In this document: positions 1 to 31,573 of the stretch, piece after piece
Numbering within the stretch: the first letter of the stretch is position 1
Layout of the letters: each line of letters begins with the position of its first letter
Origin: a virus
Strand: one strand, 5' to 3'
DNA: 31,573 nt
Virus record (IMG/VR): IMGVR_UViG_3300035698_009068
Span: 1-31,573 of that record
Made by a program: the position numbers and the translations under genes
Notes under the pieces: model-generated
Databases searched by the model: none
Told to the model about the DNA's origin: nothing
What the model saw: the letters and a program-made list of their open reading frames with translations, nothing else

Positions 1-68
1 ACAGGCTTCTGTCCTTTTAATAATTGGTAGTTGATTAGGTTTCTTACGAGATAATATTTGGTAGCCAT
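1..68 (-). CDS. Unknown protein, N-terminal fragment (cut by window edge)
   Basis: An ATG at 68-66 on the minus strand opens a frame that runs off the window and begins MATKYYLVRNLINYQ. It sits 16 bases downstream of the SNF2 helicase stop. Its start is preceded by AGAAAGGACAAG, the same box found before three other genes of this operon, and this is the main support. About 22 codons are visible, too few to assign a family. Confidence 0.6.
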   Translation of the reverse strand, partial: MATKYYLVRNLINYQLLKGQKP

Positions 69-84
69 AATACACTTGTCCTTT

Positions 85-1446
85 CTAAGAAGCTTTTTTC
101 ATAAGCTTCTCAACGTCTTTATAAATATTTAATTTATCACCTTTCGTTTTTCCGTCTAATATATCTGAAACAACTTCTTGTTTCTTTTGTAACACTTCAC
201 ATAAGTATTCTTCAATCGTACCCTTGGCAACGAGATAATAGATAACAGCAGCGTTCAATTGACCCATCCGGTGTATTCTATCTTCCGCTTGCGTATGGTT
301 GCCTGGTGTCCAATCTAATTCGAAAAAAGCTAACGTACTGGCGGCAGTTAACGTAAGCCCAACGCCAGCAGCTTTAATATTACCGATGAAAAGTCTTTTG
401 TTTTTATTGTTTTGAAAAGCATACACTGCTTTCTTTCGTTTTATTCCGGTTACGCTTCCGTCCACAATCACGCTTATTTTTTTATATCGTTTGTGTAGCT
501 TTCGGATAATATTTTTATGGATACCAAACAAAACTAATTTTTCATCGGATTCTTCCAAGAAGTTATCAATCCAATCCATTACAGCTTTTGTTTTGAGCTC
601 GGCTGCTAGTCTTTTTAGATAACCCATTTGGACTAATCGTTTTGCCTTTTCCGCTTTCTTAGCTTTGGTGATAGATTTTTTGGAGAGCCATTTTATAAAA
701 TCTGTACTTGCTTCTTTATATTCTTTTTTGCGTTCAATATCTAAAGGAACAACTTGTCTGGTCTTGTCGGGTAGTTCCTTCAGTACGTCTTTCTTCAATC
801 GTCTTATCATCATGGTGTTATTAAGCTTTCGGTGGAGTTCTTTAATGTTACAGGCCCCACTATAATCCCAACCCCAATTATTCCATTTTGGTAAGCAATA
901 TCTGTCCGCAAATCTTATGAAGGACCTGTATTCTTTGGGATGTAGAATATTTAGGATAGGCCACAGTTCGGATGGACATTTGACCAAAGGAGTTCCGCTG
1001 ATTGCTATGATGTTCTTTATTTTCCTTGATAACTTTTTAACCTCTTTTGTTCTTATCGCTTTTCTTGACTTCAAGTAATGACATTCATCGAGTATGAGTA
1101 TTTGTGGTTTTAACTTTTTAAGGTATGGAGCCCAAAATTGTAATATCTCGTAGTTGATAATTATAATCGGATGCTTGCCTAATAATCCTTTTTTTGGGGG
1201 ACGTTGGCCTTGTAAAATATCACAACGAGCTTTTAGAACGTCATGGATAAAAATTTCCCACATCCATTTTAGAAAAGCAGGACAGACAATTACAATCGGT
1301 CTTTTTTCGGGATGTTTTAATACCCACAATAGAGCTTCTACCGTCTTGCCTAAGCCCATTTCATCGGCTAACAAGGCCCTTCCTTTGAAGTGTTCTATTT
1401 TCCGAACTGCTTTTTGTTGGAATGGAATTTTTTTAATTTTAGTCAT
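85..1446 (-). CDS. SNF2-family DEAD/H-box helicase
   Basis: A 453-aa superfamily 2 ATPase of the SNF2/SMARCAL1-like type found in many phages. Visible motifs in order are motif I DEMGLGKT (28-35), motif II DECH (120-123), motif III SGTP (150-153), motif V GVGLTLTAAS (361-370) and motif VI DRIHRMGQ (389-396). All core motifs are intact, so ATP-driven DNA translocation or remodelling is likely, probably in phage replication, recombination or repair. No accessory DNA-binding or nuclease domain is seen. The start overlaps the end of the sigma-like gene by 8 bases and has an AAGGAC site 9 bases upstream, which suggests translational coupling. It ends in TAG, so TAG acts as a stop in this genome. 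Family is confident; the exact role is inferred. Confidence 0.93.
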   Translation of the reverse strand: MTKIKKIPFQQKAVRKIEHFKGRALLADEMGLGKTVEALLWVLKHPEKRPIVIVCPAFLKWMWEIFIHDVLKARCDILQGQRPPKKGLLGKHPIIIINYEILQFWAPYLKKLKPQILILDECHYLKSRKAIRTKEVKKLSRKIKNIIAISGTPLVKCPSELWPILNILHPKEYRSFIRFADRYCLPKWNNWGWDYSGACNIKELHRKLNNTMMIRRLKKDVLKELPDKTRQVVPLDIERKKEYKEASTDFIKWLSKKSITKAKKAEKAKRLVQMGYLKRLAAELKTKAVMDWIDNFLEESDEKLVLFGIHKNIIRKLHKRYKKISVIVDGSVTGIKRKKAVYAFQNNKNKRLFIGNIKAAGVGLTLTAASTLAFFELDWTPGNHTQAEDRIHRMGQLNAAVIYYLVAKGTIEEYLCEVLQKKQEVVSDILDGKTKGDKLNIYKDVEKLMKKAS

Positions 1447-1936
1447 TTAATAAAGTCCTTATATCTGAATATGATTCTTTAATTCTTCTGGCTGTCCATC
1501 CTAATTGTTTAAGATGTTTTTTAATGGCTGTACGCATAAGGTACGATGTAGGCCTCAAGAGAGAGGTAGGTGGGTTCCATATTAATTGTACGACTTGTTT
1601 GGCATCGTCGCTGATCGAGTCTAAAAACTCCTCAGCGGAAAAGAAGTGTTGAGGATCCATCGTGTCTGTTATTTCTTCGTTGTTTTTTATAATACTTGCC
1701 TTACATCTTTTCTTAATAAAAGTAAGCAATCCGGTTTTTACATACAATCCTACCCAAGTGGAGAGAGTGCCTTTATCCTTGGTGTAGTGGTTGAATCCTT
1801 TGACGAACAAAAGATTGGCCTGGGCTTGTACGTCTTCAAAATCAATACGAGTTCGTTGGGATTGATCCCACGCAATTTTATTAATAAGCTTTTCAACTTT
1901 TGTGTACGCTGTTTCGATTGTAAGTGTTGTTTCCAT
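1439..1936 (-). CDS. Sigma-70-like RNA polymerase sigma factor (region 2 type)
   Basis: A 165-aa protein. Residues about 32-76 fit sigma-70 region 2: an acidic-aromatic IDFEDVQAQANLLFVKGF stretch, then YTKDKGTLSTWV, then a basic KKR helix, as in the D-E-D-L-x-Q-E / FSTW signature of ECF and phage sigma factors. The C-terminal part (LGWTARRIKESYSDIRTLL) could be a short region-4-like helix pair, but it is weak. If functional it would direct host RNA polymerase to phage promoters. It lies between an HTH regulator and a helicase in one transcription unit, which fits a regulatory role. The ribosome binding site is poor (AAGAAAGTAATAAA). It could instead be a sigma-like DNA-binding protein that does not bind polymerase. 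Confidence 0.65.
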   Translation of the reverse strand: METTLTIETAYTKVEKLINKIAWDQSQRTRIDFEDVQAQANLLFVKGFNHYTKDKGTLSTWVGLYVKTGLLTFIKKRCKASIIKNNEEITDTMDPQHFFSAEEFLDSISDDAKQVVQLIWNPPTSLLRPTSYLMRTAIKKHLKQLGWTARRIKESYSDIRTLLND

Positions 1937-1940
1937 TTTA

Positions 1941-2135
1941 TTACTTTCTTGGTAAAGAGTTTAAGGTATCAAAAAGCTTTTCTAAAATAGCGGTTGTCAT
2001 TTCGGATTCACCCCTTATGAATTTGTAAATTGTATCGGGATGAACATCCGCCATTCGGGATAACTTTGAGATGCTAATTTGTTTAGCTTCTAATAATGTT
2101 TTGAGTTCATGTCTATAGTCTTTTGATTGCTCCAT
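1941..2135 (-). CDS. XRE/Cro-like helix-turn-helix regulator
   Basis: A 64-aa protein consisting of one HTH_3-type domain. ISISKLSRMADVHPDTIYKF is a clear helix-turn-helix followed by IRGESEMT and LEKLFDTLNSLP, the normal layout of XRE/Cro repressors. A longer reading frame starts at 2174 with MPLVYLKHRKG, but that would overlap the upstream gene. The ATG at 2135 has a strong AGAAAGGGG site 7 bases before it, and I chose it for that reason. It probably controls the divergent control region or switches early and late transcription; the target is not shown by the sequence. Confidence 0.85.
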   Translation of the reverse strand: MEQSKDYRHELKTLLEAKQISISKLSRMADVHPDTIYKFIRGESEMTTAILEKLFDTLNSLPRK

Positions 2136-2148
2136 CACAATCCCCTTT

Positions 2149-2865
2149 CTATGTTTTAAGTAAACGAGCGGCAACGGCTCTGGGATTGCCGCCTACAATA
2201 GCTATTATTTTTTTAACATCTTCTAAAGAATAAGTTCCGCTGATAATGTCCAACGTATATAAATTGTCTTCTATTTTTTCTTGAACGTCTTTTACTACTG
2301 AAAAGTGAAGCTTGAAATCATCAGAACTTTGATAAGAAAAAATCACTTGACTCCATTGGGATTTATTTAATGTCACTCCCAGTTCTTCTGTAATATCTTC
2401 GTAGTGTTGTGTCTCTCTGGCTTTTTTCGCTTCCAGTAGTTTGATACATATGGCTTCCCTTTCTGCGTTCTCCAATGAAGCTTCGATCATTAAAATTATT
2501 TTGTCGGCTATTTTTTCTACGCACAGTGATCGTATCTTTCTGGGATAGTCAGCTGCGGTGGTATAACCTTCTACACGTTGGGGCGTTTCAATCCACGCCA
2601 TATACTTTCCTGTATGGTTTATCCAACTGACGTTTATTCGTATAGTGACACCCTGATGAACGTCCGTGACAAGAAGATAGTTCGGTGTGGCTACCTTACC
2701 AAGTCCGTATAAACGTTTCACCTCTTCATTCGTATCATCAGAACGATAGCATGCGGAACCGTCGAACCGCTCTCTCATAATAAGTTCTTTTTGTAACATT
2801 ACTATAGGAATTTCATCCCAAGGAGTGTTATAAGCAGCAACTATTCTTTTGGGTTTTGTAAACAT
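2149..2865 (-). CDS. Hypothetical phage protein, 238 aa
   Basis: Not recognised. The protein is soluble, with no signal peptide or membrane segment. The N-terminal half is beta-rich with a run TIRINVSWINHTGKYMAWIE. A helical, charged middle (residues about 112-160) is rich in Glu/Lys/Ala, and the C-terminus ends with a small helical pair, SLEDVKKIIAIVGGNPRAVAARLL, that looks like an interaction or nucleic-acid-binding helix. The start carries the operon's AAAGGACAAG box. It lies between the vWA protein and the HTH regulator, so it is probably expressed with them. Real gene, function unknown. Confidence 0.8.
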   Translation of the reverse strand: MFTKPKRIVAAYNTPWDEIPIVMLQKELIMRERFDGSACYRSDDTNEEVKRLYGLGKVATPNYLLVTDVHQGVTIRINVSWINHTGKYMAWIETPQRVEGYTTAADYPRKIRSLCVEKIADKIILMIEASLENAEREAICIKLLEAKKARETQHYEDITEELGVTLNKSQWSQVIFSYQSSDDFKLHFSVVKDVQEKIEDNLYTLDIISGTYSLEDVKKIIAIVGGNPRAVAARLLKT

Positions 2866-2877
2866 GATTCTTGTCCT

Positions 2878-2967
2878 TTATAGTAAATGTTTAAAGAAAA
2901 ACCAAATGATATTTTGAAACCAATTAAAATTATGACCGTCCCAATCTTCTATTCTTTTATCGTCCAT
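2878..2967 (-). CDS. Possible 29-aa small protein
   Basis: A short frame between two operon genes encodes MDDKRIEDWDGHNFNWFQ followed by a very aromatic-hydrophobic tail, NIIWFFFKHLL. An AAGGA site lies 5 bases before the ATG, and the frame ends 12 bases before the next gene. An acidic head with a Trp/Phe-rich end suggests a membrane-contacting micropeptide, but the length gives little statistical support. It could be only a spacer. Confidence 0.35.
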   Translation of the reverse strand: MDDKRIEDWDGHNFNWFQNIIWFFFKHLL

Positions 2968-2988
2968 AATATTCCTTCATTAGTACGG

Positions 2989-3023
2989 AACCGTGCCCCA
3001 TTTTTAGGACACGGTTATTTTTT
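2989..3023 (+). terminator. Hairpin with T-run on the plus strand
   Basis: AACCGTG (2989-2995) pairs with CACGGTT (3010-3016), with CC/GG pairing inside and an ATTTTTA loop. On the plus strand it is followed by ATTTTTTTATT, as in an intrinsic terminator. Plus-strand reading is antisense to the genes here, so it could stop antisense transcripts. In the minus direction the same hairpin sits just after the vWA gene, without a U-run, and may protect or process the mRNA 3' end. Confidence 0.45.
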
Positions 3024-3028
3024 TATTA

Positions 3029-4195
3029 TTAAAATAAAACGGTTTCACCGAATGGGGCCTTGATATCCTTCGTTTGGGTGAGCCACAAGGTAGGATATTC
3101 AGGTTCAACATTCGGGAAGTCGCCATACATATCCGTGAAGTATATTAAACAGGCGGGTGTATAACCTTTTTTGTTAACGTAATCAAACACCGGCTTAAAA
3201 GCAGTACCACCACCACCAATCGGATGAAGTTCCATCGGCATATCGGCTCTGGTAAAGACTTCTTCACCGTGAACTTTTCTATCGCAGTACACCACTCGTA
3301 TCGTCGTATCGTAATCACCCAAAACCGCTGAAGCTTCAGAAGCAAATTCGTTCAAAGCTTTAATATCTATGCTACCAGAAGTATCAATCGCAATTACTAT
3401 TTCAGGTAGTTCTTCACTAATTAAACTTGGAAGAACAAAACCGCTGCTAAGGTAACGACGATTGGGAGTTGTCCAGTCGTAATCATTCTTAGCAGTCTTT
3501 TCTACGAAGTTACGCAGTAAGATATACCAAGGAGTTTTTGGGTCCAAAATATCACCGAGTTGGCGTTTAAGAGTTCCAGGTAAAGTTCCTTTAGAAACAC
3601 TTATCGCTTGGGCAACCGCACCCTTCCAATCTTCTTTAATTTCTTTCTCAGTTTTCTTATCTTTAGCAGGAATCATCCCGCCACATTTACCAGGGTCAAT
3701 ATCCTTTTGTTTTTCGCCACCAGAGTTCGATTGTCCCTGACTTTCTTCTCCGTCCTGGCCTTGGCCCTGGCCCTTACCAGACTTTTGCTTAGCGTTGTCG
3801 CAGGGCAGCGTACTATAAATTTCTTCCGCAGCCATATTATCGTAGGCAACATTCCGCAGTTTGCCTTCCGGAAGGGTGAACCCAGCCTTTTCCAGTTCGC
3901 CATTAATAGAATAATCGGTAGCCATATTCCATCGTCTCATATCCCTGTCACCTTTACGCCAAAGGTTGCCCATAGCTATGTGAAGAACTTCGTGAGCTAG
4001 TACGCCAATCGTTTCACGCATTGTTAGGTTATCAATAAATTTAGGAGCATAGAAAAGAGTCACACCGTCCACAGCAGCGGTTTCAATTTCGGGCATCTCA
4101 ACAATTTTTAATTTCAAAGCCAAACTTCCAAAGAATGGCTGGTCCAGTATTAAGCTTGTTCGGGCCTTGATAATTTTTTTCATCGACTCGCTCAT
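3029..4195 (-). CDS. vWA-like protein with metallopeptidase motif (COG3864/DUF2201 type)
   Basis: A 388-aa protein with two parts. The N-terminal part carries a zinc-metalloprotease-like HExxH motif (HEVLH, 68-72) and a later D94 in the MATDYSIN segment. A low-complexity Gln/Gly/Ser/Lys linker (about 136-170) leads to a C-terminal von Willebrand A-like domain with the metal-binding DTSGS motif (271-275), a GGGGTAF segment carrying the second MIDAS Thr, and a late YFTDMYGD Asp. This architecture is known from predicted metal-dependent peptidases encoded beside MoxR ATPases. The MoxR partner is directly upstream in the operon (41-base gap). It probably works as the vWA adaptor of that ATPase in remodelling a protein complex; the substrate is unknown. 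The start has a TAGGAT site. Confidence 0.85.
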   Translation of the reverse strand: MSESMKKIIKARTSLILDQPFFGSLALKLKIVEMPEIETAAVDGVTLFYAPKFIDNLTMRETIGVLAHEVLHIAMGNLWRKGDRDMRRWNMATDYSINGELEKAGFTLPEGKLRNVAYDNMAAEEIYSTLPCDNAKQKSGKGQGQGQDGEESQGQSNSGGEKQKDIDPGKCGGMIPAKDKKTEKEIKEDWKGAVAQAISVSKGTLPGTLKRQLGDILDPKTPWYILLRNFVEKTAKNDYDWTTPNRRYLSSGFVLPSLISEELPEIVIAIDTSGSIDIKALNEFASEASAVLGDYDTTIRVVYCDRKVHGEEVFTRADMPMELHPIGGGGTAFKPVFDYVNKKGYTPACLIYFTDMYGDFPNVEPEYPTLWLTQTKDIKAPFGETVLF

Positions 4196-4236
4196 AATAT
4201 CCTACTTTCTTTTTTTAAGGTTTAAGGTTTTAAGAT

Positions 4237-5223
4237 TTACAGAAGAACTTCTTGGTGTTTCGCAGCCCAACCGATGAAGCTTTTGGAGTTTGTTATTTTC
4301 GGTTCTTTTCGAATCATGTCCCGAACTAACAACACGCTAAAGTCAGCGGGTAAACGGTTTCCATAGATAAAAATTCTGTCCGCATTATCTTCCGTGGCCT
4401 TATTGACCAAAGCCGCAACAACCGCATACATCGCAGCTGGGTCAGTCGGTACTATCGTATTTTCAGGATCCAACATCAGGGCAGCGATATTCGGCAAGTT
4501 CTTATATACCTTCAAAAATCCGACAAGCTCAGCCGCAGCCCCTTCACCAATCGCACCCGCTAACATTTCCATACTCGTGATACCAGCGTTTAACAGTTTA
4601 CCAGCAAACGCAATCGTTCTGGGGGAAGGATGGTTTACGATGTCCGCAGTCGCATCACCCGAATTTAATAAAGCAGGACGGAAGTGAATGAACCCGATCA
4701 ACTCGGCTGGCATATTATTCACAATCGCCCATTCAATCCAGTTATCCGAATCAGCTTCAAGTTCTACGATAGAAGCGAAACGAGATTTCACAGGTTCCAG
4801 TATTCCTGTGACGCCAGCTCTATCTTGTCGACGGTTCGTGGCGGCTATAAAAACGACTTTGTCGCTTATTTTGTGACCGTTGACCTGTCTCGCCAAAATT
4901 AACTGTATCGCAGCAGCTTGAACGACCGCAGGAGCCTGGCCCAGATCATCGAGAAAAGCTATGGTAGGTTTTTTAGCTTCGATAAGAAGTCTCAAATCAC
5001 CGAATGGCAGGAACTCTGCTTTACCATCCACTATACCAGGAAGGCCCTTAAAATCGGTAGGGTCCGAAACAACCGGATGGGAAACAATAAGGTTCATTTT
5101 TAATTCTTTCGCAGCTTGAGCTACGATGTCTGACTTGCCAATCCCTGGGGCACCTTTAATAAGGATAGGAAGCTGGGCCGATAAAGCTTTGACCAGTTCG
5201 TTTTTGAGTTCTTTGATATTCAT
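4237..5223 (-). CDS. MoxR-type AAA+ ATPase
   Basis: A 328-aa AAA+ ATPase. Walker A is GAPGIGKS (24-31), Walker B is AFLDDLG (D92, D93), and the sensor-1 strand is VFIAATNR (N130); the downstream ESR/arginine-finger region includes GILEPVKSRF. This is the MoxR/dynein-like family that normally works with a vWA-domain partner as a chaperone for complex assembly or cofactor insertion. The genes on both sides (DUF3150-like and vWA) form the typical triad. The start carries the CGAAAGGACAAGAACT box seen at the first gene of the operon. A perfect 9-bp hairpin lies in the gap before it. Confidence 0.92.
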   Translation of the reverse strand: MNIKELKNELVKALSAQLPILIKGAPGIGKSDIVAQAAKELKMNLIVSHPVVSDPTDFKGLPGIVDGKAEFLPFGDLRLLIEAKKPTIAFLDDLGQAPAVVQAAAIQLILARQVNGHKISDKVVFIAATNRRQDRAGVTGILEPVKSRFASIVELEADSDNWIEWAIVNNMPAELIGFIHFRPALLNSGDATADIVNHPSPRTIAFAGKLLNAGITSMEMLAGAIGEGAAAELVGFLKVYKNLPNIAALMLDPENTIVPTDPAAMYAVVAALVNKATEDNADRIFIYGNRLPADFSVLLVRDMIRKEPKITNSKSFIGWAAKHQEVLL

Positions 5224-5273
5224 AGTTCTTGTCCTTTCGAAAAAAAGTAAAAATTAATAAAACACTTGGGATG

Positions 5274-5295
5274 GGACGGTTGCCACCAACCGTCC
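5274..5295 (-). promoter_or_regulatory. Intercistronic hairpin between DUF3150-like and MoxR genes
   Basis: GGACGGTTG (5274-5282) is perfectly complementary to CAACCGTCC (5287-5295) around a 4-base loop. In the minus-strand mRNA it follows the first operon stop by about 13 bases. AAGTGTTTTATTAATTTTTAC comes after it, then a T-run about 25 bases away. It may be a partial terminator or RNA-processing site that sets different levels of the two proteins. Confidence 0.6.
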
Positions 5296-5308
5296 ACACC
5301 CGAACGTT

Positions 5309-6157
5309 TTACATTCCATATCCTTTCATCGTGTCTAAAACATCCTTTGCCGCTTTGGCTGCGTTCTTGCGTTCCTTGTCATCCTCTCGCAGTTCGTTAG
5401 GTTTCAAACTCGTGAGGTTTTTTATAACGTCTTTACGAACTGTCTCCAAATTCGTGTCGTCCGTAATATTTAGCTTGGGAAGAAGTTCGCAAAAGTCTTT
5501 CAAGTTATCGAACAGCGAGTCACGGAATACTTTCTTGGGTTCACTCATCGTCGTTTCAATCTTCGTTAACAATTCGGAAAAGCGTGACCAAACATCCGAC
5601 ATCGCTCCATTCATTATAGAATCAATTTCAGAGTTCATTTTCGACTTAATTTCATTAACATCGTCGTCATTCATATCCACACGGAAGTCGCCAACGTCTG
5701 GCAAAGGATATATAGTTTGTCGAATACCGAATTTGTTCTTTAGTTCGAAGGGGCTTGGTAGGTTCGATTCGTTTAACAAGTTCCCCAATCGTTTTTTAGC
5801 ATTCGCCATAATTTCCGGATAGTTCTCAATAAAGTCGTCCACAGCCTCATTGAACTCATTCGTAGCCAATCGCATTTTCGTAGTATAATCCAAAAACATC
5901 TTAGCAGGCAATATTCGACAGCCGTTGTCATCCCACGGCAACGTATAGTTATTATGAATAACCCACATCGCATTTCGTTTACTTTTAACGTTCCGGATAG
6001 CAGATTTTGGAATCATATAAGTCCACCAGGCTCCAGTATCGGCTTCAGCACCTTTTTTAGTCGTGACCTCACTTCCAACGCTTTTGTCTTTCTTACGACC
6101 GCCCCACACAGATACGCTCAATCGTACCAACATCGCTTTTTCATTTAACTTCTTCAT
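5309..6157 (-). CDS. DUF3150-like protein of the MoxR/vWA triad
   Basis: A 282-aa mostly helical, highly charged protein that I match by general pattern to DUF3150, a family of phage and plasmid proteins encoded next to MoxR and vWA genes. Visible hallmarks are an N-terminal MLVRLSVSVWGGRKKDK segment, an aromatic WWTYMIPKSA turn, and the pattern LPWDDNGCRILPAKMF. Long coiled-coil-like helices from about 95 to 280 follow. It is the first gene of the left operon, about 350 bases downstream of the best promoter, and has the AAAGGACAAGAACT box. It probably acts in or on the ATPase complex. Family assignment is moderately sure; molecular function is not known. Confidence 0.75.
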   Translation of the reverse strand: MKKLNEKAMLVRLSVSVWGGRKKDKSVGSEVTTKKGAEADTGAWWTYMIPKSAIRNVKSKRNAMWVIHNNYTLPWDDNGCRILPAKMFLDYTTKMRLATNEFNEAVDDFIENYPEIMANAKKRLGNLLNESNLPSPFELKNKFGIRQTIYPLPDVGDFRVDMNDDDVNEIKSKMNSEIDSIMNGAMSDVWSRFSELLTKIETTMSEPKKVFRDSLFDNLKDFCELLPKLNITDDTNLETVRKDVIKNLTSLKPNELREDDKERKNAAKAAKDVLDTMKGYGM

Positions 6158-6207
6158 AGTTCTTGTCCTTTCGATAAGAGGTAATAAAAAAAAGAGAGTG
6201 AATTAGT

Positions 6208-6231
6208 GGAGATAGTTTTTCAACTATCCCC
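6208..6231 (-). promoter_or_regulatory. Leader hairpin before the left operon
   Basis: GATAGTT (6211-6217) pairs with AACTATC (6222-6228) around a 4-base loop, with extra outer G-C pairs. In the minus-strand transcript it is followed by about 12 bases and then a run of eight U, about 50 bases before the first start codon. It resembles an attenuator or weak terminator in the leader. Confidence 0.45.
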
Positions 6232-6516
6232 TATAAATCATTCTCATTCGACCGTCTTAAAAGCGTGCCCGATTTTTACCGAATAATTTGTCCCGCAATT
6301 CACCGGATGGCGTCCAACTTCTTAATACACTAAAAATCCCATCGCAATTAAAATAGAAAGGTTCTGAGCTATTAACTCTTAGCCGTTAGGACATAACTCC
6401 ACCCAGCCGCACCTAGGTTCTAAACCACTTTTTTTCGAACCCGCATATTATTAACTTATCAAACAACCTCTTAAACCATAAGTATCGTACTATTATAATC
6501 GCACTATTTCAATCCT

Positions 6517-6546
6517 TATATACACTTTTTTTTATTTTTTTTTCAA
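6517..6546 (-). promoter_or_regulatory. Candidate sigma-70-like promoter for the left operon
   Basis: On the minus strand TTGAAA (6546-6541) is separated by 18 bases from TATATA (6522-6517). The spacer is nearly all A. Transcription would begin near 6508 and give a leader of about 350 bases before the 6157 start. It is the best match I saw in the region, but AT-rich DNA produces such matches by chance. Confidence 0.4.
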
Positions 6547-6731
6547 TAATCTTCAAAAACATCCATAATGTATATGTAAGCCAAGATTTTTTCGAAAAAA
6601 AAAGTGAAATTATATAGCTATTTTTATGGTTTTTTTTCTAAGAATAAATTATTTGGATTGGGTTCTAAAGATTATGGGGTTATGGTTTATATTAGATACA
6701 TGTGAAGATTACTGAAAGAAAGGTATAGAAT

Positions 6732-7466
6732 ATGTCGAGAAAAACTGTGTGGAAAGATAAGTTCGTAGTGGAGGCATATCGACTGGCGAGTGGGGGAATG
6801 TCGGAAGCAAAAATTGCGAAAGTATTAGGCATCGCAATTCAAACTTTTGTGAGTTGGGAAAAGAAAAAACCAGCGTTCGCATACGCATTAAAATCGGGAA
6901 GAAGTCAATACAAAACGAACAAAGGAAAAACGATTTCATTTAGAGATTATGTGTACAAAAGATTGACACCTGAATTAAGACGTATATGGCGAAAGATAAA
7001 CAAATTAGATAAAACAAAAAACAACAGAGAAAGAATTGAAGCCATACTATCTAAGAGAGGTAAAAACGTCAGACAACATCTTTTTATATACGCATGGACA
7101 GCAAGTAATTTCTCGTTATCATCCGCATTAAGAAAGGTAAACATATCCAGAAGTACATTTAAGCTATGGTCAGCAAATGACTCAGAGTTCGCAGAATTAA
7201 TAGAGGAAATCAATTGGCATCAAAAGAACTTCTTTGAAGATCATTTAACACAACTCGTTGCCAGGGGCGATACATCCGCAATTATATTCGTTAACAAGAC
7301 TTTTAATAGGGACAGAGGATACAATGAGAAGCTGGAATTGGATATGAACCTTTTCGGAGAGGTTAAACAAAACATTACGAGTGTAGCCAAGATGAATTTA
7401 AGTTTATCAGCCCGCAAGGAATTATTAAAATCAATAAGACAAGACAACCAAGCATCAAAGACTTAA
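6732..7466 (+). CDS. terS: Terminase small subunit-like DNA-binding protein
   Basis: A 244-aa protein directly upstream of the large terminase. It has two helix-turn-helix-like units: MSEAKIAKVLGIAIQTFVSW (about 23-42) and SLSSALRKVNISRSTFKLW (about 126-144). Each is followed by a short charged segment, as in small terminases that recognise the packaging site. The region after the second HTH (FAELIEEINWHQKNFFEDHL, then RGDTSAIIFVNKTFNRDRGY) is the oligomerisation-type segment common in this family, where 'G-D-x-x-A-x-I-F-x-L-K' precedes the C-terminus. A GAAAGAAAGG site lies before the ATG. Function is assigned from motifs and position. Confidence 0.85.
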   Translation: MSRKTVWKDKFVVEAYRLASGGMSEAKIAKVLGIAIQTFVSWEKKKPAFAYALKSGRSQYKTNKGKTISFRDYVYKRLTPELRRIWRKINKLDKTKNNRERIEAILSKRGKNVRQHLFIYAWTASNFSLSSALRKVNISRSTFKLWSANDSEFAELIEEINWHQKNFFEDHLTQLVARGDTSAIIFVNKTFNRDRGYNEKLELDMNLFGEVKQNITSVAKMNLSLSARKELLKSIRQDNQASKT

Positions 7467-7483
7467 CATTCAGCGAGTATGAA

Positions 7484-8917
7484 GTGTTAGCGTCCATTAC
7501 GGCTGATTCCTTTTATGAATTCGTAAAAGAGTTTTGGGACGTAATAATACCAGAAAAGTTTATACCCAATTGGCATATAGAATACTTATGTGACGAGTTA
7601 CAAGCGTTGGCTGAGAGAGTGTTTAGGGGGGATGCCAAGGAATACGACTTAATTATTAATATAAGCCCTGGAAGCACAAAATCGACTATATGTAGTATTA
7701 TGTTTCCTGCTTGGATTTGGACGAGAATGGCGAGTGCTAGAATTATCGGTGCCTCATACGCTCACAACTTGTCTATGGACCTATCACGAAAGGGTAGGGA
7801 CATCGTTAAAAGCGACAAGTACAAAAGAACATTCCCTCATTTACTATTAAGAGATGATCAGGATACCAAGTCTTATTATATCAATACCAAAGGCGGTAGC
7901 AGGTACGCTGTGGGCGTTGGCGGAAGCGTAACTGGAATGCATGGACACTTCTTAATTGTAGATGATCCGTTGGATCCAAATAAAGCTATATCTGAAGCCG
8001 AACTAAAGAATGCCAATAGATGGATGGCTGAAACACTTCCTACTCGTAAGGTTGACAAAGCAATAGTTCCTACAATATTAATAATGCAAAGGCTTCACCA
8101 AGACGATTGTACAGCTAATATGATCGAGCGTATTCAATCGGCACAAAGGCTTGAAGGGGGACCAGTACGACTAAAGCATATTAGCTTACCAGCGGAACTG
8201 ACGGAGAAAGTCAAGCCGGTACAATTAAGAGATAAGTACATAAACGGTTTAATGGATCCAATTCGTTTATCTAAGAGCATATTAAACGAGAACAAAGCAG
8301 CTGCTGGCGAATATGGCTATGCGGGCCAGTTCCTTCAATGGCCTGTCCCGTTGGGTGGAGGAATGTTTAAGACGTCACGAATAAAGATCAGTGAGGAATT
8401 ACCCATCAAATGGTTAGAACGCATGAGGTTTTGGGATAAGGCTGGGACCGCTGGAGGTAAAGGGGCCTTTACTGTAGGACTATTAATGGGGTTGGATACT
8501 AAAAAACGTTTTTGGGTACTAGATATTATAAGAGGTAGGTGGGACAGTTCAGATCGTGAAGACTTAATAAAACGAACTGCTATTGCCGATGGTAGAATTG
8601 TTAAAGTAGGTATAGAACAAGAACCTGGAAGCGGTGGAAAAGAATCAGCCGAGAACACAGTCAAGAACTTAGCTGGATGGAGCGTCACCGTGGATAAACC
8701 ATCTGGTTCCGATTCATCAAAAGAATTAAGGGCTGACCCATTATCCGTTCAAGTGAATATGGGTAATTTATATTTGAAAAGAGCAGATTGGAATACAGAG
8801 TTTATCGGTGAGTTCAGCTTTTTCCCGTACTCACGATACAAGGACCAAGTGGACGCAGGAAGTGGAGCGTTCAATCATATTACTAGACGTAAGAAACGTG
8901 CCGGCAGTTTATTCTAA
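7484..8917 (+). CDS. terL: Terminase large subunit (ATPase-nuclease)
   Basis: The packaging motor. The ATPase part has a deviant Walker A, NISPGSTKS (59-67), a Walker B FLIVDDP (156-162), and a coupling segment TILIMQRLHQDD (197-208). The C-terminal RNase H-like nuclease shows the acidic residues expected at FWDKAG (D318), GIEQEPGSGG (E378/E380) and the DQVDAGSGAFNH segment (D454/D457). The 477-aa length is normal. The GTG at 7484 has no clear Shine-Dalgarno site and no ATG exists nearby; the frame stays open upstream into the small terminase gene, so the true start may be a non-standard codon further up, coupled to the upstream stop. Product identity is firm, start is not. Confidence 0.95.
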   Translation: MLASITADSFYEFVKEFWDVIIPEKFIPNWHIEYLCDELQALAERVFRGDAKEYDLIINISPGSTKSTICSIMFPAWIWTRMASARIIGASYAHNLSMDLSRKGRDIVKSDKYKRTFPHLLLRDDQDTKSYYINTKGGSRYAVGVGGSVTGMHGHFLIVDDPLDPNKAISEAELKNANRWMAETLPTRKVDKAIVPTILIMQRLHQDDCTANMIERIQSAQRLEGGPVRLKHISLPAELTEKVKPVQLRDKYINGLMDPIRLSKSILNENKAAAGEYGYAGQFLQWPVPLGGGMFKTSRIKISEELPIKWLERMRFWDKAGTAGGKGAFTVGLLMGLDTKKRFWVLDIIRGRWDSSDREDLIKRTAIADGRIVKVGIEQEPGSGGKESAENTVKNLAGWSVTVDKPSGSDSSKELRADPLSVQVNMGNLYLKRADWNTEFIGEFSFFPYSRYKDQVDAGSGAFNHITRRKKRAGSLF

Positions 8918-8939
8918 ACAATAGGAAAGGGACCGTACA

Positions 8940-9200
8940 ATGGCAGGAACAGTAGTAAAACGTAAGATGAGTGTAAAGCTTCAAGTTGTTTTAATTGAAA
9001 CCTTTAGTGGACAAAAGTTTATTCTAAGAACCGATAAAGAATACAAAGAACATCTAATGGGTGTATTGTCCGCTTTAATAGAAGAAGGAGAGTTGGGCTC
9101 ACTCGCTCATATCTCTCTAAGACAAATGGAAGAAAGAGATTATTTGAAGATACACAGGAACAATGTGATTGACTCTGTTTCGGAAAAGGTAAAGGGATAA
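8940..9200 (+). CDS. Hypothetical protein, 86 aa
   Basis: Not recognised. A small alpha/beta protein: a beta strand SVKLQVVLIETFSGQKFILR, then a helix KEYKEHLMGVLSALIEEGEL and a final strand-helix with SLRQMEERDYLKI. No signal peptide or membrane segment. It lies between the terminase and a DUF551-like gene in the packaging cluster and ends 4 bases before the next start. The GGAAAGGGA site supports the 8940 start, though the internal Met at codon 10 is possible. Confidence 0.75.
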   Translation: MAGTVVKRKMSVKLQVVLIETFSGQKFILRTDKEYKEHLMGVLSALIEEGELGSLAHISLRQMEERDYLKIHRNNVIDSVSEKVKG

Positions 9201-9204
9201 TGTT

Positions 9205-9561
9205 ATGGCAGAAACGGATTTGAAATTCAACCCGATTGACCCAGAACAATTTACTTGGGCCTTGATAGAAAAAAGAATTGTCGTTATTAAAGAGGGAAAA
9301 GCGATATATTGCGTACAACCTAAAGAAATGATGAAGCGTTGTGAAGCGTATGATAGGCTAATAAAAGAATGTGAATGGATTCCTGTAGAAGTCGATATGC
9401 CGAACTTTGATGGGCCTGTCCAAGTAATGTTACAAAACAAAAGCACCTTTCAAGTGACTGGTGGATATAGTTGGGACGTGTTACAAAACGAAGTAGGACA
9501 CAAAATAACTCATTGGAGATATATTGTAGGCCCTGATGAATCGGTAATAAATGAGCTATGA
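9205..9561 (+). CDS. DUF551-like small protein
   Basis: A 118-aa protein. The C-terminal half (about 51-110) follows the DUF551 plan: EWIPVEVDMPNFDGPVQVML (W-I-P-V...P...V-L), a beta-hairpin middle, then GHKITHWRYI, where most members have THWMPLP. These proteins are common in phage genomes and have no established function. The N-terminal 50 residues are extra and include a basic EKRIVVIKEGKAIY strand pair. The stop codon lies inside a 10-bp inverted repeat. Family resemblance is moderate. Confidence 0.7.
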   Translation: MAETDLKFNPIDPEQFTWALIEKRIVVIKEGKAIYCVQPKEMMKRCEAYDRLIKECEWIPVEVDMPNFDGPVQVMLQNKSTFQVTGGYSWDVLQNEVGHKITHWRYIVGPDESVINEL

Positions 9562-9590
9562 TTTGAGAAATGCTAAATTGAAATCATAGC
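9555..9590 (+). promoter_or_regulatory. 10-bp inverted repeat over the DUF551-like stop codon
   Basis: GCTATGATTT (9555-9564) is perfectly complementary to AAATCATAGC (9581-9590), with a 16-base loop. It covers the stop codon and ends 23 bases before the portal start. There is no U-run, so it is more likely an RNA-stability or processing element than a terminator. Confidence 0.5.
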
Positions 9591-9613
9591 GTAAGATAGA
9601 AAGGAAAAGTGTT

Positions 9614-11110
9614 ATGGCCAAAAAGAAAACAGTACCAAAAAAGCTTACAATGACAAGTAACCAACAAAAGAAAAAGTCAGCAATTGATATGCTATCAACT
9701 AATGCTACGTTGTTACGGAGTGAGCTGCTAACCAAGTTATTGAATCCTGGTAAAGATATAAATTATGAATGCGGTTATCCGGATAATATATCCACGGAGA
9801 GTTACAAGGACATGTACGTGCGAAATGGTACGGCTAAAAGAGTTGTACGATTGTTACCAGAAGAAACATGGGCCTTGCCGCCTAAAATATACGAAACGGA
9901 AGATGCGGATGAAACGGAGTTTGAAGAGAAATGGAGGCTGTTGGTAGAAAAAAGAAGTGTCCTTCATTACTTACAAAGGGTGGACGTATTGAGCGGCATA
10001 GGCCAGTACGGTATTTTGTTATTGGGCGTTGACGATGGTTTAGAATTGGAGATGCCGGTTGAAGGTGTTAATATTCTTACAGGCGAAAAAGTAGGAAACA
10101 CGGAACGCAAACTATTATTCTTGAAGGCATTCGACCAGGCCTCTGTAAAGGTTCTAACTAAAGAAGGGAATGTGAGCAGCCCAAGATACGGTTTCCCCAC
10201 GATGTACACAATAGACTTCGAAGGCACAGAAGCTGCTACGACTAAACAAACCGTGAAGGTTCACTGGACCAGGGTAATACATGTAGCGGATGGAAGGGAA
10301 AGCAGCGAGATATACGGAACACCGAGAATGGAAAGTGTTTATAATCGTTTACTTGACTTGCGTAAGATTTATGGAGGTAGTGGAGAGATGTTTTGGAAAG
10401 GTGGGTTCCCAGGTTTAAGTTTTGAGACCCAACCGGAACCTGGCGATGTAGCGTTGGATACTTCTTCGTTGAAAGACCAAGTGGAGAATTATATGGCTGG
10501 GATGCAAAGGTATTTAGCCACGGAGGGATTGAACGTCAAATCATTAACCCCGCAAGTTGTCAGTCCCAAAGAACATATAGAAGTCAACTTAAAAAGCATA
10601 GCCATTAGTTTGGGTATCCCTTATCGTGTGTTTTTAGGCACAGAAGAAGCCAAACTAGCAAGCACACAAGATACCAAAACTTGGAACAAAAGAATCAAAC
10701 AACGTGAAGACAATTACGTCAGCCCTTATATAATAAAACCTTTTGTCGATAGAATGATAGCGTTTGGAGTTCTTGATGAGGTTGATTACTTAATAGAATG
10801 GCCTGACTTAAATGCTCCCACCGACGATGATAAGGCTAAAGTGGCTTTGACGTTGACGGATGCTTTTACAAAATATGTTTCTGGTAATGTAGATGCCCTT
10901 ATACCGCCGATGGAGTATTTAACGATCATTATCGGTATGACGCAAGAAGAAGCAGAAGCGATAGAAAAGGCTTCATTCAGCTTCACCGGCTTAGAAGAAC
11001 AAGAAGAAGAAGTCATACCAGAACCGAACGCATCCCAACAAAAAGCTGTAGCCAAACAAAAGGCGGTAGCTAAGAAGAAAGTTGTTAAGAAGAAAGTTGT
11101 TAAGAAGTAG
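9614..11110 (+). CDS. Portal protein (DUF1073-like) with Lys-rich tail
   Basis: A 498-aa protein placed after the terminase. The N-terminal segment YKDMYVRNGTAKRVVRLLPE followed by ALPPKIYE, then VLSGIGQYGILLLGVDDG, matches the DUF1073/portal pattern, in which 'Y...N.ia...V...A....R' introduces the portal core. The middle (IAISLGIPYRVFLGTEEAKLASTQD) is the typical 'GIP...L.G...g...at.e.d' segment. Residues about 475-498 form a Lys/Val/Ala repeat tail built of KAVAK and KKVVK units, which is unusual for a portal and could contact packaged DNA. It ends in TAG; the next small ORF is in the same frame. Confidence 0.88.
   Translation: MAKKKTVPKKLTMTSNQQKKKSAIDMLSTNATLLRSELLTKLLNPGKDINYECGYPDNISTESYKDMYVRNGTAKRVVRLLPEETWALPPKIYETEDADETEFEEKWRLLVEKRSVLHYLQRVDVLSGIGQYGILLLGVDDGLELEMPVEGVNILTGEKVGNTERKLLFLKAFDQASVKVLTKEGNVSSPRYGFPTMYTIDFEGTEAATTKQTVKVHWTRVIHVADGRESSEIYGTPRMESVYNRLLDLRKIYGGSGEMFWKGGFPGLSFETQPEPGDVALDTSSLKDQVENYMAGMQRYLATEGLNVKSLTPQVVSPKEHIEVNLKSIAISLGIPYRVFLGTEEAKLASTQDTKTWNKRIKQREDNYVSPYIIKPFVDRMIAFGVLDEVDYLIEWPDLNAPTDDDKAKVALTLTDAFTKYVSGNVDALIPPMEYLTIIIGMTQEEAEAIEKASFSFTGLEEQEEEVIPEPNASQQKAVAKQKAVAKKKVVKKKVVKK
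11036..11107 (+). repeat. Lys-Val-Ala coding repeats at the portal C-terminus
   Basis: Short tandem units (aagaaagttgtt and variants) encode KAVAK/KKVVKK repeats. Very similar DNA recurs in the minor head gene at about 12703-12800 and 12862-12900, and a Lys-rich cousin starts the gene at 13792. The shared sequence suggests copying between neighbouring genes. Confidence 0.7.
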
Positions 11111-11122
11111 AAAGGGTGTTGT

Positions 11123-11224
11123 ATGTGGTTAGTTTATTTAATTGTGGGCTTTGTGGCCGGTACTATATACGGTGTTTATTACGCTTTGGAGCGTGTTCTT
11201 GAGGAGGATGGATATGTTTCTTGA
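11123..11224 (+). CDS. Small single-pass membrane protein, 33 aa
   Basis: The ORF begins MWLVYLIVGFVAGTIYGVYY, one hydrophobic helix with Gly-xxx-Gly-like spacing, and continues with an acidic end LERVLEEDGYVS. AAAGGG lies 6 bases before the ATG. Its last bases contain the GAGGAGG ribosome binding site and start of the DnaJ gene, a compact overlap typical of real phage genes. It is in the same frame as the portal, separated by its TAG. The role is unknown; membrane micropeptides in this position might act in superinfection control or lysis timing. Confidence 0.6.
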   Translation: MWLVYLIVGFVAGTIYGVYYALERVLEEDGYVS

Positions 11225-11510
11225 AGAAGCTTTACTTGTATTAGGAATAAAAGAAGGTTCCTCATTAGAAGAATTAAAAGCAGCGTATAGAAACAAAGCC
11301 AAAGAAACACACCCTGATAGGAACGGCGATGTGAAAGAGTTCATCCGTATTAAAAACGCTTATGTGTTTTTATCGAAGCACGGAACAACTAAAAAGAAAC
11401 CATCACTTAATATAAGGGGCCATCCTTACGATATAGAGGATTTAAGACGTAGGGGCCCTTCCAGTTATTCGGTAGTGTACTATCATGTAAAGGTTGATAT
11501 TAGTATTTAA
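11214..11510 (+). CDS. DnaJ-domain protein
   Basis: A 98-aa protein with an N-terminal J domain: LGIKEGSSLEELKAAYRNKA is helices I-II, HPD (33-35) is the conserved motif that stimulates Hsp70 ATPase, and FIRIKNAYVFLSKHG is helix III. No Gly/Phe or zinc region follows; the 35-residue tail is basic and ends in a beta-like SYSVVYYHVKVDI. I chose the ATG at 11214 because GAGGAGG sits exactly 6 bases upstream; the frame stays open further upstream. It probably recruits the host DnaK to head assembly, since it lies between portal and minor head genes. Confidence 0.88.
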   Translation: MFLEEALLVLGIKEGSSLEELKAAYRNKAKETHPDRNGDVKEFIRIKNAYVFLSKHGTTKKKPSLNIRGHPYDIEDLRRRGPSSYSVVYYHVKVDISI

Positions 11511-11519
11511 GGAGTTTTC

Positions 11520-11717
11520 ATGCTCATTCAAATACATAAAAGATTTCAAGACGGTTCCACGGAGTTTGTAGCCCAGCAAGATATAGTAACTGGTTCTCAA
11601 TTTTTAGAATTCAAAAAAGGCACAATAGAAGAACATACAATACCGAAAGGGGCAGAATGGATATCATGTACATCCGATTCACCTTATTTCTTACATGGCG
11701 GAAAAAATAATGGCTAA
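11520..11717 (+). CDS. Hypothetical protein, 65 aa
   Basis: Not recognised. A small probably all-beta protein: MLIQIHKRFQDGSTEFVAQQ, then SQFLEFKKGTIEEHTIPKGA and EWISCTSDSPYFL. AAGGAG before the ATG is a strong ribosome binding site. Its 3' end overlaps the start of the minor head gene. Similar 'scaffold-less' small beta proteins in this position can be head accessory factors, but nothing in the sequence proves it. Confidence 0.75.
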   Translation: MLIQIHKRFQDGSTEFVAQQDIVTGSQFLEFKKGTIEEHTIPKGAEWISCTSDSPYFLHGGKNNG

Positions 11718-12861
11718 TCAATTAAAAGTCGATCCAACCCGCACTACGATGTTACGCAGGAAGTTTGTAGCCGACATGAACAGGCGTTTTAAGTGGCTGG
11801 GAAAAGAGATACAAAAGTTGGTCGTAGATGAGGACGTTTTCGGGTTGGAAGCTCCATCGACGTTGGCTGTAAAAGCGGCATGGAAGTTTCAAACCAATCC
11901 CCAGAAGGTGGCTAAGTATAGGAAATGGTTGAAAGAACAAATCTCGGCTGGTATCCTGACCCCTTTGGGGGGCATTAGTAATAAGCCTTGGACTGCCCCT
12001 TATATTGAGTCTGCGTATAAGAGAGGTGCGTTGCGGGCCTACACGGATTTACATGCGACGGAGTTGGCGAATGCTCCTTCAATTTATAAAGGAGGCCAAG
12101 CCGAATTTTTACGCAGTTCATTCGGACAACCTATCACTCAACAAAAGATAGAACTATTATACACCAGAAGCTTTACAGAGCTACAAGGCGTCACAGATTC
12201 TATGTCCCAACAAATGAGTCGTATATTAACAAACGAACTCGTAAGGGGCTCAGGGCCACGAACGATAGCCAGAGAGTTGCGGAAGAATGTATCCACTTTA
12301 TCCAAGACCAGAGCTAATACGATTGCTCGCACGGAGGTTATAGCGGCACATGCGGAAGGTCAATTGGATTCGTATGAAGCGTTGGGAGTTGAGGAAGTGG
12401 GCGTAAGGGCTGAATGGAATACTGCGGGCGATGATAGAGTTTGCGCCCGATGTGGTGACTTAGATGGTGCGGTGATGACGGTCGAAGAAGGTAGGGGACT
12501 AATACCCAGACATCCGAATTGTAGATGTATGTGGATTCCGGCTTTGGAAGATAAAAAGGAAAAGGGCTCATTATGGGGGACCGAAAAAGATGCCGCCATT
12601 AGAAGTTCTTTGTTATCAGAAGCACCGAAAACAATAAAGCGTACAGCAGCGGAAACAATAGCACGTTCCACATGGGCTGGAAAAGAATTGCCGATAATTA
12701 AAGGCGGTGTGAAGGTTGTCAAGAAGAAGGTTGCTAAAAAGGTTGTCAAGAAGGTTGCCAAGAAGGTTGCCAAGAAGAAAGTTATTAAGAAAGTTGATGA
12801 GGACATTCCGTGGTATAAGAAAGTTCCGGAAAAGAAGGTAGTTGTGCCGCAAACTCCCTAG
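11710..12861 (+). CDS. MuF/SPP1 gp7-like minor head protein
   Basis: A 383-aa head morphogenesis protein. The N-terminal helical part begins LKVDPTRTTMLRRKFVADMN. The MuF core includes RTIARELRKNVSTLSKTRAN, then IARTEVIAAHAEGQLDSYEA, and a zinc-binding end with CARCGDLDG (C245, C248) and HPNCRCMWIPA (H268, C271, C273). Proteins of this family sit inside the head at the portal and often carry toxin or effector domains at the C-terminus. Residues from about 335 are Lys/Val/Ala repeats. The frame stops at TAG 12859-12861, but the same repeat type and an ADP-ribosyltransferase domain continue in the same frame. An ATG at 11695 is possible; 11710 fits the family N-terminus better. Confidence 0.9.
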   Translation: MANQLKVDPTRTTMLRRKFVADMNRRFKWLGKEIQKLVVDEDVFGLEAPSTLAVKAAWKFQTNPQKVAKYRKWLKEQISAGILTPLGGISNKPWTAPYIESAYKRGALRAYTDLHATELANAPSIYKGGQAEFLRSSFGQPITQQKIELLYTRSFTELQGVTDSMSQQMSRILTNELVRGSGPRTIARELRKNVSTLSKTRANTIARTEVIAAHAEGQLDSYEALGVEEVGVRAEWNTAGDDRVCARCGDLDGAVMTVEEGRGLIPRHPNCRCMWIPALEDKKEKGSLWGTEKDAAIRSSLLSEAPKTIKRTAAETIARSTWAGKELPIIKGGVKVVKKKVAKKVVKKVAKKVAKKKVIKKVDEDIPWYKKVPEKKVVVPQTP

Positions 12862-12900
12862 CCTATTGTTAAGAAGAAGGTTGTTAAGAAGGTCATACAA
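12703..12900 (+). repeat. Lys-Val-Ala linker repeats spanning the amber codon
   Basis: Tandem aagaaggttgtc/gcc units encode KKVVKK and KKVAKK repeats from 12703 to about 12800. The same units resume after the TAG (codons from 12862: PIVKKKVVKKVIQPK). The presence of one linker on both sides of the stop is strong evidence that the two reading frames were, or are, one protein. Confidence 0.8.
12859..12861 (+). other. In-frame UAG between minor head protein and ADP-ribosyltransferase domain
   Basis: The codons read CAA ACT CCC TAG CCT ATT GTT. One C-to-T change in a CAG would create this stop. UAG followed by C is a comparatively leaky context. Several other genes here (85, 15149, 22062, 24453, 27553, 28305) end in TAG, so wholesale TAG recoding is unlikely. 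The site is therefore either programmed readthrough, suppression, or a nonsense mutation. Confidence 0.85.
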
Positions 12901-12948
12901 CCCAAAATAACGGCACCGGCTATAAAGACAGAAGAAAGATACAAGCCG

Positions 12949-13683
12949 GTGGTGAGGACGGAGAAACTGGTTGAGTGGAAGAAGAAACAAAGATTATGGG
13001 AAAAGAGTTTGTCAACCGATGAAGCGAATGCTCTGGATAGTTGGATAGGTTCCGATGATTACATGTACATGAGAAAGCTACAAAATGATATTTATACGGG
13101 CAAAAAAAAGGTATCTAGTTTACAAGGAATTGAAAGGGTATTGTTAAAAGAAATACAGAAGATTGAAGGAGCGATAGATAAAGCACCTGGTAATTATAGA
13201 AAGATGGAGGTGTGGAGAGGGGTGTCGTTTGATACGGATGATGCTGAATGGTTGGCTTTGAAAGCTAAGTTGGAAAGTAAACAAACATTTGGTTTCAAGT
13301 CCATTCAAGCTTTTTCAGAGGATGAAGAGATTATAGGGAAGTTCATGGAAAGGAGAGATGTTAGGGTAACATTACATTTCAAACAACCGCCCAAAAGAAG
13401 TGCCTATTTATCTAATATCGCTGACAAGCACGATTTAAGTGATGAGATGGAATTGTTAGTGGGTTCGGGCGGGAAGTATAGAGTAGTGGCCACTACTATG
13501 GAAAGAGATCGTGGTGTTTTTTATTATACTTACGAATTGGAAGAAGTTGTATTGAAAAAAGGTTTTAAGGATAAGATATATAAAGATAAAATTGTGAAGG
13601 CCACGAAAAAGAAAACCAAAGTTAAACCAAAAACTAAAACACCTATACACACACCACCACCAAAAAGCTACACTGATTGGTAA
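12949..13683 (+). CDS. ADP-ribosyltransferase (ART) effector domain, in frame with minor head protein
   Basis: The domain shows the R-S-E triad of arginine-type mono-ADP-ribosyltransferases: VWRGVSF (R90, codon at 13216), a KSIQAFSED strand carrying the S-x-S-like element (about 118-124), and EME (E166, E168; codons 13444 and 13450) as the E-x-E motif. It would move ADP-ribose from NAD+ to a protein target. ART domains on MuF proteins are a known class of virion-associated polymorphic toxins. The first in-frame start is a GTG at 12949 without a good ribosome site, whereas the frame is open back to the TAG at 12859; translation by readthrough gives one 657-residue protein. The C-terminus ends in a Lys/Thr/Pro-rich tail. 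All catalytic residues look intact, which argues against decay. Confidence 0.82.
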   Translation: MVRTEKLVEWKKKQRLWEKSLSTDEANALDSWIGSDDYMYMRKLQNDIYTGKKKVSSLQGIERVLLKEIQKIEGAIDKAPGNYRKMEVWRGVSFDTDDAEWLALKAKLESKQTFGFKSIQAFSEDEEIIGKFMERRDVRVTLHFKQPPKRSAYLSNIADKHDLSDEMELLVGSGGKYRVVATTMERDRGVFYYTYELEEVVLKKGFKDKIYKDKIVKATKKKTKVKPKTKTPIHTPPPKSYTDW

Positions 13684-13791
13684 GGTTATTAAAGGAATTG
13701 AAGGCATTTACTATTATTATAAAAAAAAATAAAAGAATTATTTCCATTTTGTAACGGAACTGATGATAATATATATAGAGGTAATAAAACG

Positions 13792-13974
13792 ATGGCTAAA
13801 AAGAAAACAAAAAAGAAAATAATTAAGAAGAAGATGGTTGTGGGACGGTTTAATGCTCCTGTGGATATAACCGGCGATGAAGAAGAAATGGACTTGGTAG
13901 AAAAGAATCGCAGAGCGTTATTGGACTTGGACTTGAATGATCCAGAAGCTGTAAAGAAATCGTCTTTATACTAA
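13792..13974 (+). CDS. Small basic-acidic protein, 60 aa
   Basis: Not recognised. The first 15 residues are nearly all lysine (MAKKKTKKKIIKKKM) and the rest is acidic (ITGDEEEMDLVEKNRR, then DLDLNDPEAV). The Lys block resembles the tails of the portal and minor head proteins. AGAGGT lies ahead of the ATG. It could be a DNA-binding or scaffold-like head protein. Codon usage matches the neighbours. Confidence 0.65.
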   Translation: MAKKKTKKKIIKKKMVVGRFNAPVDITGDEEEMDLVEKNRRALLDLDLNDPEAVKKSSLY

Positions 13975-13993
13975 AATAGAATATAGTGTTGTG

Positions 13994-14042
13994 GTGGTGA
14001 GGGTTTGGCTTTCTCTTGTCCTTTTAGTTGAGCCCTCATCAC
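13994..14042 (+). promoter_or_regulatory. 17-bp RNA hairpin after the basic-acidic protein gene
   Basis: GTGGTGAGGGTTTGGCT (13994-14010) pairs with AGTTGAGCCCTCATCAC (14026-14042), counting G-U pairs, around a 15-base pyrimidine-rich loop TTCTCTTGTCCTTTT. There is no U-run directly after it. It is likely an RNA element at the boundary of the head gene unit. Confidence 0.55.
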
Positions 14043-14078
14043 GTTTATAAATAACCCCTTGCCATAGGGTTTATCTCG

Positions 14079-14120
14079 TAGGAAGGGGTGTCACCCGCAT
14101 CCCTTCCTATATATTTTATA
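14079..14120 (+). terminator. Probable intrinsic terminator with possible alternative pairing
   Basis: TAGGAAGGG (14079-14087) pairs perfectly with CCCTTCCTA (14101-14109); TATATTTTAT follows. The left arm base run AAGGGG (14083-14088) can instead pair with CCCCTT at 14055-14060, so two exclusive folds are possible, as in attenuators. It lies 26 bases before the next gene. Confidence 0.5.
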
Positions 14121-14134
14121 ATGTAAAGGTATCC

Positions 14135-14362
14135 ATGCGGTTTTATTGCGATAATTATTTTAGAATAAGTTTATTATTTGTAAACCGTTTGGTAGAAATA
14201 GACGATGGTACCTTCTTTTCTGAAATCATTTATTTACCTATAACACCTGAACGGTTTGTTAGTGCCACAATGTTGCAGCCGATTCGGAAAAAGGGTGTTA
14301 CAAATAGAAGTCCCTTAATAATACAACGTGGGCCAAGTTCGCAGATATTCGGATTTGGTTAG
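14135..14362 (+). CDS. Hypothetical protein, 75 aa
   Basis: Not recognised. It begins MRFYCDNYFRISLLFVNRLV and has a central acidic turn EIDDGTFFSEIIYLPI and a C-terminal TMLQPIRKKGVTNRSPLII. Probably a beta-rich soluble protein. TAAAGG precedes the ATG by 6 bases. It stands alone between strong hairpins on both sides, like a moron gene inserted in a late operon. Confidence 0.6.
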   Translation: MRFYCDNYFRISLLFVNRLVEIDDGTFFSEIIYLPITPERFVSATMLQPIRKKGVTNRSPLIIQRGPSSQIFGFG

Positions 14363-14412
14363 GGACATTGGGGTGGCACTCCCCTGATGAATATATAAAA
14401 ATTGCTAATCAC

Positions 14413-14447
14413 AATGGGCGGGTATCGTTCACCCGATACCCGCCATT
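14413..14447 (+). promoter_or_regulatory. GC-rich hairpin directly upstream of the 14468 gene
   Basis: AATGGGCGGGTATCG (14413-14427) pairs with CGATACCCGCCATT (14434-14447) with one bulged G and a 6-base loop. Its 14 pairs are much more GC-rich than the surroundings. It ends 20 bases before the start codon and just before the AAAAGGAAA ribosome site, with no U-run. It could be an operator, protein-binding RNA or processing site. Confidence 0.7.
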
Positions 14448-14467
14448 ACTTAAAAGGAAACAACGCT

Positions 14468-14731
14468 ATGCCCAAAATTAAAATAATTGAAGAGGATGAT
14501 GGATACCTTGAAACGCCTTTTGATAACTTGGAAGTGGGGGACTCATTTATATTCGAAAATGATTACTACATTAAAACGGCAATAGAAGAAGGCAATGGAG
14601 ACATTACGAATCAAGACGGTATATGTGCCGTTAATTTACAAACGGGTCATATTGATACTCTTCTTTTGGGACGGATGTCAATAGTAGTTCCTGTGGACTT
14701 AGAATTAAGGAGAGCAAAAAGTGGGAATTAA
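14468..14731 (+). CDS. Small 'VGDxF' protein, 87 aa
   Basis: A soluble, acidic protein starting MPKIKIIEEDDGYLETPF, then LEVGDSFIFENDYYIKT, a beta-barrel-like motif (V-G-D-x-F ... Y-x-K-x) that also appears in the genes at 14756 and 15160. The remainder alternates strands (GICAVNLQTGHIDTLL). An upstream ATG at 14402 would translate through the hairpin; the ATG at 14468 has AAAAGGAAA at good distance, so I chose it. Function unknown. Confidence 0.72.
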   Translation: MPKIKIIEEDDGYLETPFDNLEVGDSFIFENDYYIKTAIEEGNGDITNQDGICAVNLQTGHIDTLLLGRMSIVVPVDLELRRAKSGN

Positions 14732-14755
14732 AATACATAAACAAAAAATGGCAAG

Positions 14756-14953
14756 ATGTTCAAGAGCTTAAAAGCCGGTGAGACATTCGAGTGGTGTGGA
14801 AAGGTATGTATAAAGATTATACTGGTGTGTTCGGACGAAGTAAGAAAGAGGTTCGAAATGGGTGTAGTATTAGAAACTGGTCACCTTTACGAAGAAATAA
14901 ACGCTTGTACCAAAGTGGAAATTCTTAATGTGGAAGCCCAGATAGTAGAATAA
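14756..14953 (+). CDS. Small 'AGETF' protein, 65 aa
   Basis: It starts MFKSLKAGETFEWCGKVCIK and reads like a paralogue of the preceding protein: x-L-K-x-G-E-x-F, a short aromatic strand, then K-I. The rest (VVLETGHLYEEINACTKVEI) includes the same ...TGHL... turn seen as ...TGHI... in the 14468 protein. The ribosome binding site is weak, so translation may be coupled to the upstream gene 24 bases away. Function unknown. Confidence 0.65.
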   Translation: MFKSLKAGETFEWCGKVCIKIILVCSDEVRKRFEMGVVLETGHLYEEINACTKVEILNVEAQIVE

Positions 14954-14954
14954 T

Positions 14955-15149
14955 ATGGATATAAAACTTAAATTAGAAAAACAAATTGAACGCAGTAAGG
15001 TCATATTAGCAAGGTACCAAAAGCTTGGTATAGACGGAGTGTTTGGAGCCCGTAGGTTGGAAGCTGATATACGGTTGGCGGAAAAGGCTTTGAAGTCCAA
15101 CGGACCCAAAGCGATGTCGATGGCTTGTACTCTTTTGAATACAAGATAG
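14955..15149 (+). CDS. Small helical protein, 64 aa
   Basis: Two amphipathic helices, KLKLEKQIERSKVILARYQK and FGARRLEADIRLAEKALKSN, with a short LGIDGV turn between them, form a helical hairpin. The start lies 1 base after the previous stop, so translation is probably coupled. Basic and soluble. Not recognised. Ends in TAG. Confidence 0.65.
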   Translation: MDIKLKLEKQIERSKVILARYQKLGIDGVFGARRLEADIRLAEKALKSNGPKAMSMACTLLNTR

Positions 15150-15159
15150 GAGAGAGAAT

Positions 15160-15354
15160 TTGGCACAAATAGCTAATGAAAAAATTAAGGTAGGGGACGT
15201 GTTCCGTTTGAAACGGAGGTTCCTGGAGGTTACAAAAGTCAATCGAGAGGGGCTATATGCTAAAAATATTAGCAGTAAAGAATATAATAATAAGATTTGT
15301 AATGATGTACGTGGAATGGCTCGTGCGATTCGTGATTTATATTATAAGAGGTGA
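15160..15354 (+). CDS. Small 'VGDVF' protein, TTG start, 64 aa
   Basis: The third member of the small VGDxF group: MAQIANEKIKVGDVFRLKRR followed by FLEVTKV. The remaining 35 residues are polar and basic (CNDVRGMARAIRDLYYKR). The start is TTG with an AGGAGAGA site 5-8 bases upstream, and no ATG is available. Its stop overlaps the GAGGTGA ribosome site of the next gene. Function unknown. Confidence 0.65.
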   Translation: MAQIANEKIKVGDVFRLKRRFLEVTKVNREGLYAKNISSKEYNNKICNDVRGMARAIRDLYYKR

Positions 15355-15360
15355 AGACAA

Positions 15361-15623
15361 ATGATACTTGTAGGACGATGTGGCGATTGTGGCAAATCAA
15401 TATTTATAACGATGACGTTACACGATCATACTTTTTTATTGACGGAGGGGACCACAGGAAAGTATTCGACTATATGATAATTTCAGAGGATGAAGAAACA
15501 TTCTTAATGTATGGCTGTTGTGATACTTGTGTAAACGAATATCATCGAAAGAATATTGTAAGCAGATTAAAGAAGATGAATTTGTTAAAACCGGAACGGA
15601 AAAGGAAAGAAAATGAAGACTAA
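15361..15623 (+). CDS. Small zinc-ribbon-like protein interrupted by a -1 frameshift
   Basis: Two overlapping frames make sense only together. The ATG at 15361 has an ideal GAGGTGA site 6 bases away and encodes MILVGRCGDCGKSIFITM..., a C7-x2-C10 knuckle, but this frame stops at 15475-15477 after 38 residues. The -1 frame runs open to 15623 and holds the second pair, GCCDTCVNEYHRK. The zero frame passes through T TTT TTA at 15432-15438, a classical slippery heptamer in the correct phase. A -1 slip there gives an 87-aa protein with C7/C10 and C54/C57. The alternative GTG start at 15351 in the second frame lacks the first Cys pair. It may be programmed frameshifting, a T-run mutation or a sequence error. 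Its last bases overlap the next gene. Confidence 0.65.
15432..15438 (+). promoter_or_regulatory. U-UUU-UUA slippery heptamer
   Basis: The zero-frame codons read CAT ACT TTT TTA TTG, so the heptamer is in the X-XXY-YYZ phase needed for tandem -1 slippage, the same heptamer as HIV-1 gag-pol. No convincing downstream stem-loop was seen in the following 40 bases. Confidence 0.5.
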
Positions 15624-15876
15624 AATCCTCATTCTATTATTATTATTAGGGACGGTTGTCTCAGCTCAATTGGATTCGGATATAAATAATGATAACATAG
15701 TTAACATGAAAGACTTTGCTATCATGGCCAGCGAGTGGCTTCAACGGGAACCAGATTATTTATTAAAGATAAAGAAGTATGAGGGCAAGAGAGGCTTAAC
15801 AGTAAAAGAGAAACAGATGTTGCGGATGGCCCGCAAAAAGTATTTAACCTTTTTATTAATTTCTAACAGAAAGTGA
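15613..15876 (+). CDS. Secreted protein with a single dockerin-like repeat
   Basis: An 87-aa protein with an N-terminal signal peptide MKTKILILLLLLGTVVSAQ (likely cleavage after VSA). Immediately after it comes one dockerin-type calcium-binding repeat, DSDINNDNIVNMKDFAIMAS followed by EWL: the D-x-N-x-D-x-I-V-x-x-x-D loop and F helix. The C-terminal 40 residues are basic and unrelated. Such D-x-N-x-D-G-x-V-x-x-x-D-x-A-x-x-A-x-x-W-L elements are very common at the ends of exported planctomycetal proteins. GGAAAGAAA precedes the ATG. In a phage it may be a secreted accessory protein acting in the periplasm or at the cell surface. A single repeat (half of a normal dockerin) makes cohesin binding uncertain. 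Confidence 0.8.
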   Translation: MKTKILILLLLLGTVVSAQLDSDINNDNIVNMKDFAIMASEWLQREPDYLLKIKKYEGKRGLTVKEKQMLRMARKKYLTFLLISNRK

Positions 15877-15887
15877 GGCATCATGAA

Positions 15888-15944
15888 ATGAACAAACGTA
15901 AGCCAAGACGTGTAGAAGAATTGGAAGAACGTATCGCACCGTGA
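15888..15944 (+). CDS. 18-residue peptide ending ELEERIAP
   Basis: The ORF encodes MNKRKPRRVEELEERIAP and then stops. A basic cluster followed by (L)EELEERIAP resembles a short N-terminal motif that I recall at the start of large exported proteins in Planctomycetes and relatives, where the chain continues. Here it stops exactly at the motif. It sits between the dockerin gene and the tRNA-like gene; GTGAGG lies 14 bases upstream, so the ribosome site is weakly placed. It may be a fragment of a host gene end captured next to a tRNA, or a tiny expressed peptide. Confidence 0.5.
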   Translation: MNKRKPRRVEELEERIAP

Positions 15945-15954
15945 TTATTGTATC

Positions 15955-16042
15955 CGCAGGATAGTGTAATGAGAGCACGCCCGCCTTGTAACCTTTGTGT
16001 TAAGATTAGCGGTAAGAGTAGGTTCAATTCCTACTCCTGCGA
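15955..16042 (+). tRNA. tRNA-Thr(UGU)-like gene with a 17-base insertion in the anticodon loop
   Basis: Acceptor arms CGCAGGA (15955-15961) and TCCTGCG (16035-16041) pair 7/7, with A16042 as discriminator. D arm: GTGT/GCAC (15964-15967, 15975-15978). T arm: GTAGG, loop TTCAATT, CCTAC (16018-16034). Anticodon arm: CCCGC (15980-15984), loop start CTTGTA (anticodon TGT at 15987-15989), and 3' strand GCGG (16009-16012). Between them are 17 bases more than a 7-base loop allows; the excess can be placed after position 37, the classical intron site. The D loop has GA where GG is usual, pair 27-43 is mismatched, and CCA is not encoded. A T6 run follows. It may be an intron-bearing, pseudo or non-translating tRNA-like RNA. 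Confidence 0.75.
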
Positions 16043-16056
16043 TTTTTTAAGGAGAT

Positions 16057-16230
16057 ATGATGGATGATAATTGTTGTGAAGTAAAACGTTGTAGTCGTAT
16101 GCCTTCCCTCACATACGCTGCTAGCAAAAGCGGTCGAAGTAGGGGTGTATGTAACCGTCATTGGTTACTACATTGTGAAGGAAATATTAATTTGAAGAGT
16201 AAAAAAACATATAAAAAAACAAAAAAATAA
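16057..16230 (+). CDS. Small Cys-rich, zinc-binding-like protein, 57 aa
   Basis: The ORF encodes MMDDNCCEVKRCSRMPSL..., then GVCNRHWLLHCEG and a Lys-rich tail. The arrangement C-C-x4-C ... G-x-C-x2-H-x4-H-C fits a small zinc-binding fold. AAGGAGATAT directly before the ATG is one of the best ribosome sites of the island. It begins 15 bases after the tRNA-like gene. Function unknown; small zinc proteins in phages often bind nucleic acid or host enzymes. Confidence 0.7.
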   Translation: MMDDNCCEVKRCSRMPSLTYAASKSGRSRGVCNRHWLLHCEGNINLKSKKTYKKTKK

Positions 16231-16265
16231 TTCTTTTTGATACTTTTTTTCTTCTATTATTTTAG

Positions 16266-16445
16266 TTACATTTCTTTTTTATAAGTCTTTATAAAAACAC
16301 ATCCCCTTCTATTTACAAAACATAAGAGTTCGTACAACTCTTTACATCCACATCTATTGCTTTCATTATAATTTAGGGTTGTATGTTGGCATTTCCTAGT
16401 ACATACTTTATATATCTTACGATAATTGTAATTGTTTTTACTCAT
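16266..16445 (-). CDS. Possible Cys-rich protein on the minus strand, 59 aa
   Basis: The frame encodes MSKNNYNYRKIYKVCTRKCQ..., then NRCGCKELYELLCF and NRRGCVF, with six Cys spaced as in a small metal-binding protein. It is the only sensible reading of this stretch and is opposite to its neighbours. No good ribosome site precedes the ATG, and it overlaps the promoter of the capsid cluster. It could be a leaderless or chance ORF. Confidence 0.4.
   Translation of the reverse strand: MSKNNYNYRKIYKVCTRKCQHTTLNYNESNRCGCKELYELLCFVNRRGCVFIKTYKKEM
16386..16414 (+). promoter_or_regulatory. Strong candidate sigma-70-like promoter for the capsid gene cluster
   Basis: TTGGCA (16386-16391), a 17-base spacer and TATATA (16409-16414) lie 62 bases before the prohead protease start. 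A second TATAAT occurs at 16367-16372, with TTTACA 20 bases upstream, a poorer spacing. It would let the structural genes be expressed separately from the accessory island. Confidence 0.55.
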
Positions 16446-16476
16446 TGTGATGCTTTATAATGAAAAGGAATTAAAA

Positions 16477-18012
16477 ATGCTAATTCAAAAGATTGTTACC
16501 AATTTTAAGCCTGTTGTTCGAAATGATACTATGGAGGGACGGGAATTTTTGGTAGCCCCAATGGTAATGTTGCTTGAAGGTGTTCATGCTGGAAGCAACG
16601 GCCCTTTGTATTACCCTGCTGACGAACTCTCCAAAACCCCATCCGTCTGGAACCATAAACCCATCGTCGTATATCATCCCCAATCGAACGGAAAAGGAAT
16701 CAGTGCTTGTGATCCTGATGTTCTTACGAACCATAAGGTTGGCGTGATTATGAACGCTTCTATCGGTTCCACCGAAATATTTTTGAAAGATAAGACTCTA
16801 AAAACAATTACTACTCTGAAAGCGGAAGCGTGGTTGGAAGTTGATCGGATGAATACAGTAGATGATCGTATCGCCACCGCTATTGAGAATAACGAAATGA
16901 TGGAGTTATCTACAGGCCTTTTTACCGACAATGAGGACGTAGCAGGAGAGTGGAACGGTGAGTCATACGTATCCATAGCAAGAAATTACCGGCCTGACCA
17001 CTTGGCTTTACTTCCGGATGTTAAAGGGGCGTGTTCGATTGATGACGGTGCGGGATTTTTACGATTGAATGAAGCTAAAGATAATCTTGTAATCGACATT
17101 ACGAATATGGCCGACAAGGAACGTAAGTTTATCTTGGCTTATCCTAATGATGTTATCGGTCGTGTGAATAGTAATATAAAAGATTTCACTGATAACGAAT
17201 TGAGCCACGATAATATAAGGGGCTTGATAAGTTCCACGTTGAACTCTGGTAAGGCTAATAGCAATACGTTGTGGATAGACACAGTGTTCGATACATTCTT
17301 CGTTTATGAGAACGGTGCGGACCTGTACAAACAAGGGTATAAGATTGAAAATAATTCTGTAGTGTTTACAGGTGTAAAAGAAAAAGTTGTTCGTATAACG
17401 GAGTTTAGAACTCCGTCTGGAACATTTGTTGGTAACGAAAACAATAAAATTAGAAAGGATGATAACATGGGTAAAGAAAAAATTGTAGATGCTCTTATAG
17501 CGAATGAGAGCACCGTGTGGACTAAAGATGATCGAGAGGTATTGATGAACATGGAGGAAGATGTTCTCAAGAAAATGACTCCAATAGAAAAGGAAGTTGC
17601 GCCTGAAGCTAATGCTGAAATTACGCCGGTGGCGAATGCTGCTGAGGCTGGTGCTAAGGCCGTTGCTCCTGCTGAAGAGGTTGTAGAGAACTTGTCAGCT
17701 GCTGAGTTTATCGCCCAGAAGGTTCCTGCCGAGTTACAGGGTGTGCTTACTAATGGCCTGCTTTCCTATAATGCGGATAAGAAAAAGCTTATTGGTATTA
17801 TCACGGCCAACGTTAAAAACGTATTCACTGAGAATATGTTGCTGGCGAAAGAATTGGACGAGCTTCGTGCTCTTGCGGCTTTGGCGACTAATACGGATGC
17901 CCAACAGCAGACTGTAAACAATCTTAATTATGGTGGTCAAGGCGATGCGGCTGTTGAGAACGTGGATGAAGAGCCGATGTTGATTCCGGTAATAAATTAC
18001 GATAAGAAGTAA
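16477..18012 (+). CDS. Prohead protease (DUF2213-like) with scaffold-like C-terminus
   Basis: A 511-aa protein. The N-terminal domain (1-195) matches the DUF2213 head maturation protease pattern: EGREFLVAPMVMLLEGVHAG, VWNHKPIVVYHP (H60), MMELSTGLF (S145, likely nucleophile) and NYRPDHLALLPDVKGACS (H175). A small alpha/beta domain (about 205-320) with RKFILAYPNDVIGRV and LWIDTVFDTFFVYE follows. The end (370-511) is Ala/Glu-rich and helical, typical of internal scaffold for capsid assembly. The ATG at 16477 has AAAAGGA; a start at 16432 without ribosome site is unlikely. It lies just before the decoration and major capsid genes, as expected. Confidence 0.85.
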   Translation: MLIQKIVTNFKPVVRNDTMEGREFLVAPMVMLLEGVHAGSNGPLYYPADELSKTPSVWNHKPIVVYHPQSNGKGISACDPDVLTNHKVGVIMNASIGSTEIFLKDKTLKTITTLKAEAWLEVDRMNTVDDRIATAIENNEMMELSTGLFTDNEDVAGEWNGESYVSIARNYRPDHLALLPDVKGACSIDDGAGFLRLNEAKDNLVIDITNMADKERKFILAYPNDVIGRVNSNIKDFTDNELSHDNIRGLISSTLNSGKANSNTLWIDTVFDTFFVYENGADLYKQGYKIENNSVVFTGVKEKVVRITEFRTPSGTFVGNENNKIRKDDNMGKEKIVDALIANESTVWTKDDREVLMNMEEDVLKKMTPIEKEVAPEANAEITPVANAAEAGAKAVAPAEEVVENLSAAEFIAQKVPAELQGVLTNGLLSYNADKKKLIGIITANVKNVFTENMLLAKELDELRALAALATNTDAQQQTVNNLNYGGQGDAAVENVDEEPMLIPVINYDKK

Positions 18013-18025
18013 AAACCTTTACTTC
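18006..18025 (+). promoter_or_regulatory. 8-bp hairpin at the prohead protease stop codon
   Basis: GAAGTAAA (18006-18013) and TTTACTTC (18018-18025) pair perfectly around AACC, covering the TAA. No U-run follows. It may be an mRNA-processing or stability element between protease and decoration genes. Confidence 0.4.
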
Positions 18026-18083
18026 GTAAAAGTGTAAACAATAATAACGTTGAAAAAATTTAGATTAGAAAGGATTTAATAAG

Positions 18084-18515
18084 ATGGCTAATAGAATTCA
18101 CTTAAAGGGTGCTTTCCGCCATGAGGAAGCTGTTTCTGGAATAGCGGGGATTTACCCTGGAATGCTTGTAAAGCTTGATTCCGATGGAAAGGTAGTTCTT
18201 CATACTACTTCCGGTGGGGCTTTGGGCGATGAAGTTTTGGTCGCTGCTGAAGATGCTCTTCAGGGTAAAACGGTATCGACCGTTTACACTTTAGGGGCTA
18301 TCGTCAGTCTTATCATACCGCAAAGAGGTTGTGAGCTCAATCTGCTAATTGCGGTTGATGAAGAGATTGCTGTTGCTGATAAAATTATGAGCGGTGGTGA
18401 TGGGACGTTTGTTAAAAACTCCGGTGGTACGGTTGTTATTGGCGTAGCTACGGAAGCGAATGATTTGTCGGATAGTGGTGACGCTAACACCTTGTCCGCA
18501 GTTCGTATCTCGTAA
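18084..18515 (+). CDS. Head decoration (capsid cement) protein
   Basis: A 143-aa beta-rich protein between the prohead protease and the major capsid protein, the usual position of the decoration protein. The pattern AGIYPGMLVKLDSDGKVVLH followed by VAAEDALQGKTVSTVY and a VLVA strand fits the DUF2190/decoration fold, with a C-terminal GTVVIGVATEANDLS strand pair. An AGAAAGGA site precedes the start. It probably stabilises the expanded capsid. Assigned by position and general shape. Confidence 0.75.
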   Translation: MANRIHLKGAFRHEEAVSGIAGIYPGMLVKLDSDGKVVLHTTSGGALGDEVLVAAEDALQGKTVSTVYTLGAIVSLIIPQRGCELNLLIAVDEEIAVADKIMSGGDGTFVKNSGGTVVIGVATEANDLSDSGDANTLSAVRIS

Positions 18516-18578
18516 ACGTAGAACGTGTTTATGTTATTTTTTTGAAACAAAAATTTTATTTTATGGAAGGATAATCAA

Positions 18579-19640
18579 ATGGACTTTATTATGAATGGAC
18601 GTGCTGAAGGGGACGTTGCGAGTAAACTTCTTCAGTGTAATTTTGACGTTGGTGCTTTGCGTTCCTATGTGAACGAAAAAGGACAGACCTTTATCACCGT
18701 CAATCAAAACGGCAAACCCAAGGCTATGCTTATTAGTAATGCGACTGCGACGTTGCGTAAGGATGACTGGAAGGTTTTGGACGATGCCATTATCAAGGTG
18801 GCTAAACCCCGTTTGAAGGCTGTTGGCGATTTGCGTTCGATGGGCCTAACTTACACCATTCCGAATGGTATGGGTAAGACGGTATTGGAAACGGAGACAA
18901 TGAGTGACATCACTCCCGCCTCCGTAAGTATGGACGGATTGCGTGAAAACGCTAATGACCGTCCCGTGTTTGAGCTTACCAATTTACCGCTTCCTATTAT
19001 CCATAAGGATTTTAGCTTCAGTGCTCGTCAAATAGCTGCGAGCAGAAACGGTGGTTCGCCTTTGGATACGACTTCTGCTGAGCTGGCTGGCCGTCGTGTT
19101 GCTGAGGAAGCTGAAAAACTTCTGCTGGGTAATAGTTCTGTTGCTGATCAGTATTCGTTTGGTGGCGGTGTTATATACGGTTATACTGACTTTCCAAGTC
19201 GGCTGACTCGCACTATCACTTCCCCTGTGGCGAGTGGTTGGAGCGGTGCTACGTTCTTGGCCGATATTATGGCCATGAAACAGCAGAGCCAGGATGCCTA
19301 TCATTATGGCCCGTGGATGGTTTATACTTCACCCGCCTGGGATCAGTACCTGGACGATGATTTCAAAGCCGCATCTGACAAAACTATCCGGAACCGTGTG
19401 CGTGAGGTTGAGGGTATTACGGATGTTAAGACGTTGGATTATCTGACTGGTTATACCGTGATCGTTGTACAGATGACTTCTGATGTTATTCGTGAAGTCA
19501 TTGGTATGGATATCACTACCGTTGAATGGGATACGGTTGGTGGTCTTCAGAAGAACTTTAAGATCATGGCTATCATGGTTCCCCAATTACGTGCTGATCA
19601 AAACAGCAATACGGGTATAGTTCACGGTTCAGTTGCTTAA
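18579..19640 (+). CDS. Major capsid protein, HK97/encapsulin-like fold
   Basis: A 353-aa protein downstream of protease and decoration genes. LPLPIIHKDFSFSARQIAAS followed by LDTTSAELAGRRVAEEAEKL and LLLG corresponds to the E-loop/spine helix region of encapsulin-like capsid proteins. The P domain follows with FLADIMAMKQQSQDAYHYGP and WMVYTSPAW, then MDITTVEWDTVGGLQKNFKI near the end. Codons are better optimised for G/C at third positions than the flanking accessory genes, which fits high expression. No leader cleavage site is obvious. GGAAGGATAATCAA precedes the ATG. Confidence 0.9.
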   Translation: MDFIMNGRAEGDVASKLLQCNFDVGALRSYVNEKGQTFITVNQNGKPKAMLISNATATLRKDDWKVLDDAIIKVAKPRLKAVGDLRSMGLTYTIPNGMGKTVLETETMSDITPASVSMDGLRENANDRPVFELTNLPLPIIHKDFSFSARQIAASRNGGSPLDTTSAELAGRRVAEEAEKLLLGNSSVADQYSFGGGVIYGYTDFPSRLTRTITSPVASGWSGATFLADIMAMKQQSQDAYHYGPWMVYTSPAWDQYLDDDFKAASDKTIRNRVREVEGITDVKTLDYLTGYTVIVVQMTSDVIREVIGMDITTVEWDTVGGLQKNFKIMAIMVPQLRADQNSNTGIVHGSVA

Positions 19641-19688
19641 TAATATTTGAACGGCAAAAAGTAAATTAATTTTGGAAAGGATTATGAG

Positions 19689-20174
19689 ATGTTATTTAGA
19701 TTGAAAAGAAAATGCGGTGAGCACCACCAGTACGGTAAAACGTACAAAGCAGGGGACGTAATTGAAACCTGTGTGGATTTGTGTAAAGTTTTTCGTGGTA
19801 AGTTTGAGCGTATTTATGAGGAACAAATAAGAGACACCGGAACCATAGACACCGGAACTCTTATCAAGCCTAATATACCTCTGCCTCCTGTAAGTGAAGG
19901 TGATGAATCGGTAATAGTACCTGATTCTGACCCTTCACTTATTGATGAGGACGATGTGAGAGATGACATCGTATATGGTATAGATGTTTCGTCTGTGTAC
20001 CCGATTGCTAAAAAGTTGGGCGTGAAAGTTTATGAAAAGAAGAAATGGCATATCGTCGTAGATGATGACGATGGTGAAGTTCTTACCAATAAGAAGCTTC
20101 GTGCTAAAGACGTTCAAGGCTTCCTTGACTCTTATCTCGATGATGGTTCGGATGAGGAAAGCGACAACGAGTAA
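19689..20174 (+). CDS. Hypothetical protein after capsid gene, 161 aa
   Basis: The N-terminal part (KRKCGEHHQYGKTYKAGDVI, then VFRGKFERI) follows the plan of small beta-barrel proteins that often lie behind the major capsid gene. A Thr/Pro/Asp-rich linker (about 55-85) leads to a C-terminal winged-like segment, YPIAKKLGVKVYEKKKWHIV, and a very acidic end. No membrane segment. Possibly a head or neck accessory protein. An AAAGGATTATGAG site precedes the start. Confidence 0.75.
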   Translation: MLFRLKRKCGEHHQYGKTYKAGDVIETCVDLCKVFRGKFERIYEEQIRDTGTIDTGTLIKPNIPLPPVSEGDESVIVPDSDPSLIDEDDVRDDIVYGIDVSSVYPIAKKLGVKVYEKKKWHIVVDDDDGEVLTNKKLRAKDVQGFLDSYLDDGSDEESDNE

Positions 20175-20179
20175 TAATT

Positions 20180-20800
20180 ATGCCTGTATGGATTCCAGAA
20201 AAAGTATGGGACAAAGAAGATGTTTTTATCATTGGGGGTGGTCCCTCATTGAAGACGTTTGATTGGAACCTTCTTGTAAAAGAGAATACGATAGGCTGTA
20301 ATGATGCTTATGCGTTGGGTAAAGAGATATGTAAAATTTGTTTCTTTGGTGACGCTAAATGGTTTAGAAAACATGAGCAAAACTTGCTTTGCTACCAAGG
20401 ACCGATTTTCACAAACGTCCCACAATTGCAAAACACCAAAATTAAATGGTTGTGGACGTTAATGCGGAAATCGACTGGTCTTTATAAAGATGCTATCGGT
20501 TGGAATTTTAGTACAGGAGCGTCAGCGATAAACGTGGCGTTGCTTTTGGGTGCTAGTCGTATTTTTTTATTGGGTTTCGATATGAAATTATCGAACACCC
20601 GTCAAAACAATTGGCATCCTAATACGTTGGATAAACCTAATGAAGATATTTATGAAAAGTTTATAGATGGTTTCAAAAGAGTTGATAAGGCTTTGAAAAA
20701 AGATTATCCAGATGTTGAAGTTATTAATGTTACGGATGACAGTTCTTTGGATATGTTTCCAAAGAAAGGTATTAAGGAATTTTGGGAAAACAGAAAGTGA
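20180..20800 (+). CDS. DUF115/MptE-like glycosyltransferase-fold protein
   Basis: A 206-aa protein. It starts with VFIIGGGPSLKTFDWNLL and ENTIGCNDAYALG, the nucleotide-binding P-loop-like Rossmann pattern 'v.i.G.GPSL.....l......i..N.a', then GWNFSTGASAINVALLLGAS and RIFLLGFDMKL. This is the DUF115/MptE-like or sialyltransferase-like fold found in several phages near the capsid genes. It may modify a virion or host surface molecule, or a nucleotide sugar. Enzymatic activity is not proven by the sequence. It ends where the lipoprotein's ribosome site begins. Confidence 0.78.
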   Translation: MPVWIPEKVWDKEDVFIIGGGPSLKTFDWNLLVKENTIGCNDAYALGKEICKICFFGDAKWFRKHEQNLLCYQGPIFTNVPQLQNTKIKWLWTLMRKSTGLYKDAIGWNFSTGASAINVALLLGASRIFLLGFDMKLSNTRQNNWHPNTLDKPNEDIYEKFIDGFKRVDKALKKDYPDVEVINVTDDSSLDMFPKKGIKEFWENRK

Positions 20801-20808
20801 GGCTTGTT

Positions 20809-21321
20809 ATGAGAGGTTTATATTTTATTATTATTTTTGCGATGGTCGCTTTAATAGCGGTAGCCATCGGATGTACTTCGCAACAGGGTTATCAAAATCC
20901 CGAAACGAAGCAGATTGCTACTGAAGAAGAATTTGAACTTCTGCCGGTAGCTGAACAAGAAGCGTTAGTTCCCGTCAAATATAAAATCATAAAACCAGAC
21001 ATAGTATCTAAAGTGGATACAGGTGTTGCCGCTGCGACAGGAACGCTACAAGTAATAAAACCGTTTATACCGGAACCATTCGCTACGGGTGCTGCGGTAT
21101 TGTTAGGGGCTTTAGCTTGGGGATGGCAGCGTGTTAAAAATAAGAAGGTAATAACTATACTCGATCAAGTAAAACTAGGTGCTCAAATTACAGCAGATTC
21201 AATCGACACCATAGTTAAACCTTCAATTACATTATTCGATGAATTTAAGAAACGGCAAAAAGCCCAATCAGCGAACACAGCAGCGATTATGCCGGACAAG
21301 GTTATAAGGGTTGTTGTTTAA
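20809..21321 (+). CDS. Phage lipoprotein, 170 aa
   Basis: The N-terminus MRGLYFIIIFAMVALIAVA and IGC (C22) is a lipoprotein signal peptide with a lipobox-like AIGC. The mature part starts TSQQGYQNPETKQ and contains a second hydrophobic segment FATGAAVLLGALAWGWQRVK (about 101-120) and a helical region to about 155. I chose the ATG at 20809 because GTGAGG lies 6-7 bases before it; the earlier in-frame ATG at 20782 would add nine residues ahead of the signal. It may be an inner-membrane or periplasmic factor in superinfection exclusion or lysis. The position between capsid and neck genes is unusual. Confidence 0.72.
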   Translation: MRGLYFIIIFAMVALIAVAIGCTSQQGYQNPETKQIATEEEFELLPVAEQEALVPVKYKIIKPDIVSKVDTGVAAATGTLQVIKPFIPEPFATGAAVLLGALAWGWQRVKNKKVITILDQVKLGAQITADSIDTIVKPSITLFDEFKKRQKAQSANTAAIMPDKVIRVVV

Positions 21322-21355
21322 TAATAGTTGTATCGCACGTTAAAGGAATCATACT

Positions 21356-21757
21356 ATGACAGTAAGAACAACGAGCGATTTGGTGGAGGGGATTATTGAG
21401 GTTGATTCCTCAATATCCCTTACACCATTTATCGAAGCAGCCAATGCTTTGGTAACAGAATTTTGTACGGACCTTACAACGGATTATTCTGCTGAACACT
21501 TAATAAAAATTGAAACGTGGTTAGCAGCACATCTCTTTACTGTAAGGGAGATGATAACCGAATCTGAAAAAGCCGGTCCGGTTTCGGAAAAGTTCCAATC
21601 AAAAGTTGATTTAGGTTTCGACAGTTCTCATTACGGACAAACAGCCTTACGATTAGATTGGTATGGAGGGTTGGCCGTGTTAAACGCTAAGATTAAAAAA
21701 GGTCGGGTACGCTCTCCTGGTGTTACCTGGTTAGGAAAAGAAGAAACTGACGCATAA
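21356..21757 (+). CDS. Head-tail connector (adaptor) protein
   Basis: A 133-aa helical protein in the neck cluster. The pattern TPFIEAANALVTEFC ... HLIKIETWLAAHLFTVRE followed by FDSSHYGQTALRLD corresponds to the Ad1/gp6-like and DUF4054 head-tail adaptor family, with two long helices and a C-terminal loop. It would join the portal to the head-completion proteins. AAAGGAATC precedes the start. Position and length fit. Confidence 0.75.
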   Translation: MTVRTTSDLVEGIIEVDSSISLTPFIEAANALVTEFCTDLTTDYSAEHLIKIETWLAAHLFTVREMITESEKAGPVSEKFQSKVDLGFDSSHYGQTALRLDWYGGLAVLNAKIKKGRVRSPGVTWLGKEETDA

Positions 21758-21777
21758 CATTGAAGGGATAAGGCACC

Positions 21778-22062
21778 ATGGAGCAGTTTGGAATTATACT
21801 GAGTTTAATAGGGGTTATGTTTTTGTGTATTATTGGAGTATATGTTTGGACGTATCAAGTATCACGGGACATGAATATTCAGTTAGCTAGAATATATACA
21901 ATAGTAAACGGGCATTTACAAAATGCTAATATTCATCCGAAAAAAGACAAGCTAGTGTCTTCCGATTTGTGTGAGGCTTTGCACAACGCATTAAAAGAAG
22001 ATGTTACAGAAATTAAAAAAGATGTGAAGTCAATACTAATAAAAGTTCATCCAACTTCGTAG
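21778..22062 (+). CDS. Membrane protein with cytoplasmic/periplasmic coiled coil, 94 aa
   Basis: One transmembrane segment at the N-terminus (IILSLIGVMFLCIIGVYVW, about 6-24), then a charged helical part (VSSDLCEALHNALKEDVTEI, KKDVKSILIKV) with coiled-coil spacing. Plan resembles small phage membrane proteins such as i-spanins or holin accessory proteins. No lysin is seen nearby, so a lysis role is only a guess. Ends in TAG. Confidence 0.65.
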   Translation: MEQFGIILSLIGVMFLCIIGVYVWTYQVSRDMNIQLARIYTIVNGHLQNANIHPKKDKLVSSDLCEALHNALKEDVTEIKKDVKSILIKVHPTS

Positions 22063-22071
22063 GTATAAAAT

Positions 22072-22416
22072 ATGAGCTTGATTGTAAAAATGAGAAGACA
22101 GACGGCTGTTTATTGGCCTTATGTTTCCACCGATCAATTCGGTGTTAAAGCCGTTGGTGATCCGGTTCAGATAAAAGTCAGGTGGGAAGATAGCAACGTA
22201 GAATATCTGGATAGTGCTGGTGAGACGAAGATATCAAACTCAGTAGTTTATGTCGGTATAGACATGGCTCTGGGCGGTATTTTGATGTTAGGAACGACTG
22301 CTGATATTACGGATGCGGTCGATATAAAAGAAAACGCAGGAGCCTGGGAAATACAAAGGTTCGATAAGTTACCGAATATAAAAGCAACGGAATATTTGAG
22401 GATAGTTTATTTATAA
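22072..22416 (+). CDS. Head-closure (stopper) protein
   Basis: A 114-aa beta-rich protein beginning MSLIVKMRRQTAVYWPYVST. It contains the strands VQIKVRWEDSNVEY, TKISNSVVYVGID and GAWEIQRFDKLPNIKATEYL, the plan of the gp16/FII-like stopper ('...i.vR.....e......G.........v.........'). The next gene starts inside its stop codon. Assigned from gene order and general sequence shape. Confidence 0.68.
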   Translation: MSLIVKMRRQTAVYWPYVSTDQFGVKAVGDPVQIKVRWEDSNVEYLDSAGETKISNSVVYVGIDMALGGILMLGTTADITDAVDIKENAGAWEIQRFDKLPNIKATEYLRIVYL

Positions 22417-22781
22417 TGGTACAACTAGCCAAAGTGACTGGTGTAACTAACATTCTTAAAAACCTTAAAAAGAAGGGATTATTTTTTGAACTCCAAGCTG
22501 CCATGAACTTAAAAAGGGCTGGACTTTTTATTCAACGTGAAAGTATGAAGATTGTCCCGATTGATACTGCGAATTTGAAAGGAACCGCCAAAACCGTTAA
22601 TGTAGGCGGGCAAGGAATAAAAACGAACATCGTAGTCCATTACGGTGATACGGCGAACTACGCTGTATATGTTCACGAAGATTTAGATGCCCAACACGCT
22701 GTAGGTAAAAGAGCGAAATTTTTGGAAGCCATAGTACGTGAAAAGAAGTTAGAAATTTTTAAGATTATAGCTGGAAATTAA
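22416..22781 (+). CDS. HK97 gp10-like tail-completion/neck protein
   Basis: A 121-aa protein. It shows the gp10-like motif set: an N-terminal helix FELQAAMNLKRAGLFIQRES, PIDTANLKGTAKTV (P-x-D-T-G-x-L-k-x-S type), and YGDTANYAVYVHEDLDAQHA followed by GKRAKFLEAIV. These proteins seal the head-tail joint. The ATG overlaps the previous stop (TAATG), indicating coupling. Ends immediately before the fibre gene. Confidence 0.82.
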   Translation: MVQLAKVTGVTNILKNLKKKGLFFELQAAMNLKRAGLFIQRESMKIVPIDTANLKGTAKTVNVGGQGIKTNIVVHYGDTANYAVYVHEDLDAQHAVGKRAKFLEAIVREKKLEIFKIIAGN

Positions 22782-24140
22782 ATGAGCGGAAGCGAAAACA
22801 TATCATATATAGTTACGATGGAACAGCTGTCTGGTACGGCATTAGAAGCGTTCAGTTTCAACGGCCAGGCGGTAACCACCGGAATACTTACAACTTCTTT
22901 AGCCAATTCTTCCATGTTGGTAGATGAGTTTAGTTGGAACAGTGATACGTTAAAAAATACTGAAATCTCTTTTCTTGGTAATGATATTAACATAGGGTTT
23001 ATTCGTGATGGGTTGTACATAAGAGGTGCTAACCAAGATCCTACTCTTGTTTTTACGTCTGCTGATGTAGTTGGAAATTTTGCTACGATTATTTATTCTC
23101 GATCAACTGATGTTATCGGCTTTCGTAATGCTGCTCAATATAATTTTGATAACGATGTATCTGTAACTGGAAATATAGCGGTAAGTGGTATGGTTGATGG
23201 TAGGGATGTGGCTACTGATGGAACTAAATTGGATGGGATAGAAGCGTTGGCCGATGTAACCGATGCTACAAATGTTAACAGTGCCGGTGCGTTAATGAAT
23301 AGCGATTTTAACGCTACAACTTTTATGTACGCTACAACGGATAATTTACCACAGCCGAAAACACCAGCGGAAGTAATGGCGATTCTTTCGGGTACGGCTA
23401 CATCAGAATTTAGTTTTGGAAGTCAAAATATAAAAACTGTCACGGGATATGTTTATTGCGGATATGGTACAATTGGTGGGTTATATTTAGGAGGTTCGAC
23501 TATTGGTGGGACTGCTTTTAAGGGTGGTCATATTACGTGGGAAAAAGATGGTTCAAATATTGGCGGTTACACTTATTGTAATTCTGATAATAGAATCGTT
23601 TTCGATAGTACAGTCCAAGCTTCTGATACGGATGAAGGGAATGCTTGGATTGAATTAGATACTGGTAATGCTGAGTTCAACGATTTAGAATTAAGAGGCG
23701 ATTTGACCGGTGGAAATGTTCCGGACAGAGCGTTGCTTCTTTATTCTTCTTCTGGCATTACTACTGCTTATGATATTTGGGCCTGGATGAAATCTGGAGA
23801 AATGATAAATAGTGGTTCTTCTGGTACAGCTAAAGGCCCTGCAATGACAAGGGCAGGAAGTTTGGTAAGCCTGTCTCTAAATTATGATATTACACAAGCG
23901 GGGGACGTTGGCAGTTATTGTTACGTAGGTGTGTATAAGAACCATGTTCTTACATGGCAAGTTTTCATTACTAGCAAAACAGTTGATAACAATAAAGTGT
24001 TAGTTGGGACCCAGGCTGCTGGTACTGATGAATTTGTGTCGGGTGACGTTCTTACTGTTGGTATTGCTGTAGGGGGGGGTAAAAGTATTCAATGGGCAGT
24101 GGGTAATTTTATAGTGAGCCTTGGGGTGTTGTATGATTAA
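22782..24140 (+). CDS. Tail-fibre-like structural protein, 452 aa
   Basis: A long beta-rich, Gly/Thr/Asp-rich protein typical of phage fibres. Markers are the SVTGNIAVSGMVDGRDVATD segment, followed by GTKLDGIEALADVTDATNVN, a motif common in phage fibre and peptidase-linked repeats, and strand repeats such as GYVYCGYGTIGGLYLGGSTI. The C-terminal 100 residues form a probable beta-sandwich knob (SLNYDITQAGDVGSYCYVGV). Codons are less G/C-biased than the capsid gene. It lies in the neck region rather than after the tape measure. Its 3' end overlaps the Cys-rich gene. Confidence 0.75.
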   Translation: MSGSENISYIVTMEQLSGTALEAFSFNGQAVTTGILTTSLANSSMLVDEFSWNSDTLKNTEISFLGNDINIGFIRDGLYIRGANQDPTLVFTSADVVGNFATIIYSRSTDVIGFRNAAQYNFDNDVSVTGNIAVSGMVDGRDVATDGTKLDGIEALADVTDATNVNSAGALMNSDFNATTFMYATTDNLPQPKTPAEVMAILSGTATSEFSFGSQNIKTVTGYVYCGYGTIGGLYLGGSTIGGTAFKGGHITWEKDGSNIGGYTYCNSDNRIVFDSTVQASDTDEGNAWIELDTGNAEFNDLELRGDLTGGNVPDRALLLYSSSGITTAYDIWAWMKSGEMINSGSSGTAKGPAMTRAGSLVSLSLNYDITQAGDVGSYCYVGVYKNHVLTWQVFITSKTVDNNKVLVGTQAAGTDEFVSGDVLTVGIAVGGGKSIQWAVGNFIVSLGVLYD

Positions 24141-24453
24141 GTTTGAGACTGAAGAATCCTTAATAGATTATTTGCTGAAAATTTTTGAAGATACTGGAAT
24201 AACTGCTGCTTGCAAGGCATGTTATGAGAATAATGAATGCTGTTGTAAAGTTATTTTTAATTGCAAGTATTTAGGACCAGAAGGTTGTCTAAAAAGAAAT
24301 GTAGGCTGTGCTTTATATTTATGCGAGCCTTTGAAAAGGAAATTTCCGGAATTGCGTGATTATTTAAGATACTTAAAAGAAAACATAAAACTGGAATCAA
24401 TTGTAATAGTAAAAACGCCGGTGGAGATTAAACAATGGCTACATACACAATAG
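24133..24453 (+). CDS. Cys-rich protein with nine cysteines, 106 aa
   Basis: The central region contains C27-x2-C30, C36-C37-C38, C44, C52, C59 and C64 within 38 residues: ACKACYENNECCCKV, then NCKYLGPEGCLKRNVGCALY. The C-x-Y-L-G-P-x-G-C-L pattern recalls zinc/iron-binding CxxCxxCC-type proteins, so metal binding or disulphides are likely. The helical tail (FPELRDYLRYLKENIKL) is charged. It starts inside the stop region of the fibre gene with GGGGTG before the ATG. It could help fibre maturation or be a tail component. Confidence 0.7.
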   Translation: MIKFETEESLIDYLLKIFEDTGITAACKACYENNECCCKVIFNCKYLGPEGCLKRNVGCALYLCEPLKRKFPELRDYLRYLKENIKLESIVIVKTPVEIKQWLHTQ

Positions 24454-24686
24454 AAACAACGGTTGAAGAAGAAGCAACCCTAACAAGATTAGCTTCCACG
24501 GGTATTGGAGTGGGTCGTGATGAAGAAAACCTCACGAACTTAGAATTTGTACAGTGGCGTATTACTTCTTATTTGGAAGGTAAAAGAAAGTTTTTATTGG
24601 ATGAAGATAAAAAAACGATAACATCCGATGAAGTAGAAACTGTTTTGGCGGCAAGGGAATTACCTATTGGAGAGGTAAAAGATTAA
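24435..24686 (+). CDS. Hypothetical protein, 83 aa
   Basis: A small soluble protein starting MATYTIETTVEEEATLTRLA, then a helix EFVQWRITSYLEGKRKFLLD and an acidic C-terminus. GGTGGAG lies 8 bases before the ATG. It overlaps both neighbours by a few bases, typical of a real gene in a compact cluster. Comparable small proteins accompany fibre genes in other phages, but I cannot name a family. Confidence 0.7.
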   Translation: MATYTIETTVEEEATLTRLASTGIGVGRDEENLTNLEFVQWRITSYLEGKRKFLLDEDKKTITSDEVETVLAARELPIGEVKD

Positions 24687-26104
24687 TGGCACACGAATTC
24701 ATAATAATTAATAATCCAAGTCAAACGGATTTATTTATTTGTGTCTTCAAGAACGATGCGGGCACATTTAAGGTTAACAATGCCGGTGTTGATACGTGGG
24801 CAGTTTTTGCTCGCACGAGTATAGACTCATATGATCACGTGCTTGCTGAGACGGGCACGGATAGTGGTGTTTATACTGCGACTTTTCCTGCTCTTGCCGT
24901 TGGTCGTTATCCTTACGTGTTATATAAAGGCGACGTGCTCACCCCTACCACTTGTAAACCGATAGGACACGGTGAATTAGTTTGGGATGGTTCTAATGAG
25001 ATGTTCGTAATTAATACCAGTGGCGGTGTGACGGTAACTACGAATAATGATAAGACGGGATACACCCTTACAAACTTTACCGATGCGAGTGCCCTCAATC
25101 TTAATTCTATATTGGACGGCACTGGAGCTAAAATGTATCTGTCCCAATTAGTATTAAGTGGCAGTGAAGCTGGTGGACTTGTTTCAATTAATAATTCTGG
25201 CGGTCCTGGCATCTATTCTGCGGGAACGTATGGAGCTATGTTCGCTGGTACGACTGTTGGCGTTGGTATTTTAGGAACCGCTGGAAATGCTTCCGGTTTG
25301 TATTGTTCATCGTTTGGGTCCGGAATACCTATTGTTGGAAATATTTTTGGTAATATAATCGGCTCTATATCCGGAACCGTTGCGAGTGTTACGGATACGA
25401 CAGGATATTATTTAGCTGCCGACCAAGGCGGTGTAACGATAGGCGTGTGTACTATTAATTCGGATATGAGGGGGACGGATAACGCTGCCACCGAAATTAA
25501 ACAAGATATCATAGATACAAATATTGACAGTATAAAAGAACAGACAGACAAATTGAACAATATGATAACTGAAGATAGTGCCGGCAATTATTTTATGGTA
25601 ATAGCTTTGGCCAACGCTCCCACAGCCGAAATGGATGAAACAGAACTTCACTCGGCACTCGATAATTATTCGAATAAAAACAATTGGATGGCCAATATTA
25701 CTTCTTTGGCTTTACAATCTTCTATTGTTACTATAGATGCGAACGTTGATAGTATAAAAGAACAAACGGACAAGTTTAATAACATGATCGAAGAAGCAAG
25801 TGCTGGTAATTCTTTTACGGCGATTGCTTTAGAAAATGCTCCTGCTGCTTCCGTTGATCCCGATGATATCGCTTCCGCTATGAAGGCCATCACCGGAATA
25901 ACAGAGGGTGGAACTTGGACGTGGCAAAAATTAATGAAGATTATGGCAGCGTGGACAGCGGGTAATTGGAGATTAAAAAGCACTGATACGACTAAACAAG
26001 AATTGTTAGATGCGGAAGATGGCGTCACGATTATATTGGAACAAAGTTTAACACGCTCACCCGCTTCCGGTTCTGATTATAAAGAAATCACGGTGCTAAT
26101 ATGA
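24686..26104 (+). CDS. Second fibre-like structural protein with internal repeat, 472 aa
   Basis: The N-terminal domain (1-110) is an immunoglobulin-like beta fold (TSIDSYDHVLAETGTDSGVY, TATFPALAVGRYPYVLYKGD). A Gly/Ser/Thr-rich beta-helix-like middle includes GNIFGNIIGSISGTVASVTD. Two 36-residue repeats then carry the pattern (I/V)DSIKEQTDK(L/F)NNMI (codons 25520-25627 and 25742-25849). The C-terminus has the WQKLMKIMAAWTAGNWRLKS segment that closes many phage fibre/baseplate proteins. The ATG overlaps the preceding stop. Probably an upper-collar or baseplate fibre. Confidence 0.75.
   Translation: MAHEFIIINNPSQTDLFICVFKNDAGTFKVNNAGVDTWAVFARTSIDSYDHVLAETGTDSGVYTATFPALAVGRYPYVLYKGDVLTPTTCKPIGHGELVWDGSNEMFVINTSGGVTVTTNNDKTGYTLTNFTDASALNLNSILDGTGAKMYLSQLVLSGSEAGGLVSINNSGGPGIYSAGTYGAMFAGTTVGVGILGTAGNASGLYCSSFGSGIPIVGNIFGNIIGSISGTVASVTDTTGYYLAADQGGVTIGVCTINSDMRGTDNAATEIKQDIIDTNIDSIKEQTDKLNNMITEDSAGNYFMVIALANAPTAEMDETELHSALDNYSNKNNWMANITSLALQSSIVTIDANVDSIKEQTDKFNNMIEEASAGNSFTAIALENAPAASVDPDDIASAMKAITGITEGGTWTWQKLMKIMAAWTAGNWRLKSTDTTKQELLDAEDGVTIILEQSLTRSPASGSDYKEITVLI
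25520..25849 (+). repeat. Two 108-base direct repeats in the fibre-like gene
   Basis: Unit 1 (25520-25627) and unit 2 (25742-25849) encode 36-residue copies with most residues conserved, such as DSIKEQTDK, NNMI, SAGN and ALxNAP. They are separated by about 114 bases, which points to an old internal duplication. Confidence 0.8.
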
Positions 26105-26637
26105 GTTATGATTTAATAGGCGGTAATATAATTTCAGCGATAACAGGCGGTGTGTTCGGCCATGAACGTGTGTTAACCGCTGAAGATTCTTTATTGACTA
26201 CACCATCTTATATTATGTCTTCTTATCTTATTGAGGAAGCTGTAGGAAGTTTGACGCTTCCGTCTGCTGGTGGTGAGTGGCCTTTGTATGTGTCCTATAT
26301 GCCCGATGGCGATTCTATAAAAACGAATTGTGTTGCCATATACGACACTTCAGGATTAAAAAACGGACGATTAATGGAAGGCCAAGTCATCCAACAATAT
26401 GGGCTACAATTAAAAATTCGTAGTAACTCGTATTCCACAGGATACCTAAAAGCCGAAACAATTTCAGCGGCATTAGATGTCGTGTTAAAAGCTTTAATTA
26501 CTGTAGGGATTTACGATTACCAAATAGACCATGTGATAAGAACAAGCCCTGTTATTTATATGGGCAGAGAAAAAAGCACGAAAAAGAGAATGATGTTTTC
26601 AATTAACTTATTAGTTACGATGTTGAGGGTTGTATAA
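26101..26637 (+). CDS. Tail-terminator-like protein, copy 1 (178 aa)
   Basis: It contains SSYLIEEAVGSLTLPSAGGE and WPLYVSYMPDGDSIKTNCVA, followed by a helix-strand part ending in TKKRMMFSINLLVTMLR. The plan 'i...l...g.g........wp.y.......p...v...d' and the position before the tail tube gene fit the tail terminator (DUF3168/minor capsid 3-like) proteins. The start overlaps the previous stop (ATGA). A close paralogue follows directly. Its first 40 residues are an extra segment not present in copy 2. Confidence 0.72.
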   Translation: MSYDLIGGNIISAITGGVFGHERVLTAEDSLLTTPSYIMSSYLIEEAVGSLTLPSAGGEWPLYVSYMPDGDSIKTNCVAIYDTSGLKNGRLMEGQVIQQYGLQLKIRSNSYSTGYLKAETISAALDVVLKALITVGIYDYQIDHVIRTSPVIYMGREKSTKKRMMFSINLLVTMLRVV

Positions 26638-27102
26638 ATGACGACATCTACAATATTACAAACCGCACCTTCCTTCATATTATCTTCGTATATGATAGCA
26701 GAGGGCATCGGCTCTGTGACGCTTCCGTCTGCCGGTAGTGCGTGGCCCTTGTATGTTTCGTATATGCCCGATGGTACGGGTATTAAAACGAATTGTGTGT
26801 CGTTATACGATGTCCCTGGTGGTAAAGATGGGCGTTTAATGGATACTGGGGAAGTCATACCTCATCCTGGTATCCAAATGAAAATAAGAAGTAGTGTTTA
26901 TAAAACCGGATGGACAAAGGCTGAAACTATTGCCGCTATTTTAGACCAGATTCAAAACGTTTCTATTCTCATAAATACTGTCACATACCAAATAGCTAAT
27001 GTGAGCAGGAATTTGATCGAGTATATGGGAGTGGAAAAAGGAACGAAAAAAAGATACATGTTTAATGTGGATATGTTTTTAACGATGAATAGAACTCTTT
27101 AA
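26638..27102 (+). CDS. Tail-terminator-like protein, copy 2 (154 aa)
   Basis: A paralogue of the preceding protein: SSYMIAEGIGSVTLPSAGSA and WPLYVSYMPDGTGIKTNC, and the end KGTKKRYMFNVDMFLTMNR. It starts immediately after the stop of copy 1. The most similar blocks share clear DNA identity, for example acgcttccgtctg and atatgcccgatgg, so the duplication is recent enough to be seen at the DNA level. One copy may terminate the tail and the other may have a new role. Directly followed by the tail tube gene. Confidence 0.75.
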   Translation: MTTSTILQTAPSFILSSYMIAEGIGSVTLPSAGSAWPLYVSYMPDGTGIKTNCVSLYDVPGGKDGRLMDTGEVIPHPGIQMKIRSSVYKTGWTKAETIAAILDQIQNVSILINTVTYQIANVSRNLIEYMGVEKGTKKRYMFNVDMFLTMNRTL

Positions 27103-27121
27103 TTTTAGAAAGGATATTATT

Positions 27122-27553
27122 ATGAGTAGAATTGATGATGGATTCCCAACGACGATTACGTTTACTGGTGGAAGTAGTGGAGTAGCTTTTTTGTTTTACG
27201 AAAAAGAATCCACGCCTCCAGGAATTGCCGGTGGTGGTGAGAATGATACCACTACGATGAGGAATGCGGCATGGAGAACCAAGGCCCCTAAAAGTTTGTT
27301 GTCATTGACGCCAGCGACTTTCGTGGGTGCTTATGATCCTGCGGTATTGGATGAGATTGTGGCGATGGTTAATGTGAATCAGGAAATTACTGTTACATTT
27401 CCTGATACGTCAACGTGGGTATTCTGGGGATGGATTGATGATTTCCAACCTGGTGCCCTAACTGAAGGCGAACAAGGTACGGGCACGATTACTGTGATCC
27501 CGTCGAATCAGGATGCTGCCGGTGATGAGATAGCCCCTGTGTATTCTGCGTAG
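27122..27553 (+). CDS. Major tail (tube) protein
   Basis: A 143-aa protein upstream of the tail chaperones and tape measure, which is the fixed position of the tube protein. It is beta-rich (TTITFTGGSSGVAFLFYEKE; VNVNQEITVTFPDTSTWVFW; GWIDDFQPGALTEGEQGTGT) with the typical final 'G....g.v.i......' strand. An AGAAAGGA site stands upstream. A hexameric tube function is assigned by context and fold pattern. Ends in TAG. Confidence 0.82.
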   Translation: MSRIDDGFPTTITFTGGSSGVAFLFYEKESTPPGIAGGGENDTTTMRNAAWRTKAPKSLLSLTPATFVGAYDPAVLDEIVAMVNVNQEITVTFPDTSTWVFWGWIDDFQPGALTEGEQGTGTITVIPSNQDAAGDEIAPVYSA

Positions 27554-27604
27554 TATTTTGTAGTGTAGTGTTTTAATTTTTGATTTTTTGGAAAGGACTG
27601 AACG

Positions 27605-28012
27605 ATGGCTGATTTAAGATTTGAAACTATTTTGAAGGAAAAGAAAGTTACCCTTGTGGGTAAGGATCAAGTGGAAAAAAATTATACGTTGCGCGAGCTA
27701 ACAAGTGACCAACGCGCAACGTATAACAATAGCTACGACATCAAAGTAGAAGTTGTGGACGGCAAAACCAGAGCTACTGCTGGTAAAGATTTTAAGATGT
27801 TTTCATCTAAAGATTTTTTGGCGATGTGTTTGTATGATGATGCTGAGAAATTAGTATTGCCTGCTTTTCTTGGCGGACTTCCTTCTCGTATTACCGATGC
27901 TTTACATAAAGAAGCTATGGAATTAAGCGGGATGAATAAAGAAGCATTGGACGCCGCAAAAAAAGAATTAGAGGCGAAAGGTACCAATGGCACCGAATCG
28001 CCTCTCACTTAA
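27605..28012 (+). CDS. Tail assembly chaperone G-like
   Basis: A 135-aa protein: KKVTLVGKDQVEKNYTLREL followed by DFKMFSSKDFLAMCLYDDAE and LPSRITDALHKEAMELSGMN. It is the shorter product of the G/GT pair that acts on the tape measure protein during tail assembly. A -1 frameshift at AAAAAAA 27958-27964 (codons 119-120) joins it to the T frame, producing a 233-aa GT protein. Strong GGAAAGGA site before the start. Confidence 0.85.
   Translation: MADLRFETILKEKKVTLVGKDQVEKNYTLRELTSDQRATYNNSYDIKVEVVDGKTRATAGKDFKMFSSKDFLAMCLYDDAEKLVLPAFLGGLPSRITDALHKEAMELSGMNKEALDAAKKELEAKGTNGTESPLT
27958..28004 (+). promoter_or_regulatory. Programmed -1 frameshift signal of the tail chaperone genes
   Basis: Slippery A-AAA-AAA (27958-27964, zero frame GCA AAA AAA GAA) is followed after 6 bases by a stem-loop. 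Its outer stem is GAGGCGA (27971-27977) with TCGCCTC (27998-28004), and its inner stem is GGTACC with GGCACC around AAT. In the -1 frame no stop occurs before the T ORF. Slippery site, spacer and stem match the standard design. Confidence 0.9.
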
Positions 28013-28014
28013 AA

Positions 28015-28305
28015 ATGTCCGTACAACGTGCTAGGAGTGAAATAACTTCATCAGAGTTTATGGATTGGATTGCGTATTTGGACGAAGAAATAAACGGCTT
28101 TCACCGTTTAGATTTTTTTCTAGCAAATATAGCTTTTGAAATTAGAAAAGGAAACGTCAAGAATCCCAAGAGCGTACGTATTAGTGATTTTTTATTAAAA
28201 TTTGGACCTCAAAAATTACGTGTTGTTAAAAATAAAGAAGAAAAGACAAGGCGGGATAAGTCTTATTGGAACGCGGTTTTGAGTCCACTTAGAAAGAAGA
28301 AATAG
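28015..28305 (+). CDS. Tail assembly chaperone T-like (expressed as GT fusion)
   Basis: A 96-aa frame from its first ATG. The domain fits lambda T/DUF4035: MSVQRARSEITSSEFMDWIA, where many members have LAARLG-x-S-x-x-x-x-x-x-x-I-S-S-x-E-F-x-E-W-x-A. The preceding in-frame residues RYQWHRIASHLK, reached only by the -1 frameshift, complete the helix. There is no ribosome site before ATG 28015, so independent translation is unlikely. The C-terminus is basic and ends in KKK, 1 base before the tape measure start. Confidence 0.85.
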   Translation: MSVQRARSEITSSEFMDWIAYLDEEINGFHRLDFFLANIAFEIRKGNVKNPKSVRISDFLLKFGPQKLRVVKNKEEKTRRDKSYWNAVLSPLRKKK

Positions 28306-28306
28306 A

Positions 28307-30928
28307 ATGAACGATGCTCCCACAATGAATATAGGGAATTTGTTAGTTCACTTGGGATTAGACAATGCGCAATTTGCCGCAGCGATACGGGGAGCCGAGC
28401 AGCAAATGGCTAGATCAGCTGCTCGGCTTACTGCTATTGGTACCAAAATGTCGTTAGCAATATCTTTGCCCGTCATTGCTATTTCTGCGGCAGCTATAAA
28501 AAAGACGATTGATTTGGAATCGGCTTTTACAGGCGTCAAGAAAACAGTGGAAGCTACAGCGAAAGAATTTGATGTATTACAAAAAGGTTTCGAAAAAATG
28601 TCGCTTACAACGCCTATCCTTTTGACGGAGTTATATGGGGTAGGAGAGGCAGCGGGACAATTAGGAATTCATACTGAAAACATATTAGGCTTTACCAAGG
28701 TTATGGGGGATTTGGGTGTTACCACTGATATCTCTGCGAGGGATGCTGCGATGGCGTTAGCTCGTTTTGCTAACATAACTCAAATGTCCCAAACTGATTT
28801 TGACCGTTTGGGTTCTACGATTGTTGAATTAGGAAATAATTTAGCCACGACCGAATCTCAAATTGTTGAGATGTCTTTAAGATTAGCCGGTGCCGGTAAA
28901 CAATTAGGATTAACAGAAGCGAACATACTGTCTCTTGCCGCTGCTATATCTTCTGTGGGTATAAAAGCTGAGGCTGGTGGTACTGCTATGAGCCGTGTTA
29001 TGTTAGATATGAAATCATACGTAATGGGGGCCTCTGATGAATTAAAAACGTTGGCGAAAGTTGCGGGTGTAACAGAAGAAGTATTTTCAAAAACGTTTAA
29101 CAGAGACAGTGTAGAAGCTATACAACTATTTGTAGAGGGATTAGACAAATTAAGAAAAGCCAACATAGACACATCAAAGGTATTAAAGGAGTTTGGATGG
29201 AATAATGTACGTGTTCGTGATTCTCTTTTAAGATTATCACTTGCTAGCGACATTTTAGAAAAGTCATCTAAATTAGGAACCAAAGCTTGGGAAGAAAATC
29301 TGGCACTAGTAAAAGAAGCGAAATTAAGATATTCCACCATGGCTTCTCAATTATCGTTATTTAGAAATCAATTAATATTAGCAGCGAAAGGAATTGGCGA
29401 GATTGTAATGCCCCGTTTCAAAGCTTTGGTAGATTGGTTGAGAACTTCTACGAAATGGTGGAACGGTTTAAGTCTTGAAATGAAAACGTTGGTGGTGGAT
29501 ATAGCGTTGATTGCTGCTGTTATTGGTCCTGCTTTATTGGCTTTAGGTTTATTAGGGAAATCTTTTGCTGTTATTACGGCCACAGCTACCACTTTGGCCG
29601 GTGTGTTTACTGCTTTGGTAGGCGTTATTCTTAGCCCACTTGGAGCGGTTCTATTATTGGTCGCAATAGCTTATACTTTACGTGCTGCGTGGAAACAAAA
29701 TACTGAAGCGATAAAAGTTCAATTGGAAGGGTTTTTTGGTTTCTTTGAAACAGGTTACAACTGGTTATCTGGAACGGTTATTAAACCTTTTCTTGATTGG
29801 ATGAATAAGAATTGGAAAGACCTTTTTATCTCTATTGGTGACGGGGCTAAAGAATTTTTATCGAATTTGGCTGGTGGTTTTTCGGGCACATGGGCAGCGT
29901 TAAAATCTATTGTTAAAGGTGACATTTTTACTGATTGGGGTAAAGTTAGTGAAGATGCCTCTCGTGCCTTCTTAAAAACCGATAAAGATGTTAGGGCAAT
30001 ATTAGGAAAAACGATGAAGTTTGTAGCTGATGATTTTGAGGCTACTGCTGTTAGTCTTGGAGAATTTGGGACGTATGTAGTTGATGACTTAGCTACTTTA
30101 ATGGACAACGTAAAGAAACAATTTGGAGATGACGCTGACGCTTTAATAGCGTTGTTAAATAGCAAGGTTATTAAGTTACAAGGAGTTGATGGTCAATCGG
30201 TTATTGGTTCCATATTAAGTGCGAAAGAGGTTCAAGAGATTAACAATGCGATGACTGGTCTTATTGATAATATGAATAATTTTAAGGAGGTTACGGAAGA
30301 AGCTCTTGGGCCTTTGGATTCTTGGGTAAAGATGTCTCAAGAGGTGAGTTTGAACATGGAGTATGCTTTTGTAAACGCTTTGGATAGTGCGGGTGATGCG
30401 TTGGCTCAATTTGTGTTAACCGGAAAAGCGAATTTCAAAGAATTGGCCGCATCTTTTATCGCTGATATCACCGCAATTATAATCAAGGCTCTAATTGCCA
30501 AAGCTATATTAGCTGCGATAGGAATGTTGAGCCCAAGCCCTTCTTCCGGTATGGATACGGGAATGGGTTCGACTAATAGTGGTTTTATCTTTGATGGAAA
30601 AGCCGATGGCGGGATATTCCCTGGTTCTTTCCAAGCCTTCGCAAATGGCGGTATAGCCAACAGGCCCACATTAGGATTGATAGGTGAAGGGGGTCAAAAC
30701 GAAGCGGTTGTACCGTTGCCTGATGGTCGTTCTATCCCTGTTAACATGAAGGGCGGTGGGATGACCCCGCCAACTGTTATTATTAATAATAATACAGGCG
30801 AAAAAATAGAACAAAAAGGGTCACCACAATTCGATGGAGAGAGTTGGATAGTAACTACAGTCGTAAAAAACATCGGACAGTATGGATCCATAAGACGTTC
30901 TATACAAGGAATGCAGAAAGGAATATAA
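28307..30928 (+). CDS. Tail tape measure protein
   Basis: An 873-aa protein downstream of the G/GT chaperones. The first 60 residues are typical (NIGNLLVHLGLDNAQFAAAI ... AIGTKMSLAISLPVI), followed by the TP901-type core with DLESAFTGVKKTVEATAKEF, YGVGEAAGQLGIHTENILGF and LSLAAAISSVGIKAEAGGTA. Hydrophobic segments at about 395-465 could insert in the host membrane during injection. The end GGIANRPTLGLIGEGGQNEA and VVPLPDG is the standard C-terminal signature. By the usual scale of about 0.15 nm per residue the tail would be roughly 130 nm long, an inference. No lytic transglycosylase domain is seen. Confidence 0.95.
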   Translation: MNDAPTMNIGNLLVHLGLDNAQFAAAIRGAEQQMARSAARLTAIGTKMSLAISLPVIAISAAAIKKTIDLESAFTGVKKTVEATAKEFDVLQKGFEKMSLTTPILLTELYGVGEAAGQLGIHTENILGFTKVMGDLGVTTDISARDAAMALARFANITQMSQTDFDRLGSTIVELGNNLATTESQIVEMSLRLAGAGKQLGLTEANILSLAAAISSVGIKAEAGGTAMSRVMLDMKSYVMGASDELKTLAKVAGVTEEVFSKTFNRDSVEAIQLFVEGLDKLRKANIDTSKVLKEFGWNNVRVRDSLLRLSLASDILEKSSKLGTKAWEENLALVKEAKLRYSTMASQLSLFRNQLILAAKGIGEIVMPRFKALVDWLRTSTKWWNGLSLEMKTLVVDIALIAAVIGPALLALGLLGKSFAVITATATTLAGVFTALVGVILSPLGAVLLLVAIAYTLRAAWKQNTEAIKVQLEGFFGFFETGYNWLSGTVIKPFLDWMNKNWKDLFISIGDGAKEFLSNLAGGFSGTWAALKSIVKGDIFTDWGKVSEDASRAFLKTDKDVRAILGKTMKFVADDFEATAVSLGEFGTYVVDDLATLMDNVKKQFGDDADALIALLNSKVIKLQGVDGQSVIGSILSAKEVQEINNAMTGLIDNMNNFKEVTEEALGPLDSWVKMSQEVSLNMEYAFVNALDSAGDALAQFVLTGKANFKELAASFIADITAIIIKALIAKAILAAIGMLSPSPSSGMDTGMGSTNSGFIFDGKADGGIFPGSFQAFANGGIANRPTLGLIGEGGQNEAVVPLPDGRSIPVNMKGGGMTPPTVIINNNTGEKIEQKGSPQFDGESWIVTTVVKNIGQYGSIRRSIQGMQKGI

Positions 30929-31282
30929 ATGCCCGCTTATCCGACATTATCAACGTTTCCTATAGACAGTGCCTATAATGAGGGACTGGCTTTTGATCCA
31001 ACTATAAAATCTCAATTTGAAGATGGTACGATTGTTAGTAGAGCACGGCATTCAACGACTAAAAAACAATGGTCCTTATCTTACAATAATTTAACAGAAG
31101 CAGATAAACTTCTTCTTACCGATTTTCAAACTGCTGTCATGGTTTCTTCTTTGACGTTTACTTGGACGAATCCACAAGATGATGCGAGTTACACTGTAAG
31201 GTTCGCTGAACCCTTATCGTTTGATATGGTTCCTAGAAAACCAGGGACGTGGGAATTGTCTCTTACATTGATTGAGGCTTAA
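30929..31282 (+). CDS. Minor tail protein M-like (tail tip)
   Basis: A 117-aa protein immediately after the tape measure (0 bases between). FEDGTIVSRARHSTTKKQWS, then LTFTWTNPQDDASYTVRFAE and PRKPGTWELSLTLIEA fit the lambda gpM/phage minor tail protein family, with the P-x-x-W-x-L-x-L end. It links the tail tube to the tip. AGAAAGGA before the ATG. Confidence 0.78.
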   Translation: MPAYPTLSTFPIDSAYNEGLAFDPTIKSQFEDGTIVSRARHSTTKKQWSLSYNNLTEADKLLLTDFQTAVMVSSLTFTWTNPQDDASYTVRFAEPLSFDMVPRKPGTWELSLTLIEA

Positions 31283-31284
31283 AA

Positions 31285-31573
31285 ATGAAATCATTACCAA
31301 CAAATGTAATATTAGAAAAAAATAAATTATCTACAGCCAGTGCTTGGTTATTGTTATTAAAAATAACGTTGACCGACGCAACAGAAATTTTACTAGCACG
31401 AAACACAGAGGACATTACCTATGGTGGAGAGGTGTACACAGCTTTTAATTTTGAATTGGATTCGGTCGTACAAGATACCAAAGGCAAAATACCAACTCTT
31501 GTATTAAAGGTAAGTAATATTACCCGTCTTATTGAATCGAAGCTTCAAGACCTTAATGGAGGCAATGGTTCTC
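31285..31573 (+). CDS. Minor tail protein L/DUF1833-like, N-terminal fragment
   Basis: The frame is open to the window edge (96 codons visible). It starts 2 bases after the M-like stop. AWLLLLKITLTDATEILLAR followed by NTEDITYGGEVYTAFNFELD and KGKIPTLVLKVSNITRLIES is the plan of DUF1833/gpL tail-tip proteins. It probably continues with the gpL zinc or iron-sulphur domain beyond the window. Confidence 0.78.
   Translation, partial: MKSLPTNVILEKNKLSTASAWLLLLKITLTDATEILLARNTEDITYGGEVYTAFNFELDSVVQDTKGKIPTLVLKVSNITRLIESKLQDLNGGNGS

What the first reader, a model, noticed from the sequence alone, without database searches (positions are those of the whole stretch)
15955..16042. tRNA-Thr(UGU)-like gene with 17 extra bases at the classical intron position
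Acceptor, D and T arms pair well, and the anticodon stem CCGC/GCGG is preserved, but 17 extra bases lie in the anticodon loop and can be placed exactly after position 37. Bacterial tRNA introns are normally self-splicing and far larger. The preserved stems suggest either an unusual processing event or a tRNA-like RNA with another use (decoy, packaging mark, primer or nuclease bait). The D loop also lacks the usual GG and pair 27-43 is mismatched.
Basis: seen in the sequence. Interest (0 to 1): 0.78.

Follow-up and report, generated by a model that had tools for sequence, protein, structure and literature searches.

The report
Phage tRNA-Thr gene with disrupted anticodon loop
A phage that probably infects planctomycete bacteria carries one threonine tRNA-like gene whose anticodon loop is interrupted by 17 extra bases; no machinery to remove them was found and no relative shares the gene, so it is most likely a decaying tRNA gene rather than a new kind of intron.

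Summary
Rfam scores 15955-16042 as tRNA (50.3 bits, E 4e-8), with 20 of 21 cloverleaf pairs intact and 17 extra bases in the anticodon loop. Without insertions allowed ARAGORN finds nothing; with them it reads tRNA-Tyr(GUA) plus 15 nt. Planctomycete tRNA-Thr(UGU) arms (CCCGC-CTTGTAA-GCGGG) match the phage arm apart from the insert, which favours Thr(UGU), inserted after position 37 or 38. The host is probably a planctomycete: a planctomycete-type export leader lies 10 nt upstream and related phages have a bacterial-type replisome. No tRNA-splicing endonuclease was found in the window, five related phages or seven planctomycete genomes, while four archaeal controls ring. The strict BHB splice motif is absent; a relaxed form occurs in 4% of shuffled inserts. 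The acceptor stem lacks bacterial Thr identity pairs, the D loop lacks GG, and relatives lack the gene. Best reading: an acquired phage tRNA-Thr(UGU)-like gene disrupted by a small insertion, non-decoding and probably decaying. A decoy role or an unknown excision is not excluded.

The parts
15955..16042 (+). tRNA-Thr(UGU)-like gene with interrupted anticodon loop
   Evidence: RF00005 50.3 bits, E 4.1e-08; 20/21 pairs
15955..15961 (+). acceptor stem, 5' strand CGCAGGA (C1-G72, G2-C71)
   Evidence: sequence; pairs with 16035-16041
15964..15978 (+). D arm, GTGT-AATGAGA-GCAC, 7-nt loop without GG
   Evidence: sequence and pairing
15980..15984 (+). anticodon stem, 5' strand CCCGC (27-31); C27 faces U43
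15985..15991 (+). CTTGTAA, the loop of planctomycete tRNA-Thr(UGU), anticodon TGT at 15987-15989
   Evidence: identical to the loops of L158 and L175
15992..16008 (+). 17-nt insertion CCTTTGTGTTAAGATTA (equally 15991-16007)
   Evidence: extra relative to planctomycete tRNA-Thr(UGU)
16009..16013 (+). anticodon stem, 3' strand GCGGT
16018..16034 (+). T arm GTAGG-TTCAATT-CCTAC
16035..16042 (+). acceptor stem, 3' strand TCCTGCG, and discriminator A73; no CCA encoded
15888..15944 (+). ORF MNKRKPRRVEELEERIAP*, planctomycete-type export leader without a protein behind it; host clue
   Evidence: motif in Planctomycetota and not in Bacteroidota
16057..16230 (+). 57-aa ORF conserved in relatives upstream of the DUF2213-like gene; marks the locus
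   Evidence: tblastn in L008, L009, L010, L014, L024, L027

Best explanation
It is an accessory phage tRNA gene of tRNA-Thr(UGU) type whose anticodon loop has been split by a 17-nt insertion. The transcript would still fold as a cloverleaf, but the 24-nt loop cannot present a normal anticodon, and no route for removing the insert was found. It is therefore most likely non-decoding and in decay: a recently disrupted tRNA in a variable cargo region between the MuF-like head gene and the DUF2213-like gene. Shown: the cloverleaf, the insertion, the match of the anticodon arm to planctomycete tRNA-Thr(UGU), absence of the tRNA in sampled relatives, no splicing endonuclease in the genomes searched. 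Inferred: the host, loss of function, recency of the insertion.
For: RF00005 match with 20/21 pairs intact. The Thr(UGU) anticodon arm of planctomycetes is the same apart from the insert. No insertion in 104 tRNA calls from four planctomycete genomes. A narrow pattern for Thr(UGU) with a comparable insert finds no such tRNA in IMG/VR or 392 Planctomycetota genomes (the one hit, L223, shows no T arm). No PF01974 endonuclease in 13 genomes or records while 4 archaeal controls ring. Bacterial Thr identity pairs G1-C72, C2-G71, G4-C69 (PMC9976931) are replaced by C1-G72, G2-C71, A4-U69; G18G19 missing; 27-43 mismatched. Relatives with 67-82% identical capsid protein have no tRNA there.
Against: All four helices are kept, and the acceptor stem differs from planctomycete Thr by paired changes, which looks like past or present selection on structure. 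No intact sister copy was found, so the order of events is not shown. The host is inferred. There are no expression data.
Confidence: 0.64

Rival explanations
1. A tRNA-like RNA kept for a use other than decoding: the cloverleaf is processed by RNase P and CCA-added, and serves as decoy for anticodon nucleases or other tRNA-binding proteins, or as a processing signal in the operon.
For: 20/21 pairs and a standard T loop are kept despite loss of Thr identity and of the normal loop. Phages are known to use altered tRNAs against tRNA-cutting defences (PMC10264068).
Against: No second case with this insertion found; no anticodon-nuclease or repair gene seen among the window proteins scanned. Intact helices are also expected if the disruption is recent.
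Confidence: 0.15
2. The extra bases are an assembly or sequencing error in a metagenomic contig, and the real gene is an uninterrupted tRNA-Thr(UGU).
For: The joined flanks are called as tRNA-Thr(tgt) by ARAGORN; single contig, no reads available.
Against: A clean 17-nt insertion exactly in the loop is an unusual error; the missing GG in the D loop and the odd acceptor pairs remain unexplained.
Confidence: 0.07
3. A true short intron, cut out by a protein nuclease of host or phage that is not recognised here and religated, for example by host RtcB.
For: Canonical position and archaeal-like length (PMC4090602); a relaxed BHB-like fold is possible; RtcB is present in 5 of 7 planctomycete genomes.
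Against: Strict BHB absent, the relaxed form is in 3.9% of shuffled inserts; no splicing endonuclease in 13 genomes or records; no introns in planctomycete tRNAs.
Confidence: 0.06
4. An archaeal-type tRNA-Tyr(GUA) with a 15-nt intron in a virus of archaea.
For: ARAGORN call; C1-G72, A73, G34 and U35 fit archaeal and eukaryotic Tyr identity (PMC9976931); one capsid relative sits in a Thermoplasmata bin (L083).
Against: The anticodon arm matches bacterial Thr(UGU); it needs a C31 x A39 mismatch; related phages have a bacterial replisome and the window has a planctomycete-type leader.
Confidence: 0.05

Closest known systems
Bacterial tRNA-Thr(UGU), planctomycete type (L158, L175)
   Same: Anticodon stem and loop CCCGC/TCCGC-CTTGTAA-GCGG, cloverleaf, T arm layout
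   Different: 17-nt insertion, C1-G72 and G2-C71 instead of G1-C72 and C2-G71, shortened D loop, no encoded CCA
Archaeal pre-tRNA with canonical 37/38 intron
   Same: Insertion position and length
   Different: Strict BHB motif absent, no splicing endonuclease found, host probably bacterial
Bacterial and phage group I introns in tRNA anticodon loops
   Same: Location in the anticodon loop
   Different: 17 nt is far below any self-splicing size
Phage tRNAs with anticodon-loop mutations that evade anticodon nucleases (PMC10264068)
   Same: Phage-encoded tRNA with an altered anticodon loop
   Different: Changes described there are mutations in decoding tRNAs; here the loop is split by 17 nt

Membership tests
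Bacterial tRNA-Thr(UGU) | Cloverleaf scoring as tRNA | tested here: met
   RF00005 50.3 bits, 20/21 pairs
Bacterial tRNA-Thr(UGU) | Seven-base anticodon loop with UGU at 34-36 | tested here: not met
   24-nt loop in the gene; UGU present but followed by the insert
Bacterial tRNA-Thr(UGU) | G1-C72 and C2-G71 identity pairs | tested here: not met
   C1-G72, G2-C71 in the phage; identity set from PMC9976931
Archaeal or eukaryal intron-containing pre-tRNA | BHB motif: 4-bp helix with two 3-nt bulges at the splice sites (archaeal) | tested here: not met
   Strict form absent; relaxed form with 2- and 4-nt bulges fits, chance 3.9%
Archaeal or eukaryal intron-containing pre-tRNA | Splicing endonuclease available | tested here: inconclusive
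   PF01974 in 0 of 13 phage records and planctomycete genomes, 4 archaeal controls positive; the true host is unknown and virus records may be fragments
Archaeal or eukaryal intron-containing pre-tRNA | Insert removed from the RNA | not testable with these tools
   No RNA data
Group I intron in tRNA | Catalytic core, some 200 nt or more | tested here: not met
   Insert is 17 nt; the tRNA is the only Rfam hit in the window
Bacterial tRNA-Tyr | GUA anticodon with long variable arm (class II) | tested here: not met
   Variable loop is 4-5 nt; the planctomycete tRNA-Tyr are class II
Nuclease-evading phage tRNA | Functional decoding tRNA resistant to an anticodon nuclease | not testable with these tools
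   Needs cleavage and charging assays

The most novel reading that the evidence does not exclude
A bacterial virus carries a tRNA with a 17-nt intron at the canonical position that is cut out by an unrecognised nuclease and religated, for example by host RtcB: protein-dependent tRNA splicing in bacteria.
Probability: 0.05. Interest if true: 0.88.

Novelty: new member of a known kind. Interest (0 to 1): 0.28.

Why it matters
As read here it is a minor case: a phage tRNA gene disrupted in the anticodon loop, useful as a reminder that tRNA finders run without insertion options miss such genes and that isotype calls on them are unstable (Thr versus Tyr). If the insert were shown to be spliced, it would to my knowledge be the first sign of protein-dependent tRNA splicing in bacteria, so one RNA experiment would be worth doing.

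Tried and rejected
Variable-arm (class II) reading: rejected, the extra bases lie between the two anticodon stem strands and the variable loop is 4-5 nt. An alternative anticodon hairpin inside the insert (TAAC/GTTA, 6-nt loop): not a canonical anticodon loop. Insert as a copy of another window sequence: none below 5 mismatches, as in shuffles. Codon supply: ACA is 23% of Thr codons in the phage, not enriched. Relatives by DNA patterns of the 5' half, 3' half, D arm and anticodon arm in IMG/VR: no homologous tRNA with an insertion; L113 and L125 share D-arm letters because the patterns chose them. BLAST of the tRNA against phage records: no match over 28% of the query, most listed ones the T-arm and acceptor end of tRNA-Met. 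Search of the four genomes of the class holding the leader motif with the tRNA sequence: none. Phage homologue of the dockerin-like ORF: none. Literature search for phage tRNA insertions with the terms tried: nothing; for bacterial tRNA introns only general papers.

Full report
What was checked. The window is a virus record of 31,573 bases from IMG/VR. Protein families show a tailed phage: terminase, portal, MuF-like head protein, a DUF2213-like protein (phrog_760; the DUF name is my own reading), capsid and tape measure. Rfam finds a single RNA in it, a tRNA at 15955-16042 on the plus strand, 50.3 bits, E 4.1e-08. ARAGORN in its default mode finds nothing; with insertions allowed it reports the same span as tRNA-Tyr(GUA) with a 15-nt intron. 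The RNA folds better than shuffles, modestly (z -2.1).

Isotype. Read alone, the gene allows Thr(UGU) with 17 nt or Tyr(GUA) with 15 nt and a C31 x A39 mismatch. I compared it with 104 tRNA calls from four planctomycete genomes (some tRNAs were fetched more than once). Their tRNA-Thr(UGU) anticodon arms read TCCGC-CTTGTAA-GCGGA or CCCGC-CTTGTAA-GCGGG, the phage arm CCCGC-CTTGTAA-[17 nt]-GCGGT. In an alignment of the joined flanks the four best planctomycete matches are all Thr(UGU); with the loop masked this preference disappears, so the isotype rests on the anticodon arm. The joined flanks are called tRNA-Thr(tgt) by ARAGORN. Thr(UGU) is favoured. The insert may start after position 37 or 38; the sequence cannot tell.

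Host. The short ORF ending 10 nt upstream of the gene, MNKRKPRRVEELEERIAP, carries a motif that occurs in 7 of 246 Planctomycetota genomes and 0 of 247 Bacteroidota. In nine of the twelve listed hits, from four genomes, it stands near the start of a long ORF followed by a secreted-looking protein, as an export leader would; the other three look like chance. Three of the four genomes of one small class have it. A dockerin-like ORF lies next to it (just under the Pfam cut-off). Related phages with 67-72% identical capsid protein carry DNA polymerase A, DnaB-type helicase and RecA. A planctomycete host is likely, not proven. Capsid relatives in genome bins are scattered over many phyla, among them one Thermoplasmata bin, two Planctomycetaceae and three Bacteroidetes bins.

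Can the insert be spliced? Its position and length would suit an archaeal intron (PMC4090602). Three tests speak against it. The strict BHB motif is absent; a relaxed version with 2- and 4-nt bulges exists, but 3.9% of shuffled inserts have it too, and I looked for it after seeing the sequence. No tRNA-splicing endonuclease (PF01974) is found in the window, five related phage records or seven planctomycete genomes, while all four archaeal controls are positive. None of the planctomycete tRNAs examined has an intron. RtcB ligase is present in five of the seven planctomycetes, so religation would be possible if something cut the loop; nothing known to do so was found. The phage records may be fragments, so absence there is weak.

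Could it work as a tRNA at all? Bacterial ThrRS uses G1-C72, C2-G71 and G4-C69 among others (PMC9976931). The phage gene has C1-G72, G2-C71 and A4-U69, while the planctomycete tRNA-Thr listed begin with GC (L175 after one extra leading G in the call). Together with the missing G18G19, the 27-43 mismatch and the insert, a decoding tRNA-Thr is unlikely. The intact helices, with paired changes in the acceptor stem, suggest it was under structural selection for some time, so the insertion is probably recent. This step is inference.

Relatives. Fifty related phage records were searched: one tRNA, a weak tRNA-Met(CAT) in L024, also lying between the MuF-like gene and the DUF2213-like gene, upstream of the homologue of ORF 16057. 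Closer relatives with that homologue (L008, L009, L010, L014) and the more distant L027 have no tRNA there. The region is a variable cargo region. A pattern for Thr(UGU) tRNAs with a 10-24 nt (IMG/VR) or 8-30 nt (genomes) insert found no other case; it is narrow, fixed to one stem sequence, so it does not measure how common such insertions are in other tRNAs.

Verdict. A real tRNA-Thr(UGU)-like gene with a disrupted anticodon loop, most likely a decaying accessory gene (0.64). A kept non-decoding role (0.15), an assembly error (0.07), excision by unknown proteins (0.06) and an archaeal-type tRNA-Tyr (0.05) remain possible; the rest covers readings not considered.

Noticed in passing
window 15888-15944 and 15613-15876: A planctomycete-type export leader peptide cut off right after RIAP, and next to it a dockerin-like ORF with a signal-like start: possible host-derived secretion signals in a phage cargo region.
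   Followed up: partly
L221:2294-2377: An 84-nt RNA in an unrelated 59-kb phage contig matches only the two ends of tmRNA (RF00023, 42.2 bits, E 9e-14, just under the cut-off), as if the mRNA part were missing.
   Followed up: no
L125:1311-1382 (-): Phage tRNA with an 8-base anticodon loop TTGTAAGA; ARAGORN calls a four-base anticodon gtaa.
   Followed up: no
L113:8483-8576 and L116:10649-10740: Two phage tRNA-Ile(UAU) genes of 92-94 nt with a class-II-sized variable region and a C31 x A39 mismatch.
   Followed up: no
L114:1552-1638: Phage tRNA-Asn(GUU) of 87 nt with a class II variable arm, looking like a tRNA-Tyr body with an Asn anticodon.
   Followed up: no
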